Assembly: GCA_019449635.1 (NCBI GenBank) | Contig: JAGRPI010000012.1 | Span: forward strand, 78,802-142,801 | Direction of reading: 5' to 3' | Source: Candidatus Ferrigenium bremense | Lineage (GTDB): Bacteria > Pseudomonadota > Gammaproteobacteria > Burkholderiales > Gallionellaceae | DNA length: 64,000 nucleotides | Shown here: in pieces, positions 1 through 64,000 of the stretch | Layout: each line of letters begins with the position of its first letter | How positions within the stretch are numbered: position 1 is the first letter of the stretch | Position numbers and translations under genes: made by a program | The notes under the pieces: generated by a model | Databases searched by the model: none | Seen by the model: the letters and a program-made list of their open reading frames with translations, nothing else | What the model was told of the DNA's origin: nothing

Positions 1-869
1 GTGAAATCATTGCAACCAAATCCGGCCAGATCGAGTGTGGCGAATTGCTGGCACAGCGCGCGGCGCGCCGTGTCCAGATCGAAATGCCAGTCGGGGAGTG
101 CCTTGAAAGCCGCATGGATACTGGCTTGCATGGCAGTATTTTCTGCGTGCAAAATTTCGGAAGGTTGCAAACGTTCCAGTTCGGCGGGCAGATTTTCCGG
201 CGTAGTTTCGCACACGAAAAATTGCCCGGAGGCGAGGTTCAGCCAGGCGAGACCAACTTCTCCCGGCCTCCCCAACCCCTCCCGGCCTCCCCTTGTGCGA
301 GCATCCGCTTCGCGGATTGCCTGCTTGACCCGATTCAGGGGAGGCGATGAGATCGCCAGCAGCAGGGTGTCGCGCTTCTCTTCGAGCAGGGCGGAGTCGG
401 TAACGGTGCCCGGCGTAACGATGCGCACCACCTTGCGCTCCACCGGGCCTTTGCTGGCGGCGGGGTCGCCGATCTGTTCGCAGATCGCCACCGATTCGCC
501 GAGCCGCACCAGCCGCGCGAGGTATTGCTCGGCGGCGTGGTAGGGCACGCCCGCCATTTTGATCGGCTGGCCGTTGGAGGCACCGCGCTGGGTCAGCGTG
601 ATGTCGAGCAGCTTGGCCGCGCGCGCGGCATCTTCATGGAACAGTTCATAGAAATCCCCCATGCGGTAGAACAGCAGCATGTCGGCATGCTGCGCCTTGA
701 TGCGCAGGTACTGCTGCATCATCGGGGTATGATTTCCAGCCGCATGCTGCGCAATACCGGTGTTGGCTGCGTCGGCAACCCCTCGCCTACCGGTTACGGT
801 ATGCCCCGTCCTTGCCTCCTTGCCGCCTGGGTCCTGCTTTGCCTGTGGCTGGGAATGCGTTTCAGTCAT
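1..869 (-). CDS. mutS: DNA mismatch repair protein MutS (5' part, cut by window edge)
   Basis: Translating the minus strand from the ATG at 869 gives an open frame to the window edge (about 289 residues). It contains the MutS domain I signature [15 protein letters not shown], then [18 protein letters not shown] with the mismatch-reading Phe-x-Glu (FYE), and a domain II portion. MutS recognises base mismatches and recruits MutL. Two oddities are visible. The protein has about 49 residues before HTPMMQQYL, where most MutS proteins have very few, so a start at the Met-Met pair is possible. About 30 residues ([11 protein letters not shown]... to ...GLGRPG, DNA about 265-355) interrupt the usual domain II sequence in frame and are encoded by a palindromic repeat. 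suhB ends 9 bp upstream, so the two may be cotranscribed. Confidence 0.95.
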
Positions 870-878
870 GAATTGGCG

Positions 879-1676
879 TCAGCCTTTCAATCCCGGTGTC
901 AGGTGCGGTTTGATGATATCCAGCAACAGCGGGTGGATGTTCGGATTGCCTGTGCACAGATGGCCGGTCTTGAGGTAAGTGTCCGAGCCGTGCAGGTCGC
1001 TGACCATGCCGCCCGCCTCGGTGATCAGCAGGCAGCCGGCGGCGATATCCCAGGGTTTGAGCCCGGTCTCGAAGAAGCCGTCGTAGCGGCCCGCCGCCAC
1101 CCAGGCCAGGTCCAGCGCCGCAGAGCCGGGGCGGCGCAGGCCGGCGGTCTTTTGCATCAGCTCGCGGAAGATCGCCATGTAGGCATCGAGGTGCTCGAAC
1201 CGGGTGTAAGGGAAGCCGGTGCCGATCAGGCTGTCGGCGAGGTGGAGGCGCTTGGTGACGCGCAGTCGTTTGTCGTTGAGGAACGCGCCGCGGCCGCGCG
1301 TGGCGGTGAACAGCTCATTCTTGGCCGGGTCGTACACCACCGCCTGGGTGATGATGCCTTTGTGCTGCAACGCGATGGACACGGAATATTGCGGCAGGCC
1401 GTGCAGGAAATTGGTCGTGCCGTCCAGCGGGTCGATGATCCACAGGAACTCCGACTCGCCTTGAGCGCCGCTCTCTTCTGCTAGAATCGCGTGGCCCGGA
1501 TAGGCTTCCAGCAAGGTCTGGATGATGGTTTGCTCGGCGGCGCGATCCACTTCGCTGACGAAATCCGAGTGGGATTTTCTGGTGATGGTGAGGTGGTCGA
1601 TCTTGTCGGCGGAGCGGTATATCAGATTGCCGGCGCGACGTGCGGCCTTCACCGCGATGTTGAGCATGGGGTGCAT
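879..1676 (-). CDS. suhB: Inositol-1-monophosphatase family protein SuhB
   Basis: A 265-residue member of the FIG/inositol monophosphatase superfamily. The Mg-binding motifs are clear: EVDRAAEQ near residue 40, the [12 protein letters not shown]lu near 65, [17 protein letters not shown] near 80-95, and the C-terminal [16 protein letters not shown] motif. It hydrolyses inositol monophosphates in vitro; in Enterobacteria SuhB also joins the rRNA antitermination complex. The start [18 protein letters not shown] matches the usual SuhB N-terminus. It lies 9 bp upstream of mutS on the same strand and diverges from trmJ, leaving a 96-bp shared promoter region. Confidence 0.95.
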
Positions 1677-1772
1677 AAGTTACGACCTTTTTAATGAGCT
1701 GGGGGAATTCAGCCCGTATTTTAGTTGGAATTACACTTTGTATAAACAGAATCTTATGGAAAGCACCGTTTT

Positions 1773-2531
1773 ATGGAGAACATAAGGGTCGTTCTCAGCC
1801 ACACCACCCATCCGGGCAATATCGGGGCGGCGGCGCGCGCCATGAAGACCATGGGCCTGCGCCATCTGTATCTGGTCAATCCCAGGCATTTTCCCGACCC
1901 GCAGGCCGATGCGATGGCCGCCGGGGCCGACGACCTGCTGCGCGATGCGGTGGTGTGCGGTTCCATCGACGAAGCCCTGCAGGGCGTGGTGTTCACGGTG
2001 GCGATGACCGCGCGGCTGCGCGATATTTCCATCGAGGTGAAGAGCCCGCGCGAGGCGGTGCCGCTGTTGCTGCAACAGGCCGCGCTGCAGCCGGTGGCGT
2101 TGCTGTTCGGCACCGAGATGTCCGGCCTGACCAACGAGGAGATGGGCAAGGCGCAGGTGCTGGTTAACATTCCCGCCAACCCGGATTTTTCTTCGCTCAA
2201 TCTGGCGGCTGCGGTGCAGGTGATGGGCTACGAGTTGAACGCGGCGGCGCAAAGCCACGTGCCGAACGCGCCGGAAGTCCGGCCTGCCCCGTATGAACAG
2301 ATGGAAGGATTTTTCACGCACCTGGAAAAAGCCCTGTTCGAGATCGGATTCTTCACCACGCAGAATCCGGCGCGCCTGATGCAGCGTCTGCGCCGTCTGT
2401 ATGCCCGCGCGCGACTGGAGCAGGAGGAGATCAACATACTGCGCGGCATATTGAGCGTGACAACCGAGTACAATGCGCGTCTCAAATCGCGTTACCAGGA
2501 AGAACACCGGAAGGTTTCGGAACAGCAATGA
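1773..2531 (+). CDS. trmJ: tRNA (cytidine/uridine-2'-O)-methyltransferase TrmJ
   Basis: A 252-residue SpoU-class (SPOUT) RNA methyltransferase that 2'-O-methylates position 32 of tRNAs. The N-terminal [24 protein letters not shown], the central [14 protein letters not shown] and [19 protein letters not shown] are the three diagnostic SPOUT motifs forming the knotted SAM site. The C-terminal helical tail ([26 protein letters not shown]) matches TrmJ rather than TrmH or RlmB. Its stop overlaps the cysE start by 4 bp, so the two are translationally coupled. trmJ-cysE-isc is a frequent order in beta- and gammaproteobacteria. Confidence 0.93.
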
Positions 2532-3262
2532 TGTTCAAGAATATCAGGGAAGACATCGCCAGCGTATTCGACCGCGATCCGGCGGCGCGCACCACTTTTG
2601 AGGTGCTGACCTGCTATCCGGGCTTGCATGCGCGCATCCTGCACCGCATGGCGAATACCCTGTGGCACGCCAACCTGAAATGGCTGGCGCGTTTCCTGTC
2701 GCATATCACACGCTGGTTCACCGGCATCGAGATCCACCCCGGAGCGACCATCGGACGGCGCTTCTTCATCGATCACGGCATGGGTGTGGTGATCGGCGAG
2801 ACCGCCGAGATCGGCGACGATGTCACGCTCTACCACGGCGTCACGCTGGGCGGCACCTCATGGAAGCACGGCAAGCGGCATCCCACCCTGGGCAATGGCG
2901 TGGTGGTCGGGGCGGGCGCCAAGATACTCGGCCCGATCACCGTCGGCGACGGCGCGAAGATCGGCTCGAATGCGGTGGTGGTAAAAGATGTCCCGGCGGG
3001 GGCGACGGCGGCGGGCATCCCCGCGCGTATCCTCGATGAAGAGAAGAAGCATGCCGGCGGCTTCAACGCCTATGCCGTCGGCAACGACCAGAACGACCCG
3101 GTTTCCAAGGCGATACACGGATTGCTCGGGCATAGCGTATCGGTGGACCAGCGCATCGACTTTATTTTGCAGCAGCTTGAAAAAATGGGGGTGCGCGTGG
3201 ATGAAGAGCGCGCCACCGCGGATAAATTTGACCCTAATCACTTGAATAAGATAGTTGACTAA
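2528..3262 (+). CDS. cysE: Serine O-acetyltransferase
   Basis: A 244-residue left-handed beta-helix acyltransferase that makes O-acetylserine from serine and acetyl-CoA, the first committed step of cysteine synthesis. The hexapeptide repeats run from about residue 70 to 165 ([32 protein letters not shown]...), with the catalytic His-Asp region FFIDHGMG and the G-V-T-L-G-G-T segment. It is shorter at the N-terminus than E. coli CysE and has a longer C-terminal tail, like the EpsC-type enzymes of betaproteobacteria. Placement directly before isc genes couples cysteine synthesis to IscS, which consumes cysteine. The last codons overlap the IscR operator. Confidence 0.93.
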
Positions 3263-3283
3263 ATTATTCGGGTATTCTATGAT
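3251..3283 (+). promoter_or_regulatory. isc promoter with type 1 IscR operator
   Basis: A sigma70-like promoter reads TTGACT at 3255-3260, a 17-bp spacer, and TATGAT at 3278-3283. Over it, positions 3251-3275 match the published type 1 IscR consensus (ATASYYGACT-RWWWY-AGTCRRSTAT) at 24 of 25 positions: ATAGTTGACT, then AAATT, then ATTCGGGTAT, the only mismatch being T for G at 3267. In E. coli, [2Fe-2S]-IscR binds such sites and represses its own operon, so autoregulation is inferred. The site lies inside the last codons and stop of cysE. Confidence 0.85.
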
Positions 3284-3358
3284 TCGCGTGTCGGAATTTG
3301 GAACACCTTCCGGATTGTCCCGGAACAATCTGAATACACTCACTGACTGGATGATGAT

Positions 3359-3844
3359 ATGCGATTAACGACCAAAGGACGTTTTGCCGTGACGGCGATG
3401 GCTGACTTGACGATGTGCGGCAAGCGCGGTCCGGTGACCATGGCCGAGATCAGCGAACGGCAGAAGATTTCACTCTCTTATCTGGAGCAGTTGTTCGGCA
3501 AGCTGCGCCGCAGCAACATCGTGGAAAGCGTGCGCGGTCCGGGCGGCGGCTACTATCTGGCCAGGCCTGCGGACAAGATCACGATAGCGGAGATCATCGT
3601 GGCGGTGGATGAGCCGATGGATGCGACCAAGTGCGGGGGTCTGGGCAACTGTCACGACGAGCGTCAATGCCTGACCCATGATCTGTGGACCGGGCTAAAC
3701 GTGAAGATTTTCGAATATCTGGCTTCGTACACGCTGCAGCAACTGGTGGACAGCCAGGCCAAGGCGAATCATGCCCACGTCCACGTTGCCGCGCCTGTCG
3801 TGGTGAAGAAGAAGGCTGCCAAGCCGGCAGCAGTTTCGGTTTAA
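3359..3844 (+). CDS. iscR: Fe-S cluster-responsive regulator IscR
   Basis: A 161-residue Rrf2-family winged-helix regulator. The N-terminal [17 protein letters not shown], the recognition helix region [29 protein letters not shown] and the wing are typical. Three cysteines in [14 protein letters not shown] (about residues 92-104) are the [2Fe-2S] ligands together with the following His. The C-terminal tail is Ala/Lys/Val-rich, as in many betaproteobacterial IscR proteins. It is the first gene of the isc operon, 19 bp before iscS, and its own type 1 operator is visible upstream. Confidence 0.96.
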
Positions 3845-3863
3845 GGCAGGAGAGGCGCAGAAT

Positions 3864-5072
3864 ATGAAGCTTCCGATTTACATGGATTACTCCGCGACCA
3901 CGCCGGTCGACCCGCGCGTGGCGGAGAAGATGATTCCCTATCTCACCGAGAAGTTCGGCAACCCGGCCAGCCGTTCCCACGCTTTCGGCTGGGAAGCCGA
4001 TGAGGCGGTGGAACTGGCGCGCGAGCAGGTCGCCGCGCTGGTGAACTGCGACCCCAAGGAGATCGTCTGGACCTCCGGTGCGACCGAGTCGAATAACCTT
4101 GCCATCAAGGGTGCGGCGCATTTCTACCAGGGCAAGGGCAAGCACATCATCACCATGCGCATCGAGCACAAGGCGGTGCTGGATACCGTGCGCGAACTGG
4201 AGCGCGAAGGCTTCAGCGCGACCTACCTCGATCCGGAGCCGAGCGGCTTGCTGGACCTGGGCAAGTTCAAGGCGGCCCTGCGTCCCGATACCGTGCTGGT
4301 GTCCATCATGCTGGTGAACAACGAGATCGGCGTGATCCAGGACATCGCAGCCATCGGCGAGATCTGCCGCGACAAGGGCATCCTGTTCCATGTGGATGCG
4401 GCCCAGGCGACCGGCAAGGTGGCCATCGATCTGCAGCAGCTGAAAGTCGACATGATGTCGTTCTCCGCGCACAAGACCTACGGTCCGAAAGGCATCGGTG
4501 CGCTGTACGTGCGGCGCAAGCCGCGCGTGCGCCTGGAAGCGCAGATGCACGGCGGCGGGCACGAACGCGGCATGCGCTCCGGTACGCTGCCGACGCACCA
4601 GATCGTCGGCATGGGCGAAGCGTTCCACATCGCCAAAGAGGAAATGGCACAGGAGAACGAGCGGGTGCGCCTGCTGCGCGACCGTCTGCTGAAAGGCCTG
4701 ATGGCCATGGAGGAAGTGCATATCAACGGCGACATGGAGCATCGTGTGCCGCATAATCTCAACCTCAGCTTCAGTTTCGTCGAAGGCGAATCGCTGATGA
4801 TGGCGGTCAAGGATGTCGCGGTGTCCAGCGGTTCGGCGTGTACTTCGGCGAGCCTGGAGCCATCCTACGTGCTGCGCGCGCTGGGGCGCAGCGACGAGCT
4901 GGCGCACAGCTCGATCCGCTTCAGCATCGGCCGTTTCACCACGGTCGAGGAAGTCGATTACGTCATCGAGCTGATGAAAGGCAGGATCGGCAAGCTGCGC
5001 GAGTTGTCGCCGCTGTGGGAAATGTATCAGGACGGCGTCGATCTGAATTCTGTGCAGTGGGCAGCACATTGA
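3864..5072 (+). CDS. iscS: Cysteine desulfurase IscS
   Basis: A 402-residue class V aminotransferase-fold, PLP-dependent cysteine desulfurase that provides persulfide sulfur for Fe-S clusters, thiolated tRNA and other cofactors. The PLP lysine lies in [17 protein letters not shown] (about residue 206) and the mobile-loop catalytic Cys in [17 protein letters not shown] (about residue 328). The N-terminus [19 protein letters not shown] and total length match the IscS (not SufS) class. A spacer of about 100 bp with a 13-bp inverted repeat separates it from iscU. Confidence 0.97.
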
Positions 5073-5089
5073 AGACGGTCGTTGGACGT

Positions 5090-5145
5090 AAGACGTAAGT
5101 TGATAATTGAAATCCGGTCAGCTTGCGACTAACAACTTACGTCTT
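5090..5145. repeat. Inverted repeat between iscS and iscU
   Basis: Perfect 13-bp arms AAGACGTAAGTTG (5090-5102) and its complement (5133-5145) enclose a 30-nt loop. The arms share ACGTAAGTTG/CAACTTACG words with the hairpin between hscB and hscA at 6609-6648, so both belong to one dispersed family. In mRNA this would form a stem inside the operon, with no T-tract that would make it a terminator. Confidence 0.8.
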
Positions 5146-5171
5146 GCGACTGCGACTGAAAGGAGCACAAA

Positions 5172-5594
5172 ATGGCATATAGCGAAAAATTACTGGATCA
5201 TTACGAGCATCCGCGCAACGTGGGTTCCATGGATAAGGATGCTGCGGAAGTGGGGACCGGCATGGTCGGCGCGCCGGCGTGCGGCGACGTGATGAAATTG
5301 CAGATCAAGGTCGGCAAGGACGGCGTGATCGAAGACGCCAAGTTCAAGACTTACGGCTGCGGCTCGGCGATCGCGTCCAGCTCGCTGGTCACCGAGTGGG
5401 TCAAGGGCAAGACGGTCGATCAGGCGCTGGAAATCAAGAACACGCAGATCGCCGAAGAGCTGGCGTTGCCGCCGGTGAAGATCCACTGCTCGATCCTGGC
5501 GGAAGACGCCATCAAGGCTGCGGTGGCGGATTACAAGAGCAAACACGGGGCGGTGATCGAAACGCCGGCCTGCAACGAAAGCTGCAAGGGGTAG
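5172..5594 (+). CDS. iscU: Fe-S cluster assembly scaffold IscU
   Basis: The scaffold on which IscS sulfur and iron form the cluster. The three conserved cysteines are visible in GAPACGDVMKL, YGCGSAIASSS and KIHCSILAEDA, and the HscA-recognition motif LPPVK immediately precedes the third Cys. The protein is 140 residues, about a dozen longer than usual; the extra tail ends in PACNESCKG with two more cysteines. iscA begins 3 bp after the stop. Confidence 0.96.
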   Translation: MAYSEKLLDHYEHPRNVGSMDKDAAEVGTGMVGAPACGDVMKLQIKVGKDGVIEDAKFKTYGCGSAIASSSLVTEWVKGKTVDQALEIKNTQIAEELALPPVKIHCSILAEDAIKAAVADYKSKHGAVIETPACNESCKG

Positions 5595-5597
5595 GAC

Positions 5598-5921
5598 ATG
5601 GCGATCACGCTGACAGAAAATGCTGCCAAGCATGTGCGGAACTTCATTGCCAAGCGCGGCAAGGGCGTCGGTTTGCGCATCGGCGTGCGCACCAGCGGCT
5701 GCTCCGGCATGGCCTACAAGCTGGAGTTCGCCGACGAGGCGGCCAGCGACGACCATCAGTTCACCAGCCATGGTGTCACGGTGCTGGTGGACCCGAAAAG
5801 CCTGCCGTACATCGACGGCATGGAACTGGATTACACCCGCGAAGGGCTGAACGAAGGGTTCAAGTTCAGCAATCCGAATGTGAAGAACCAGTGCGGTTGC
5901 GGTGAGAGTTTCGGCGTTTGA
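5598..5921 (+). CDS. iscA: Fe-S cluster assembly/carrier protein IscA
   Basis: A 107-residue A-type carrier. The three cluster-binding cysteines are in [14 protein letters not shown] and the C-terminal NQCGCGESF, the family signature. It receives clusters from IscU or delivers them to apo-proteins. It follows iscU after a 3-bp gap, and hscB starts about 126 bp downstream. Confidence 0.96.
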
Positions 5922-6047
5922 AAACTACAGCGCCCGGCTAACTTTGCTGCGTGACGGCTCAGAATGCTCATTTACTCAAATGTAAATTCCGCTTCTTCGC
6001 CATCGCGCGCCTCGTTCTGCCATCGCCTGTAACGTTTTCAAAATCGT

Positions 6048-6590
6048 ATGCAACCCGCCAATTTCGATTCCCGGCAAAACCACTTCCAGCTGTTCGGCCT
6101 TGCGCAGTCTTATCGGATAGACACGGCGCAGCTTGAGCAGCAGTACCGCGCCTTGCAGGCACTGGTTCATCCCGACAAGTCCGCCCACTTGCCCGATGCC
6201 GAGCAGCGCCTGGCCATGCAGCGCGCCACGCTGGTGAACGAGGCCTACCAGGTACTGCGCAGTCCGCTGCGGCGCGCACGCTATCTGTTGTCGCTGCACG
6301 GGGTGGATATCCAGGAAGAAAACAACACCGTGATGCCGATGGATTTCCTGATGGCGCAGATGGAGTGGCGCGAAGCGGTCGCCGAAGCGCAGCAGGCGCG
6401 CGATGCCGCGGCAGTGGCGCAACTCGAAGAGAGGTTGCGGCGCGAAACGCGCGAACTTGAAGCGCAGCTTGCGGTTAATATCGACACGGAAAAAGACTAT
6501 GACGCGGCAGCCGGAGCGGTGCGCAAGATGCGTTTCATGGAAAGACTCGCGGAAGAGATTCATGCCGCTTACGACGCGATAGATATTTGA
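6048..6590 (+). CDS. hscB: Fe-S assembly co-chaperone HscB
   Basis: A 180-residue J-protein that delivers IscU to HscA. The N-terminal J-domain has the HPD motif in LQALVHPDKSAHL; the C-terminal three-helix IscU-binding domain follows (MDFLMAQMEWREAVAEAQQ...). The ATG at 6048 opens MQPANFDSRQNHFQLFGL, aligning with other HscB proteins. No strong ribosome-binding site is obvious. Confidence 0.95.
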   Translation: MQPANFDSRQNHFQLFGLAQSYRIDTAQLEQQYRALQALVHPDKSAHLPDAEQRLAMQRATLVNEAYQVLRSPLRRARYLLSLHGVDIQEENNTVMPMDFLMAQMEWREAVAEAQQARDAAAVAQLEERLRRETRELEAQLAVNIDTEKDYDAAAGAVRKMRFMERLAEEIHAAYDAIDI

Positions 6591-6608
6591 AACCAGTCGC
6601 AAGTTATT

Positions 6609-6648
6609 AGTCGTAAGTTGCTAGTTGAACCACCAGCAACTTACGACT
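6609..6648. repeat. Inverted repeat between hscB and hscA
   Basis: Perfect 14-bp arms AGTCGTAAGTTGCT (6609-6622) and AGCAACTTACGACT (6635-6648) with a 12-nt loop. Further partial copies of the CGCAAGTT/ACTTGCG words surround it (6597-6670). It is the same family as the iscS-iscU repeat and has no terminator-like T-tract. Confidence 0.82.
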
Positions 6649-6672
6649 TGCGTCTTACGGCTGACAACTAAA

Positions 6673-8616
6673 ATGGCTCTATTACAAATCTCCGAACCCG
6701 GCCTCAGCGCCGCTCCGCACCAGCACCGGCTGGCGGTGGGCATCGATCTCGGCACGACCAACTCGCTGGTGGCCACGGTGCGCAACGGCATCAGCGTGGT
6801 GCTCAACGATGAGAACGGGCGCGCCATGCTGCCTTCGGTGGTGCGCTACCTGGCCGATGGCAGCGTCGCGGTGGGCGAGGCGGCGCAAGCCATGCAGAGC
6901 GAGGATGCCGCCAATACCATCGTCTCTGTGAAACGCTTCATGGGGCGCGGCATCAAGGATGTCGGCGAGATCAGCCGCCTGCCGTATCGCTTTGCAGACA
7001 CCCCCTCGTCCTTCGCTACCTCAGGAGGTTCAGGACAGGCCGCTTCGCCCCTCGCTACCTCAGGAGGCTCAGGACAGGGTGGCATGCTGCAACTGCGCAC
7101 CGTGGCAGGGGTGAAAAGCCCGGTCGAGGTGTCCGCGGAGATCCTCAAGGTGTTGCGCATCCGCGCCGAAGCCGCATTGGGCGGCGAACTGGTCGGAGCG
7201 GTCATCACCGTGCCTGCCTATTTCGACGACGCGCAGCGGCAGGCCACCAAGGATGCGGCGCGCCTGGCCGGGCTGAACGTGCTGCGCCTGCTCAACGAAC
7301 CGACCGCCGCGGCGATCGCCTACGGGCTGGATAATGCCGCCGAGGGCGTGTATGCGGTGTACGACCTGGGCGGCGGCACCTTCGATATTTCCATCCTGCG
7401 CCTGTCGCGCGGTGTGTTCGAGGTGCTGGCGGCCAACGGCGATTCCGCACTGGGCGGCGACGATTTCGACCAGCGCATCCATTGCTGGCTGCTGGAAAAG
7501 AATTGCCTTTCCGCACTCGGCCCGCAGGACACGCGCCTGCTGCTGACCCATGCGCGCGCCGCCAAGGAGCAGTTGACCGACCATGCCGAGACGCGCATCA
7601 CAGCGGTGCTGTCGAACGGCGAGGTCATCGACAATATATTGACCCAGGCCGAGTTCCAGGCGATGTCGCAGAACCTGGTGCAGCGCACCCTGCAACCGTT
7701 GCGCCGCGCATTGCGCGACGCGCAGCTGGGCGTCGCGGATATCAAGGGTGTGGTGATGGTCGGCGGCGCGACGCGCATGCCGCAGGTGCAGCATGCGGTG
7801 GAGGAATTCTTCGGGCAAACGCCGCTGACCAACCTCGATCCGGACAAGGTCGTCGCGCTGGGCGCAGCGATCCAGGCCAACCTGCTGGCGGGCAACCGCG
7901 GCGGCGACGAATGGCTGCTGCTCGACGTGATCCCGCTCAGCCTGGGCATCGAAACCATGGGCGGTCTTGCGGAAAAGATCATCCCGCGCAACAGCACCAT
8001 CCCCACCGCGCGCGCGCAGGAATTCACCACTTACAAGGACGGGCAGACCGCGATGAGTATCCAGGTGGTGCAGGGCGAGCGCGAACTGGTGAGCGATTGC
8101 CGCTCGCTGGCGAAGTTCGAGCTGCGCGGTATCCCGGCAATGGTGGCGGGCGCGGCGCGCATCCGCGTGACCTTCCAGGTGGATGCCGACGGACTGCTGA
8201 ACGTGTCGGCACGCGAGATGAGCAGCGGCATCGAGACGGCGATCACGGTCAAGCCTTCCTACGGCCTGTCCGATGCCGAGATCACGCGCATGTTGCAGGA
8301 TTCCACGCAACACGCGCAGGACGACATGCAGGCGCGCTCGCTGCGCGAACAGCAGACCGAAGCGGAGCAATTGCTCGAAGCGGTGCAGCACGCGCTGGAG
8401 CTGGATGGCGATCTGCTCGATCAGGCCGAACGCACGCGGATCGAAACCCGGATGGGCGCGCTGCGCAACACGCTGCAGCTTGCCGATCACCTGGCCATCA
8501 AACGTGCCGTCACCGTATTGAACGATGTCACCGTCGGCTTTGCGCAAAAACGCATGGACAAGAGCGTGGCGCATGTCCTGGCGGGCAAGAATATTTCCGA
8601 ACTGGAGGTGAAATAA
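6673..8616 (+). CDS. hscA: Fe-S assembly chaperone HscA (with tandem in-frame insertion)
   Basis: A 647-residue Hsp70-class ATPase dedicated to IscU. The ATPase signatures [27 protein letters not shown] and [13 protein letters not shown] are present, followed by the substrate-binding domain. The start [10 protein letters not shown] at 6673 is the usual HscA N-terminus. Between LPYRFADT and [11 protein letters not shown], where HscA normally continues directly, about 24 residues are inserted: two tandem near-copies of ATSGGSGQ flanked by Ser/Pro/Ala. The stop overlaps the fdx start (TAATG). Confidence 0.96.
7014..7078. repeat. Tandem insertion within hscA
   Basis: The unit CGCTACCTCAGGAGG-YTCAGGACAGG occurs twice (about 7014-7039 and 7053-7078), separated by 13 bp, and keeps the hscA frame open. 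The CTACCTCAGG words resemble the GGTATCGAAG/GATACCTCAGG repeats elsewhere in the window. It lies in a surface loop of the ATPase domain, judging from the flanking conserved strands. Confidence 0.75.
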
Positions 8617-8972
8617 TGACGCAGATCATCGTATTGCCGCATGAGGAGCTGTGCCCCGAGGGCAAGCTGTTCGATGTCGAGCCGGGCATTTCGATTTGCG
8701 ACGCGCTGTTGCAGCATGGCGTGGAGATCGAGCATGCCTGCGAAAAATCCTGTGCCTGCACCACCTGTCATGTCATATTGCGCGAAGGCTTCAATTCCCT
8801 GCAGCCGGCAGAAGATCTCGAAGAGGATATGCTCGACAAGGCGTGGGGTGTGGAACCCAATTCGCGCCTGTCCTGCCAAGCGCTGGTGGCGGATAAAGAC
8901 CTGGTGGTGGAAGTTCCGAAGTACACCATCAACATGGCGAAGGAGTCTGGCGCAGGCCAGCATAAAAAATGA
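8616..8972 (+). CDS. fdx: ISC-type [2Fe-2S] ferredoxin
   Basis: A 118-residue adrenodoxin-type ferredoxin. The cluster ligands are in EHACEKSCACTTCHVIL (C-x5-C-x2-C) and the distal RLSCQALV. The domain begins with TQIIVLPHEELCPEGKLFDV and ends with a short charged tail. It supplies electrons to cluster assembly on IscU. Its ATG overlaps the last base of the hscA stop, so translation is coupled. Confidence 0.96.
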   Translation: MTQIIVLPHEELCPEGKLFDVEPGISICDALLQHGVEIEHACEKSCACTTCHVILREGFNSLQPAEDLEEDMLDKAWGVEPNSRLSCQALVADKDLVVEVPKYTINMAKESGAGQHKK

Positions 8973-9089
8973 ATACCCTGCGCAGACTCCTTTCCCTCCC
9001 TTGCAGGGCGCGTTTCGGCAAAGCCGAAACCGCTCGCAAGGCGTGGAGCATGCTCCACGAAACCCCTTGCTCGCCCCCCGTTGCCCCTC

Positions 9090-9150
9090 TGATGGAACTA
9101 CTAGCCATTCCGCTAAGCCGCCAAAGAACGGCGGCCAAGCGGCTGGTTAT
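9090..9150 (+). repeat. 61-bp hairpin element, copy 1 (fdx-iscX gap)
   Basis: Begins TGATGGAACTACTAGCCATTC and ends GGCTGGTTAT. The central hairpin pairs CCGCT with AGCGG and GCCGCC with GGCGGC. It sits between CCCCTC and GAGGGG arms, inside a longer palindromic stretch (about 8990-9165) that also has a GTGGAGCATGCTCCAC palindrome. Confidence 0.85.
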
Positions 9151-9210
9151 CCCGAAGGGCGAGGGGTACGGTCGGTCGCTACGCGGATATAATTTTCTGG
9201 AGGGGCACAA

Positions 9211-9405
9211 ATGAAATGGACTGATGTCAGGCTGATCGCCATCGAACTGTCGGAAGCGCATCCCGAGGTCGACCCGAAGGCGGTACGCTTCACCGACCTG
9301 CACAACTGGGTGCTGGAGCTGGAAGATTTTCACGACGACCCGAAACACGGCGGCGAAAAAGTCCTCGAAGCGATCCAGGCGGCGTGGATAGAAGAGGTGG
9401 AGTGA
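9211..9405 (+). CDS. iscX: Fe-S assembly accessory protein IscX
   Basis: A 64-residue acidic protein, MKWTDVRLIAIELSEAHPEVDPKAVRFTDL..., matching the IscX/YfhJ family in size and sequence. It binds IscS and iron and is thought to tune cluster assembly. It has a good GGAGGGG ribosome-binding site and closes the isc operon. About 240 bp of repeats separate it from fdx. Confidence 0.95.
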   Translation: MKWTDVRLIAIELSEAHPEVDPKAVRFTDLHNWVLELEDFHDDPKHGGEKVLEAIQAAWIEEVE

Positions 9406-9435
9406 TTATGGAACCTTTAAGGAAATGCCGGTTTA

Positions 9436-9515
9436 TTCGGGCCGTTCGGGCTGAGCTTGTCGAAGCCTTCGCGGGCATTTGCATAGTGCACATTTCGACA
9501 GGCTCAATGCGAACG
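9436..9515. repeat. Dispersed TTCG...CTGAG...TGTCGAAG repeat upstream of dsbB
   Basis: Arms GGCCGTTCGGGCTGAGCTTG-TCGAAG (from 9441) and CTTC.../CATTTCGACAGGCTCAATGCGAACGG form an imperfect palindrome. Related arms occur near 18719, 43402, 46609, 55990 and 60950 (GTTCGCCCTGAG...TCGAAGG). Confidence 0.75.
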
Positions 9516-9532
9516 GATTGTTAAAGGTTTCC

Positions 9533-10033
9533 ATGTTTAAACTCTGGCAGGGCATCTCCAATCGCTGGCTGTACCTGTGCGGCGCGCTGTTCGCCGGCGG
9601 CCTGATGGGCTTCGGCCTGTTCCTGCAATACGTCAAGCACCAGGACCCCTGCCCTCTGTGCATGGTGCAGCGCGTGATTTTCATCGCCATCCTGATAGTG
9701 TTCGCGCTGGCCGCATTGCATGGCCCGAAGCGTATCGGCGAGCGCGTCTATGCGGCGCTGATCGCGCTGCTGTCGCTGTCCGGTGCGGGCGTCGCGGCGC
9801 GCCACATCTGGATCCAGAACCTGCCCAAGGACCAGGTTCCCGCCTGCGGCCCCGGGCTGGACTACATGCTGGAAACCATGCCGATGGCCGACGTGTTGAA
9901 AGAACTGATGCACGGCTCCGGCGAATGCGCGGCCAAGGGCTGGACCTTCCTCACCCTCGGTATCCCGGAATGGTCGCTGCTGTGCTACCTTGCGCTGGGT
10001 ATCTGGGCAGTGCTGATCGCGCTCAGAAAATAG
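9533..10033 (+). CDS. dsbB: Disulfide bond formation protein DsbB
   Basis: A 166-residue inner-membrane protein with four predicted transmembrane helices. It reoxidises periplasmic DsbA and passes electrons to quinone. The first periplasmic Cys pair is in HQDPCPLCMVQR and the second comprises Cys residues in VPACGPGLDY and SGECAAKGW. The ATG at 9533 (MFKLWQGISNRW) is preferred; upstream in-frame codons are encoded by a repeat. Confidence 0.93.
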   Translation: MFKLWQGISNRWLYLCGALFAGGLMGFGLFLQYVKHQDPCPLCMVQRVIFIAILIVFALAALHGPKRIGERVYAALIALLSLSGAGVAARHIWIQNLPKDQVPACGPGLDYMLETMPMADVLKELMHGSGECAAKGWTFLTLGIPEWSLLCYLALGIWAVLIALRK

Positions 10034-10069
10034 CGGTGGTTTTTCGCGACCACAAAACCATGCTTGTTA

Positions 10070-10161
10070 TATGATGGCCGCATGTTTTATGTGCGCGCGA
10101 AATAGGGTGGCGCGCCGCAACCGGATTTTTCCTGCCCTGAGTGAATTTTAAGGAGACTGTT
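10070..10161 (+). promoter_or_regulatory. Duplicated leader, copy 1
   Basis: A TATGAT -10-like hexamer (10070-10075) is followed by a leader whose 3' part (about 10098 to the ATG) reads GAAATAGGGTGGCGCGCCGC..., aligning almost base for base with the leader at 10700-10765. Shared blocks are AATAGGGTG-CG-GCCGCAAC, a T-rich stretch, CCCTGA and the AAGGAG site. AGGG...CCCT can pair around GGCGCGCC. No -35 box is convincing. Confidence 0.55.
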
Positions 10162-10503
10162 ATGCAAAAACCAAAATTTGTACTGCTGGGGCTGGCAGCC
10201 GCGATGTACGTGATGTTGAGCGCTTGCACCGCTGTTGCAGCGGATAAAGCACCGGTTCAGCAGGAAAAACCAACCGCAACTCAAGGCGCTGAAGCAGGAG
10301 CAGCCTGTGGAGCGGGAGGCTGCGGCGGAATGCAGGGCGGAATGCAGCATGGTGGTGCAGCGGCACCGGGTGGGGCGGCCTGTGGCACCGGAGGATGTTG
10401 CGGCGGAGCGGGTGGCTGCTGCGGTGGGATGCATGGCGGAACTGCACCGGAGGGTGGAGCTGCACCACAGGGCGGAGCTGCAGCAGACGGCCACAGTCAC
10501 TGA
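10162..10503 (+). CDS. Secreted Gly/Cys-rich small protein
   Basis: A 113-residue protein of no recognised family. The N-terminus MQKPKFVLLGLAAAMYVML is a signal peptide. LSAC could be a lipobox, but the paralogue at 10766 has Asn in place of this Cys, and both keep an AVAA/SVAA signal peptidase I site, so soluble secretion is equally likely. The mature part is almost all Gly, Ala, Cys and Met, with the clusters AACGAGGCGG and GTGGCCGGAGGCCGG and a terminal HSH, suggesting metal binding. It has an AAGGAG site and a terminator 25 bp after the stop. Confidence 0.75.
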   Translation: MQKPKFVLLGLAAAMYVMLSACTAVAADKAPVQQEKPTATQGAEAGAACGAGGCGGMQGGMQHGGAAAPGGAACGTGGCCGGAGGCCGGMHGGTAPEGGAAPQGGAAADGHSH

Positions 10504-10527
10504 TCCGTCTTCGGACAGCAGATCATC

Positions 10528-10550
10528 AGGGGGCATGCTGCCCCCTTTTC
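10528..10550 (+). terminator. Rho-independent terminator
   Basis: A GGGGGCA/TGCCCCC stem followed by CTTTTCTTT, starting about 25 bp after the stop of the Gly/Cys-rich gene. Confidence 0.8.
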
Positions 10551-10671
10551 TTTGGGTTGCGATTAACGGGTTTGCCGGCGCACTGTAACCGGATGAGCCT
10601 TTTCCTCCGGGGTTGAAAAGGCGGAGACCGGTCACGGAATGCCAGCTGCCGTACCGTACTTCCGTACTTGT

Positions 10672-10765
10672 TGTATGATAATTGCGAGTTTGATGCAAAG
10701 CACGGAATAGGGTGACGTGCCGCAACTGGTTTTTCTCTACCCTGAACCGACCCAAGGAGGTTGTT
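10672..10765 (+). promoter_or_regulatory. Duplicated leader, copy 2
   Basis: Contains CTTGTTGTATGATAATTGC (compare CTTGTTATATGATGGCCGC in copy 1) and then GGAATAGGGTGACGTGCCGC, AACTGGTTTTTCTCTACCCTGA and the AAGGAGG site. The similarity to copy 1 runs through the likely promoter and whole 5' UTR, so the two genes are probably co-regulated or recently duplicated. Confidence 0.55.
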
Positions 10766-11143
10766 ATGCAAAAGCCAATATTCTTATTGCCAGTGCTGAC
10801 AGTTGCAATGTGCATGATGCTGGGTGCCAATGTTTCCGTTGCTGCGGAACAGGCGCAGGCACAGAAATCTGAAACGGTTTACGGCAGCCAGTTGATGACG
10901 CGCGAGGAGCGCACCGAGTATCGCGCCAAGATGCGCAGCCTGAAAACCAAAGAGGAGCGCGAAGCCTTCCGGATGGAGCATCATCAGAAAATGCAGGAAC
11001 GCGCCAAGGCCCAGGGGAAGACACTCCCCGATACGCCTCCGGCACAGGGTGGCGGAATGATGATGAAGCCATGTAGCGGACCAGGGCCATGCGGCGGAAT
11101 GAGGCAGCAGGGTGGCGGAGCTCCCTCAGAGGGCGGTTATTGA
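10766..11143 (+). CDS. Secreted small protein, paralogue of the Gly/Cys-rich protein
   Basis: A 125-residue protein starting MQKPIFLLPVLTVAMCMMLGANVSVAAEQ, clearly related in its signal peptide to the product at 10162. The mature part differs: a charged helical segment (MTREERTEYRAKMRSLKTKEEREAFRMEHHQKMQERAKAQG), then a Gly/Met tail with PCSGPGPCGGM. The helical part resembles small periplasmic proteins of Spy/CpxP-like character, but I would not assign it. AAGGAGG lies 7 bp upstream, and a strong terminator follows. Confidence 0.75.
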   Translation: MQKPIFLLPVLTVAMCMMLGANVSVAAEQAQAQKSETVYGSQLMTREERTEYRAKMRSLKTKEEREAFRMEHHQKMQERAKAQGKTLPDTPPAQGGGMMMKPCSGPGPCGGMRQQGGGAPSEGGY

Positions 11144-11176
11144 ACGCGGATTCCGTCTATCCGGGCAGCAAATCGA

Positions 11177-11208
11177 CCGAGGGGGCGCTGTGCCCCCTCG
11201 GTTTTTTT
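11177..11208 (+). terminator. Rho-independent terminator
   Basis: CCGAGGGGGC and GCCCCCTCGG pair around a short GCTGT loop region and are followed by seven T residues. It ends the 10766 gene. Confidence 0.9.
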
Positions 11209-11299
11209 CAGCGGCTCCAATCGCAGCTTTCAGGAAGGCTGATAAAAACCGGGTCAGTGCCACCGGAAAACATTCAATAACGAACAAGCATTTCACCGG

Positions 11300-11668
11300 T
11301 TATTTTTTCAGCAGTGCTTGCAGACCAGCAAAGGGATTATGCGTTGCCGCTACCGGTTGATCGCTGTCTCCCCTGTTCCGCACTGCCTCATCCAGAAGTC
11401 GCGAGTGTTCATTGTCGTGGCAGTACAGGCAGAGCAACTCCCAATTGCTGCCATCCGCCGGGTTATTGTCGTGTTTGTGGTCTTTGTGATGTACGGTCAA
11501 CTCGCGCAGACGTACTCCTGAAAACTCGCGACCGCATCGCCCGCATATCCACGGAAATAATTTGAGCGCCTGCTCGCGATAACCGGCTTCACGTAATTCG
11601 CGTTGCTGGCGCACTTCGGCGACAACGCGGTCCAGTCGTGCGTGATCAGGAGTGGTATGTTTAGCCAT
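11300..11668 (-). CDS. HNH nuclease, YajD family
   Basis: A 122-residue protein with an HNH core: ICGRCGREF and LLCLYCHDNEH supply two CxxC zinc ligands, and LTVHHKDHKHDNNPADGSNWE carries the His-His catalytic motif and Asn. Length and layout match the YajD family of small HNH proteins, whose role is not established. It is followed (in transcription) by the 11144-11299 gap and lies 66 bp downstream of nrdJ on the same strand. Confidence 0.85.
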   Translation of the reverse strand: MAKHTTPDHARLDRVVAEVRQQRELREAGYREQALKLFPWICGRCGREFSGVRLRELTVHHKDHKHDNNPADGSNWELLCLYCHDNEHSRLLDEAVRNRGDSDQPVAATHNPFAGLQALLKK

Positions 11669-11734
11669 GACGGGTGGCTGGCTGATAGTCAGCGCAACTA
11701 TCCCCGCTCCGCCGCATTGCTGCGCACAACAGCC

Positions 11735-14557
11735 TTAACCGCACGCCCCGATCGTCCCGCAGCTGGTGCAGAATTCGCAGCCGTCTTTCTTGATCAGCGT
11801 GGCGTTGCCGCACTCCTTGCAGATCTTGCCGGTCATCGGCCTGATCCCGGAGGCCCTGCTTTGCGCTTCGGGGACTTCCAGCACGCCCATCTGCTGCACC
11901 GGATAACCGTACTCGTCGAGGATGCCGAGCATGGCATAGCGGTGGATGATCAGCTTGGCGACATAGGAGACCGTCGACGGGTAACTTTCCATCTTTTCCC
12001 CGCCCGGCACGCGCGCCATGAAATCGCCCAGCGGTTCGCCGAAATTGAGCAGCTTGCGCAGCTTCATGCCGATCCAGGCCGGGTCGATGACGCGCATGTC
12101 CAGGCTCAATACCTTGCACAGGCCGTCGAGCGCGCGCGGATAGACCCCGGCCAGCCACATCGAGTAGGGGCGGCGCTGGCCGTCCGGCAGCACCAGTTCC
12201 TTCAGCCCGAGCACGAAGTCATCGCCGGTGCCGGCATTGGAGATGTCCACCGTCCAGCTCATCGTGCCGTCGGTGCCGGTCTTCGGCTCCTTCTTGGCGA
12301 ACAGCGCGTCCATCATCGGGGTGGTGACGCCTTCGCTGACTTCCAGCGCGCCCAATTCCTCGATGCGGTATTTCAGCAGGTGCGCAAACGCCGCTACCAG
12401 GCTGGGCATGCGTTTTGTTTCGCCGTCGGGCGGCATCGGCATGTCGAAGGCGTCATCGCCGGCGGTCTTCATCAGCATTTCCAGTTTCATGCGCATCCAC
12501 ACCGGGTCGCGCGCGCGCATATCCATCGACAGCGATTTTGCCAGTGCGCCCAGCCCGCGCGGCTGCTCCGCACCGTTCACCCAGACTTCGAACGGGTGGT
12601 TCTTGCCGTTCCTGGTATGGGAAACGAAAGTCACGAAACTGCCGAGCGGGTGATCCACCACCTGCGAGACCCAGCCTTCGCTGCCGCCGGGCAGTTCCGG
12701 GCGGCCGGGCCAGCGCAATGACGCGAGCGACGGCTTGGGCGCTGCCTCCAGCATGATGCGCCGGTCCTGGTCGAACAACAGGTCTTGCGGCTGTTCCTCT
12801 TTCTTGGCCGGCGTGACGGACAGCACCGAACCCAGCACGCTGTTGGGGCGATAGGTTGCCAGGCCCTTCAGGCCGGCCTTCCATGCTTCCGTGTAGAGAT
12901 CCTTGAAATCATCGTAGGGGTAGTCGGCCGGCACGTTGACCGTCTTGCTGATCGCCGTGTCGATGAATGGCGCGACGGCGGCCACCATCTTCATGTGGTC
13001 GATCGCCGAAATCTCCAGCGCGGTGACGAAGGCGGGCGGCAGGTTGTCCACATCGCCGCCCTGTTCCTTGAAGATGCGCCAGGCGTGGTCTTCCACCGGG
13101 TAGTCCTTGGTGGTGCCGTCCATCATGCGCTTCTTGCGCGTATAGAACCAGGAGAACGGCGGTTCGATGCCGTTGGAGGCATTGTCGGCGAACGCCAGCG
13201 AGATCGTACCGGTGGGCGCGATCGACAACAGGTGGCTGTTGCGGATGCCATGCCTGCGTATCTTGTCCTTGATCTCTTCCGGCAGCCGCGAGGCGAAGCG
13301 CGGTGCGGCGAGGTATTGCTCGGTGTCCAGCAGGGGGAAGGCGCCGCGTTCGATGGCCAGATCCACCGAAGCGAGATAGGCCTCATCGCGCATGAAACGC
13401 GTCAGTTCGGCGGCCAGCGCACGCGCCTCGTCGGTATCGTAGCGCAAGCCCAGCATCACCAGCGCGTCGCCCAGTCCGGTATAGCCCAGCCCGATACGCC
13501 GCTTGTTCTGAGCCTCCTTCTGCTGCTCGGGCAGCGGCCATGCGGTGACGTCCAGCACGTTGTCCAGCATGCGTATCCCGACATGCACCAGCTGCTTGAA
13601 CTTCGCGTAGTCGAAGGTGGCCTGGGCGGTGAAGGCATTTTCCACCATGAGGGTCAGGTTGACCGAGCCCAGACAGCAGCAGCCGTAAGAAGGCAGCGGC
13701 TGTTCGGCGCACGGATTGGTGGCCTCGATCACCTCGATGTAGGACAGGTTGTTGTCGCGGTTCATCAGGTCGATGAACAACACGCCCGGCTCGGCATGGT
13801 CGTAGGTGCTCTCGATGATCTGTTTCCACAGATCGGCAGCCGGTACCCTGCGGTACACCCACTTGCCGTCGGCGCGTTGTGCGGCGCCTTTCTCCTTGAG
13901 TGCGGCGGCAGGTTCGGCGCTATGCACCAGCTCGAAATCCGCGCCGTTTTCCACGGCCAGCATCAGGGCATCCGTGACCCCCACGGAAATGTTGAAGTTG
14001 CGCAGGTCGCCCTTGTCCTTGGCGTGGACGAATTTTTCGATGTCGGGGTGGTCGCAGCGCAATACGCCCATCTGCGCGCCGCGCCGCGCACCGGCCGATT
14101 CGACGGTCTCGCAGGAGCGGTCGAACACGCGCATGTAGGAGATCGGGCCGCTGGCGCGGGAATTCGTGCCCTTGACCATCGCCCCCTCGGGGCGGATGGC
14201 CGAAAAGTCGTAGCCGACCCCGCCGCCGCGCCGCATGGTTTCCGCAGCCTGCTGCAGCGCATCGTAAATGCCCGGCTTGCCGTTGCTGATGCCGGAGATC
14301 GCGTCGCCTACCGGCTGCACAAAGCAGTTGATCAGGGTCGCATGGATCTTCAGGCCGGCCGCCGAGTTGATGCGGCCGGCGGGCACCAGGCCGTTTTCCT
14401 GCCCGAGGAAGAACTCCTCTTCCCATTGGGCGCGCTGTTCCGGTTTTTCGGCCTCTGCCAGGCCGCGCGCCACGCGGCGGCGCACATCCTGGACCGAGTT
14501 TTCGCCAGGCTCGGCGTATTTTTCCAGCAATACTTCGGTACTGATTTCCTGTGACAT
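11735..14557 (-). CDS. nrdJ: Adenosylcobalamin-dependent (class II) ribonucleotide reductase
   Basis: A 940-residue class II reductase making deoxyribonucleotides with a B12-derived radical. Visible features are [11 protein letters not shown] with the first redox Cys (about residue 78), [17 protein letters not shown], the active-site loop [48 protein letters not shown]-type domains, and a C-terminal zinc/redox tail with CKECG and CEFCTSCG. No class I nrdAB genes are in the window. NrdR-like boxes lie upstream. I looked for a cobalamin riboswitch in the leader and found none. Confidence 0.94.
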
Positions 14558-15159
14558 TTAAATTGCTCCCTTAAGAACCCATTCGCCTGATGTTCGGTAT
14601 GTCTTGCCACTCGGCGGGGCGGTTATCGTTGTTTGGTGGCATGCGGTGATTTTTTGTGCAGCGGTAAGGAACTGCGAGAGTCCTCGCGGTTCAAACCCGG
14701 CGACAGGGTTTTTGCGGCGGGTCGCCCTGGTGTTGGTCGGGTGTCATGCCGGAGGGAACGGGAAGTTCGTGAGCATCGCGTACAGATGTCGAAAATAAGA
14801 TATTTCCTGTTGCAGACACGATATAGCCCCTCCGGATCGCACGGGCCGCTTCAGCCCGAAAAAACCAAAAACCACTATATCTAGTAGTTTGTTGGCAAAT
14901 TTCGACTAATTCTAGTGTGCCGGTATTTTTTTGCAAGCACTATTTCGGCCTAGATAATCGGAGAAATAATTTGACTTGGCCGGCAGGCTGGGTTAACCGG
15001 GGGTTGTCCCGGGTCAGCCGGGAGAGGGCGGTTCCAGGCGGGCGATGCGCATGGGAAATGCCCGCAAACCCGTGTTTTTTTTGGTGGATATATCCGGTCG
15101 CTTGCATTGGGGCGGTCATTTACGCTTTAATGCGCGACATTTTTTGCTGGGAGCACGAT
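14558..15159. other. Intergenic region between nrdJ and yqhA-like gene
   Basis: About 600 bp between divergent genes without a supported coding region. It holds the NrdR-like boxes (14816-14887), an AT-rich block at 14790-14960 likely containing promoters, and near 15038-15083 a GCGGGC/GCCCGC stem followed at a distance by eight T residues. An open frame on the plus strand continues upstream of the yqhA-like gene but looks non-coding. Confidence 0.5.
14816..14887 (-). promoter_or_regulatory. NrdR-like boxes upstream of nrdJ
   Basis: CCACTATATCTAGTAG (14872-14887) matches the NrdR box consensus (ACACWATATATWGTGT) at 12 of 16 positions. A weaker ACACGATATAGCCCCT lies at 14816-14831 (10 of 16). 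NrdR, the ATP/dATP-sensing repressor, typically binds pairs of such boxes before nrd genes. The spacing here (56 bp) is longer than the usual pair, so only the first box is reasonably convincing. Confidence 0.45.
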
Positions 15160-15738
15160 ATGGGGTTTCTTGAGAAATTATTCGAAGGGGCGTTGTGGAA
15201 CAGCCGCTTCATGATACTGACGGCGGTGGTCGGCAGCCTGCTGGCGGGCATCGCGATCTTTTACATGGCTACCGTGGATGTGGTGAACCTGTTCAGCCAT
15301 GCCCTGCATTACGCCGATTCCAGCCTGACCGACGAGGCGCGCAAGGCATTGCATGACACCACGGTGTCGCACATCGTCGAAGTGGTGGACGGCTACCTGC
15401 TGGCGACGGTGATGCTGATCTTTTCGCTGGGGCTGTACGAACTGTTCATCAGCGACATCGACCAGGCGCACGGCAGCAAGTCCTCCAGCAAGATACTGGT
15501 CATCAACAATCTGGACGACCTTAAATCGCGCCTGGCCAAGGTGATCCTGATGATCATGATCGTCACGCTGTTCGAGGAAGCGCTGAACATGCATATGAGT
15601 GCGCCGCTGGATCTGGTCTATCTCGGCGCAAGCATCGCGCTGATCGCGCTGGCGCTGTATCTGACCCATGCTTCCGAACACAAGGCGGGCGACGATGCGG
15701 AGCCAAGCGAAAAAGCGCCGGAAAAACACGGCCACTGA
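15160..15738 (+). CDS. YqhA/UPF0114 family membrane protein
   Basis: A 192-residue integral membrane protein with four predicted helices (FMILTAVVGSLLAGIAIFYMATV, YLLATVMLIFSLGLYELFI, LAKVILMIMIVTLFEEAL, LVYLGASIALIALALYL) and the UPF0114 signature ELFISDIDQA. The family function is unknown. The ATG at 15160 follows GGGAGCACG. The C-terminal tail is charged and His-ended. The TlpA-like gene follows after 28 bp. Confidence 0.85.
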   Translation: MGFLEKLFEGALWNSRFMILTAVVGSLLAGIAIFYMATVDVVNLFSHALHYADSSLTDEARKALHDTTVSHIVEVVDGYLLATVMLIFSLGLYELFISDIDQAHGSKSSSKILVINNLDDLKSRLAKVILMIMIVTLFEEALNMHMSAPLDLVYLGASIALIALALYLTHASEHKAGDDAEPSEKAPEKHGH

Positions 15739-15766
15739 TAACTATTCGATGCAGCCCGGAGCCGTC

Positions 15767-16228
15767 ATGTCGTTACGCAAGTTGCTGGTGTGGCCGTTGC
15801 TGGCCTGGTCGTTTTCCTGCCATGCGGCGGATTTCGCGCTGGAAGACATGCAGGGCAAGACGCACCGCCTGGCGGATTATCACGGCAAATGGGTGCTGGT
15901 GAATTTCTGGGCGACCTGGTGCCCGCCATGCCTGAGCGAGATCCCCGAGCTGAGCAGTTTGCACAACGCGCACAAGGACAGTGACCTGGTGGTGATCGGC
16001 ATCGCGATGGATTCGGGCTCCGGCAGAAAAGTGGCCAATTTCGCCGAGGCGCACGGCATCGGTTACCCGATCGTCATGGGCAACCGCAAGATCGCGGCGC
16101 AGATCGGCAAGCTGGAGGTGTTGCCGACCAGTTATCTGTATGCGCCGAACGGCGAGCAGGTGAGCTATCAAAACGGGGAAGTGACGCGCGAGAGCGTCGA
16201 GACCTACATCAAGAACAGGAAATTCTAG
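15767..16228 (+). CDS. TlpA-type thiol-disulfide reductase
   Basis: A 153-residue secreted thioredoxin-fold protein. After a signal peptide (LLVWPLLAWSFSCHA) comes FALEDMQGKTHRLADYHGKWVLVNFWATWCPPCLSEIPEL, with the WCPPC active site, and the cis-Pro region LEVLPTSYLYAPNGE. These proteins reduce periplasmic disulfides, often in cytochrome c maturation. An alternative ATG lies 18 bp upstream. The 3' end overlaps the convergent transglycosylase gene by 4 bp. Confidence 0.88.
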   Translation: MSLRKLLVWPLLAWSFSCHAADFALEDMQGKTHRLADYHGKWVLVNFWATWCPPCLSEIPELSSLHNAHKDSDLVVIGIAMDSGSGRKVANFAEAHGIGYPIVMGNRKIAAQIGKLEVLPTSYLYAPNGEQVSYQNGEVTRESVETYIKNRKF

Positions 16229-16878
16229 CTGTTGGGGTGCGGGTGGCCGACATCGGCTGTCTTGGGACGTAAAGTCCAGTTGTTGTGCCAGGCGGCGCGC
16301 ACCAGGTTCGGGTATTTTGGATGGCCCAGGCTGCCGTTGTAGCGTCCCAGCGCGCGATACAGATCGCCCTTTTCGATGTCCAGGTAATAGCGCAGGATGG
16401 TGCAGCCATAGCGCAGGTTGGTGCGCAGGTGGAACAGGTTGTGTTCCCCCGTGCCGATCTCCCTCACCCAGAACGGCATCACCTGCATGTAGCCATGCGC
16501 GCCCACGCTGGAAACGGCGTATTTCTTGAAACCGCTCTCCACTTCGATCAGGCCCAGTACCAGCTCGGGTTCAAGCCCGGCGCGGGTCGCCTCGTAATGC
16601 ACCGTGCCCAGGAAATCGAGGCGCGACTCCTCATCGGGGATGCGCTTCCGCAAGCGGTACGACATTTCCTTCAGCCACGCATCCGCCTCGGATTGCGTGC
16701 CGAACGCCAGCTTGGGCGCGGCCTGATCCGACACGCTGTGCTGCAATACCGCGCGGACACTGGCGGAAAGCGGCGTATAGACCTGCGCGCCGGCAAATGC
16801 GCCGGAAGCAAACAACACCCCCGCCATGCATAGTGGCAAGGAGAGGCGCAGAGAAAATAACCTATGGACTAATGTCAT
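16225..16878 (-). CDS. Lytic transglycosylase (SLT domain)
   Basis: A 217-residue secreted muramidase-like enzyme cleaving peptidoglycan glycan strands. A signal peptide ([18 protein letters not shown]) precedes the SLT domain with catalytic Glu in [31 protein letters not shown] and later [19 protein letters not shown]. It overlaps the proS stop by 4 bp, an arrangement common in betaproteobacteria and implying cotranscription. Confidence 0.9.
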
Positions 16879-18590
16879 AGTTTGGATTGTACGAACTCCG
16901 GCGCGCTTTGCAAGGGGATGGCCTGCGCCTGTGCATCGCGCCGTCCCTGATATTCCACGTTGCCTTCCTTCAGGCTGCGCTCGCCGATGACGATGCGGTG
17001 CGGGATGCCGATCAGTTCCATGTCGGCGAACATCACGCCGGGACGCTCGTCGCGGTCGTTCAGCAACGTCTCGATGCCGGCGGCTTGCAGCGCGGCATGC
17101 AGCTGCTCGGCGGCCTCGCGTACTGCCGCGCTCTTGCTCATGCCGATCGGCACGATGGCGACCTGGAACGGCGCCATCGCCGCCGGCAGGATGATGCCGC
17201 GCTCGTCGTAATTCTGCTCGATGGCGGCGGCCACGATGCGCGACACGCCGATGCCGTAGCAGCCCATCTCCATGATCTGCGCCTTGCCCTGCGCGTCCAG
17301 GAAGGTGGCTTTCATGGCTTCGGCATATTTGGTGCGCAACTGGAAGATGTGCCCGACCTCGATGCCGCGGCAGATCTCCAGCGAGCCCTTGCCGTCCGGC
17401 GACGGGTCGCCCGCGACCACGTTGCGGATGTCATGCACGCTCGCTTCGTCCAGATGCACGTCGCGTCCGAAATTCACTCCGGTGTAATGGAAGCCGTCGT
17501 CGTTCGCGCCGCAGATGAAATCGCCCAGCGCCGCAGCGGAACGGTCGGCCAGCATGCGTACCTTGTTGCCAACCGGGCCGATATAACCGGCACGGCAGCC
17601 CATGTTGCCGTGGATCTCGTCGTCGCTGGCAAATCGGAAACCGCCCAGCACCTTGCCAGCCTTGATCTCGTTCAGGGTGTGGTCGCCGCGCAGCAGCAAC
17701 AGCACGAACTCGCCTTCGTGCGTCATTACGGCGATGGCTTTCAATATGCCTTGTGCGGAGGTGTTGAAAAATGCCGCGACCTCCTCGATGGAACGCTGTC
17801 CGGGCGTGATGGCCTTTTGCATCTCCTGTGTAGCGGCGCTGCGCGGCGTGGCGGGCGCAACGGCTTCCGCCATCTCCACGTTCGCCGCGTAATCGGAAGC
17901 GGGACAGTAAGCCAGCGCGTCTTCGCCGGAATCCGCCAGCACATGGAACTCGTGCGAGCCGCTGCCGCCGATCGCGCCGGTGTCCGCCGTGACGGCGCGG
18001 AACTGCAAGCCCAGGCGGGTGAAGATGCGGCTGTAGGTGTCGTGCATGACCTGGTAGGTCTGCTCCAGGCTCGCATAGTCGGCATGGAACGAGTAGGCGT
18101 CCTTCATCACGAATTCGCGCGCGCGCATCACGCCGAAGCGCGGGCGCACCTCGTCGCGGAACTTGGTCTGGATCTGGTAGAAGTTGATCGGCAACTGGCG
18201 GTAGCTGCGTATCTCGCGGCGCGCGATGTCGGTGATCACTTCCTCGTGGGTCGGGCCGAAACAGAAGGCATTGTCGTGCCGGTCCCTGATCTTCAGCATC
18301 TGCGGGCCGAACACCGCCCAGCGCCCGGTTTCCTGCCACAGCTCGGCGGGTTGCACGGCGGGCATCAGCAGCTCGATGCCGCCGCTGCTGTCCATCTCCT
18401 CGCGCACGATGTTCTCCACCTTGCGCAGCACGCGCAAACCGAGCGGCATCCAGGTATACAGGCCGCTGGCCAGTTTCCTGATGAAACCGGCGCGCAGCAT
18501 CAGCTTGTGGCTGGGCAGTTCCGCCTCGGACGGGGCTTCTTTCAATGTGGAGATGAAGAATTGTGAGACGCGCATGGTGTATGGCTGCAA
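16875..18590 (-). CDS. proS: Prolyl-tRNA synthetase
   Basis: A 571-residue bacterial-type (ProS1) class II synthetase. Motif 1 surrounds [23 protein letters not shown]; motif 2 is [26 protein letters not shown]; motif 3 is [15 protein letters not shown]. The long YbaK-like editing insertion (about residues 230-390) is present, so mischarged Ala-tRNA can be hydrolysed. The anticodon-binding domain follows. The length is normal. Confidence 0.96.
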
Positions 18591-18691
18591 AGTTTAAAAT
18601 GAGGGCGCGATTTTACAGGGAATGCGCACGGTGCGCATTTTCTCGTCCGGTGCGATGCGACTCGCGGCGGCCTTGGGCGGCTTATGGATAA

Positions 18692-18818
18692 TATTGAGCA
18701 TTACATAATTCATTACACCGTTCGCCCTGAGGTATCGAAGGGCGGCTTGCACGTAGGCTTGGGCTTCGATACCTCAGCCCGAACGGGATGTTTGTCGCGA
18801 ATTATGTAATGCTCAATA
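18692..18818. repeat. 127-bp nested palindromic element
   Basis: Perfect 19-bp outer arms, TATTGAGCATTACATAATT (18692-18710) and its complement (18800-18818), enclose a second palindrome whose arms are CGTTCGCCCTGAGGTATCGAAG and the matching CTTCGATACCTCAG / CCCGAACG. It looks like a MITE-type element or a dispersed repeat captured inside another hairpin. Confidence 0.82.
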
Positions 18819-18849
18819 AAAAGGGGATGCCGGAGCATCCCCTTTTTTG
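18819..18849 (-). terminator. Bidirectional terminator after the parvulin gene
   Basis: An AAAAAGGGGATGC / GCATCCCCTTTTTT stem with a short CGGA loop lies 13 bp past the stop of the parvulin gene, with T-tracts in both directions. Confidence 0.88.
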
Positions 18850-18861
18850 CCGTGTTGCCGG

Positions 18862-19647
18862 TCACTCGACCTTGGCCTTGGCGCGCAGCTCCTCGATCGC
18901 CTTCCTGATCGCCTGCTGTTGCAGGCGTTGCTGCAGCTTCGGCCTGGTTTCCTCGAACGACGGTACCTTCAGGTCGCGCATGTCTTCCAGCTTGATGACA
19001 TGCCAGCCGAATTTCGACTGCACCGGCTCCCTGGTGTATTCGCCCTTTTTCAGGTTGAGCATCGCATTGGCGAATTCCGGCACGTAATTGCGCGGCACTG
19101 ACCAGCCCAGCTCGCCGCCGCGTTGCGCGGTACCGGTATCCCTGGATTTCGCGGCGAGCTTCTCGAATTTGGCCTTCTTGCCGAGCTGCGCGATGATGTC
19201 CCTGGCCTCGGCTTCGGTTTCCACCAGGATGTGGCGGGCGCTGTATTCCTTGTCGCCCAGCATGGCTTTCTGCTGGTCATATTCCTGCTTGAGCTGGTCT
19301 TCGCCGACCGGGTGGTTCCTGGCGTAGTCCTGCATGAAAGCGATCACCAGCACCTGCTGCCTGGCGATTTCGATTTGCTGCACCACGTCGGCATTCTTGT
19401 CCAGGCCGAGCTTGGCGGCTTCCTGCGCCATCACTTCGACATTGATCAGGTCCTCGCGGATCGCCTTGCGCAGCTCCGGGCTGTCCGTCTGGCCTTGTGT
19501 GATGGCGGACTTGACGCGCAGGTCGATGCGCGCCTGGGGAATGGCAACACCGTTCACCATCGCGGCGGATTTGTCCTCGGCGAAGGCGGGGTCGATCGCC
19601 AGTGCGCCGAGGATTGCCAGTGCCGCAAATTTACCGATTTTCAACAT
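18862..19647 (-). CDS. Secreted parvulin-type peptidyl-prolyl isomerase
   Basis: A 261-residue periplasmic foldase. A signal peptide (MLKIGKFAALAILGALAIDPAFA) is followed by an N-terminal chaperone region and a PpiC rotamase domain (about residues 125-220: YSARHILVETEAEARDIIAQL...GGELGWSVPRNYVPEFANAMLNLKKGEYTREPVQSKFGWHVIKLEDMR). The C-terminus is a basic helix. The ATG at 19647 has AGGAG 6 bp upstream and directly opens a signal peptide, so longer starts are rejected. Confidence 0.9.
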   Translation of the reverse strand: MLKIGKFAALAILGALAIDPAFAEDKSAAMVNGVAIPQARIDLRVKSAITQGQTDSPELRKAIREDLINVEVMAQEAAKLGLDKNADVVQQIEIARQQVLVIAFMQDYARNHPVGEDQLKQEYDQQKAMLGDKEYSARHILVETEAEARDIIAQLGKKAKFEKLAAKSRDTGTAQRGGELGWSVPRNYVPEFANAMLNLKKGEYTREPVQSKFGWHVIKLEDMRDLKVPSFEETRPKLQQRLQQQAIRKAIEELRAKAKVE

Positions 19648-19756
19648 TACGATTTCTCCTGGAAAATAAAACCTGAACAGATTGAAGAACAAGAGGGAGC
19701 TTCGCGCGGCGCATTTGCCAGCATGCGGCCCGTCGAAACATTCTTGGGGCGGCAAT

Positions 19757-19803
19757 GATACCCAAAAACACACAAGCCCGCGATCGCGGGCTTGCGTGTG
19801 TTG
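19757..19803 (-). terminator. Terminator of the FecR/Slam operon
   Basis: On the minus strand CACACGCAAGCCCGCGATCG continues as CGGGCTTGTGTG and then TTTTTGGG: a long self-complementary stem with a T-tract, about 80 bp after the last gene of the operon. Confidence 0.8.
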
Positions 19804-19878
19804 AAGCTTCCACATCAAATGAAGGCTGCCACGTTGATGATTATCGGCAGCAAGTCAGTATTTAGCCCACCATTGAAA

Positions 19879-21471
19879 TCAACGTTTGTAAATCGCCGCA
19901 CCGGTCACTGGCACTTCATTGGTCTGGAGGAAGTCATAAACCATGCCGGCATGGGTAGCATTTGATCCCGCAAACGTCACCCGCGCATTGGCAGAGCAAC
20001 CGGTAGAACATACGTTTTGCGTCCCACCTTGGAATGTTGTTGTCCCGGAAGCTGTATTAAAATTGGACATGGCCGTACCGCTCACATTCATCAGATAGGT
20101 GCTGTTTCCATTCAAGGTCAAGTTGAGATTCGCGGACAGGTTGTTGTTAAGAAAGTTGGCGGTCAACGTCCCTCCGGTTGCCTGCCATACGTTGCCGGTT
20201 GCCACGTTGGTCGCTTCGGTAGGCCGGGTCGCCGCAAAAAAGTTGTATGCCACCGCATTGAGCTGGGGATAGGTGACAACAGGCAAGGCAACTATCATGT
20301 GGTTCCCTTGATCCAGCGTATAGGTTTGCAAGGACCAAGATCCAAACATCTGCTGCCCATTTGCCCAACGCCCCCATGAGATCACCCCTGCGTCTGATCC
20401 TCCCTCGTAGTTTCCAGCCGTCGTCCGCCCAAGCAGCAGTCCTGCGGTAGTAGTGCTATTTACGTAGGTTTGCGCCAAGCCTTGTGCATCGTACACCACG
20501 AATGTTGGAGCGGGCTGTACTTCAAGAAAATGAGAATTGGCACTTGGATTAAAATCTGAAGTCATCCAGTTCAGATTTGTAGTGTTCGGATTTACTCCGT
20601 CGGCTACGGTAGTGGAGGTAGGAGCAGGCAAAGTACCACCGGTAAGATTGGTACCACCAGTGGTTTCGACTGGAATCTGAATGATGTTAGGCGCCACCGT
20701 GTTTTCCGGTGCGACAGGGGCCGGCGCAGGCGCAACCTGTTCCTGTGCGGTGTTGTCCACCACCGCCGTTTCGCGCACCCCTTCTTCCTTGCCTTCTTCC
20801 TTGTCGCCTTTCGCCTGTGGCGCGGGCTCCGCCGCTACGGTGAAGAGGTTGGTGTTGATCGGCTGCAGTTGCGGCATCTGGTCCTTCGCGCCGGCGAAGC
20901 CCATCTGGTTGGGCAGCACGAAGACGGTGCCCTTGTCGGTGGCCAGGTAGGTCTCGCCGATGTTCACCTTGTTGTAGGCGCCCGGGGGTGCCACGGCCGC
21001 CAGTTCGCTGCCCGGTGCGACCAGAAAGGTCTCATGGTCGGTGCCGCGGATGCCGATCGTTGCGACAGGCGTGGTGATCTGGTAACTCGATTTGTTGAGC
21101 TGCCCGATCAGGCCGGTGACGGCGCGGAAGCCGCCTTTGAGCAGGGAGAAGAAGCTTTGTTCGGTGCCGTCCTGCTTGCCGCTGAATTTGAAGCTGTCGA
21201 ATTTCAGCTGGGTGTCCGCGCGCACCGCGACGAAACCGCCGTCCTGCATCCTGATCTGTGCGGAGGCGCCCTTGGCGGAGGTCAGGGTGTCGCCTTCATT
21301 GATCGCCTCGCCCTTTTTCAGGCCATGCGTTTGTCCCGCCGGGTCGGTCAGCTGGACCACGCCATTCACGAACTGCACATGCCCGGCGACATTCGCGTAG
21401 GCGGCATTGCCGCCCAGCAACAACACCAGAGAAGTAACCAGGCTAACGAAGAAGTCTATATGGGTTTTCAT
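19879..21471 (-). CDS. FecR-domain surface protein with one C-terminal barrel-like module
   Basis: A 530-residue exported protein. A signal peptide (MKTHIDFFVSLVTSLVLLLG...AYA) is followed by a FecR-type domain (about residues 30-190; GHVQFVNGVVQLTDPAGQ, GDTLTSAKGASAQIRMQDGG, TPVATIGIRGTDHETF), a Pro/Ala/Glu-rich linker, and a Gly/Thr/Asn-rich C-terminal module ending GAAIYKR that resembles the TbpB-type eight-stranded barrels of Slam substrates. Its first 240 or so residues nearly duplicate those of the next protein upstream. No lipobox is visible. The function is unknown; surface display is inferred from the neighbouring Slam-like gene. Confidence 0.75.
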   Translation of the reverse strand: MKTHIDFFVSLVTSLVLLLGGNAAYANVAGHVQFVNGVVQLTDPAGQTHGLKKGEAINEGDTLTSAKGASAQIRMQDGGFVAVRADTQLKFDSFKFSGKQDGTEQSFFSLLKGGFRAVTGLIGQLNKSSYQITTPVATIGIRGTDHETFLVAPGSELAAVAPPGAYNKVNIGETYLATDKGTVFVLPNQMGFAGAKDQMPQLQPINTNLFTVAAEPAPQAKGDKEEGKEEGVRETAVVDNTAQEQVAPAPAPVAPENTVAPNIIQIPVETTGGTNLTGGTLPAPTSTTVADGVNPNTTNLNWMTSDFNPSANSHFLEVQPAPTFVVYDAQGLAQTYVNSTTTAGLLLGRTTAGNYEGGSDAGVISWGRWANGQQMFGSWSLQTYTLDQGNHMIVALPVVTYPQLNAVAYNFFAATRPTEATNVATGNVWQATGGTLTANFLNNNLSANLNLTLNGNSTYLMNVSGTAMSNFNTASGTTTFQGGTQNVCSTGCSANARVTFAGSNATHAGMVYDFLQTNEVPVTGAAIYKR

Positions 21472-21589
21472 AGCACACCTCACTTTCGTCAAGTTAACTG
21501 CGCTTTCAATCAAGTGCTGCACAAAATCAAATAGGTCAAACCTCCTTACACTTGCTTATCGGGACTACCTGAACACCTGCTTGTCGGGG

Positions 21590-24500
21590 CTACCGGTGGA
21601 ACGCGGCCACGCCGTTGACGATGGTCGTGTTGTTGGCGCCCGCCGCAAAACCATACAGCACAGCCGCGCCGAGGCCGCCGGATCCGGCAAATACGCCGCC
21701 CAATTGTCCTTGTGGCGTTCCAGTGCAACCCGCCCCGCAAGTGACCGTCATGCTTCCCGGAACACCGCCGCCGTTTATCGCGCCCGCAGTGGCGGCATTG
21801 AAGAAGCTCTTCTGCTCAATGGGCAGATTCGCAGCGCTGGCAATCAGATTGCCAGCGTTGGTGGTGGTCACATTGATTCCGACAGTCACGGTCTGCGCGG
21901 TGAAGTTGGCGACCAGGCTCGCGCTGTTCAGCGTACCCGTGCCCCCCAGGGAATCGGTGGGAGCCGTTCCGCCGGCCAGCACGTAGTTGAAGGTGCCGGT
22001 AACCGGCAGGGTCACCGGGCCTACCAATGTCGGGCTGGCTATCCAGTGCGCGCTGCCCGTGTTCACGATTCCCGGTGCGGCGGTAACCGCATTGGTGCTG
22101 GTGAAACTGGAGCCATCCCAGCGTCCCCAGCTGATGCCGGAAATAGAGTCGGTTCCCAGCCCCGTCGCCACGGCTGCACCCTTGCTGATATTGTAAAGCC
22201 CGCTTACATAAGAGCCATCGCTCCTGAACCCGGTCAGGTTGCCGGGGCCATCCGTGGTCACGCTGGCGGAATTGTTGTATCCGCCGAGTATCACCGGGAT
22301 CGGGACTACGCCGCCGACGGGATATACCCCGCCGGGGAATTGCGTGGCGGGAGGATTCGGGTCTGCGGCCGACACCCCGGCCAAGCGGTAAGGCGTTACG
22401 GTGCTTTGTGCCGCACCGGTGAAGGCTGCCACCCCGGAGATCTGGTCTGAACCGCCAACCAAGACATATGACAGCAGCGCGCCGTTCAGTCCGCTGCCGG
22501 TCAGTTGTCCGACGACGTCACCGCTGATGGGGCCGGCGCCGCTGCTTGCCGTCAGCGGGCCCCAGCCCGGTCTTGCCACGGTGGTAGCGCGGAAGCCGGT
22601 CTTGGCGTTGTTCCAGTACATGAATTCCAGCGGGGTGCCTGCGGTGCCGGCGCTCCAGCCGTTGGACAGGGCCAGGTTGAACGATACCAGCTGCAGGCTG
22701 AAGTCAACCGCCAGTGAAGCCGAGCTCAAGGCGAGCGTCCCACTGAGCGATCCGGTAGGTGCCGTGCCGCCCGCAAGAGTATAGGTGGCGTTGGTCGCCA
22801 GCAGCACTTCCGGCAGATAGACCGGATCGACTGCCGGGCCGGTGATCCAGTGCGCGTAGACCCCAGCGGGCGATGTATAGGTGCCCGCCGCGCAGCAAGT
22901 GGTGGTTCCCACCACCAGTTTCGTCGATTGGGTGCTGTTATACCGTCCAAAACTGATCCCGGTCGCCGGTATGGTGGTGGCCGCAGCTCCCACCGTCGTC
23001 GTGCCGCTCAGGGTGTTGGTTACGTAGCTGGCCGGGTCTTTGCCGGCATAACGGTCGGTAAAGGACGGATTGGGCAGGGCGTTGTTTATATCCGCCGGAG
23101 TCGCGATGGTGGTGTTGAGTTCGGCGAAAGGGTTGAAATAATCCGAACTGGTTGTCGCAAAGGCGCCCGCCACGTCGGTTTGCACGTAGGGCGCGACCGT
23201 TCCGGCAGGTGCGACCGGTGAGGGAGCGGTTGCGGCAGTCACCAGCGCCACGCCCTGCACCAGGTCGGTGGTATTGCCGATTATGTTGTAGGGTATCCCC
23301 ACCTTGTCGGCGGCGTTTGCGGCAAAGCGCGCCCAGATGTCGGCCGTATACCCCCCCGCATCGCAATTCGCGCCGGTACAGGCCACCGTGCCGACCCCCC
23401 AGACGGTCTCCCCGGCAATCGAAATGCCGCCGGGAGTGGTCACCGCGAACGCCTTGTTATGCGTGCTGATGAAGTTCGGATCGGCGGTGCTGAATGCCAA
23501 TGCCAGCGAAAGGTTGACCATCTGATTGGTGAAGTCCGCTGTCAGGGTCGCCGCCGTCAACGTGCCGACATTGCCCAATTTGTCGGTGGGGTGCGTCGCC
23601 GCAGTCAGGGAATAATTCGTCGTGCCCCCCAGGGTTTGCACATATCCGACCGGCGGATTGGCGGAAAGCATCCATTGCATGCTGGTGACGCCCATGGCGA
23701 CGGGGATCAGCGTGGTCGAGCTGGTATAAGTGCCGCCCTCCCAGCGACCCATATAAACGCTGCTGTCCGCAGCCTTATAAGTGTCCTTCGCCACACCGCC
23801 GGCGACTTTGCCGGGGTTTATGCCGCCGACAACCTCGAACAGGTTATTCGATGCATCCAGCAGATAGCTGGTGGCAGGCAGATTCGAATCCCAGGGATTG
23901 ATCCACCCGCCCAAGGCATCCACACCCAATGCTTCATAACCATAACCGTTCTGCGCCGCATAAGTCGGTGAGCCGGTCAGCGGCGTGCCTCCGCCGCCGG
24001 TCAGGGTGGTGCCGCCGGTAGTAGTGACAGGAACCTGGATGATGTTTGGCGTCACCGTGTTTCCCGGTGCGACAGCGGCCGGCGCAGGCGCCGCAGCCTG
24101 TTCCTGTGCGGTGTTGTCCACCACCGCCGATTCGCGCACTGTCCCTTCTTCTTTATTTTCCTGCTTGTCGCCCTTCGCCTGTGGTGCGGGCCCCGGCGCC
24201 ACGGTGAAGAGGTTGGTGTTGATCGGCTGCAGTTGCGGCATCTGGTCTTTCGCGCCGGCGAAGCCCATCTGGTTGGGCAGCACGAAGACGGTGCCCTTGT
24301 CGGTGGCCAGGAAGGTCTCGCCCAGGTTCACCTTGTTGTAGGCGCCCGGGGGAGCCACGGCCGCCAGTTCGCTGCCCGGCGCGACCACAAAGGTCTCGTG
24401 GTCGGTGCCGCGGATGCCGATGGTTGCGGCGGGCGTCGTGATGCGGTAACTCGGTTTGTTGAGCTGCCCGATCAGGCCGGTGACGGCACGGAAGCCGCCT

Positions 24501-24835
24501 TTGAACAGGGAGAAGAAGCTTTGTTCAGTGCCGTCCTGCTTGCCGCTGAATTTGAAGCTGTCGAATTTCAGCTGGGTGTCCGCGCGCACCGCGACGAAAC
24601 CGCCGTCCTGCATCCTGACCTGCGCGGAGGCATCCTTGGCGGAGGTCAGGGTGTCGCCTTCATTGACCGCGTCACCCTTTTTCAGGCCATGCGTCTGCCC
24701 CGCCGGGTCGGTGAGCTGAACCGCGCCATTCACGAACTGCACATGCCCGGCGACATCCGCGTAGGCGGCATTGCCGCCCAGCAACAACACCAGAGAAGTA
24801 ACCAGGCTAACGAAGAAGTCTATATGGGTTTTCAT
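21590..24835 (-). CDS. Large FecR-domain surface protein with three barrel-like modules
   Basis: A 1081-residue paralogue of the downstream protein. The signal peptide and FecR domain are nearly identical, and the linker is similar. The rest contains three successive modules, each beginning with a GRW/GRY motif (YMGRWEGG, SFGRYNST, SWGRWDGS), containing a (T)HPTDKLG / GTAPTGSL / GTAPTDSL strand motif, and ending near GVALVT, GVAAFTG and GVAAFHR. This is tandem duplication of one module. The ATG at 24835 follows GGGGTGTGCC. It lies 23 bp after the Slam-like gene, so they form one operon. Confidence 0.78.
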   Translation of the reverse strand: MKTHIDFFVSLVTSLVLLLGGNAAYADVAGHVQFVNGAVQLTDPAGQTHGLKKGDAVNEGDTLTSAKDASAQVRMQDGGFVAVRADTQLKFDSFKFSGKQDGTEQSFFSLFKGGFRAVTGLIGQLNKPSYRITTPAATIGIRGTDHETFVVAPGSELAAVAPPGAYNKVNLGETFLATDKGTVFVLPNQMGFAGAKDQMPQLQPINTNLFTVAPGPAPQAKGDKQENKEEGTVRESAVVDNTAQEQAAAPAPAAVAPGNTVTPNIIQVPVTTTGGTTLTGGGGTPLTGSPTYAAQNGYGYEALGVDALGGWINPWDSNLPATSYLLDASNNLFEVVGGINPGKVAGGVAKDTYKAADSSVYMGRWEGGTYTSSTTLIPVAMGVTSMQWMLSANPPVGYVQTLGGTTNYSLTAATHPTDKLGNVGTLTAATLTADFTNQMVNLSLALAFSTADPNFISTHNKAFAVTTPGGISIAGETVWGVGTVACTGANCDAGGYTADIWARFAANAADKVGIPYNIIGNTTDLVQGVALVTAATAPSPVAPAGTVAPYVQTDVAGAFATTSSDYFNPFAELNTTIATPADINNALPNPSFTDRYAGKDPASYVTNTLSGTTTVGAAATTIPATGISFGRYNSTQSTKLVVGTTTCCAAGTYTSPAGVYAHWITGPAVDPVYLPEVLLATNATYTLAGGTAPTGSLSGTLALSSASLAVDFSLQLVSFNLALSNGWSAGTAGTPLEFMYWNNAKTGFRATTVARPGWGPLTASSGAGPISGDVVGQLTGSGLNGALLSYVLVGGSDQISGVAAFTGAAQSTVTPYRLAGVSAADPNPPATQFPGGVYPVGGVVPIPVILGGYNNSASVTTDGPGNLTGFRSDGSYVSGLYNISKGAAVATGLGTDSISGISWGRWDGSSFTSTNAVTAAPGIVNTGSAHWIASPTLVGPVTLPVTGTFNYVLAGGTAPTDSLGGTGTLNSASLVANFTAQTVTVGINVTTTNAGNLIASAANLPIEQKSFFNAATAGAINGGGVPGSMTVTCGAGCTGTPQGQLGGVFAGSGGLGAAVLYGFAAGANNTTIVNGVAAFHR

Positions 24836-24858
24836 GGCACACCCCACTTTATGTCAGG

Positions 24859-26400
24859 TTATTTGAAGTCACGTCGCAGTGTCAGCGAAATATCGGTACG
24901 GTCATAGCCATAGATGATGATGTTCGAATCATTGCGCGAGAAAGTCAGTTGCGGGCGCACGGTCCACAGTTTGTCCCAATGCCAGTTTGCGCCTAATGTC
25001 ATATCGTATTGTTTATCGCTGCGCTGGCGCAAAAAGGCGGTATTGACCACACCGTAATCACCGGCTTGTCCGCCCAGACTGGCGAACAGCTCCGTCGATT
25101 CATTGAAAGAGGATTGTCCGCCGACGCGCAAACCGGTGAAGTGCTTGGGCCCATCGACCCGCCCGCCTGCGGCGACATCGTTCTCCGTACCGTAATACAG
25201 GCTGCCAAACAGGGCGGATTTGCCGTCTGCCAGCACATGCAGCCAGCCGGCGCCGATGACCTGCTGATCAAAATCATTCACCTTCATGGCTGTATCGACG
25301 AAGCGATATTGACTGTATTGGCCGAACACGTTCAGCTGATTGCTGGGGCTGAAGGTATGCCGCCATTCGCCATTCAGGCCGACTGTGTCGCGGTTATGCG
25401 CACTGGCCAGGGTGTATTGCCCGCCCGATATGCCCAAACGGAACACGTCGGCTTCGTTGCCATACATGACCCCGGCGTGCCCATCCACCGTGAGCGAGCT
25501 GAAAGCCGTCTTGCTGAAGTTGCTGCGGTCGCGCAGGTCCGCGCCCGCGTACACCGCAAAGTTGGAGTCGATGTTGTGATTCACCTCTCCGCCAGCCGCT
25601 ACGCCCAGATAGTTATCGGCCATTTTTACGTTGGTCGGGTTAAGCGTGAACACCGCATTATTGAAAAACGGCACACTGATCTGGGACTGTCCGGTGGAAT
25701 TATTGACATTGCTGTCGTTCCCCAGCGTGCCTTCGAGATATGCCGTGAAACCGGTTTGCTTGGCGGCTTCCTGCGCGGCGATCGCATCCAGATAGTTCTG
25801 GATGGTGGCGCGCGCCGCCTCGGGCGGATTCAGTTTCAAGACTGCCTCAAACTCGGTCTTGGCACGCGGCGTGTCGCCGAGCTGGTAATAGGCGCGTGCC
25901 ATGTCCAGGCGCGCACCGGCAAAATTTGGATCGACGGCCAGCACCCGTTCGAAGGCGAGGGTCGCCTTATCCGGTTTGCCGCTGTCCAGCGCGGCGATGC
26001 CGAGCAGGTAGTCGAAACGTATTTCGCCGGAGCGGTCGAACTCGAGCGGTTCCAGCAAGGCATAGGCATCGGCAGGCTTGCCTTCTTTGATCAGCGCATC
26101 GGCATCGCGCAATGGTTTTTCGCGCGCCTCGAGCTCGGCTTGTTTTTTGGCTTCGGCTTCCGCTGCGGCGCGCTGGCGGGCTTGCTCGGCTTCGGCGCGT
26201 TGGCGCGCCTCCTGTTCGGCTTTGGCGCGCGCTGCCGTTTCACGCTGCGCTTGCGAGGCGCGTGCATTCGGCTTTACGGTTTTTTTGGTGACCTTCTTGG
26301 CCTTGCCTGGCGTCCCTTGGGTTTCCGCCCCTTGAGCAACACCGCCTCCCAGCACTAACGCGCCGAATACCCCACAACATACCCATTGCCCTAGCTTCAT
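24859..26400 (-). CDS. Slam-like outer-membrane protein (TPR plus beta-barrel)
   Basis: A 513-residue protein with a signal peptide (WVCCGVFGALVLGGGVAQGA), a Lys/Ala/Glu/Arg-rich coiled segment (about 35-110), TPR repeats (about 115-215; DYLLGIAALDSGKPDKATLAFERVLAVDPNFAGARLDMARAYYQLGDTPRAKTEFEAVL) and a roughly 280-residue transmembrane beta-barrel ending RTDISLTLRRDFK. This layout is that of Slam/DUF560 proteins, which carry surface proteins with TbpB-like barrels across the outer membrane. GGGAGG lies upstream of the ATG at 26400. The substrates are probably the two FecR-domain proteins downstream. Confidence 0.8.
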   Translation of the reverse strand: MKLGQWVCCGVFGALVLGGGVAQGAETQGTPGKAKKVTKKTVKPNARASQAQRETAARAKAEQEARQRAEAEQARQRAAAEAEAKKQAELEAREKPLRDADALIKEGKPADAYALLEPLEFDRSGEIRFDYLLGIAALDSGKPDKATLAFERVLAVDPNFAGARLDMARAYYQLGDTPRAKTEFEAVLKLNPPEAARATIQNYLDAIAAQEAAKQTGFTAYLEGTLGNDSNVNNSTGQSQISVPFFNNAVFTLNPTNVKMADNYLGVAAGGEVNHNIDSNFAVYAGADLRDRSNFSKTAFSSLTVDGHAGVMYGNEADVFRLGISGGQYTLASAHNRDTVGLNGEWRHTFSPSNQLNVFGQYSQYRFVDTAMKVNDFDQQVIGAGWLHVLADGKSALFGSLYYGTENDVAAGGRVDGPKHFTGLRVGGQSSFNESTELFASLGGQAGDYGVVNTAFLRQRSDKQYDMTLGANWHWDKLWTVRPQLTFSRNDSNIIIYGYDRTDISLTLRRDFK

Positions 26401-26489
26401 TTTTATTACCTCCCGGGTTCTATTATCGATTGTAGTATCCACCCCTTATTCAGCGCGGTCAATATGCCAAAAGGCCTATATTTCCATGG

Positions 26490-27164
26490 TTATATCAGCC
26501 CTTTTTCGGCAAACGACAGGGTTTGTCCCATCGCCACCACGAAGTGGTCCAGCACGCGCACATCCACCAGTCCGAGAGCCTGTTTCAGGGCGTCGGTCAA
26601 ATGCCGGTCGGCCTGGCTGGGTTCGGCGACGCCGGAGGGGTGATTGTGCGCCAGGATGACGGCGGCGGCATTGTGTGCCAGGGCGCGTTTGACCACTTCG
26701 CGCGGGTACACGCTGGTCTGGCTGAGCGTGCCGTGGAACAGCTCTTCCGCGGCGATCACGCGATGCTGGGTGTCGAGGAACAGCGCCAGAAAGACTTCCT
26801 GCTGCCGTCCGCCGAGCAATAGCCGCAGATAGTCGCGCACCGCGCGCGGCGAGTTGAGCGCGTCGCCATGCTGCAATTCTTCCTGCAAGGCGCGCCGCGA
26901 CATTTCCAGCACGGCTTGCAGTTGCGCGTATTTCGCCTGCCCCATGCCGTGCGTTTCGCAAAAGCCGGACTCACTGGCGGCAAACAGCCGGGTGAGGCTG
27001 CCGAAGCGGGTGAGCAGTTCGCGCGCCAGATCCACCGCACTCTTGCCGGGTACGCCGGTGCGCAAAAAGATCGCCAGCAACTCGGCATCGGATAACGAGG
27101 CCGCGCCCTTTTGCAGCAACTTCTCCCGGGGTCGCTCGAATTCAGGCCAATCGGTAATAGCCAT
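26490..27164 (-). CDS. radC: RadC family JAB-domain protein
   Basis: A 224-residue protein with an N-terminal helix-hairpin-helix region ([23 protein letters not shown]) and a C-terminal JAB/MPN metalloprotease-fold domain whose zinc motif EELFHGTL...[18 protein letters not shown] is complete. Despite the name, a DNA-repair role is not established. It is divergent from coaBC, with about 110 bp between them. Confidence 0.92.
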
Positions 27165-27274
27165 GTAGATCTCCTCACGCAAGCCGGTCGCTTCGGCATA
27201 ACCTGGAGGTCAGCCTGTGCCGCAACAGCCTCCCAGCCCGGACGGGCTGGTTTCTTGATAAGATGCGCGGCATT

Positions 27275-28471
27275 ATGGAACAAGAACCTGCAAAACGCAT
27301 CCTGCTGGGCGTTACCGGCGGCATCGCGGCCTACAAGGCGGCGGAACTGCTGCGCCTGCTGATGAAGCAGGGCATGGAGGTGCAGGTCGCGATGACCGAG
27401 GCGGCCTGCCGCTTTATCACGCCGACGACCATGCAGGGGCTGTCCGGCAAGCCGGTGCTCACCAGCCAGTGGGACACGGGCATGGCGGACGGCATGGCGC
27501 ATATCAGCCCGAGCCGCGCCGCCGATGCGATCGTGATCGCGCCCGCAACCGCCGATTTCATCGCCAAGCTGGCGCATGGATTGGCGAACGATCTGCTTTC
27601 CTCGCTGTGCCTGGCGCGCAATTGCCCGTTGCTGGTCGCGCCGGCGATGAACCGCGAGATGTGGCAGAGCGCGGCGACGCAGCGCAACATCGCGCAACTG
27701 CTTGCCGATGGCGTGCAGGTGCTCGGTCCGGATTGCGGCATGCAGGCCTGCGGCGAGGAAGGTATGGGGCGCATGCTGGAGGCGGGGCGGCTGGCGCAGG
27801 ACATTGCGGCATTCTTCCAGCCGAAACTTTTTTCCGGCAAGAAAATCCTGATCACCGCCGGGCCGACCTATGAGGCGATCGATGCGGTGCGCGGCATCAC
27901 CAACCGCAGTTCCGGCAAGATGGGCTATGCCATCGCGCAGGCCGCGCTGGAGCAAGGCGCAGAAGTGGTGCTGGTGTCCGGTCCGACGGCGCTCGCCAAG
28001 CCGCGGGGCGCGCAAGGCGTGGATGTGGTGAGTGCTGCGCAGATGTTCGAGGCGGTGCAACAGCATGTCGGCGATTGCGATATTTTCATCGGCGTGGCGG
28101 CGGTGGCGGATTACCGCGTCGCGCAGCCGAGCGAACAGAAGATCAAGAAAAGCGCGGCTGCGCTCACGCTGGAGCTGGTGCCCAACCCGGATATCCTGGC
28201 GCATGTCGCCGGCCTGCCGGATCCGCCGTTCTGCGTGGGCTTTGCCGCAGAGAGCGAGGATCTCGCGAAGCATGCCGAGCAGAAACGTTGCGTGAAGAAT
28301 CTGCCGCTGCTGGTGGGCAACCTCGCGCAACAGGCCATCGGCAGCGACGAAAACGAGCTGGTCCTGTTCGATGACAGCGGCAGCCACGTCTTGCCGCGCG
28401 CCGACAAGCTGACCTTGGCCAGGCTATTGATGCAGCATATCGCGCAACGCTACGAAGGAGCATACAAATGA
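27275..28471 (+). CDS. coaBC: Bifunctional CoaBC (phosphopantothenoylcysteine synthetase/decarboxylase)
   Basis: A 398-residue two-domain CoA biosynthesis enzyme. The N-terminal flavin-dependent decarboxylase (HFCD) domain has [31 protein letters not shown] and the catalytic Cys segment [13 protein letters not shown]. The C-terminal synthetase has [28 protein letters not shown] and FVGFAAE-type sequence ([12 protein letters not shown]). The ATG at 27275 ([10 protein letters not shown]) is chosen over one 12 bp upstream. The stop overlaps dut by 4 bp. Confidence 0.95.
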
Positions 28472-28923
28472 AACACATCCCGGTGGATGTCAAGATTCTC
28501 GATTCCCGTCTGCATGAAAGCATGCCGGGTTACGCGACCGCCGGCTCGGCGGGGATCGATTTGCGCGCGTGCATCGACCATAACATGGTGATCCAGCCCA
28601 AGCAGTGCGAACTCATCCCCAGCGGCATCGCCGTTCACCTGAACGATCCGGGCTATGCCGCCATGATCCTGCCGCGCTCCGGCCTGGGGCATAAACACGG
28701 CATCGTGCTCGGCAACCTGGTCGGTCTGATCGATTCGGATTATCAGGGGCAGATTTTCGTCTCGCTGTGGAACCGCAGCCAGATCCCCTTCACGCTGATG
28801 CCGATGGAACGCATGGCGCAACTGGTGATCGTGCCGATCATGCAGGCGAGGTTCAATATCGTGGAGGAGTTTACGTTGAGCGAGCGCGGCAGCGGCGGGT
28901 TCGGCAGCACCGGCAAGCATTGA
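28468..28923 (+). CDS. dut: Deoxyuridine 5'-triphosphate nucleotidohydrolase
   Basis: A 151-residue trimeric dUTPase keeping uracil out of DNA and supplying dUMP. All five motifs are present: [47 protein letters not shown] and the C-terminal [11 protein letters not shown]. It is coupled to coaBC by a 4-bp overlap, as in many proteobacteria. A transposon begins 29 bp after its stop, separating it from the hairpin at 38115-38150 that probably served as its terminator. Confidence 0.96.
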
Positions 28924-28944
28924 CCGCCCGGAACGGCAGACTTG

Positions 28945-28952
28945 ATTGAAAA
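28945..28952. repeat. Target-site duplication, left copy
   Basis: ATTGAAAA directly abuts the left inverted repeat and is repeated exactly at 38112-38119, abutting the right one. Eight bp is the duplication size known for IS1595-family insertions. Confidence 0.9.
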
Positions 28953-28976
28953 CGCTATTATGCACCTGATGCACAA
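28953..28976 (+). repeat. Transposon left terminal inverted repeat
   Basis: CGCTATTATGCA followed by CCTGATGCACAA. The complement of the right end differs only by T for C at position 13. Confidence 0.9.
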
Positions 28977-29011
28977 ACAGCAATAAAACAATGAGTTGCA
29001 AATGAAGTAAC

Positions 29012-29045
29012 AAAAAGGCCAAGGAGTTATCCTTGGCCTTTTTCA
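29012..29045. terminator. Terminator just inside the transposon left end
   Basis: Perfect 13-bp arms AAAAAGGCCAAGG (29012-29024) and CCTTGGCCTTTTT (29031-29043) with a 6-nt loop, functional in both directions. It may insulate the cargo from dut transcription and end any outward transcription. Confidence 0.88.
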
Positions 29046-29211
29046 TTCCCCGCTTGCCTGCCGCAGCCGACCTTGCTACATTATTGGCAAGGCCGTCTGA
29101 GCCGAACCTGTCACCGGGTTAAAACGGACATCAAGCGCAACACTCTGCACGACCTTCGATCCGGTCGATGCGTAATCGGTGAACATCGACTTAACTTGAT
29201 TGGAGGCCATC

Positions 29212-29970
29212 ATGGCATCGATTCCATTATCCGAATCCGCACTTGTATCACTGAAGAAAACTCTTCGTACTGAATACCCAGATATCAAATCATCGCACCT
29301 GACTGAAGCTATTGCCGCTGCTTTGGGCCGCAAGTCGCATGCTGCTTTGCTTGCTGACCTATCCAAGCAACAAAACTCTCCTTGCTACGATTTATTGATT
29401 GATGAGGACTTTGATAGCCGTCTGCAAGAATTCGGTTATCCCGCCGATCCAGAATTTAGCTTTGAGTGGTTGGACAAGTCTGTATCAGAGATTATTTCCA
29501 CAGTGCCGCCATCTGCTTTAGATATCGAATACCGTACAGAGCGCGAGCGTGCGTGGCGTAACCTGATGGTGTGTGCGATCAACGAGGGGTTACGCCTAAA
29601 GCTGTTCACCCTGCACCCTGACAATTACAACTGGGCACCACAGGAAGACAATCATCACCAGCGAGATGGCCGAACATTTGATTTCGTTCTTCCTAACGGG
29701 CTGCCAGCTCGCGGCTATGTAGGCGATGCGGGATTTGGAGAGCTATCTATCCATGCGGCCGTTAATCCAAGCGGTGATTGGGTAAAGGCAGGGAATGCAG
29801 GTTTCTTAGCTGGCGACGCTTTTGCTGCTGGATGGCTAGAGCGCCAAGATGGAGCTTGGCTTCAGTCGGCCACGACTCAGTTCAATTGTCGGAAGCCGTT
29901 GCTGAATTCACTTGCCAACATTGAGGTTCGTCCGCGTGGGTTTGGGGATCGAGGGCGGGTGATTATGTAA
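29212..29970 (+). CDS. Hypothetical transposon passenger protein
   Basis: A 252-residue protein I do not recognise as a whole. The N-terminal stretch LKKTLRTEYPDIKSSHLTEAIAAALGRKSHAALLADL resembles the short helical domain found at the N-terminus of some glyoxalase-superfamily-related proteins; this is a weak resemblance. The remainder is mixed alpha/beta with a Gly-rich C-terminal half (GYVGDAGFGELSIHAAVNPSGDWVKAGNAGFLAGDAFAAGW) and no membrane segment. The ATG at 29212 has GGAGG 5 bp upstream. It is the only cargo gene on the plus strand and is convergent with the restriction genes. Confidence 0.7.
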   Translation: MASIPLSESALVSLKKTLRTEYPDIKSSHLTEAIAAALGRKSHAALLADLSKQQNSPCYDLLIDEDFDSRLQEFGYPADPEFSFEWLDKSVSEIISTVPPSALDIEYRTERERAWRNLMVCAINEGLRLKLFTLHPDNYNWAPQEDNHHQRDGRTFDFVLPNGLPARGYVGDAGFGELSIHAAVNPSGDWVKAGNAGFLAGDAFAAGWLERQDGAWLQSATTQFNCRKPLLNSLANIEVRPRGFGDRGRVIM

Positions 29971-29984
29971 CCAATGTACCTCCA

Positions 29985-30022
29985 ATAGAAAGGCCGTAGT
30001 TTTTCACTTTGGCCTTCGTTTT
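29985..30022 (+). terminator. Possible terminator between convergent cargo genes
   Basis: AAAGGCC and GGCCTT pair around a 16-nt T-rich loop and are followed by CGTTTTC. It lies 15 bp past the stop of the hypothetical gene. The stem is short, so this is tentative. Confidence 0.45.
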
Positions 30023-30145
30023 CTGCGAGCTAAATTGTTTTGAGCGCGTAGAAGTTGGCTCTATATCCTCGCGGTAATCCGATCTTCAGTTTCCAACGTT
30101 GGCGAAACGTGTGTAAAAGAATGAGGTTGCGTTGCAACCCTATTT

Positions 30146-30675
30146 TCATATCCGCTTAGTTACGGACGCTAATGCTCTGTGTGCTTCCTCGACAACCCCT
30201 GCAAACAATTCGGTTCCGAGATGTGTTAATCCCTCCCAGTCGACAATCTGCGAACCATCAGCGGCAGTAACCACGGGAATCATGATCATCTGGCGAGATA
30301 ATCTTCCAACATTTATTGCGTTTCCACGGTGGTACTTCGGAAAGCACTGATGGGTAATCGCAGATGCCAAACACACCAAAGCACTAGTAGATAAACCTTG
30401 CAGCTTGGGTTCTAGTCCTAAAACATGATTCGACGGCCAGAATGGCCTCGGCTGGTAGAAACATGTTCCTGCACCACCATCTCCGTCTTTAACCAGCGAC
30501 AGCCATCCACCTGGGCACTTTGCCTTATCGACGTACCCGACAATGCCGTTATTTTGGAAAGACGCTGCAACATACGGCACCGCACCGCTATCTTTCTTAG
30601 TGGCTCCCATACCATTGTGAACGAGGAACAAGTCAGTAATCAGAACTGGCCCGAACGTCAGCTTTTCGTACACAC

Positions 30676-30679
<4 letters not shown>
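30146..30679 (-). CDS. DNA-specificity subunit, single target-recognition domain
   Basis: A 177-residue protein resembling one target-recognition domain of BcgI-type and type I S subunits: KLTFGPVLITDLF at the start, VPYVAASFQNNGIVGYVDKAKCPGGWLSLVKDGDGGAGTCFYQPRPFWPSNHVLGLEPK in the middle, and the helical connector region at the end. Ordinary S subunits have two such domains and are about twice as long, so this one would specify a half-site and may act as a dimer. Its start overlaps the methyltransferase stop by 4 bp. Confidence 0.72.
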
Positions 30680-32826
<2,147 letters not shown>

Positions 32827-32842
32827 TCGTTCCTTTCATAAT

Positions 32843-34120
32843 TCAATCCTCAAAAAAGAATATCCCTCTCTGCCGGGGAGGCAGGATTTGGTCTTTAGCT
32901 TTCACTTGCAGGCCGGATCGACGATGCGCACCGTCATCGCCAATGACCTCAATGATTTTTTCATCGATAAGCTTCTCAATTGCTTCTCGGTAGATTGTTG
33001 CTGAGGCAGGGGAAGTGTTACATGTCTTGGCGAATAACTCGCCGAAGCTCACACCATCATCGTGCGAATAAATCAGTCTAGGGAGTTGCCGCATCAAGGC
33101 TGAAATACTGGCCTCTTTCGCAACATTGTCAAACTCAAATCCCAATCCGGACTGTCGCTTGAAATCGCTGTCATGATCAGGGTCATAACCAACCATCTGG
33201 AACATGTTGAGTCCGGCACCGCCATAATGAATGAAATAGTTATGGTTACTCCAGTGTACTTCGGTCATTACGTCGCGGGCGCGGTGATGTTGCGACATGT
33301 GAATCAGCCAATAATCGCCATGCCCCTTTTTGTTTCGAATAAAAAATGGGGTAAAGTATTCCGCACCGCACCGGCTTACCAACTCTTTATACAAGGCGCT
33401 CTGAATAAAGTAACGCCAATCCCGGTCAGAATTCTTAATCTCTTCAAGACTTTTCCCTTGCCACGGCTGAGGTATGCCGATCTCCACCAATAAGTCATTG
33501 GTGATTTTTTTATCGTTCGCAAAATTAAGTAATGAATCTACGCCAAAGGTCAGGATAACCTCTGCACTAGGCAAGTTCGAAAAAATCTTCTGGATGATCG
33601 GTGTGGGCACATCTTTGTACCCATACTGGTCAAGCACAAAGATGGAGCGCCCGTTACGTGGACTCTTGTGCTTGATAAAATCGATAATTTTATCGGCTTC
33701 GTCTTGGAATTTCGCATGCTTCAATTGGATCGTGTTACCCAATGCAGCGGCATAGCCATCCTCACGCAGCACCTTATCCAGATGAAGGTGGGCATTCCTG
33801 TCGGCTTCTACAAAGAAGTAACTCACGTCCAACTGAACCGGCTTGCGCCGATCCTTGTTAATCAGATATTCAGCTTCTTTCGTGGCTTCAAGAAAGATGA
33901 AAGGGGATCCCTTTACCAACTCCTGGGTGTCGCTGTGATAATACAGGCCGCCGCCAGCAAAACCGTCCACAAGGGTAAGGCGCAGCACGTCCTGATTAGG
34001 AGAACTCACCAGTGTCTGGAAATATGCCGCCAAGTAGCTTTGCAGAATGCGATGTTTCGCAATGCTATGCTGCTGAATAACGTCAGGCCCGGCACTCCAA
34101 TCGTAGTGTCTTATGGACAT
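32843..34120 (-). CDS. tcmP: Three-Cys-motif partner protein TcmP (second copy)
   Basis: A 425-residue member of the TcmP family, which occurs beside Gp37/Gp68 (three-Cys-motif) proteins and has no assigned function. LRLTLVDGFAGGGLYYH resembles a Rossmann/SAM-binding motif I, and SIFVLDQYGYKDVPTPIIQKIF sits where methyltransferases have a DPPY-type motif. The C-terminal part (about 330-425) contains a helical winged-helix-like segment (SFGELFAKTCNTSPASATIYREAIEKLIDEKIIEVIGDDG). It starts 9 bp after the Gp37/Gp68 gene and ends 16 bp before the restriction gene. Confidence 0.82.
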   Translation of the reverse strand: MSIRHYDWSAGPDVIQQHSIAKHRILQSYLAAYFQTLVSSPNQDVLRLTLVDGFAGGGLYYHSDTQELVKGSPFIFLEATKEAEYLINKDRRKPVQLDVSYFFVEADRNAHLHLDKVLREDGYAAALGNTIQLKHAKFQDEADKIIDFIKHKSPRNGRSIFVLDQYGYKDVPTPIIQKIFSNLPSAEVILTFGVDSLLNFANDKKITNDLLVEIGIPQPWQGKSLEEIKNSDRDWRYFIQSALYKELVSRCGAEYFTPFFIRNKKGHGDYWLIHMSQHHRARDVMTEVHWSNHNYFIHYGGAGLNMFQMVGYDPDHDSDFKRQSGLGFEFDNVAKEASISALMRQLPRLIYSHDDGVSFGELFAKTCNTSPASATIYREAIEKLIDEKIIEVIGDDGAHRRSGLQVKAKDQILPPRQRGIFFFED

Positions 34121-34129
34121 CCTGCGCCT

Positions 34130-34876
34130 TTAAAGAAGAGCTCCAAGTTCCGGCATCTGATCCCAAGTGCGACCACGAAATTTTCGGCCGTTCTCTCTTT
34201 TAGCCCTCTTTTTGCCATCAGCACCCCAGCCTCCCCATTGTTTGAAAAAGAAAGCTACATCCTGCTGTTCACACTGAAATTGTATCGACTCGACCCATTC
34301 CGGTTTCATTGGGCGGGCCTTGGGGCCGGACTCTCCGCCGACAATCACCCAATGAATATCCTTCAGATCGAAATCACCCAGATCTTCCAGAAGTGGCTCA
34401 ACCGATAGGAATCTTACCTGCGCATCCACGGAACGCAAATGTTCGATTCGCGGAAGACCATATTTCTGATCTTCTACGGATACACCAAGCCAAGCATTGG
34501 CTGGAACGGGCCTATTGGAAAAGTATTTCGCCATGCGCGCCGCACGCTTGGTCAATATCTGGTAGGTATGTTGCGGTGTCTGTCCGATGGTTTTGAATAT
34601 CCGGTCGATATACTCAAACGGCACCTTCTCATGAAACACGTCTGACATCGAGTTTACGAAATAAACCGTTGGTTTCTTCCTCTTCAATGGAGCATCAAGC
34701 CGATTAGGAAGAAGTGTCAGTTTGAAGCTATTGTCATATCCGGGAGCCTCCATGGCCTGCAGTCGCTTTGACATGGTCTCGGCATAGCAGTGTTTGCAGC
34801 CCGGTGAAACCTTAGTGCATCCTACAGTGGGATTCCATGTCTGCTCTGTCCATTCGATTTTGCTGTTGGTTGTCAT
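34130..34876 (-). CDS. Phage Gp37/Gp68 family (DUF5131) three-Cys protein
   Basis: A 248-residue protein with the family signature IEWTEQTWNPTVGCTKVSPGCKHCYAETMSKRLQAM. The Cys-x6-Cys-x2-Cys cluster is thought, by analogy with radical SAM enzymes and spore photoproduct lyase, to bind an iron-sulfur cluster. Further conserved segments are VYFVNSMSDVFHEKVPFEYIDRIF and WVIVGGESGPKARPMKPEWVESIQFQCEQQDVAFFFKQWGG. Substrate and function are unknown. It is flanked by two tcmP genes (4-bp overlap on one side, 9-bp gap on the other). Confidence 0.85.
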   Translation of the reverse strand: MTTNSKIEWTEQTWNPTVGCTKVSPGCKHCYAETMSKRLQAMEAPGYDNSFKLTLLPNRLDAPLKRKKPTVYFVNSMSDVFHEKVPFEYIDRIFKTIGQTPQHTYQILTKRAARMAKYFSNRPVPANAWLGVSVEDQKYGLPRIEHLRSVDAQVRFLSVEPLLEDLGDFDLKDIHWVIVGGESGPKARPMKPEWVESIQFQCEQQDVAFFFKQWGGWGADGKKRAKRENGRKFRGRTWDQMPELGALL

Positions 34877-35769
34877 GATCGTTGCCCCAATAAATAGTCT
34901 GCGATTCGAATTGCCGTGGATGCGCCTTTAGGATTGCCGGCTGCAAAACAGAGCAAATACATCGGGTTATTGCGCGAGTTGTATAACGCCTTTGTGGTAG
35001 GCGCTACACCGTGGAATATGGTCTTCAGTCGGTTAATAAGGAATTGTCCAATCCGATCAAAGGAAGCGTCCTTTACCAACTTCGGGTCTTCGCTGAACAG
35101 ATCGGATTGCTGTGACTTTGTATAAAACTCGGTCTTCCACGCATCCGTTCCGAAGATTTTTGTAAGTTTGTCAGCAAAAGCTTTGGGTGGGGTCGCCTCA
35201 CGCGTGAGCAATCTGTTTGCGCCGGTTCCTAACGGAAACAGAAACCATAGATCAACGGCTTTTGTGTCGGCAATTTGCTTAAGCAAATCCCACTCAATAT
35301 TCATTCCGTAGGGATCGAGAAAAATAACGGCCCGCTCTTTCATCCAGTCCCTGCGCTTGCACAACTCTCGGATTGCCTGCGGCCCATCTTCTTGGCGGAT
35401 ATGGCATCTAGACTCCAATTCAGGGAAGTCGCGTTTGATCATCGACTGGAGCTGCTCGACGTGATCCCGCTTTTTGTCGATAAAGACATACTCGTCGAAA
35501 GGCGAGGTAAGCTCCAGCGCAATCCGTGCACTACCTTTCAAATAGGCTTCGACCTCGGGAAGTTCGTCTGCCCCAAAAAGTTGCCGGTCTTCAAGATTAA
35601 CTTCCGGAGCTTTGCGTTCACCTGTTCCGGCGAATGCGTCGACGTAAATCGTCTTGAAGAATCTGGCTTTTTCATTTTGAGTGAATATAAGGCGATATTG
35701 GGTAAGGTAGTTCTTGAGCGCTTCAAGCTTTTGCTCAGTCCATTGCCCACCGAATTCGTGATCCACCAT
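34873..35769 (-). CDS. tcmP: Three-Cys-motif partner protein TcmP (first copy)
   Basis: A 298-residue TcmP protein. The N-terminal FGGQWTEQKLEALKNYLTQYRLIF and the Rossmann-like KTIYVDAFAGTGERKAP are family features, and RAVIFLDPYGMNIEWDLLKQIADTKAVDLWFLFPLGTGANRLL carries a DPYG motif. It is shorter than the second copy and lacks its C-terminal winged-helix-like part. It follows the LexA-like gene by 15 bp and overlaps the Gp37/Gp68 gene by 4 bp. Confidence 0.84.
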   Translation of the reverse strand: MVDHEFGGQWTEQKLEALKNYLTQYRLIFTQNEKARFFKTIYVDAFAGTGERKAPEVNLEDRQLFGADELPEVEAYLKGSARIALELTSPFDEYVFIDKKRDHVEQLQSMIKRDFPELESRCHIRQEDGPQAIRELCKRRDWMKERAVIFLDPYGMNIEWDLLKQIADTKAVDLWFLFPLGTGANRLLTREATPPKAFADKLTKIFGTDAWKTEFYTKSQQSDLFSEDPKLVKDASFDRIGQFLINRLKTIFHGVAPTTKALYNSRNNPMYLLCFAAGNPKGASTAIRIADYLLGQRS

Positions 35770-35784
35770 ATCGTCGCCCTCGGC

Positions 35785-36363
35785 CTATCCGTATTTGCGG
35801 TAACACCCGACCACACGCCCGTACAGCCTCCAATCCACTTTGGGACGAATGAGGGGGTAATCCTTATTGCCCGGCTTTAGATAGAACTCTTTTTTTTCAC
35901 GGGCCAGATACTTCACTGTGTATTCATTATCAACGATGGCGACCACGATGTCGCCGGGCATGGTTGGCGTATCTCGCTCCACGATTACTACATCCCCCGG
36001 CAGCAATCCCGCCTCAATCATCGAGTCGCCCTTGATCGTTAGCAGCTCGGTACGTGACGGACGTTGAATCAGAAAATCGTCGATAGACACAACATCATGT
36101 GGCACATCGTTCGCTGGCTGAGGCACGCCGGCGCGCACAGTATCAGCAATCTCACGTTCAAAGAATCGCTTTCCCGGCTGTAAACGCCGATCTGGTGTTT
36201 GATCCAGCACGCCAACCACCTTCATTCGATTGACCATCGCCGCGACTGCTGATGTGGATCTTAACCCGACGAGTTTGGCCACCGAAGTAAAGGATGGCAG
36301 CACCCTATGATGGGCGTAGTAGTCCTGAAGTTTGCCAAGGTATTCAGTGTCGCGGTTTTGCAT
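35785..36363 (-). CDS. LexA-like self-cleaving repressor
   Basis: A 192-residue LexA/S24-family protein. The N-terminal half has a LexA-type winged-helix region (LQDYYAHHRVLPSFTSVAKLVGLRSTSAVAAMVNRM). The cleavage site is Ala78-Gly79 (TVRAGVPQPA), the nucleophile Ser114 in TIKGDSMIEAGLLPGDVVIV, and the general base Lys151 in EYTVKYL. All parts needed for RecA-stimulated self-cleavage are therefore present. It is the first gene of the cargo operon and likely represses it; whether it is a second LexA or a dedicated regulator cannot be told here. Confidence 0.88.
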   Translation of the reverse strand: MQNRDTEYLGKLQDYYAHHRVLPSFTSVAKLVGLRSTSAVAAMVNRMKVVGVLDQTPDRRLQPGKRFFEREIADTVRAGVPQPANDVPHDVVSIDDFLIQRPSRTELLTIKGDSMIEAGLLPGDVVIVERDTPTMPGDIVVAIVDNEYTVKYLAREKKEFYLKPGNKDYPLIRPKVDWRLYGRVVGCYRKYG

Positions 36364-36378
36364 GGCGCGATTGTATAT

Positions 36379-36446
36379 GAATGTTCACTCGATTAAAACA
36401 CAATTTATCGAATGTTCTTTCGTATAGAACAATCATTCTATATAAT
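36379..36446. promoter_or_regulatory. Divergent promoters with palindromic operator
   Basis: GTTCT-N7-AGAAC (36414-36430) is a perfect inverted repeat, and GAATGTTC occurs twice in direct orientation (36379-36386, 36410-36417), with the related GAACAATCATTC at 36427-36438. A perfect TATAAT (36441-36446) faces the transposase. In the other direction TTGTTC, a 17-bp spacer and GATAAA could serve the repressor operon. The palindrome lies over both, so one repressor could control cargo and transposase. Inferred from sequence only. Confidence 0.6.
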
Positions 36447-36473
36447 CACTTCAAACAGGTTTTGTTCTCAATC

Positions 36474-37565
36474 ATGCCCGCCCATTTCTGGTTATCAAAA
36501 GAGGCTATACCGCTCACGCTTGATGAGTTATCTCTTCTGAGCGAGGATCAGGCTCGCCGATTTTTGGCTGAGATGCGTTGGGGCTGTGCAGATAAGCAGG
36601 TCTGCCCAGACTGTGGCGTGGTGGATTCTCATTACGACATTCGCACGCGCAAGCAATGGCGCTGCAAGCACTGTTCACACACTTTCTCGGTTACAACCAA
36701 CACACCGTTCGCTGACCACAAGATCAGTTACCGCAAACTGGCGATGGCGATCTTCGCGTTCGTCATCAATCAGAAGGGGTTGGCCGCGCTGACACTGCGC
36801 CGCATTATCGGCGGGCACTATCGAACCTCGTTTACGTTGCTGCACAAGATCCGCGAGGCGGTGATGTTGACGGTAAGCACAGAGAAAATGAATGGTGTGA
36901 TCGAGATCGACGGCGGCCACTTTTCCGGCAAGAAGCGCAAAGGTCGCAAGAAGAAGGAATCAACACCAGCGGACAAGAATCAAGTTCCAGCCAAATACAG
37001 CAACCAGCATCGCTCCAAGGTTGGCGCTTCAGCATTTCCGTTCCACCCGAACCGGCGCATCGTGATTGTGTTGCGCGAGATGTTTGGTGAGGCTGGCAAG
37101 GGCGCATCTCGCACTGTCGTAGCCGTGTGCAAATCAGAGAATGCAGCCGATGTTCAAGCACTGGTAAAGCAGTGGGTCAATGAACGCTCAACGATCCACT
37201 CAGACGAACTGCCTGCCTATGGGAATCTGAAGCTTATGGGCTTTGTCCATGAGGCAGTAAATCACTCGGAAGAGTTTTCAAGGGATGATGGCGTGAACGA
37301 GAACCAAGCGGAAAGCTTCTTCTCACGGATGAGACGCTCCTGTTTCGGCATTTACCACCGCATCACGCCGAAGTACATGTTGGACTATGCCTGCGAGATG
37401 GCGTGGCGCGAGGACATGCGACGGAAGAATACCAAGCATCAGATGCGGTCATTATTCCAACGAGTCTGTAGTGCTGGTGTTTCGTCGGATTGGTTCAACT
37501 ACTCTCATGGACACAGGCGTATGGCAGAGATCATGTTTCAAGCGCCGCTGTCATCGGCTACATAG
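36474..37565 (+). CDS. IS1595-family transposase
   Basis: A 363-residue DDE-type transposase. An N-terminal zinc ribbon (CPDCGVVDSHYDIRTRKQWRCKHC) precedes the catalytic domain, with first Asp in IEIDGGHFSGKKRKGRKK, second in STIHSDELPAYGNL and the Glu/Asn region NQAESFFSRMRRSCFGIYH. These are ISXO2/IS1595 features. The start MPAHFWLSKEAIPLTLDEL at 36474 is preferred; an upstream frame overlaps the regulatory region. Its 3' end overlaps the convergent gene by 28 bp. It is apparently intact. Confidence 0.93.
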   Translation: MPAHFWLSKEAIPLTLDELSLLSEDQARRFLAEMRWGCADKQVCPDCGVVDSHYDIRTRKQWRCKHCSHTFSVTTNTPFADHKISYRKLAMAIFAFVINQKGLAALTLRRIIGGHYRTSFTLLHKIREAVMLTVSTEKMNGVIEIDGGHFSGKKRKGRKKKESTPADKNQVPAKYSNQHRSKVGASAFPFHPNRRIVIVLREMFGEAGKGASRTVVAVCKSENAADVQALVKQWVNERSTIHSDELPAYGNLKLMGFVHEAVNHSEEFSRDDGVNENQAESFFSRMRRSCFGIYHRITPKYMLDYACEMAWREDMRRKNTKHQMRSLFQRVCSAGVSSDWFNYSHGHRRMAEIMFQAPLSSAT

Positions 37566-38053
37566 TTATCAGTCCAACACCAAATGCCCTCAAGCGTGTC
37601 GGGCGTGGAGGGTAATCGGACAACCGCACCTTTTGCCTTGAAAACATTGAGTGGTCGCCGTACCAGTTCCCGAGAGCGGTTGCGTTCCTTTGTAGTGGAC
37701 ATAGGCAAGTTAAATACGGCTACCATGTGCTGAAGTAAAGCACCGCTCGACACCGGGCCGCCAGCTTCCTTGAGTATTCTCACCAGTTCACGCCTGAATG
37801 CGCCATGCCGGGCTTCTTGACGCCGAGGGGTTGAACGAATCGGCTTGATATGTGAGGTATCAATGGCAGAGGCGGCAGTGATTTTGCCATCCAACTCAAC
37901 AATCCTCGTTTCAACTTGCAGAAGCTCTTGATCGAGGCGGGATAATTCTTCCTGCAATCTGACCCGGCGAGAGCGCAGCAGGGCGCAATGCCCTGCGGTG
38001 TACGCGCGCTCCTTAATCAATCGACTTACCTTTGGGCCGACATGGTTTGCCAT
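37538..38053 (-). CDS. Hypothetical protein at the transposon right end
   Basis: A 171-residue protein I cannot assign. The N-terminal 70 residues form a predicted coiled coil (CALLRSRRVRLQEELSRLDQELLQVETRIVELDGKI). The C-terminal half resembles a winged helix (AFRRELVRILKEAGGPVSSGALLQHMVAVFNLPMSTTKERNRSRELVRRPLNVFKAKGAVVRL), suggesting DNA binding. Lying between transposase and end repeat, it may be a transposition accessory or regulatory protein. Confidence 0.72.
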   Translation of the reverse strand: MANHVGPKVSRLIKERAYTAGHCALLRSRRVRLQEELSRLDQELLQVETRIVELDGKITAASAIDTSHIKPIRSTPRRQEARHGAFRRELVRILKEAGGPVSSGALLQHMVAVFNLPMSTTKERNRSRELVRRPLNVFKAKGAVVRLPSTPDTLEGIWCWTDNYVADDSGA

Positions 38054-38087
38054 GCTGGCGATGAGAGCACATCAAAGGCGTGATGTC

Positions 38088-38111
38088 TTGTGCATCAGAT
38101 GCATAATAGCG
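38088..38111 (-). repeat. Transposon right terminal inverted repeat
   Basis: TTGTGCATCAGA followed by TGCATAATAGCG, complementary to the left end at 23 of 24 positions; the ATTGAAAA duplication follows at 38112-38119. Confidence 0.9.
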
Positions 38112-38114
38112 ATT

Positions 38115-38150
38115 GAAAAACAAAAGCCCGCCGAAGCGGGCTTTTGTTTT
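38115..38150. terminator. Bidirectional terminator (PEGA lipoprotein gene; formerly dut)
   Basis: AAAACAAAAGCCCGC and GCGGGCTTTTGTTTT pair around CGAA, with A/T tracts on both sides. It ends the PEGA lipoprotein gene and, before the transposon inserted, would have stood about 25-30 bp after dut. Confidence 0.9.
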
Positions 38151-38164
38151 GGTGTGTTATAAAA

Positions 38165-39199
38165 TCAGCGTTCCAGGTTCAGTTCCATCTCGGTATTGTC
38201 GCCCTTGCGTACCGACACCTTCTCGGTGACCATCTTGTAGCCTTCCAGCTTCACGCTGATCGCGTGCACACCGGCTTCCATTTCCAGGCGCAGCGGCGAC
38301 AGCCCGTAATACACCCCGTCCAGATACACCTTGGCGCGCTGCGGATTGGTGTTCACCAGCAACAGCCCTGATGAGGCGCTGGCGCGCGGCATGTAGGCAG
38401 GCGGGGGAACGGCGCCGCCCGGCTGTACGCCATAACCCGGCGTCACCATTGCGGGGGCTGCCGGCGCGGGCTTGGCAGCAGCTGGTGCGACATAGACCGT
38501 CACGCCGGGGATCGGCTTGGTGCCGGCTGTCAGGTTGAACAACTCCGGCTGCGAGGCCATCAACGATGCGCTGATCGCCTCCACGGTCTTGTTGCTGGCA
38601 ATACGCAATTCCTTGTTCAGGTAAGTGATCACGTCATCCTTGTTGTTGCCGGAAACGCCGGCAAAGCGATCGTTCTTTTCCATTACCAAACCCGACCATA
38701 CCACCTTGCCGGTAGCCACTTCCTTCAGGGTAGTCTCGATCGCAATGCTGATTTCGTCGCGTGCCTTGACGTTCAGGGTCAGATCCTTGATGACTCCGGA
38801 CACTTCAAATAACGCGTTGCTGGCGCTACTGCCCTCCATCACCAGATAGCCTTCCGAGTCAAACCGCTTCTTGATCGCTACCGTAACGATATTCGCGATT
38901 TCCTGGTCGAGCAGCATCTGATCGCCATCCACGCCACGAACCCGCAGTTCAGCCGTCCCTAAAAAACGCGGATTACCAACCTTACGCTGGTCGACATATT
39001 TGTTGACGCGCAAAGTTGCACCGTACTTGAGTAGTGGCCCGGAACTGTCGCCGCCCGTCTTTTTTCCGGTGGTACTGAGTGTGCTGTCGCTGCCATTGAA
39101 CCAGCCATTAACGGAATCCTTGGCCTCCTTGACGGAGGAACATCCGGCAACCGCAGACAACAGCACAACCAGCGCAACATGCCGCAATAATCGACTCAT
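38165..39199 (-). CDS. PEGA-domain lipoprotein
   Basis: A 344-residue lipoprotein with lipobox LLSAVAGCSS. The middle part (about 55-215) resembles curli-CsgG/LpoB-like lipoprotein folds (YGATLRVNKYVDQRKVGNPRFLGTAELRVRGVDGDQMLLDQEIANIVTVAIKKRF...). A Pro/Ala linker leads to a C-terminal PEGA domain (GLLLVNTNPQRAKVYLDGVYYGLSPLRLEMEAGVHAISVKLEGYKMVTEKVSV). The ATG at 39199 follows AAGGAC and opens the signal peptide directly. The function is unknown; a cell-envelope role is inferred. Confidence 0.82.
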   Translation of the reverse strand: MSRLLRHVALVVLLSAVAGCSSVKEAKDSVNGWFNGSDSTLSTTGKKTGGDSSGPLLKYGATLRVNKYVDQRKVGNPRFLGTAELRVRGVDGDQMLLDQEIANIVTVAIKKRFDSEGYLVMEGSSASNALFEVSGVIKDLTLNVKARDEISIAIETTLKEVATGKVVWSGLVMEKNDRFAGVSGNNKDDVITYLNKELRIASNKTVEAISASLMASQPELFNLTAGTKPIPGVTVYVAPAAAKPAPAAPAMVTPGYGVQPGGAVPPPAYMPRASASSGLLLVNTNPQRAKVYLDGVYYGLSPLRLEMEAGVHAISVKLEGYKMVTEKVSVRKGDNTEMELNLER

Positions 39200-39256
39200 G
39201 GATTTCGTCCTTAAATAATCAGGTTTGTTTGTGCGCATGTTTATGGACATGCGGCG

Positions 39257-39739
39257 TTATTTGTTGGGCGCGGGAAGATACCGAACCAGTTCGTTGAGCG
39301 CCCTTGTATAAACTTCACGCTTGAATTCGATTACGGCGTTGATGTCCAGCCAGTAATCGTTCCAGCGCCACGCATCAAATTCAGGATGCGGGCAGGCGCG
39401 CAGGCAGACATCACAATCACGACCAATCAGGCGCAACAAAAACCAGATCTGCTTTTGTCCGCGATAGCTACCGCGCGAATCACGCTTGTTCCAGCCCTGC
39501 GGAACCTCATAACGCATCCAGTCCCGGGTGCGTCCGAGTATTTTTACATGTTCCGGCATCAAGCCGACTTCTTCGTGCAACTCGCGGTACATCGCCTGTT
39601 CCGGGGTTTCGCCATGCTGTATGCCGCCTTGTGGAAACTGCCACGCGTGCTGCCGCACCCGCTTGCCCCAGAACACCTGATTACTGCCATTCGTGATAAT
39701 GATGCCGACATTCGGGCGATAGCCGTCTCGGTCGATCAT
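39257..39739 (-). CDS. rppH: RNA pyrophosphohydrolase
   Basis: A 160-residue Nudix hydrolase that removes pyrophosphate from mRNA 5' ends to start decay. The Nudix box is [23 protein letters not shown] and the N-terminus [27 protein letters not shown] is diagnostic for RppH/NudH, as is QFPQGGI. The length is normal. Confidence 0.95.
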
Positions 39740-39897
39740 TTGCCACTCTATTCGGTTAATTTCAATGCGCGGATTCTTTCACATTTCCTGTTTGTTGGAA
39801 AGCGGATCAATATTCTTCAGCCTCCAGCAAGGCGGGAAACAATCACGGATTTCTTTGGGTGGTTCGGAAGGGTGTGTCCGTCGAGGCGGTGCAGCGG

Positions 39898-41839
<1,942 letters not shown>

Positions 41840-41866
41840 CCCAACCCCTCCCAGCCTCCCCTTGTC

Positions 41867-41927
41867 ATAACCAGCGACTTGGCTATCGTCTTTTGATAGA
41901 TTAGTCGAATGGCTAGTCGTTTTACCA
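41867..41927 (-). repeat. 61-bp hairpin element, copy 3 (5' of kdsB)
   Basis: On the minus strand it runs TGGTAAAACGACTAGCCATTC to CGCTGGTTAT, with CTATC/GATAG as inner stem. It is nested in outer arms CCTCCCCTTG and CAGGGGAGG; the left outer sequence CCAACCCCTCCC-GCCTCCCC recurs in the mutS insertion. Confidence 0.85.
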
Positions 41928-41990
41928 GGGGAGGAGCGACTCTGTTCTCCCCCTGACAAGGGGGAGTTAGAGTGGGTTGATTTTTTCACA

Positions 41991-42176
41991 TCAGACCTTT
42001 TCGACTTCTTCGGCGCTCAGCTTGCGCGCCTCGTCGGCCAGCATCACCGGAATATCGTCTTCGATCCTGAAGGCCAGCCGGTCGGCTTTGCAGATCAATT
42101 CCTGCGCGGCTTTCTGATAGACCAGCGGGGATTTGCACAGCGGGCAAACAAGGATATCAAGCAGTTTTGCGTCCAT
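41991..42176 (-). CDS. Trm112 family zinc-ribbon-like protein
   Basis: A 61-residue protein, [57 protein letters not shown] and a later single Cys recall a degenerate zinc ribbon of the Trm112/YcaR family, almost always located between lpxK and kdsB. It overlaps the lpxK 3' end by 20 bp. The function in bacteria is uncertain. Confidence 0.92.
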
Positions 42177-43374
42177 GGGATTCTATCTTTCGCAGTATGT
42201 GGTCGAGCAGGGCTGGGTCGATCTGGGCATCTACACGCAACACCCAATAGCGGGCATCGGCGAATGTGGCGCATTTTACCGCATCTTTTTCGGTCAGGAG
42301 TATCGCATCGCACCCGGTAAAAGCGAGGTCGGCTGCGGAATAGGGATGATGGTCTGGAAAAACGTGCGGCGTGAAGGGAATGCCCAGCGCTTGCAGATGC
42401 CGGAAGTAGCGTTGCGGATGTCCGATACCGGCCACGGCATGGTTGTTCAGCGTATGGAAATGGTCGGCAGCAACAGTTTTGCCGGGGTCGAGCAGGTTAT
42501 AAAAGATATCCCCCGACAGGCGCATGGCGTACCGGCCTGTTGAAGTCTCGCCGCCGTCGGATATAAACTCGCACAGCGATTCGTTTGCCCGGCTCCGCCC
42601 CCCTCGCTTCGCTCTCCCCGCTTGCGGGATAACCAGCGACTTGGTTGCGGTATCTGGCAACCTAGTCGAATGGCTAGTTGTTTCACCCAGAGGGTTGGGG
42701 AGATAACCAGCCACTTGGTTGCCGCTCTTTGGCAACCTAGTGGAATGGCTAGTTGTTCCATCAGGGAAACGAGCTTGCTCGTTTACCACCACGGCATCCA
42801 CGGCCTGCAGGCGCGCCACCGGCTCGCGCAGCGGTCCGGCGGGCAGCATGCATCCGTTGCCGAAGCCGCGTATGCCATCGATGACCGCAATCTCTGCGTC
42901 GCGCTGCAAGCGGTAGTGCTGCAAGCCGTCGTCGCACAACACGACATCGCACTCTGGATGTGCCTTCAGGGCGGCTTGCGCGGCGGCGGCGCGGTCTTTC
43001 CCTATCCACACCGGGCAGAGGTTGCGCCGCGCCATCAGCAATGGTTCGTCGCCCGCCTGCTGTGCATCGCTGCCGGCATTGACTTGCTGTGGCTGTTGCG
43101 CGGCACCGCCGTAGCCGCGGCTGACGATGAGCGGATGCCGGCCGCGCTGGATCAGCTGTTGCGCCAGGGTAAGCGTGAGCGGGGTCTTGCCGGTTCCGCC
43201 GACGCTGATGTTGCCGATGACGATGACCGGCACGGGCAATTTTTCGCTGGGCAGGATGCGGCTGCGATACAGCGCGCGGCGCAACGCCACCAGTGCGCGG
43301 AACAGTAAACTGACCGGAAAAAGGATCAGGTGCAGCGGGGTGATGCGGTACCAGTGGTGTTCCAGGCCGGCCAT
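42157..43374 (-). CDS. lpxK: Tetraacyldisaccharide 4'-kinase (with two in-frame repeat insertions)
   Basis: Phosphorylates the lipid A disaccharide at the inner membrane. [27 protein letters not shown] carries the P-loop, [17 protein letters not shown] the second motif, and [14 protein letters not shown] a conserved C-terminal segment; one N-terminal membrane helix is present. After [12 protein letters not shown], about 65-70 residues absent from usual LpxK proteins intervene; they contain [18 protein letters not shown] and [15 protein letters not shown] from two 61-bp elements. The resulting 405 residues exceed the usual 330. If not tolerated, the insertion would be lethal, since lpxK is normally essential. 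Confidence 0.93.
42629..42689 (-). repeat. 61-bp hairpin element, copy 4 (inside lpxK)
   Basis: On the minus strand it ends CGCTGGTTAT after ACTAGCCATTCGACTAGG and a GGTTGC/GCAACC stem. It is read in the lpxK frame as [26 protein letters not shown] lies next to it, part of the CTCTCCCGCTTGCGGG repeat family. Confidence 0.86.
42703..42763 (-). repeat. 61-bp hairpin element, copy 5 (inside lpxK)
   Basis: On the minus strand, TGATGGAACAACTAGCCATTC to GGCTGGTTAT. The stem CCACT/AGTGG replaces CGACT/AGTCG seen in other copies, a paired change on both arms. It is read in the lpxK frame as [18 protein letters not shown]. Confidence 0.88.
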
Positions 43375-43752
43375 CTCTTATTCCAACCCCATTTCGAAGG
43401 TCAAACAAGCCTGTCCTGAGCACAGTCGAAGGGGCGGCGATGAGCGTACGACGCTGAAAACGAATGTTTCAGCGTACGCTAACTTCGCTTGCGAAGTTAA
43501 GCCCGAAAGGGCGGCGGTAGCTACAGTGCAATTGCCGCTCCGACACAGTGTGGGCGTAATCCTCCGGTGCGGGAGGAACGGCCTGGCAACGGCTCCCGCA
43601 ATCGGCTGGCTACGCCAGTAACGTGTCGCTGTTGCGCGACTATAACCAGCGACTTGTCTATCGTCTTTTGATGGCCCGGTCGAATGGCTAGTTGTTTCAT
43701 CAGGAGTGAGCGAGGAGGCCAACGCAGTTGCACCGATGAAATGGGATTGAAA
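43375..43752. other. Repeat-filled gap between lpxK and exbD
   Basis: No gene is supported in these 378 bp. It holds a GTCCTGAGCACAGTCGAAGG half-repeat near 43402, an AACTTCGCTTGCGAAGTT palindrome near 43481, a stretch at 43537-43576 with CCTCCGGTGCGGGAGG that recurs in reverse near 51735-51775, and 61-bp copy 6. Confidence 0.6.
43642..43702 (-). repeat. 61-bp hairpin element, copy 6 (lpxK-exbD gap)
   Basis: On the minus strand, TGATGAAACAACTAGCCATTC to CGCTGGTTAT. The central stem is weaker here (CATC/GATA region), but the length and invariant ends are preserved. Confidence 0.85.
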
Positions 43753-44175
43753 TTATTTGGGCTGGTTCTGGGTAGTGAAGGTGATACGCCCATATCCTGC
43801 CTGCCGTGCCGCTTCCATCACGTTGATCACGGACTGGTGCGGAGCCTTGGCATCGGCATTGATGACGATGGTGGGATCGGCCTGGTCGCCCGCGGCATTT
43901 TTCAGCGAGGCCGCCAGCGCCTCCACGCCGGAGTAGGTTAATCCATGATTATTGATGGCGTAATGTTCCGAGGCGTCTATCGCGATGTTGATCGGTTTGT
44001 TGGCCGCTTCGGCGGCCGCTTCGCCGCCGGCTTGCGGCAGGTTGATCTGCAATTCGGAATATTTGGCATAGCTGGTGGTCACCATCAGGAAGATCAGGAT
44101 CACCAGCAGCACGTCTATCATCGGGATCAGATTGATTTCCGGTTCCTCACGGCTGCGCCCGCGTCGAAAATTCAT
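43753..44175 (-). CDS. exbD: ExbD/TolR family biopolymer transport protein
   Basis: A 140-residue protein with one N-terminal membrane helix (INLIPMIDVLLVILIFLMVTTSY), whose Asp in PMIDVLL is the conserved proton-path residue, and a periplasmic domain. With ExbB it couples the proton gradient to outer-membrane energisation. It lies 6 bp after exbB. The TolR/ExbD distinction cannot be made from sequence alone. Confidence 0.92.
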   Translation of the reverse strand: MNFRRGRSREEPEINLIPMIDVLLVILIFLMVTTSYAKYSELQINLPQAGGEAAAEAANKPINIAIDASEHYAINNHGLTYSGVEALAASLKNAAGDQADPTIVINADAKAPHQSVINVMEAARQAGYGRITFTTQNQPK

Positions 44176-44181
44176 GGCTGT

Positions 44182-44790
44182 TTAGCTCTTGCGTTGGCCA
44201 TGCACGATTTCCGCCAGTTTGACCGCCTGTTGCTCCATTTCGATGGACAGGCTGTCTATCTGGGCGCGGAAATGCCGGTAGGAAATCATGCTGGGAATCG
44301 CCACGATCAGGCCGAAAGCCGTGTTGTACAAGGCCACCGATATGCCATGGGCTAGTACCGCCGGGCTATTGCCCACCGCAGCCTGCGAGCCGAAAATCTC
44401 GATCATTCCCACCACGGTGCCGAACAGCCCCAGCAATGGGCTGATGGAGGCGATCGTGCCCAGGGTGGTCAGGAAACGCTCCAGATCGTGCGTGACCGCC
44501 CGCCCCGCTTCTTCGATGGATTCCTTCATCACCTCGGGCGGGCTTTTGATGTTCTTGAGGCCGGCGGCGAAGATGCGTCCCAGCGGCGAACTTTCGGCCA
44601 GTCTGGCCAGCATGCCTTCGCTGACGCCGCGCTGCTTCATCTCCTTGATGACTTCATCCAGCAGGGCGGGAGGGGAGATGCGGTTCGCACGCAAGGAAAT
44701 CGAACGTTCGACGATCAAGCCGACTGCAATGATGGATGCCAGGATCAGAAACCAGATCGGCCAGCCGGCCGCTTCTACAATTGCAATCAC
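44182..44790 (-). CDS. exbB: ExbB/TolQ family proton channel protein
   Basis: A 202-residue MotA/TolQ/ExbB protein with three membrane helices: WPIWFLILASIIAVGLIVERSISL, LGTIASISPLLGLFGTVVGMIEIF and AVLAHGISVALYNTAFGLIVAIPSMISY. The second and third carry the conserved Thr/Pro/Gly channel residues. It forms the inner-membrane motor with ExbD. As first gene of this block it is transcribed away from xseA. Confidence 0.93.
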   Translation of the reverse strand: MIAIVEAAGWPIWFLILASIIAVGLIVERSISLRANRISPPALLDEVIKEMKQRGVSEGMLARLAESSPLGRIFAAGLKNIKSPPEVMKESIEEAGRAVTHDLERFLTTLGTIASISPLLGLFGTVVGMIEIFGSQAAVGNSPAVLAHGISVALYNTAFGLIVAIPSMISYRHFRAQIDSLSIEMEQQAVKLAEIVHGQRKS

Positions 44791-45152
44791 GCGGATTCTC
44801 CAGATGTGCTTAAATTAAATGCGCTTGAAATTTCAGGCCGCAACTGTAGCGTGTCACACTGAGATGAGCAACATTTCTCAAGGTTTACTTCAGCAATATT
44901 TTGCTAACTTGCCATTCGATAAAGAGTATTTCCATTTACCCACAAAATCTGTGGATAACTTTGTTGATGATTCTTGGGGATGATGCATTAACATGGCGTG
45001 TGATAAGGAGTTTTGTTAATTTGCCTATTTTTTGTGTGGCAATAAATTACATATAAAACAATTACTTACTGTAAGTTGCGGGTTTTGTTGCGAGATGGTG
45101 TGGCAAGGAATGGCGAATTTGCTGGCTTTGTGGATTATTTATCGATGTCAAT
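44791..45152. promoter_or_regulatory. AT-rich divergent region with DnaA-box-like sites
   Basis: A 362-bp AT-rich gap between exbB and xseA. TGTGGATAA at 44950-44958 is a perfect DnaA box, and TGTGGATTA at 45129-45137 differs by one base. Two boxes are too few to claim an origin. The region probably carries both divergent promoters. Confidence 0.5.
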
Positions 45153-46499
45153 ATGTCTTTAGGCCTATTTTTGGAAGAAAAAAACCGCGTTTTGCGCGTC
45201 GCGGAACTCAACTTTGCAATCAAGCAGTTGCTGGAAAGCAATGTCCCGTTGTTGTGGGTGCGCGGCGAAATCTCCAATCTGGTGAGGGCCGCTTCCGGCC
45301 ATTGGTATTTTTCGCTGAAGGACGACCAGGCGCAGGTGCGCTGCGTGATGTTCCGCCACAAGAACCAGTTGTTGAGAGAACCGATCGCCAACGGACAACT
45401 CGTCGAAGTGTTAGCGGTCGCTACCTTATATGAGCAGCGCGGCGACTTTCAGCTGACCGTCGAGCAGATGCGCCCGGCAGGACTGGGCATCCTGTATGAA
45501 CAATTCGAGCGGCTGAAGCAATTGCTGGAAAGCGAGGGGCTGTTCGCCGCCGCGCGCAAACGCGCCTTGCCCGCCTTCCCGAGGCGCATCGGCATCGTCA
45601 CCTCGCCGCAGGCCGCCGCGCTGCGCGATGTGCTGACCACCCTGAAGCTGCGGCTGCCGTCCGTGCCGGTGCTGCTGTACCCCGCGCCGGTGCAGGGCAC
45701 CGGCAGCGCGGAAAAGATCGCCTCAGCTATCCAGATAGCCAACCGGCGCGCGGAATGCGACGTGCTGATCCTGTGCCGCGGCGGCGGCAGCATCGAGGAC
45801 CTGTGGGCGTTCAATGAGGAAATCGTCGCGCGCGCCATTGCCGCCAGCGACATTCCCATCGTCAGCGGCGTCGGCCACGAGACCGACTTCACCATCGCCG
45901 ATTTCGCCGCCGACGAGCGCGCCCCGACCCCCACCGCAGCCGCGCAGCGCGTCGCGCCGGACCGCCACGCCTTGCTCGGAAGTATGCGCGACAAGGCGCA
46001 ACATCTCGAGCGCACGCAGCGCAACCGCCTGCAAAACGCCATGCAGGCGCTGGATTATTTGCAGCGCCGCCTGGTGCATCCCGCGCAGCAGTTGCAGCGC
46101 CGGGCGCAACAACTGGATCAACTGCAACAGCGCCTGCAGCGCGCCTTTACCCACCGCAAGCAACAGCAACACTGGCAATGGCAATCGCTGGTGCAGCGCC
46201 TGCGCGCTGCGGGCAGCGATTTTGCGCGCCTGCGCGACCAGCAGGCCAATTTGGCGCAACGGCTGAACAAGGCAATGCGCGCGGTGCAGGCGCAACGCGC
46301 GGGGCGCGTGGAAAATCTCGCGCAGCATCTGATTCTGCTTGACCCGAAACAGGTGCTGGCACGCGGCTACAGCTTGGTGCAGGATGCGAATGGCAGTGTG
46401 GTGTCGGATGCCGGGCAGTTGGCGGTGGGGGCGGAGTTGCGCATCACCTTTGCGAAGGGGTGGGCGCGGACTGAGGTGAAAGAACGCGGCGAATTATAA
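45153..46499 (+). CDS. xseA: Exodeoxyribonuclease VII large subunit
   Basis: A 448-residue subunit of the single-strand exonuclease. The N-terminal OB fold (LWVRGEISNLVRAASGHWYFSLKDDQAQVRCVMFR), the catalytic domain with GIVTSPQAAALRDVLTTL, DVLILCRGGGSIEDLWAFNEE and VGHETDFTIADFAADERAPTPTAAAQ, and a long Gln/Arg-rich coiled coil are all present. No small subunit (xseB) is in the window. Confidence 0.95.
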   Translation: MSLGLFLEEKNRVLRVAELNFAIKQLLESNVPLLWVRGEISNLVRAASGHWYFSLKDDQAQVRCVMFRHKNQLLREPIANGQLVEVLAVATLYEQRGDFQLTVEQMRPAGLGILYEQFERLKQLLESEGLFAAARKRALPAFPRRIGIVTSPQAAALRDVLTTLKLRLPSVPVLLYPAPVQGTGSAEKIASAIQIANRRAECDVLILCRGGGSIEDLWAFNEEIVARAIAASDIPIVSGVGHETDFTIADFAADERAPTPTAAAQRVAPDRHALLGSMRDKAQHLERTQRNRLQNAMQALDYLQRRLVHPAQQLQRRAQQLDQLQQRLQRAFTHRKQQQHWQWQSLVQRLRAAGSDFARLRDQQANLAQRLNKAMRAVQAQRAGRVENLAQHLILLDPKQVLARGYSLVQDANGSVVSDAGQLAVGAELRITFAKGWARTEVKERGEL

Positions 46500-46516
46500 A
46501 AAGGCCGTTCGCCCTG

Positions 46517-46577
46517 ATAACCAGCGACTAAGCTGGCGTCGTTTGCCAGCTTAGTCGAATGGCTAGTTGTTACATCA
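46517..46577 (-). repeat. 61-bp hairpin element, copy 7 (xseA-aroA gap)
   Basis: The most regular copy: CGACTAAGCTGGC and GCCAGCTTAGTCG form a perfect 13-bp stem. On the plus strand it begins right after GTTCGCCCTG, the first half of another repeat, as if inserted into it. Confidence 0.9.
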
Positions 46578-46660
46578 GATATCGGAGGGTGCAGCCATAG
46601 TTAACGCCGTTCGCCCTGAGCCTGTCGAAGGGCATTCGTCATTCCCGCAGGCGGAAAGCC

Positions 46661-46709
46661 AGTCAAAGCCAACACCGCCGGGCTACCACCGGCGGTGTTG
46701 GCTTTGACT
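46661..46709. repeat. Perfect 21-bp hairpin
   Basis: Arms 46661-46681 (AGTCAAAGCCAACACCGCCG plus G) and 46689-46709 are exactly complementary, with a 7-nt loop. There is no clean T-tract after it (TTGTATTTG), so it is at best a weak terminator for xseA. Confidence 0.85.
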
Positions 46710-46834
46710 TTGTATTTGATGTTGGGTTACGCGGTGAAACTGCTAACCCAACCTACACGCTGCCACCGGCAACCATGCGCACCTTCCCCCGCTGCGGTAT
46801 CATCCCGCCCTCACAAAATCGCTACCCAGTTTAA

Positions 46835-48886
46835 ATGTCTTCCGCAAATTTCATCGACCTTCCCCCTCTGCTGAGTGCGCGCGGCACGATCACGCTGCCC
46901 GGCTCGAAAAGCATTTCCAATCGCGTGCTGTTGCTGGCTGCGCTGTCCGAGGGTGCGACCGAGGTGCGCGATGTGCTGCTGTCCGACGACACCGAGCGCA
47001 TGCTGGATGGCCTGCGCACTCTGGGCGTCGGCGTGGATCAACTCGATCAGCATGTGTTCCGCGTGCAGGGCTGCGGCGGCAACTTTAGCGAAACCCGTTG
47101 CGCTCGTTTTCCGGTCAAGGACGCCGAACTGTTCCTCGGCAATGCCGGCACCGCATTCCGCCCGCTGACGGCGGCGCTGGCGTTGTCCGGCGGCCACTAC
47201 AAACTGTCCGGCGTGGCGCGCATGCACGAGCGGCCGATCGGCGACCTGGTGGATGCGTTGCGCGCACTGGGCGCGAACATCGACTATCTGGGCAATGACG
47301 GCTTCCCGCCGCTGGAGATTCATCTACCTTCTCCCCAGCCCTCTGATGAAACTACTAGCCATTCGACTAAGCCGCCAAAAGGCAGCGGCCAAGTCGCTGG
47401 TTATCCCATCAAGGGAGAGGGGGTAAAAAAAGTCAGCGTGCGCGGCGACGTATCGAGCCAGTTCCTTACCGCGCTGCTGATGGCCTTGCCGCTGCTGGAT
47501 CGCGAGGTGACGGTGGAGGTGGCCGGCGAGCTGATCTCCAAGCCGTATATCGAGATCACGCTGGCGATGATGGCGCGCTTTGGCGTGCCAGTGCAACGCG
47601 ACGGCTGGCGTAATTTTACGGTGGCGGCGGGCAGCCGTTATAAGTCACCGGGGGTGATCTACGTCGAAGGCGATGCGTCGTCAGCCTCGTATTTCCTCGC
47701 GGCGGGCGCGATCGGCGGCGGGCCGGTGCGCATCGAGGGCGTGGGCAGCGACAGCATCCAGGGCGACGTGCGCTTCGCCGATGCGCTGGCGCTGATGGGC
47801 GCGCATATCACGATGGGGCCGAACTGGATGGAGGCACGCGCTCCGCTGCACGGCAGGCTCAAGGCCATCGATCTGGACTGCAACCATATCCCCGATGCGG
47901 CGATGACGCTGGCGGTCGCGGCGCTGTTCGCCGACGGTGCGACCACGCTGCGCAACATCGCCAGCTGGCGTGTCAAGGAGACCGATCGCATCGCGGCAAT
48001 GGCGACAGAATTGCGCAAGGCCGGTGCGGCGGTGGAAGAGGGCGCGGATTACATACGCATCACGCCGCCTGCCAAGATCAAGCATGCTGCGATCGACACC
48101 TACGACGATCACCGCATGGCGATGTGTTTTTCGCTCGCGGCGTTCGGCGCTGCGGGGATGCGCATCAACGATCCGGATTGCGTGGCCAAGACTTTCCCGG
48201 ATTATTTTGCGCGTTTCCGCGAGGTGGTGCAGGCCGTGCCGGTGATTGCGATCGACGGGCCTTCCGCTTCGGGCAAGGGGACGGTGGCGCTGCGCGTCGC
48301 CCAGGTGCTGGGGTTCCATTTTCTCGACAGCGGCGCGATGTACCGCCTGCTGGGGCTGGCGGCGCAGCGGCATGGCGTCGCGCTGGACGATGAGGCGGCG
48401 CTGGCAAGCCTGGCGGGGCGGATGGATATCCGCTTCGAAGGCACGGATATCTGCCTGGACGGCGAAAAGGTGGGCGACGAGTTGCGCAGCGAGGAGGCGG
48501 GTGCCGCCGCCTCGAAAGTGGCGGCGCAGCCTTTGGTGCGCGCCGCGCTGCTGGAAAGACAGCGCGCCTTCCGCCGCGCGCCGGGACTGGTTGCCGACGG
48601 GCGCGACATGGGATCGGCGGTGTTCTTGGACGCGGCATTGAAGATATTCCTGACCGCCAGCGCCGAGGCGCGCGCCGAGCGACGATATAAGCAGTTGAAA
48701 GAAAAAGGGATGGATGCTAATATCGCCGCCCTTTTGCAAGATATACAGGCGCGCGACGAGCGGGATACCCAACGTAGCGCTTCTCCTTTGCAACAGGCGC
48801 CGGGTGCGAGCCTGCTGGATACCACCGCTCTGAACATCGAGCAGGCGGTTGCCGAAGTGCTCGCGCGTTACCAGGCGAAGAAATAG
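46835..48886 (+). CDS. aroA-cmk: Fused 3-phosphoshikimate 1-carboxyvinyltransferase / cytidylate kinase
   Basis: A 683-residue fusion. Residues 1 to about 465 are AroA (EPSP synthase): [53 protein letters not shown] and [18 protein letters not shown]. From [37 protein letters not shown] it is CMP kinase with P-loop, NMP-binding and RDMGSAVF motifs. Separate aroA and cmk genes are the rule, though this fusion is known in some betaproteobacteria. Within AroA, after LEIHLP, about 30 residues containing [20 protein letters not shown] come from a 61-bp element. The order before rpsA-ihfB is conserved. Confidence 0.95.
47344..47404 (+). repeat. 61-bp hairpin element, copy 8 (inside aroA-cmk)
   Basis: TGATGAAACTACTAGCCATTC to CGCTGGTTAT, with CGACT/AGTCG and GCCGC-type inner pairing. 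It is read in frame as [18 protein letters not shown], the same frame and orientation as in lpxK. TCTCCCCAGCCC and GGGAGAGGG flank it. Confidence 0.9.
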
Positions 48887-48961
48887 CCCCGCCAGACCCT
48901 CCGTCTTCCGGGATCACTAACCAACCCTCTGCGTAAGCAGAATTTTTCTTAGGTGTATCCG

Positions 48962-50683
48962 ATGAACGCAACCGCAACTGCAGCCGCTGTACTCAACCCC
49001 GATAGTTTTGCCGCAATGTTTGAAGAAAGCCTGACGCGCAAGGAAATGCGCGCCGGCGAACTGATTACCGCACAAGTCGTGCGTGTCGATCACAACATGG
49101 TGGTGGTGAATGCCGGACTGAAGTCCGAAAGTTTAATTGCGATCGAGGAATTCCTCGACGCCAAAGGCGAATTGGAAGTCAAGGCGGGCGATTTCGTCAC
49201 CGTCGCGATCGAGGCGCTGGAGAACGGCTATGGCGAGACCAAGCTGTCGCGCGAAAAGGCCAAGCGCCTCGCGGCATGGCACGATCTGGAAGTGGCCATG
49301 GAAGAAGGCAAGGTCGTGGAAGGCTTCGTCAGCGGCAAGGTCAAGGGCGGCCTGACCGCGATGGTCAACGGCATCCGCGCGTTCCTGCCGGGCTCGCTGG
49401 TCGACATCCGTCCGGTCAAGGACACTACGCCTTACGAAAACAAGACCATGGAGCTGAAGGTCATCAAGCTGGACCGCAAGCGCAACAACGTCGTGGTTTC
49501 GCGCCGTGCAGTGCTGGAAGCCAGCATGGGTGCCGATCGCGAAGCGGTCATGGAAAACCTCAAGGAAGGCGCGATCGTCAAGGGCGTGGTCAAGAACATC
49601 ACCGACTACGGCGCGATCGTCGACTTGGGCGGCATCGACGGCCTGCTGCATATCACCGATCTGGCATGGCGCCGCGTGAAGCATCCTTCCGAAGTGTTGA
49701 CCGTGGGCGATGAAGTCGAAGCCAAGATTCTCAAGTTCGATCAGGAGAAGAACCGTGTCTCGCTGGGCATCAAGCAGATGGGCGATGATCCGTGGAGTGG
49801 CCTGGCACGCCGTTACCCGCAAGGTACGCGCATGTTCGGCAAGGTGACCAACCTGACCGACTACGGCGCATTCGTCGAGATCGAACAAGGTATCGAAGGT
49901 CTGGTGCACGTTTCCGAAATGGACTGGACCAACAAGAACGTTCATCCTTCCAAGGTCGTGCAGCTGGGCGACGAAGTGGAAGTGATGATTCTGGAGATCG
50001 ACGAGCAACGCCGCCGTATCTCCCTCGGCATGAAGCAATGCCAATCCAATCCGTGGAATGATTTCGCGAGCAACCACAAGAAGGGCGACAAGGTGAAGGG
50101 GCAGATCAAGTCCATCACCGACTTCGGCGTGTTTATCGGCCTGGATGGCGGTATCGACGGCCTGGTGCATCTGTCCGACCTGTCCTGGAGCCAGGCCGGC
50201 GAGGAAGCGGTGCGCAACTACAAGAAGGGCGATGAAGTCGAGGCCGTGGTATTGGCGATCGACGTGGAACGCGAACGCATCTCCCTCGGCGTCAAGCAAC
50301 TGGAAGGCGACCCGTTCGGCGGCTACGTGTCCGGTCACGAGAAGGGTGCAGTGGTTACCGGTATCGTGAAGTCCCTGGATGCCAAGGGCGCCGTCATTGC
50401 CCTGGAGGGCGATGTGGAAGCTTACCTGAAGGCATCGGAAGTATCCGCTGACCGCGTTGAAGACATCCGTACTCATCTGAAGGAAGGCGACAGCGTGACT
50501 GCCGTGATCATCAATGTGGACCGCAAAAATCGTGGCATCAACCTGTCGATCAAGGCGCTCAACAAGGCAGAAGAATCCGCCGCGATGCAGAAGCTTTCCG
50601 CAGAGAGCGCTTCCAATGCAGGGACCACCAATCTGGGCGCGTTGCTGAAGGCCAAGATGGGCGGCAGCAAGACCGAAGCCTGA
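48962..50683 (+). CDS. rpsA: 30S ribosomal protein S1
   Basis: A 573-residue protein with six S1 RNA-binding repeats (e.g. [104 protein letters not shown]). It unwinds and delivers mRNA to the 30S subunit. The start [23 protein letters not shown] is usual for betaproteobacteria. ihfB follows after 16 bp. Confidence 0.96.
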
Positions 50684-50699
50684 GTCCGAGGTTCACACC

Positions 50700-50987
50700 A
50701 TGACTCGATCCGACCTGATTGCCAAACTTGCCGAGTTGCATCCGCAACTGCTGACCAAGGATGCCGAGTTTGCCGTTAAAGTGATTCTGGACACCTTGTC
50801 CGCCACGCTGGCGCGTGGTGGGCGGGTCGAGATCCGCGGTTTCGGCAGCTTTGGCCTGAATTACCGTCCGCCGCGCCAGGGGCGCAATCCCAAGACCGGC
50901 GACAAGGTGAAGGTTCCGGCCAAGTATGTGCCGCATTTCAAGGCGGGCAAGGAATTGAGGGAACGGGTCTGCGAACGGAAGTCCTGA
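50700..50987 (+). CDS. ihfB: Integration host factor subunit beta
   Basis: A 95-residue DNA-bending protein of the HU/IHF family: [34 protein letters not shown], the signature [44 protein letters not shown] and the Pro that intercalates into the minor groove (RNPKTG). The position after rpsA is the standard ihfB locus. A terminator-like hairpin follows about 77 bp later. Confidence 0.96.
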
Positions 50988-51063
50988 GCGCGGATTAGCC
51001 CTCACCTCAATCCTCTTCCGCAAGCGGGAGAGGAAGCAAACGAGAAAAGCAATCTTCAATTCT

Positions 51064-51099
51064 TGGCGGCGTATCGGAAGGTATGGCCGCCATTTTTTA
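51064..51099 (+). terminator. Terminator downstream of ihfB
   Basis: TGGCGGC (51064-51070) and GCCGCCA (51086-51092) form a stem, followed by TTTTTT. Confidence 0.75.
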
Positions 51100-51106
51100 T
51101 GCTATC

Positions 51107-51125
51107 GTTGCAAGATCCTTGCAAC
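51107..51125. repeat. Short palindrome upstream of lapA
   Basis: GTTGCAAG-ATC-CTTGCAAC, a perfect 8-bp inverted repeat with a 3-bp centre. It may be an operator or part of the adjoining repeats; nothing decides between these. Confidence 0.45.
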
Positions 51126-51130
51126 ACTGC

Positions 51131-51191
51131 TGATGGAACGACTAGCCATCTGACTAAGTTGGCAAACAACACCAACTAAGTCATTGGTTAT
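51131..51191 (+). repeat. 61-bp hairpin element, copy 9 (ihfB-lapA gap)
   Basis: TGATGGAACGACTAGCCATCT to CATTGGTTAT. The stem here is TGACT/AGTCA and AGTTGG/CCAACT, again differing from other copies by paired changes. Confidence 0.87.
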
Positions 51192-51339
51192 GCGCTTGGT
51201 GATACTGCGTCGAAAAGCGACTCAAAATCCTCGTGTGTAAAACATACACTCCGGTTTTTCGCCGTTTTTCTCCTTGTCTGGCCTGCGCTCGCTACGTGTT
51301 GCAGGAATCTTGTTGTGATGGTTTTTCGGGGTGGATGCC

Positions 51340-51636
51340 ATGCGTTATCTCAATTGGGTTTTGCGTGCAGCGTTGTTCGTCGTGCTGCTCGGGTTTGCGG
51401 TCAAAAACGACCAGCCGGTCACACTGCGCTATTTTTTCGGTTACGAGTGGCAGTCTTCGCTGGTGATCGTGCTGCTGATATTTTTTGCCGCCGGCGCGGC
51501 GGTCGGTGTACTCGCGATGCTCGCCAATGTGCTGCAACAACGCCGTGAGATCGCGCGCCTGAAGCGCGATATCCGGGTCAAGAACAAACTTGCCGGCGTC
51601 GGCGAAACGCAGCAGATCCCCATTCAACCCTCTTAA
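51340..51636 (+). CDS. lapA: LapA family inner-membrane protein
   Basis: A 98-residue protein with two membrane helices (LNWVLRAALFVVLLGFAVKN and WQSSLVIVLLIFFAAGAAVGVLAMLANV) and a basic C-terminal coiled segment, typical of LapA/YciS. With LapB it controls LPS synthesis through LpxC turnover. A GTG 9 bp upstream is an alternative start. lapB follows after about 310 bp of repeat DNA. Confidence 0.88.
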   Translation: MRYLNWVLRAALFVVLLGFAVKNDQPVTLRYFFGYEWQSSLVIVLLIFFAAGAAVGVLAMLANVLQQRREIARLKRDIRVKNKLAGVGETQQIPIQPS

Positions 51637-51948
51637 CGATTTTTTACCTTTTGGCGCTTTCAGAAATTCATTTTACGGGATGGCAGGCCGGACACGGCGA
51701 TGCGAAGCATCCGGGGCGGGCAGGCCTGCTGCTCCGCGCTCCCGCACCGGAGGGCTGCGCCCCACCGTGTCGCGCGGGCACCGCAAGGAACCGCACAGCG
51801 AATGACGAGGCATATCGCGATGGATAGACGAGGAATGAGCGCGCATGTGACGCAGCGAGCGAGAGGGTCGCTGCACAGCAGCGGGGAACCCGTCGGCCTA
51901 CTCCTTGCGGGTGGATTCGCCCGTCAAATGGATTTATGAAGGTGCCAA
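51637..51948. other. Repeat-rich gap between lapA and lapB
   Basis: A 312-bp GC-rich stretch with no supported gene. GACACGG...CCGTGTC (about 51689 to 51768) can form a long imperfect stem, and CTCCCGCACCGGAGG in it matches, in reverse, the lpxK-exbD gap. It is unusual to find it splitting lapA and lapB. Confidence 0.55.
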
Positions 51949-53124
51949 ATGGAATTTGAACCCTGGATGCTTCTGATCTTCCCGCTGTTTTTCGGCATGG
52001 GATGGCTGGCCGCACGCATCGACATCAAAGAATTGCTCTCGGAGTCGAGCGCGCTGCCGCAATCGTATTTCCAGGGGCTGAATTTTTTGCTCAACGAGCA
52101 GCAGGACAAGGCCATCGAAGCCTTCATCGAGGTGGTCAAGGTCGACCCGCAAACCATCGAGCTGCACTTCGCGCTGGGCAGCCTGTTCCGCCGGCGCGGC
52201 GAGGTGGATCGCGCATTGCGCATGCACCATAACCTCGTGGATCGGGCCGACCTGGATAACGACAAGCGCCAACAGGCGATTTTCGAGCTCGCGCAGGATT
52301 ATTTGAAGGCGGGTATTTTCGACCGTGCCGAGAGCCTGTTCCGCGAACTGGAAAAAACCCGGTACGCCAAACCTGCCTTGGAATTTCTGCTGGAACTGTT
52401 TCAGAAGGAGCATGACTGGCTCAAGGCGATCGATGTGTCACAACGGCTGGCGGCGGTATCCGGGCAGTCTTACCGCAAGCTGGCCGCTTTTTTCTATTGC
52501 GAACTGGCGAGCGAGGAGATCGCATATGCCGACTCCGCTGCGGCGCGCGGGCATTTGCAGCAGGCGCTGACGGCTTATCCGAACGCGGTGCGCGCCACGA
52601 TGATGCTGGGCGACATGGCGTCCGGCGAGGGTAAGCTTGAGGAGGCCATCGCCATCTGGAAGAACATCGAGGCGCAGGATGCGCAGTATCTGCCGCTGGT
52701 GGCGGAACGCTTGCTGGATACCTATCGCAGCCTGGATCGCGAGGCGGATGGTGTTGCACTGTTGCGCGAATACCTGGGCAAATACCACTCGCTGGACTTG
52801 ATGAACGTGGTGTTCGACGGTGTGCTGAAAAACGAGGGGTCGAGCGCTGCATATCAACTGGTGCGCGACGAATTGCAACGCAACCCGACCCTGCTGGGAC
52901 TGGATAAACTGCTCGAGGCGCGGCTGCTGGAAGTGTCGATGGAGCGGCGCGCCGATATCGAGCTGGTGAAGGACTTGGTGCACAAGCGCACGCGCAATCT
53001 GGCGATGTACCACTGCGCCCATTGCGGTTTCAAGGCGCGCCAGTTCTACTGGCACTGCCCGGCCTGCCAGGCATGGGACAGCTACTCGCCGCGCCGCAGC
53101 GAAGAAACCGGTACTCCTTTATGA
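51949..53124 (+). CDS. lapB: Lipopolysaccharide assembly protein LapB
   Basis: A 391-residue inner-membrane-anchored TPR protein. The N-terminal helix [25 protein letters not shown] is followed by about nine TPR units ([51 protein letters not shown]...) and a rubredoxin-like metal site [23 protein letters not shown]. LapB adapts LpxC to FtsH. It overlaps pyrF by 4 bp. Confidence 0.95.
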
Positions 53125-53822
53125 ACGACCCGAAGATCATCATCGCGCTGGATTACCCTGCCATAGCCCCGGCGCTGGCGCTGGCCGAGCGGCTGCAGCC
53201 CGAGCTGTGCCGCCTGAAAGTCGGCAAGGAATTGTTCACCGCGACCGGCCCCGCGCTGCTGGAACAACTGATGAAGCGCGGCTTCGAGATTTTTCTCGAC
53301 CTGAAATTTCACGACATCCCCAACACGACTGCGCGGGCCTGCAAGGCCGCGGCTGCCCTCGGGGTGTGGATGGTCAACGTGCATGCGCTGGGCGGACGCA
53401 AGATGCTGGAGGCGGCGCGCGAGGCTGTGGACAGCAGCGCGCATCGACCGAAGCTGATCGCCGTGACCATGCTTACCAGCATGGCGCAGGAAGACCTTGC
53501 CGGCATCGGCATCAATGCCACGCCTGCCGAGATGGTGCTGCGCCTGGCGATACTGGCGCGCGACAGCGGACTGGACGGCGTGGTGTGCTCCGCGCAGGAA
53601 GCCGCGCTGCTGCGCAGGCAATGCGGCAACGAATTCTGCCTGGTGACGCCGGGTATCCGTCCGGCGCAGGCGAGCCTCGACGACCAGTCGCGCGTGATGA
53701 CACCGCTGGCCGCGCTGCAAGCCGGCTCCAGCTATCTGGTGATCGGACGCCCGATTACCAAAGCAGTAGATCCATTGCAGGCGCTGCTCGACATCAACCA
53801 GGAAATCGGAGAAACGGTATGA
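53121..53822 (+). CDS. pyrF: Orotidine 5'-phosphate decarboxylase
   Basis: A 233-residue TIM-barrel enzyme, last step of UMP synthesis. [29 protein letters not shown], the catalytic [16 protein letters not shown] (Asp-x-Lys-x-x-Asp) and the C-terminal VTPGIRP and [11 protein letters not shown] phosphate-binding motifs are all present. The lapB-pyrF order is common. Confidence 0.96.
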
Positions 53823-53844
53823 ATCAGGAAAGCGCAGGGCGGTT

Positions 53845-54783
53845 ATGACGGTGTTGCCAGAATTCGACGGCGCAAAGATATTGGTGGTCGGCGACGTGAT
53901 GCTGGATCGCTACTGGTTCGGCGACGTCAACCGCATCTCGCCGGAAGCGCCGGTACCGGTACTCAAGGTCGAACGCGTCGAAGAGCGTCCCGGCGGGGCG
54001 GCCAACGTGGCGCGCAACATCGCTGCACTCGGCGCGCAGGCCACCTTGCTGTCGGTGGTCGGCGACGACGAAGCGGGCGCGTGCCTGGAGAAATTGCTCA
54101 ATCAGTACGACAACATCAGCGCGCTGCTGCATCGCGACAGCAGCATCTCGACTATCATCAAGCTGCGTGCCGTCGCGCGGCACCAGCAGTTGCTGCGCAT
54201 CGATTTCGAGACGCCGCCCAGCCATGAAGTGCTGAATGCCAAGCTGGCGGACTTCCGCGTCAAGCTGCCGGAGGCGGACGTGGTGATCCTGTCCGACTAT
54301 GGAAAGGGCGGGCTGGCGCATATCAGCGAAATGATCCGGCTGGCGCGCGCGGCGGGCAAGCCGGTGCTGGTCGACCCCAAGGGCGATGATTACGCCCGCT
54401 ATCGCGGCGCGACGCTGCTCACGCCGAACCGCAGCGAATTTCGCGAAGTGGCGGGCAGTTGGAAGAACGAGGCGGAACTCAACGCGAAAGCGGAGAAGCT
54501 GCGCACCGAATTGCAGCTCGACGCGCTGCTGGTCACGCGCAGCGAGGACGGCATGAGCCTGTACCGCACCAATGAAGCGCTGCACGAGCCGACGCAGACG
54601 CGCGAAGTGTTCGACGTCAGCGGTGCGGGTGATACCGTGATCGCCACGCTGGCGGTGATGCTGGCGAGCGGCGCGGATTTGCCCGATGCGATGCGCATCG
54701 CCAACCGCGCGGCAGGCATCGTGGTCGGCAAGCTGGGCACGGCAGTGGTGAGCCGCGAAGAGATCATTCAGGATATGCAGTAG
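53845..54783 (+). CDS. hldA: D-glycero-beta-D-manno-heptose-7-phosphate kinase
   Basis: A 312-residue PfkB-family kinase corresponding to the N-terminal half of HldE (RfaE domain I). ILVVGDVMLDRYWFGDVNRISPEAPVPVL, ERPGGAANVARNIAALGA and the C-terminal FDVSGAGDTVIATLAVMLASG are diagnostic. The nucleotidyltransferase half is absent here and must be encoded elsewhere. It supplies heptose for LPS core, upstream of hldD. Confidence 0.93.
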   Translation: MTVLPEFDGAKILVVGDVMLDRYWFGDVNRISPEAPVPVLKVERVEERPGGAANVARNIAALGAQATLLSVVGDDEAGACLEKLLNQYDNISALLHRDSSISTIIKLRAVARHQQLLRIDFETPPSHEVLNAKLADFRVKLPEADVVILSDYGKGGLAHISEMIRLARAAGKPVLVDPKGDDYARYRGATLLTPNRSEFREVAGSWKNEAELNAKAEKLRTELQLDALLVTRSEDGMSLYRTNEALHEPTQTREVFDVSGAGDTVIATLAVMLASGADLPDAMRIANRAAGIVVGKLGTAVVSREEIIQDMQ

Positions 54784-54792
54784 GAACCAGGG

Positions 54793-54849
54793 AGTAGTGA
54801 GTAGGAAGTGGTGAGTGGGGAGTGGTTTCCCCACTTTCTACTCACTACT
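54793..54849. repeat. Inverted repeat between hldA and hldD
   Basis: AGTAGTGAGTAG (54793-54804) and its complement (54838-54849) extend inward through AAGTGG/CCACTT with one mismatch; the loop is GAGTGGGGAGTGG-type sequence. It separates the two heptose genes. Confidence 0.75.
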
Positions 54850-54900
54850 GAGGTGCGCAGCACCGCTCCACTTCCTGAAAATAATTTGAAAGGAACAAAG

Positions 54901-55899
54901 ATGTACTACATCGTCACCGGCGCCGCCGGGTTTATCGGTTCCAACCTCGTCAAGGCGCTCAACGAGCGGGGCGAGAACAACATCATCGCGGTGGACAATC
55001 TCAGGAACGCCGACAAGTTCAGGAATCTGGCCGATTGCGAAATCGCCGATTATCTGGATAAAGAAGACTTTCTGAAAAAGCTGCAGGACGGTTTTTTCGA
55101 TGGACTGGTCAGCGCGGTGCTGCACCAGGGCGCGTGCTCCGACACCATGGAGACCGATGGCCGCTACATGATGGACAACAACTACCAGTACTCGCTGGAG
55201 TTGCTGAACTACTGCCAGAATGAGGAAGTGCCGTTCCTGTATGCCTCGTCCGCCTCGGTGTACGGCGGCGGCAAAGTGTTCAAGGAGAGCCGCGAATGCG
55301 AGGCACCGCTGAACGTGTACGCCTATTCAAAATTCCTGTTCGACCAGATCATGCGGCGCCGCTGGCACAAGCGCAACGCGCAGATCGTCGGCCTGCGCTA
55401 CTTCAACGTTTACGGCCCGCGCGAACAGCACAAGGGGCGCATGGCCTCGGTCGCGTTCCACTTCTTCAACCAGTATCGCGCCGAAGGCAAGGTCAAGCTG
55501 TTCGAAGGCTGCGACGGCTACGCCAACGGCGGGCAGTTGCGCGACTTCGTCTCGATCGAGGACGTGGTCAAGGTGAACATGTATTTCCTCGATAACCCGC
55601 ACAAATCCGGTATCTTCAATCTCGGCACCGGGCAGGCGCAGAGCTTCAACGATGTGGCGGCGGCGACCATCAACGCTCTGCGCAATGCCGAGGGCAAGCC
55701 GGTGCTAAGCCTCGCCGAACTGCAACAACAAGGCTTGATCGAATACATCCCGTTCCCCGAAGCCTTGCGCGGTAAATACCAGAGCTACACCCAGGCCGAC
55801 ATCGGCGCGTTGCGCAGCACCGGCTATGCCGAGCCGTTCCTGACAGTCGAGCAGGGCGTGGCGAGGTATGTGGGGCAGATGCTCAAGGTGGCTGCATGA
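54901..55899 (+). CDS. hldD: ADP-L-glycero-D-manno-heptose-6-epimerase
   Basis: A 332-residue short-chain dehydrogenase/epimerase. The NAD-binding [24 protein letters not shown], the [11 protein letters not shown] and [11 protein letters not shown] (Tyr-x3-Lys) catalytic segments, and [21 protein letters not shown] are standard. It completes ADP-heptose for LPS core. The ATG at 54901 follows AAAGGAACAAAG. Confidence 0.95.
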
Positions 55900-55983
55900 T
55901 CCTGCGCGGTGGTTGCCACTCCGTTCATGCTTCGATACGCCTTGCTACGCAAGGCACTCAGCACGAACGGGGTATTTCGTCGT

Positions 55984-56045
55984 TTTATGGGTAGGTCGTT
56001 CGCCCTGAGTAGCCCGCACAGCGGGCGTATCGAAGGGTACTCACT
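55984..56045. repeat. Dispersed repeat upstream of cysM
   Basis: GTTCGCCCTGAGTAGCCCGC and GCGGGCGTATCGAAGGGTAC with a short CCCGCACAGCGGG hairpin in the middle; same family as 18719, 46609 and 60950. Confidence 0.65.
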
Positions 56046-56069
56046 TTCAACTGCCAGATTTAAGATGAT

Positions 56070-56957
56070 ATGTATTCATCCATAGAAAATTTCGTCGGCA
56101 ACACGCCGCTGGTGCAACTCAAGCGCATCCCAGGCGACACCTCGAATGTCATCCTCGCCAAGCTGGAAGGCAACAATCCCGCCGGTTCGGTGAAGGATCG
56201 GCCGGCGCTGTCAATGATCATGCGCGCCGAAGCGCGCGGCGACATCAAGCCGGGCGATACGCTGATCGAGGCGACCAGCGGCAATACCGGCATCGCGCTG
56301 GCGATGGCGGCGGCGGTGCGCGGCTATAGAATGATCCTGGTGATGCCGGACAACCAGAGCATGGAACGCCGCCAGACCATGCATGCCTTCGGCGCGGAAC
56401 TGGTGCTGACGTCCAAGGAAGGCAGCATGGAGCTGGCGCGCGATACGGCGGAAAAACTGCGCGCCGAGGGGCGCGGCATCATCCTCGACCAGTTCGCCAA
56501 CCCCGCCAACCCGCTCGCGCATTACGAAGGCACTGCGCCGGAAATCTGGCGCGACACGCAGGGCAGGCTCACGCACTTCGTCAGCAGCATGGGCACCACC
56601 GGCACCATCATGGGCTGCTCGCGCTACTTCAAGGAAAAAAATCCAGCCATCCGGATCGTCGGCGTGCAACCGGAAGAGGGCGCGCAGATTCCCGGCATCC
56701 GCAAATGGCCGCCGGCCTACCTGCCGAAAATCTACGATGGCAGAAATGTGGACAGCCTGGAATACGTGAACCAGCAGGATGCGGAGGATATGACGCGCCG
56801 CCTGGCGCGCGAGGAAGGTATCTTCTGCGGCATCTCCTCCGGCGGCGCGCTGGCCGTGGCGCTGCGCATCTCGCAACAAGTCGAGAACGCGACCATCGCG
56901 TTCATCGTCTGCGACCGAGGGGATCGGTATCTGTCCACTGGCGTGTTCCCGGGGTAG
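56070..56957 (+). CDS. cysM: Cysteine synthase B
   Basis: A 295-residue PLP-dependent O-acetylserine sulfhydrylase. The PLP lysine lies in NNPAGSVKDRPALSM, the phosphate loop is EATSGNTGIALAMAAA and the C-terminal GIFCGISSGGALAVAL. The short length and VQLKRIPGDTSNVILAKLEG favour CysM over CysK. It uses O-acetylserine, made by CysE at 2528. Confidence 0.94.
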   Translation: MYSSIENFVGNTPLVQLKRIPGDTSNVILAKLEGNNPAGSVKDRPALSMIMRAEARGDIKPGDTLIEATSGNTGIALAMAAAVRGYRMILVMPDNQSMERRQTMHAFGAELVLTSKEGSMELARDTAEKLRAEGRGIILDQFANPANPLAHYEGTAPEIWRDTQGRLTHFVSSMGTTGTIMGCSRYFKEKNPAIRIVGVQPEEGAQIPGIRKWPPAYLPKIYDGRNVDSLEYVNQQDAEDMTRRLAREEGIFCGISSGGALAVALRISQQVENATIAFIVCDRGDRYLSTGVFPG

Positions 56958-57103
56958 AAGCTGTCTTCAAAATTGCTGCGGAGGGCGTCTGCGGCGTTGC
57001 GCGGTACTCGCAATTCTCATGTTCTGTGTGTACATTCCGGTTGCTGCGTTCCGTGCGCCTTGCATCCATCCCTCCTCGCGAATTTTTTAAGACAGCTTCT
57101 TCG

Positions 57104-57184
57104 TAGGGCGGGTTAGCGCAGCGTAGCCCGCCGCATGGTTCAAACATTCGGCGCATTACGCCTTGCGGCTAATGCGCCCTACGC
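57104..57184. repeat. GTAGGGCGGG...GCGCCCTAC repeat
   Basis: CGTAGGGCGGGTTAGCGCAG...GTAGCCCGCCGC and GGCTAATGCGCCCTACGCG form a composite palindrome of a type common in many proteobacteria. It supplies the last codons and stop of the following minus-strand gene. Confidence 0.7.
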
Positions 57185-57638
57185 GAGCTTGCGATTGAGG
57201 AAGGCGATTGGCAGCGGCTTCGACAGCTGCGCGAATTGAAGATTGAAGCGGTTGGTCTACAGTCAGTTTGTCGAGATGTTGAGTAATTGCATGGAAATCG
57301 TTTCTTGAATTCAAGATGAGATCAAACGATCCATTAACCAAGTGGAGTTTTCCTGCCAATCTCCAACGGCGAAAATCTTGCCAGCCATACAGGATGAAGA
57401 CGAACAACAAGTAACATAAGGCTGCAGAGATTGCGCCTTCTAGGATTTGGGGCGCATTCGTTGGAATGTCGAGATCGAGCCAAGGTGCCTTAGTGATTTT
57501 TAGGTCATATGTTTTGACTAAAACTGCTAGCGCACTGACAAACGGCAGGTGCGTTCGGACTTTTCGTGTTTCTTCTGAAAGAGGATCGCGAAATGCAATG
57601 TCACTTAGTTTAGTTTGATGCAACTTGGGAGCGTCCAT
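57156..57638 (-). CDS. Hypothetical membrane protein
   Basis: A 160-residue protein, not recognised. A membrane helix (ILEGAISAALCYLLFVFILYGW) in the middle and a weaker hydrophobic stretch (LPFVSALAVLV) before it suggest one or two membrane passes. The last residues (QARVGRISRKA) are encoded by the intergenic repeat, so the true C-terminus may have been altered. The bases around its start (57606-57641) recur at 57677-57712. Base composition is lower in G+C than the neighbours, hinting at acquisition. Confidence 0.6.
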   Translation of the reverse strand: MDAPKLHQTKLSDIAFRDPLSEETRKVRTHLPFVSALAVLVKTYDLKITKAPWLDLDIPTNAPQILEGAISAALCYLLFVFILYGWQDFRRWRLAGKLHLVNGSFDLILNSRNDFHAITQHLDKLTVDQPLQSSIRAAVEAAANRLPQSQARVGRISRKA

Positions 57639-57712
57639 TGAAGCACCAGCGCGAAGCGGCCGAGGCCGCCGCCATGATGTTTAGTTTGATGCAACTTGGG
57701 AGCGTCCATTGA
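57606..57712. repeat. Direct duplication of about 36 bp
   Basis: TTTAGTTTGATGCAACTTGG and the next 16 bases (GAGCGTCCATTGAAGC) occur at 57606-57641 and again at 57677-57712, with about 35 bp of GC-rich sequence between. The inner copy carries the start codon region of the hypothetical gene. Confidence 0.88.
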
Positions 57713-57784
57713 AGCCTGCCAAAATGTAGGTGGCAAGAATGCCATAGATTCTGTTGGGGTTTGCCGCGTAAACTGGGACATCGC

Positions 57785-59155
57785 CTAAAACTCCGCCTGC
57801 GCAAATTTGGGTTTCGACAGCGCCGGATTTTGCGCGAAGTAGCGCTTTACGCCGCCGAGGATCGCATTCGCGAGTTTTTCCTGATAGTCCTCGTCGTTCA
57901 GGCGGCGCTCTTCGTCCGGGTTGCTGATGAAGGCGGTTTCGACGAGGATGGAAGGGATATCCGGCGATTTCAGCACGGCGAATCCGGCCTGTTCGACCTG
58001 GCCGCGGTGCAGGTCGTTGATGCCGCCGAGTTCGTTCAGCACATGCTTGGCGAGTTTCATGCTGTCGTTGATGGTGGCGGTCTGCGACAGGTCGAGCAGG
58101 GTGCGCGCCAGGTAGGGGTCTTTCACCGCGATGTTCACGCCGCCGATCAGGTCGGCCTCGTTTTCCTTTTTCGCCAGCCAGCGCGCCGCAGCGCTGGTTG
58201 CGCCGTGCTCGGAGAGCGCGAATACCGATGAGCCGCGCGCCTTCGGTTTAATGAAGGCGTCGGCGTGTATCGAGATGAACAGATCCGCGTTCACCTTGCG
58301 CGCCTTGGCGACGCGCCCGATGAGCGGGATGAAGTAGTCGCCGTCGCGGATCAGCACGCCGCGCATGTTCGGCGCGTCATCCACCAAGGCTTTCACCTTG
58401 CGCGCAATCGCCAGCGTGATGTTCTTTTCGTAAGAGCCATGTTTGCCGCGTGCGCCGGGGTCTTCGCCGCCATGTCCGGCATCGATTGCGACGATCAGTG
58501 TGCGGGCGCGCAGCTCGGGTATGTTTTTGGGAGGCGGGGCTGCGGATGGCGGCTGTGTGTCAATTTTGCCGATGCTCGTGCCTTGGGCCAGCTTGGGTCT
58601 TTCCTCGGTAGACAGTTCTTTTGCGGTGGGCGGTTCTTCTGCGGCCTGCATGGTTGCAGCGGGTGCGCTGGCGGCTTCGGGAATGGGTGTTCTGGGTTTT
58701 TCGAGCAATGCCATCAGCGGGTCGAGCGGCTGGGCGGGATACACGTCCAGCACCAGGCGATAGCCGTATTCGCCAACCGGTTTGAGGACGAACAACTGCG
58801 GCTTGACCTCGCTCTTCAAGTCGAGCACCAGGCGCACCACGCCGGGCTTGAAACGCCCGACGCGCACGCTCTTGATGTAGGGGTCGTCATTGCCAATCAG
58901 TTTGGTCAGTTCGCTGAGCGCGCTACCGAGTTCTACATCTTCCAGATCAATGACCAGCCGCTCCGGGTTGTTCACGGTGAACATGTTATGGCTGATGGCC
59001 TGCTTGGATTCGAGAGTCAGGCGCGTGTAATCCTGCGCCGGCCAAACGCGCGCCGAGCCGACGGCAATGGCGGCGTGCGCCCCGGATGCCCAAAATAGGG
59101 GCAGCCAGCAGAGGGCCAGGAGTGTTACGAGTCTTACAACTGCTCTAACGGGCAT
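57785..59155 (-). CDS. amiC: N-acetylmuramoyl-L-alanine amidase (AmiC-type)
   Basis: A 456-residue secreted enzyme that splits daughter cells by cutting peptide stems from peptidoglycan. A signal peptide (MPVRAVVRLVTLLALCWLPLFWASGAHA) precedes an AMIN domain (about 30-130) and, after a Pro/Ala/Glu linker, an Amidase_3 domain: IVAIDAGHGGEDPGARGKHGSYEKN and FISIHADAFIKP supply the zinc ligands, ILVETAFISN the catalytic Glu. The ATG at 59155 directly opens the signal peptide; upstream codons come from a repeat. Confidence 0.93.
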   Translation of the reverse strand: MPVRAVVRLVTLLALCWLPLFWASGAHAAIAVGSARVWPAQDYTRLTLESKQAISHNMFTVNNPERLVIDLEDVELGSALSELTKLIGNDDPYIKSVRVGRFKPGVVRLVLDLKSEVKPQLFVLKPVGEYGYRLVLDVYPAQPLDPLMALLEKPRTPIPEAASAPAATMQAAEEPPTAKELSTEERPKLAQGTSIGKIDTQPPSAAPPPKNIPELRARTLIVAIDAGHGGEDPGARGKHGSYEKNITLAIARKVKALVDDAPNMRGVLIRDGDYFIPLIGRVAKARKVNADLFISIHADAFIKPKARGSSVFALSEHGATSAAARWLAKKENEADLIGGVNIAVKDPYLARTLLDLSQTATINDSMKLAKHVLNELGGINDLHRGQVEQAGFAVLKSPDIPSILVETAFISNPDEERRLNDEDYQEKLANAILGGVKRYFAQNPALSKPKFAQAEF

Positions 59156-59259
59156 GGCAAACAGGCCGCCTCTGATGATAAAACCCGCCATGCCCGTTTC
59201 CCTCTCACCAACCCTCTCCCGCAAGCGGGCGAGGGGGCGAACGAATCGCTGTGCGAATT

Positions 59260-59766
59260 TTATATTAAGCATTGCTTGCCCGTTTCCGTATTGGCATGGA
59301 TTTCCGCGTTGCGGCCTTGCTCCAGAATCTCGAACGCAATTTCTATATCGGCTTGCGGGATCAGCCCATGAGCCTTTTTCGGCCATTCGATGAAAAAGAC
59401 ATTGTGCCCGTCGAACTCGTCGCGGAAACCGGCGGCTTCCCATTCTTCATCGTCGTGCAGGCGGTACAGGTCGAAGTGGCGCAAGTCTAACCCGGCGGCT
59501 TGGTACGGCTCAACCAGCGTGTAGGTGGGGCTTTTCACCCGACCGGTATAACCCAGCGCATTCAGCATGCCGCGCACCAGCGTGGTTTTTCCGGCACCGA
59601 GATCGCCATGCAGATAGATTACCATGCCTGGCTTGAGCCGCGCGGCAAGGCGTTGCGCCAGCGCGAGGGTCGCGTTTTCATCGGCGAGGAAGAATGAGAG
59701 ATTCGCGCAGCGGTCGTTCGTCCCCTCTCCCGCTTGCGGGGGAGGGTTAGGGTGGGGGGCGGGCAT
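59260..59766 (-). CDS. tsaE: tRNA threonylcarbamoyladenosine ATPase TsaE
   Basis: A 168-residue P-loop ATPase needed for the t6A37 modification of tRNA. YLHGDLGAGKTTLVRGMLNALGY is the Walker A, then VKSPTYTLVEPYQ, HFDLYRL and FFIEWPKKA. No start codon lies between the conserved domain and a repeat, so translation must begin in the repeat: the ATG at 59766 has AAGGAG 6 bp upstream and gives a repeat-encoded N-terminus MPAPHPNPPPQAGEGTND. amiC follows 104 bp later. Confidence 0.93.
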   Translation of the reverse strand: MPAPHPNPPPQAGEGTNDRCANLSFFLADENATLALAQRLAARLKPGMVIYLHGDLGAGKTTLVRGMLNALGYTGRVKSPTYTLVEPYQAAGLDLRHFDLYRLHDDEEWEAAGFRDEFDGHNVFFIEWPKKAHGLIPQADIEIAFEILEQGRNAEIHANTETGKQCLI

Positions 59767-59834
59767 GGCGAGCTCCTTCATCGGAGGCGGCATCTTTGCC
59801 GTGCCCGCATGTTGATTCGGCTATCATCCGGACT

Positions 59835-60920
59835 ATGCAAAACGAAGTTCCTCAATCGATAAATTACACCGCGCTTGCCGCACAGATACGCGCCTGGGCG
59901 CATGAGCTTGGCTTTCAGGCCGTGGGCATCAGCGACACCGATCTTTCGGCGGCGGAAGCCGGCCTGCTGGAATGGCTCGCACTCGGCATGCACGGCGAAA
60001 TGGATTATATGGCAAAACATGGCACCAAACGCAGCCGCCCGGCGGAGCTGCTGCCCGGCACGCTGCGGGTGATTTCGCTGCGCATGAATTGTGCGCCACC
60101 CAACGCGCGCGACAGTTGGCAGGTGTTGGCGGAGGGCGGGCGTGCCTTCATTTCGCGCTATGCGCTGGGGCGCGATTACCACAAGGTGATGCGCAACCGT
60201 TTGGCGAAACTGGCCGAGAAAATCCGCATCGAAATCGCCGGTTTTGACGTGCCCAATTTTGAAGGACGAGTCTTTACCGACAGCGCACCGGTCATGGAAA
60301 AGGAGTTGGCACGCAAGGCCGGAATCGGGTGGCGCGGCAAGCACTCCCTGCTGTTGTCGCGCACACACGGTTCGCGGTTCTGCCTCGGCGAGATTTACGT
60401 GAACCTGCCGCTGCCGGTCGATGAGCCACAGCAGGAGCATTGCGGCACCTGCACGCGCTGCATCGAAATCTGCCCGACCCAGGCCATCGTCGCGCCGTAT
60501 CGCGTCGATGCGCGCCGCTGCATCTCCTATCTGACCATCGAGCTCAAGGGCAGCATTCCCGATGAGCTGCGTCCGCTGATCGGCAACCGCATTTACGGTT
60601 GCGACGATTGCCAGTTGGTGTGCCCGTGGAACGGTTTTGCGCAGGTCAGTGCCGAGCCGGATTTTGCCGTGCGCCACGGGCTGGACGATAAGTCATTGGC
60701 GGAGTTGTTCGCGTGGGACGAGGCCGAATTTGACAGCAAGCTGGCCGGCACCGCGATCTATCGTATCGGCCACGAGCAGTGGCTGCGCAACATCGCCGTG
60801 GCGTTGGGCAATGCGCCGCAAAGCGCAGCAGTGATCGCAGCTTTACAATCGCGCGTGGAGCATCCTTCGGAGATGGTGCGCGAACATGTGGCGTGGGCAT
60901 TGGCACGTCACATCCGCTGA
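59835..60920 (+). CDS. queG: Epoxyqueuosine reductase
   Basis: A 361-residue cobalamin- and Fe-S-dependent enzyme for the last step of queuosine synthesis in tRNA. ALGMHGEMDYMAKH, FTDSAPVMEKELARKAGIGWRGKHSLL and two 4Fe-4S motifs, CGTCTRCIEICPTQAI and GCDDCQLVCPWN, are characteristic; a HEAT-like C-terminus follows. It diverges from tsaE with under 70 bp between, as often seen. Like nrdJ it needs a B12 cofactor. Confidence 0.95.
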   Translation: MQNEVPQSINYTALAAQIRAWAHELGFQAVGISDTDLSAAEAGLLEWLALGMHGEMDYMAKHGTKRSRPAELLPGTLRVISLRMNCAPPNARDSWQVLAEGGRAFISRYALGRDYHKVMRNRLAKLAEKIRIEIAGFDVPNFEGRVFTDSAPVMEKELARKAGIGWRGKHSLLLSRTHGSRFCLGEIYVNLPLPVDEPQQEHCGTCTRCIEICPTQAIVAPYRVDARRCISYLTIELKGSIPDELRPLIGNRIYGCDDCQLVCPWNGFAQVSAEPDFAVRHGLDDKSLAELFAWDEAEFDSKLAGTAIYRIGHEQWLRNIAVALGNAPQSAAVIAALQSRVEHPSEMVREHVAWALARHIR

Positions 60921-60944
60921 TGCTGCGATAAGCTCAGCATAGGG

Positions 60945-61026
60945 TACATCCGTTCGTGGTGAGGTATCGAACCATAACGGATGTATCAAAACTATGTGCC
61001 CTTCGATACCTCAGGGCGAACGATTT
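60945..61026. repeat. Dispersed repeat downstream of queG
   Basis: ATCCGTTCGTGGTGAGGTAT-CGAA...CCATAACGGATGTAT, then CCCTTCGATACCTCAGGGCG-AACG: two overlapping palindromes of the GTTCGCCCTGAG family, between two convergent genes. Confidence 0.7.
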
Positions 61027-61042
61027 ATTTAATCCGAACCAT

Positions 61043-61864
61043 TCAATAAATAAACCGCTCCCGCAACTCCTCCAGATTCAATTCGCGCAGGATCTGTTCA
61101 GCTCTTTGTCGTGCGCTTTTCTTCGGTACGCCGGTGTTGCGCGCAACGATGAGTTCGTTTTTCATCGAGTGTTCCCAACTGACCAGTTCTGTCACCGTCA
61201 CCTGGTAGCCGTGTGCCTCCAGCAGCAGGCAGCGCAGCACGTTGGTGAGGTGGCTGCCGAATTCGCGGGTGTGGATCGGGTGCCGCCAGATTTCCGAGAG
61301 CGGGGTTTTGCCGAACGACTGGTTCTTGTGCCTGTTCAGCACGGCGGCAACTTCGGCCTGGCAGCACGGTATCAGCACGATGAATTTCGCCTGCTTGTGC
61401 AGCGCGAATTTGATCGCATCGTCGGTGGCGGTGTTGCAGGCGTGCAGCGCGGTGACGACATCGATTTGCTCAGGCAGTTGCGGCGAGTGGATGGACTCTT
61501 CCACCGATAAGTTCAAGAACGACATGCGCACGAAGCCCAGCCTTGCGGCCAGTTCGCGGGATTTGTCGACCAGCGCCGTGCGGGTCTCGATGCCGTAAAT
61601 ATGGCCGACCTCGCGCGCTTTCAGGAACAGGTCGTAGAGGATGAAGCCCAGATAGGATTTGCCCGCGCCGTGATCCACCAGTGCCAGATCCTGCCTGGCG
61701 GCGAGCACTTCATCGAGCAACGGTTCGATGAAATGATACAGATGATAAACCTGCTTCAGTTTGCGCCGGCTGTCCTGGTTGAGCTTGCCGTCGCGCGTCA
61801 GGATATGCAGTTCCTTGAGCAGTTCGATGGACTGGCCGGCTCTGATTTCGGGGATGGAATTCAT
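61043..61864 (-). CDS. Class I SAM-dependent methyltransferase
   Basis: A 273-residue protein resembling the Methyltransf_32 group. After an N-terminal helical part, LALVDHGAGKSYLGFILYDLFL is SAM motif I, HIYGIETRTALVDKSRELAARLGF motif II, and IDVVTALHACNTATDDAIKFAL motif IV; KFIVLIPCCQAEVA follows. The substrate is unknown. The ATG at 61864 (MNSIPEIRAG) is selected because upstream codons lie in the SemiSWEET gene. The gap to that gene is 14 bp. Confidence 0.82.
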   Translation of the reverse strand: MNSIPEIRAGQSIELLKELHILTRDGKLNQDSRRKLKQVYHLYHFIEPLLDEVLAARQDLALVDHGAGKSYLGFILYDLFLKAREVGHIYGIETRTALVDKSRELAARLGFVRMSFLNLSVEESIHSPQLPEQIDVVTALHACNTATDDAIKFALHKQAKFIVLIPCCQAEVAAVLNRHKNQSFGKTPLSEIWRHPIHTREFGSHLTNVLRCLLLEAHGYQVTVTELVSWEHSMKNELIVARNTGVPKKSARQRAEQILRELNLEELRERFIY

Positions 61865-61878
61865 GGTGTCGTTTCGCT

Positions 61879-62160
61879 CTAGCCGAATTTCAGTTTCATT
61901 ATCAGTACCGCGCCTGCCAGCAACAGCGTGATGCAATTTGCAATGACGATCGGCCATGATTCCAGCAGGGTGCCATAGATCAGCCACAGCGCAACGCCGA
62001 GCGTGAACAGGGTATACATGCCCAGCGAAATATCGGCGGTATGGCGGGTATGCCATACTTTCCAGGCTTGGGGAATAAAGGCAGTCGTGGTCAGTGCGGC
62101 AGCGGCGCTGCCTATCCAGTCGGTAGTGTTCACAGGTTTTATCTTCGATATTTTTGCCAT
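61879..62160 (-). CDS. SemiSWEET family sugar transporter
   Basis: A 93-residue protein with three membrane helices forming one PQ-loop unit: DWIGSAAAALTTTAFIPQAWKVWHTRHT contains the Pro-Gln pair, followed by SLGMYTLFTLGVALWLIYG and WPIVIANCITLLLAGAVLIMKL. SemiSWEETs dimerise to move sugars. The start at 62160 (MAKISKIKPVN) is the best fit. Confidence 0.88.
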   Translation of the reverse strand: MAKISKIKPVNTTDWIGSAAAALTTTAFIPQAWKVWHTRHTADISLGMYTLFTLGVALWLIYGTLLESWPIVIANCITLLLAGAVLIMKLKFG

Positions 62161-62397
62161 ACTGCTGCAGTTGCTGCGTATCCGGCGGTAAATAATAGCG
62201 TGTTTCGTTGGTGGCGGGTGGTGCAGGCGGTGACCAATTAGTTGTGCCAAGATAGAATTCGGTCAGTCACTCGGAGCGGTCGGCGGTATTTCCGCTGTGC
62301 TGGCGAAAAGGGGCAATGCCGACGGCGGGATTGCCGCTTGGGTTTTAACCGAATGCTTTGAAGTAATCGTAATGAATAATTTATAAAGAGGGAGGGG

Positions 62398-63642
62398 ATG
62401 GTGAATCAATTGGCAAAGGCTGTTTTTATCGGACTTGTGCTGAGCAATGTCGCGTTTGCAGAAGACGAAAAAGCGCCGGACTGGAATGCGGAAACCCTGT
62501 CAGGCGACTGGGGTGGGGCGCGTTCCAGTCTCTACGACAAGGGCGTCACGGTGGAGCTGACCCACAAGAGCGACATGCTGGCGAATACCTCGGGCGGTGT
62601 CGCTCGGGGTTCGGTCTGGCTGGCGAACAGCGAGGCCGCAGTCAATATGGATCTGGATAAGCTGGCCGGCTGGGATGCCACCACCGCCTTCATCCAGTAT
62701 CACGTTCAGCACGGCAACAAGTCCATCAACAATTATGCCGGCAGCTTTGCCGGGGTGGACAACATCGAGTCGTCCGCCAGCGCAGGTCAATTCTTTCAGG
62801 CGTGGCTGCAAAAAAATTCTGCCAACGATAGCCTGTCGGTATTGGCCGGGTTGTATGCGATCGATTCAGAGTTTTATGTCACCGACACCTCCGGTCTGTT
62901 TCTTCAGCCGCCTTATGGCATGTCGGCCGAAATGGCGCAGACCGGGCGGAACGGCCCGCCGGTCTTCCCGATGGGCGCACTGGCGGTGCGCGTGAAATAC
63001 GCCCCGTCCGGTTTCTACGTGCAAGGTGCATTGACCGACGGCGTGCCGGGCAACCTCAACAACCCCCAAGGCACGCAGATCAGGCTGGACAAGGGCGACG
63101 GCGCGCTTACCGTCGTTGAGTTCGGCTATACCCCGCAGGTGGATGAAGGCCATTACAACAAGACCGCCATCGGCCTGTGGCGCTATTCGGCACGAGCCAA
63201 TGACTTGGTCGATGTGGATGTATTCGGCAATTCGTTGCGTCGCACTGACCAAGGGTTCTATTTCCTGGCGGAACGCACTCTGCGTGCCGAACAAGGTGAC
63301 CCCGCGCAGGGTTTGTCCGGCTTCGTCCGTTTCGGTACAGTCAACAAGGATGTCTATCAGGCGGATTGGTCAGGCAGCCTGGGGTTGCGTTATCAGGGAC
63401 TGTTTGACGGGTGCGATGGCGACACCGCCGGTATTGCCGTGACCACCAGCCATGCCAGCGGCAAGTATCGCCAGCTTAACGCATCCGATTCGTCTGAGAC
63501 GGTGGTCGAAATGACCTACCGTGCGCAATTGCAGCCATGGCTGGCCGCACAACCGTTGGTGCAGCGCATTTTTAATCCGAATATGGATGCTGCCTTGCGG
63601 GATGCTTGGGTGGTTGGTATGCGGCTTGAGGTGACATTCTGA
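62398..63642 (+). CDS. Carbohydrate-selective porin (OprB family)
   Basis: A 414-residue outer-membrane protein. The signal peptide (LAKAVFIGLVLSNVAFA) is followed by the OprB hallmark LSGDWGGARSSLYDKGVTVELTHKSDML and repeated amphipathic strands, ending in a C-terminal Phe (GMRLEVTF), the outer-membrane signature. It probably imports sugars or other small solutes. GGGAGGGG lies immediately before ATG-GTG, so the GTG at 62401 could be the true start. Confidence 0.87.
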   Translation: MVNQLAKAVFIGLVLSNVAFAEDEKAPDWNAETLSGDWGGARSSLYDKGVTVELTHKSDMLANTSGGVARGSVWLANSEAAVNMDLDKLAGWDATTAFIQYHVQHGNKSINNYAGSFAGVDNIESSASAGQFFQAWLQKNSANDSLSVLAGLYAIDSEFYVTDTSGLFLQPPYGMSAEMAQTGRNGPPVFPMGALAVRVKYAPSGFYVQGALTDGVPGNLNNPQGTQIRLDKGDGALTVVEFGYTPQVDEGHYNKTAIGLWRYSARANDLVDVDVFGNSLRRTDQGFYFLAERTLRAEQGDPAQGLSGFVRFGTVNKDVYQADWSGSLGLRYQGLFDGCDGDTAGIAVTTSHASGKYRQLNASDSSETVVEMTYRAQLQPWLAAQPLVQRIFNPNMDAALRDAWVVGMRLEVTF

Positions 63643-63736
63643 GGATTGGCTGCATGGTTTCCTTTCAATCATGAAGTGGTCTCAAATGCGCATTATGGAC
63701 TCGCTGCCGTGTCGTACTAAAAAATGCACATACCAT

Positions 63737-63765
63737 TTGACGGAGCCGGAATGCTTTGCTATAGT
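63737..63765 (+). promoter_or_regulatory. Promoter of the initiator tRNA
   Basis: TTGACG (63737-63742), 17-bp spacer, TATAGT (63760-63765), 15 bp before the tRNA 5' end. Confidence 0.8.
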
Positions 63766-63780
63766 TCTCTTCTTCGCTGA

Positions 63781-63854
<74 letters not shown>

Positions 63855-64000
63855 CCCATCAGCCCGATCTTTAAAAAACAAACGAACAACCGACGAGTGT
63901 AGGTACTTGGTTTTTGGGAAGTTTCCGTGTCCTTCGGGATGTGGGGACGACTTTAAAAATATAGTAGTACTTACGCAAAGTCGAAAAGAATCATGTCAAT
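63855..64000 (+). other. Probable rRNA operon leader (continues past the window)
   Basis: GATCTTTAAAAAACAAACGA-ACAACCGACGAGTGTAGG and the later ACTTACGCAAAGTC resemble the leader and boxA-containing sequences before rRNA genes in betaproteobacteria. No rRNA gene starts within the window, so this is inferred by resemblance. Confidence 0.5.

What the first reader, a model, noticed from the sequence alone, without database searches (positions are those of the whole stretch)
28945..38119. Complete 9.2-kb IS1595-type transposon carrying a regulated restriction/TcmP cargo
Seen: 24-bp inverted repeats (28953-28976, 38088-38111; one mismatch), each directly abutted by the same 8-bp sequence ATTGAAAA; a single intact IS1595-family transposase inside; all cargo frames open; interior more AT-rich. 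Known: IS1595-family insertions make 8-bp duplications, and some members carry passenger genes. Inferred: this is one mobile unit, larger than a simple insertion sequence, spreading a restriction system, two TcmP proteins, a Gp37/Gp68 protein and a LexA-like repressor. The exact end structure makes the boundary unusually certain.
Basis: partly seen in the sequence, partly recalled or inferred. Interest (0 to 1): 0.93.

Follow-up and report, generated by a model that had tools for sequence, protein, structure and literature searches.

The report
Switchable phage-defence cargo on jumping DNA
This 9.2-kb stretch is a complete jumping element of the IS1595 type that carries restriction genes and candidate anti-phage genes; it has at least eleven complete relatives with other cargo, its own LexA-like repressor likely keeps it quiet until DNA is damaged, and a four-letter repeat in its restriction gene is predicted to flip that gene on and off.

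Summary
A relative 93% identical in the left flank lacks the element. I found 11 further complete elements (3.7-15.4 kb), each with its own 8-bp duplication (exact in 11 of 12, 7/8 in one), related ends and transposase, and a small coiled-coil/winged-helix gene between transposase and near end. In 10 of 12 the cargo matches anti-phage models (type II, IIG and III restriction, JetD, MkoC). Two features stand out. (1) A LexA-type repressor, in a clade apart from the chromosomal LexA examined, sits head-to-head with the transposase over an invariant 20-bp near-palindrome in 4 of 12 elements; the repressor-TcmP-DUF5131-TcmP block also sits beside a Tn3 transposase. (2) The restriction gene starts with non-triplet tandem repeats in 5 of 12 complete elements and one partial one: in frame in 2 of 6, out of frame in 4 of 6. 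AGCC runs occur in 4 of 158 family genomes, all at such genes. DNA-damage control and phase switching are predicted, not shown.

The parts
28945..28952 (.). target-site duplication ATTGAAAA, left copy
28953..28976 (+). left terminal inverted repeat (24 bp)
29212..29970 (+). 252-aa protein without a known family; 387 hits at E<=1e-5 (itself included), best other 88% identical; none of the 120 listed has an informative name
30146..30679 (-). 177-aa specificity domain (Methylase_S)
   Evidence: PF01420 E=1.3e-14; Specificity_II E=4.7e-6
30676..32826 (-). type IIG restriction-methylation enzyme, 716 aa, frame open through the repeat
   Evidence: PDLC03602 E=2.7e-183; PF02384
32759..32812 (-). GCTT tandem repeat, 13.5 copies, codes ASKQ repeats a few codons after the start; predicted slippage switch; the only run of GCTT x4.5 or more in the own genome
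32843..34120 (-). TcmP with GMT-like wHTH domain, 425 aa
   Evidence: TIGR04474 E=2.6e-72; PF22560; PDC-M30A 2.6e-25
34130..34876 (-). DUF5131 (Gp37/Gp68) protein, 248 aa
   Evidence: PF07505 E=5.1e-111; PDC-M30B/M41B
34873..35769 (-). TcmP, 298 aa
   Evidence: TIGR04474 E=1.6e-54; PDC-M41A 1e-125
35785..36363 (-). LexA-type repressor with S24 peptidase domain; GDSM, TVK and RAG motifs kept in all six mobile copies
   Evidence: PF00717 E=3.2e-23; TIGR00498 91 bits, under the 110.95 cut-off
36424..36443 (.). predicted operator ATAGAACAATCATTCTATAT, identical in window, L022, L023 and L028, core of an imperfect palindrome; overlaps a TATAAT at 36441-36446
36474..37565 (+). IS1595-family transposase, 363 aa
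   Evidence: PF12762, PF12760; NF033547 120.8 bits, cut-off 75
37538..38053 (-). accessory protein, 171 aa: long helix (5-62) then a winged-helix-like part; gene tail-to-tail with the transposase
38088..38111 (-). right terminal inverted repeat (24 bp)
38112..38119 (.). target-site duplication ATTGAAAA, right copy, touching a terminator-like hairpin at 38117-38150

Best explanation
Window 28953-38111 is a complete IS1595-family transposon, one of at least twelve complete elements with related ends, that carries a block of restriction and candidate anti-phage genes; its LexA-like repressor likely holds the transposase and the cargo operon off until DNA damage, and a GCTT repeat in its restriction gene is predicted to switch that gene on and off by slippage. 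Shown: ends, 8-bp duplication, empty site in a relative, the related elements, the shared control sequence, the repeats and their reading frames. Inferred: the repressor binds the 20-bp near-palindrome at 36424-36443 and lowers transcription both towards the transposase and towards its own operon (repressor, TcmP, DUF5131, TcmP, type IIG, specificity domain); RecA-stimulated self-cleavage, as in LexA, lifts this, so that damage, for instance from phage attack, raises defence and mobility together. Inferred: slippage of the repeat moves the restriction gene in or out of frame, so that many copies arrive silent in a new, unmethylated host and a minority of cells turn them on later. Inferred: the winged-helix accessory protein helps or limits transposition.
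For: Ends and duplications in 12 complete elements: 8/8 in 11, 7/8 in one. Empty site in L053; 6 of 29 fetched dut loci of relatives run straight from dut into the PEGA lipoprotein gene. Cargo matches anti-phage models in 10 of 12. Operator: 20 of 20 bases identical in window, L022, L023 and L028, 30-41 bp before the transposase start, although those transposases are 36-40% identical to the window's; L039 has two exact GAAC-N4-GTTC boxes before its repressor gene. 19 of 19 non-element LexA loci examined carry an exact GAAC-N4-GTTC box 23-29 bases before the inferred start (the more distant 41-46% LexA group was not examined). The six mobile copies form one group, 96/93 support. The own-genome paralogue is followed by a DNA polymerase IV-like frame (below the curated cut-offs; the frame runs off the stretch). 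Repeats: GCTT x13.5 (window), AGCC x7.2 (L022), CAGC x7.5 (L023), TGGC x14.8 (L028), CCAGCAG x47.4 (G335), TGGC x28 (L162), each at the start of a restriction or methylase gene. Runs of AGCC x5 in 4 of 158 family genomes, all four at such genes; the GCTT run once in the own genome.
Against: No expression, binding, cleavage or transposition data. The consensus promoter scan found no promoter reading towards the transposase; its two hits read the other way. The repressor scores below the curated LexA cut-off (91 of 110.95 bits) and below that of PF01726 (17.7 of 23.7). Only 4 of 12 complete elements have the LexA-like gene; others have a DUF6471 or WYL gene, or no regulator that I recognised. 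7 of 12 complete elements have no such repeat, nor has L039, which does have the repressor but is cut by its contig end. Next to Tn3 (L116) the repressor gene lies downstream of and in line with the transposase gene, so there it cannot act on that promoter in the same way. No second isolate with the same element was available to see repeat numbers change. L018 and L019 gave no anti-phage match. The empty site in L053 differs by 3 bases in length from the joined window flanks.
Confidence: 0.7

Rival explanations
1. An ordinary passenger-carrying IS1595 element: cargo was caught by chance, and the LexA-like gene serves only the TcmP/DUF5131 genes, not the transposase.
For: Passenger genes in IS copies are known ('transporter ISs', passage in PMC3129680). 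The repressor-TcmP-DUF5131-TcmP block sits beside Tn3, and the repressor gene is lacking in 8 of 12 complete elements.
Against: 10 of 12 cargoes match anti-phage models; the operator-like sequence lies 30-41 bp before the transposase start in four elements, and the DNA shared with L022 runs up to 36449, past it.
Confidence: 0.25
2. The LexA-like gene is the switch of an autonomous defence block (like the damage-responsive regulators known for some defence systems, recalled); the transposon is just one of several vehicles.
For: The block is found with two IS1595 lineages and beside a Tn3 transposase; its DNA homology to L116 covers 32842-36382, the four genes.
Against: The same repressor also heads a type III restriction operon without TcmP or DUF5131 (L028) and a methylase gene in L039, in both cases next to an IS1595 transposase.
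Confidence: 0.35
3. The tandem repeats are neutral tracts that happen to lie at coding starts; the out-of-frame genes are simply dead.
For: 4 of 6 are out of frame; no length variants of one and the same element were seen.
Against: Repeats of different units (GCTT, AGCC/CAGC/TGGC, CCAGCAG) lie at the start of enzymes of different types; the bodies stay open over hundreds of codons; runs of AGCC x5 are found in only 4 of 158 genomes, at these genes.
Confidence: 0.12
4. The boundary is a chance match and the region is a decayed island.
For: G+C is also lower in the 2 kb right of the element.
Against: Exact duplications, empty site, 11 sister elements.
Confidence: 0.01

Closest known systems
IS1595-family elements with passenger genes ('transporter IS'; Siguier, Gagnevin, Chandler 2009, seen only as a reference in PMC3129680 and PMC12561309)
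   Same: Transposase family, terminal inverted repeats, 8-bp duplications (8 bp in ISApl4, 7-9 bp for IS1016 elements: passages of PMC12561309), extra genes
   Different: Up to 15.4 kb; cargo mostly anti-phage; LexA-type repressor in some; accessory winged-helix gene; repeats in restriction genes. Whether the 2009 paper describes any of these I could not see
Tn7-like transposons with defence cargo (Benler 2021, title seen in the reference list of PMC10121019)
   Same: One transposon chassis with many different defence systems
   Different: Single IS1595-type transposase, regulator beside the transposase; smaller size (recalled)
Phase-variable type IIG and type III restriction systems (phasevarions; PMC4889913 passages)
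   Same: Simple repeats in the reading frame of a methylase gene
   Different: Here inside transposons, also in a type II methylase-endonuclease pair, with tetra- and heptanucleotide units
PADLOC phage-defence candidates PDC-M30 and PDC-M41
   Same: TcmP plus DUF5131
   Different: Two TcmP genes and one DUF5131 behind a LexA-type repressor; function untested
Tn3-type neighbourhood in L116
   Same: Repressor-TcmP-DUF5131-TcmP block, 78/94/95/88% protein identity
   Different: Tn3 transposase and a tyrosine recombinase gene; no restriction gene between them

Membership tests
IS1595-family transposon | Transposase with IS1595 DDE domain and zinc ribbon | tested here: met
   PF12762 126.2 bits (cut-off 27), PF12760 55.5 (25.4), NF033547 120.8 (75):
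IS1595-family transposon | 8-bp target duplication | tested here: met
   family value from PMC12561309 passages
IS1595-family transposon | Terminal inverted repeats | tested here: met
   24 bp, one mismatch
IS1595-family transposon | Catalytic residues of the transposase and its ISfinder subgroup | not tested
   ISfinder not at hand; residues not checked one by one
IS1595-family transposon | Actual movement | not testable with these tools
   Only an empty site in a relative
LexA | S24 peptidase domain with Ser/Lys and cleavage site | tested here: met
   PF00717; GDSM, TVK and RAG in six of six mobile copies; roles of the residues recalled
LexA | Score above the curated LexA equivalog cut-off | tested here: not met
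   91.0 of 110.95 bits; the chromosomal paralogue also falls short, 103.6
LexA | GAAC-N4-GTTC type operator upstream | tested here: inconclusive
   Exact in L039; one-base variant (GAAC-N4-ATTC) in window, L022, L023, L028; weaker in L116
Phase-variable restriction system | Non-triplet tandem repeat in the reading frame near the start | tested here: met
Phase-variable restriction system | Repeat number and expression vary within a population | not testable with these tools
   Needs reads or cultures
Type IIG restriction enzyme | Fused endonuclease-methylase | tested here: met
   PDLC03602 matches residues 52-695; activity untested
PDC-M30 / PDC-M41 defence candidates | TcmP beside DUF5131 | tested here: met

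The most novel reading that the evidence does not exclude
A dedicated class of DNA-damage-wired, phase-variable defence transposons: one LexA-type switch, borrowed from the SOS system and portable between transposon families, raises jumping and anti-phage genes together when DNA is broken, while a slippage repeat lets the restriction enzyme travel silent and awaken after settling, which solves the problem of bringing a restriction enzyme into an unmethylated cell.
Probability: 0.35. Interest if true: 0.88.

Novelty: new variant of a known kind. Interest (0 to 1): 0.75.

Why it matters
It gives restriction and candidate defence genes a concrete, countable vehicle in relatives of the window's genome; makes testable how a restriction enzyme enters a naive cell (silent by repeat, held by a repressor); and offers the two TcmP plus DUF5131 genes, for which I found no tested function, in a mobile, regulated block with defined boundaries.

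Tried and rejected
Rejected: chance boundary. Rejected: 'all cargo is defence': L018 and L019 gave no match at E<=0.001 (5 frames scanned). Unguided end search around ten further transposase loci (L020, L021, L040, L041, L042, L016, L024, L017, L045, L030; L042 and L016 are the same contig) and truncated L039 gave no pair; several lie at contig ends. The own-genome search for GAACGNNCGTTC found two places, the lexA-like gene itself and a region that looks by eye like a sugar-epimerase gene, fewer than the 4 of the reversed control pattern, so I do not claim a wide regulon for that paralogue. The promoter scan did not support a transposase promoter. Fold search of the accessory protein listed mostly generic winged-helix matches, none at E<=0.001; pTM 0.45. 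Plasmid searches: transposase relatives all under 60% identity (217 records); S24 relatives all under 60% (capped at 5000 records); for the L023 transposase 1 of 330 records at 60-80%. Paper searches; no title or abstract start listed there tells of IS1595 elements as defence carriers with a LexA-type repressor or repeat-switched restriction genes; several listings were cut (20 of 396, 20 of 38, 10 of 21, 12 of 47), and most subscription papers are missing from that library. I read passages only, no whole paper.
Full report
What is there. The element spans 28953-38111 (9,159 bp) with ATTGAAAA on both sides. Its gene order from left to right is: a 252-aa protein without a known family (+), then on the minus strand a specificity domain, a type IIG restriction enzyme, TcmP with a wHTH domain, DUF5131, a second TcmP and a LexA-like repressor, then the transposase (+) and a 171-aa gene (-) that meets it tail to tail. 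The six minus-strand genes from the repressor to the specificity domain overlap or lie within 16 bases of each other, so they read like one operon led by the repressor.

Empty site. 143 of 158 family genomes matched the dut end; loci of the 29 best others were compared. 6 align in one piece from dut into the PEGA lipoprotein gene with no element (L053, L055, L071, L072, L077, L079), 2 have both flanks with other sequence between them (L054, L068), and in 21 only the dut side aligns as a long piece. The nearest, L053 (93% identical at dut), reads GACTTGAAAAAACAAAAGCCC where the joined window flanks read GACTTGATTGAAAAACAAAAGCCC: one target, no insert, three bases shorter.

A family of elements. 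Transposase searches covered 158 family genomes (11 with a match at 1e-20, own included) and 399 order genomes (11 at 1e-40; 7 at 1e-60 with the L023 transposase as query); one scan of genome contigs gave 5 loci. Around these I found twelve complete elements including the window: window 9,159 bp; G072 (L022) 9,057; G061 (L023) 6,660; G089 (L028) 6,974; G256 (L046) 6,976; L018 3,948; L019 3,742; G078 contig 13 13,871; G070 12,666; G078 contig 20 11,609; G335 15,396; G299 12,048. Flanking 8-mers are identical in 11 and 7/8 in G256. In G256 the transposase frame is broken in two. Ends follow CGGNATTATGTAGCA..GCACAA in most; the window, L039 and L015 share the variant CGCTATTATG.

Cargo. PADLOC models hit: window type IIG, specificity, PDC-M30/M41; L022 a methylase of type II/IIG kind, L023 a type II methylase and endonuclease, L028 a type III pair, L039 (truncated) a methylase, G078 contig 13 MkoC E=4.9e-161, G299 type IIG E=0; G070 JetD E=1.4e-15 only, the other three proteins of that gene group matched nothing at 1e-6; G078 contig 20 type II methylase E=2.7e-244; G335 type III methylase E=6e-142 and a weak type III endonuclease (ResIII); L046 type IIG and specificity; L018, L019 nothing. 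So 10 of 12. I scanned the larger frames of each element, not every frame.

Accessory gene. A gene of 141-175 aa between the transposase and the near end is present in all 12, in four of them as two copies side by side. It falls into two distant groups (17-23% identity between the window copy and those of L022, L023, L028, L046, L018, L019); the L015 copy of the window's group still matches that of L028 (E=1.9e-7). A search found 18 proteins including itself, without a family. The model shows one long helix and a winged-helix-like part (mean pLDDT 83.6, pTM 0.45).

Regulator. The LexA-like gene occurs in four complete elements (window, L022, L023, L028), in truncated L039 and beside Tn3 in L116. 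DNA shared with L022 (80.5% over 2,311 bp) runs from 34152 to 36449, from DUF5131 through TcmP, the repressor and the control region to just before the transposase gene, whose protein is only 40% identical. DNA shared with L116 (82.3% over 3,543 bp) runs from 32842 to 36382: TcmP, DUF5131, TcmP, repressor. ATAGAACAATCATTCTATAT (36424-36443) is the longest invariant piece of the control region in four elements and lies 30-41 bp before the transposase start. In a tree of the window and 24 other loci (the window's own locus L090 left out) the six mobile copies are one group (96/93; 97% of bootstrap trees). 19 of 19 non-element loci examined have an exact GAAC-N4-GTTC box at -23 to -29; these were the loci given for the best hits, not all hits, and the 41-46% group was not examined. 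The own-genome copy is followed by a DNA polymerase IV-like frame. GDSM, TVK and RAG motifs are in six of six mobile copies; that such Ser, Lys and Ala-Gly drive self-cleavage is recalled from E. coli LexA.

Repeats. Window GCTT x13.5, in frame. L022 AGCC x7.2, L023 CAGC x7.5, L028 TGGC x14.8 and G335 CCAGCAG x47.4: the start codon before the repeat and the enzyme body after it are in different frames. L162 TGGC x28: one open frame of 1,113 aa, type IIG, next to DUF5131 and TcmP and with one IS1595-type end. Thus 2 of 6 in frame, 4 of 6 out of frame, near the one third that random phase would give. The other 7 complete elements have no such repeat. Runs of AGCC x5 occur in 4 of 158 family genomes (G061, G063, G072, G089), all at these genes. 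The GCTT run occurs once in the own genome; other genomes were not searched for GCTT.

Targets. Empty sites of G072 and both G078 elements are centred on the loop of a 15-16-bp hairpin; those of G070, G299 and G335 lie on a hairpin arm, the window's beside a terminator-like hairpin; the other five show no such strong hairpin at the site (RNA parameters). The two G078 targets are near copies of each other. L018 and L019 lie at the same place in a Mg-chelatase/ComM-like gene (PF01078; the name ComM is recalled).

Reading. Shown: mobile unit, family, cargo theme, shared control sequence, repeats. Predicted: damage-induced release, phase switching, role of the accessory gene, anti-phage action of TcmP/DUF5131. 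The promoter scan and the LexA cut-offs speak against an easy assignment.

Noticed in passing
L116:6632-14804: The repressor-TcmP-DUF5131-TcmP block lies between a Tn3-family transposase gene (980 aa) and a tyrosine recombinase gene, without a restriction gene.
   Followed up: partly
L162:6101-12093: TGGC x28 in a 1,113-aa type IIG gene beside TcmP and DUF5131, one IS1595-type end, on a contig with a TrbL/VirB6-like gene; the other end was not found.
   Followed up: partly
L119:6443-6774: CCAGCAG repeated 47 times at the start of a type III methylase gene (G335), out of frame.
   Followed up: partly
L018:8785-12732 and L019:8617-12358: Two small elements (Tropicimonas and Maritimibacter records) sit at the same place of a Mg-chelatase/ComM-like gene, in the same orientation.
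   Followed up: partly
L022, L120 and L027/L049 element junctions: Insertion centred on the loop of long palindromes; the two in G078 are near copies of each other.
   Followed up: partly
L114:3-1511: A chromosomal LexA-like gene with its own GAACGTTCGTTC box leads a DNA polymerase IV-like frame; many other genomes of this genus have a 41-46% identical LexA instead.
   Followed up: partly
window:29212-29970: 252-aa protein with many relatives and no named family; no match among the frames of 80 aa or more of the other eleven elements.
   Followed up: partly
G070, G078 contig 20, G335 and G299 elements (L026, L027, L044, L043): Accessory gene in two copies side by side.
   Followed up: no
L017:1140-6555: Two IS1595-type transposase genes within 5.5 kb in a Pasteurellaceae MAG contig.
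   Followed up: no
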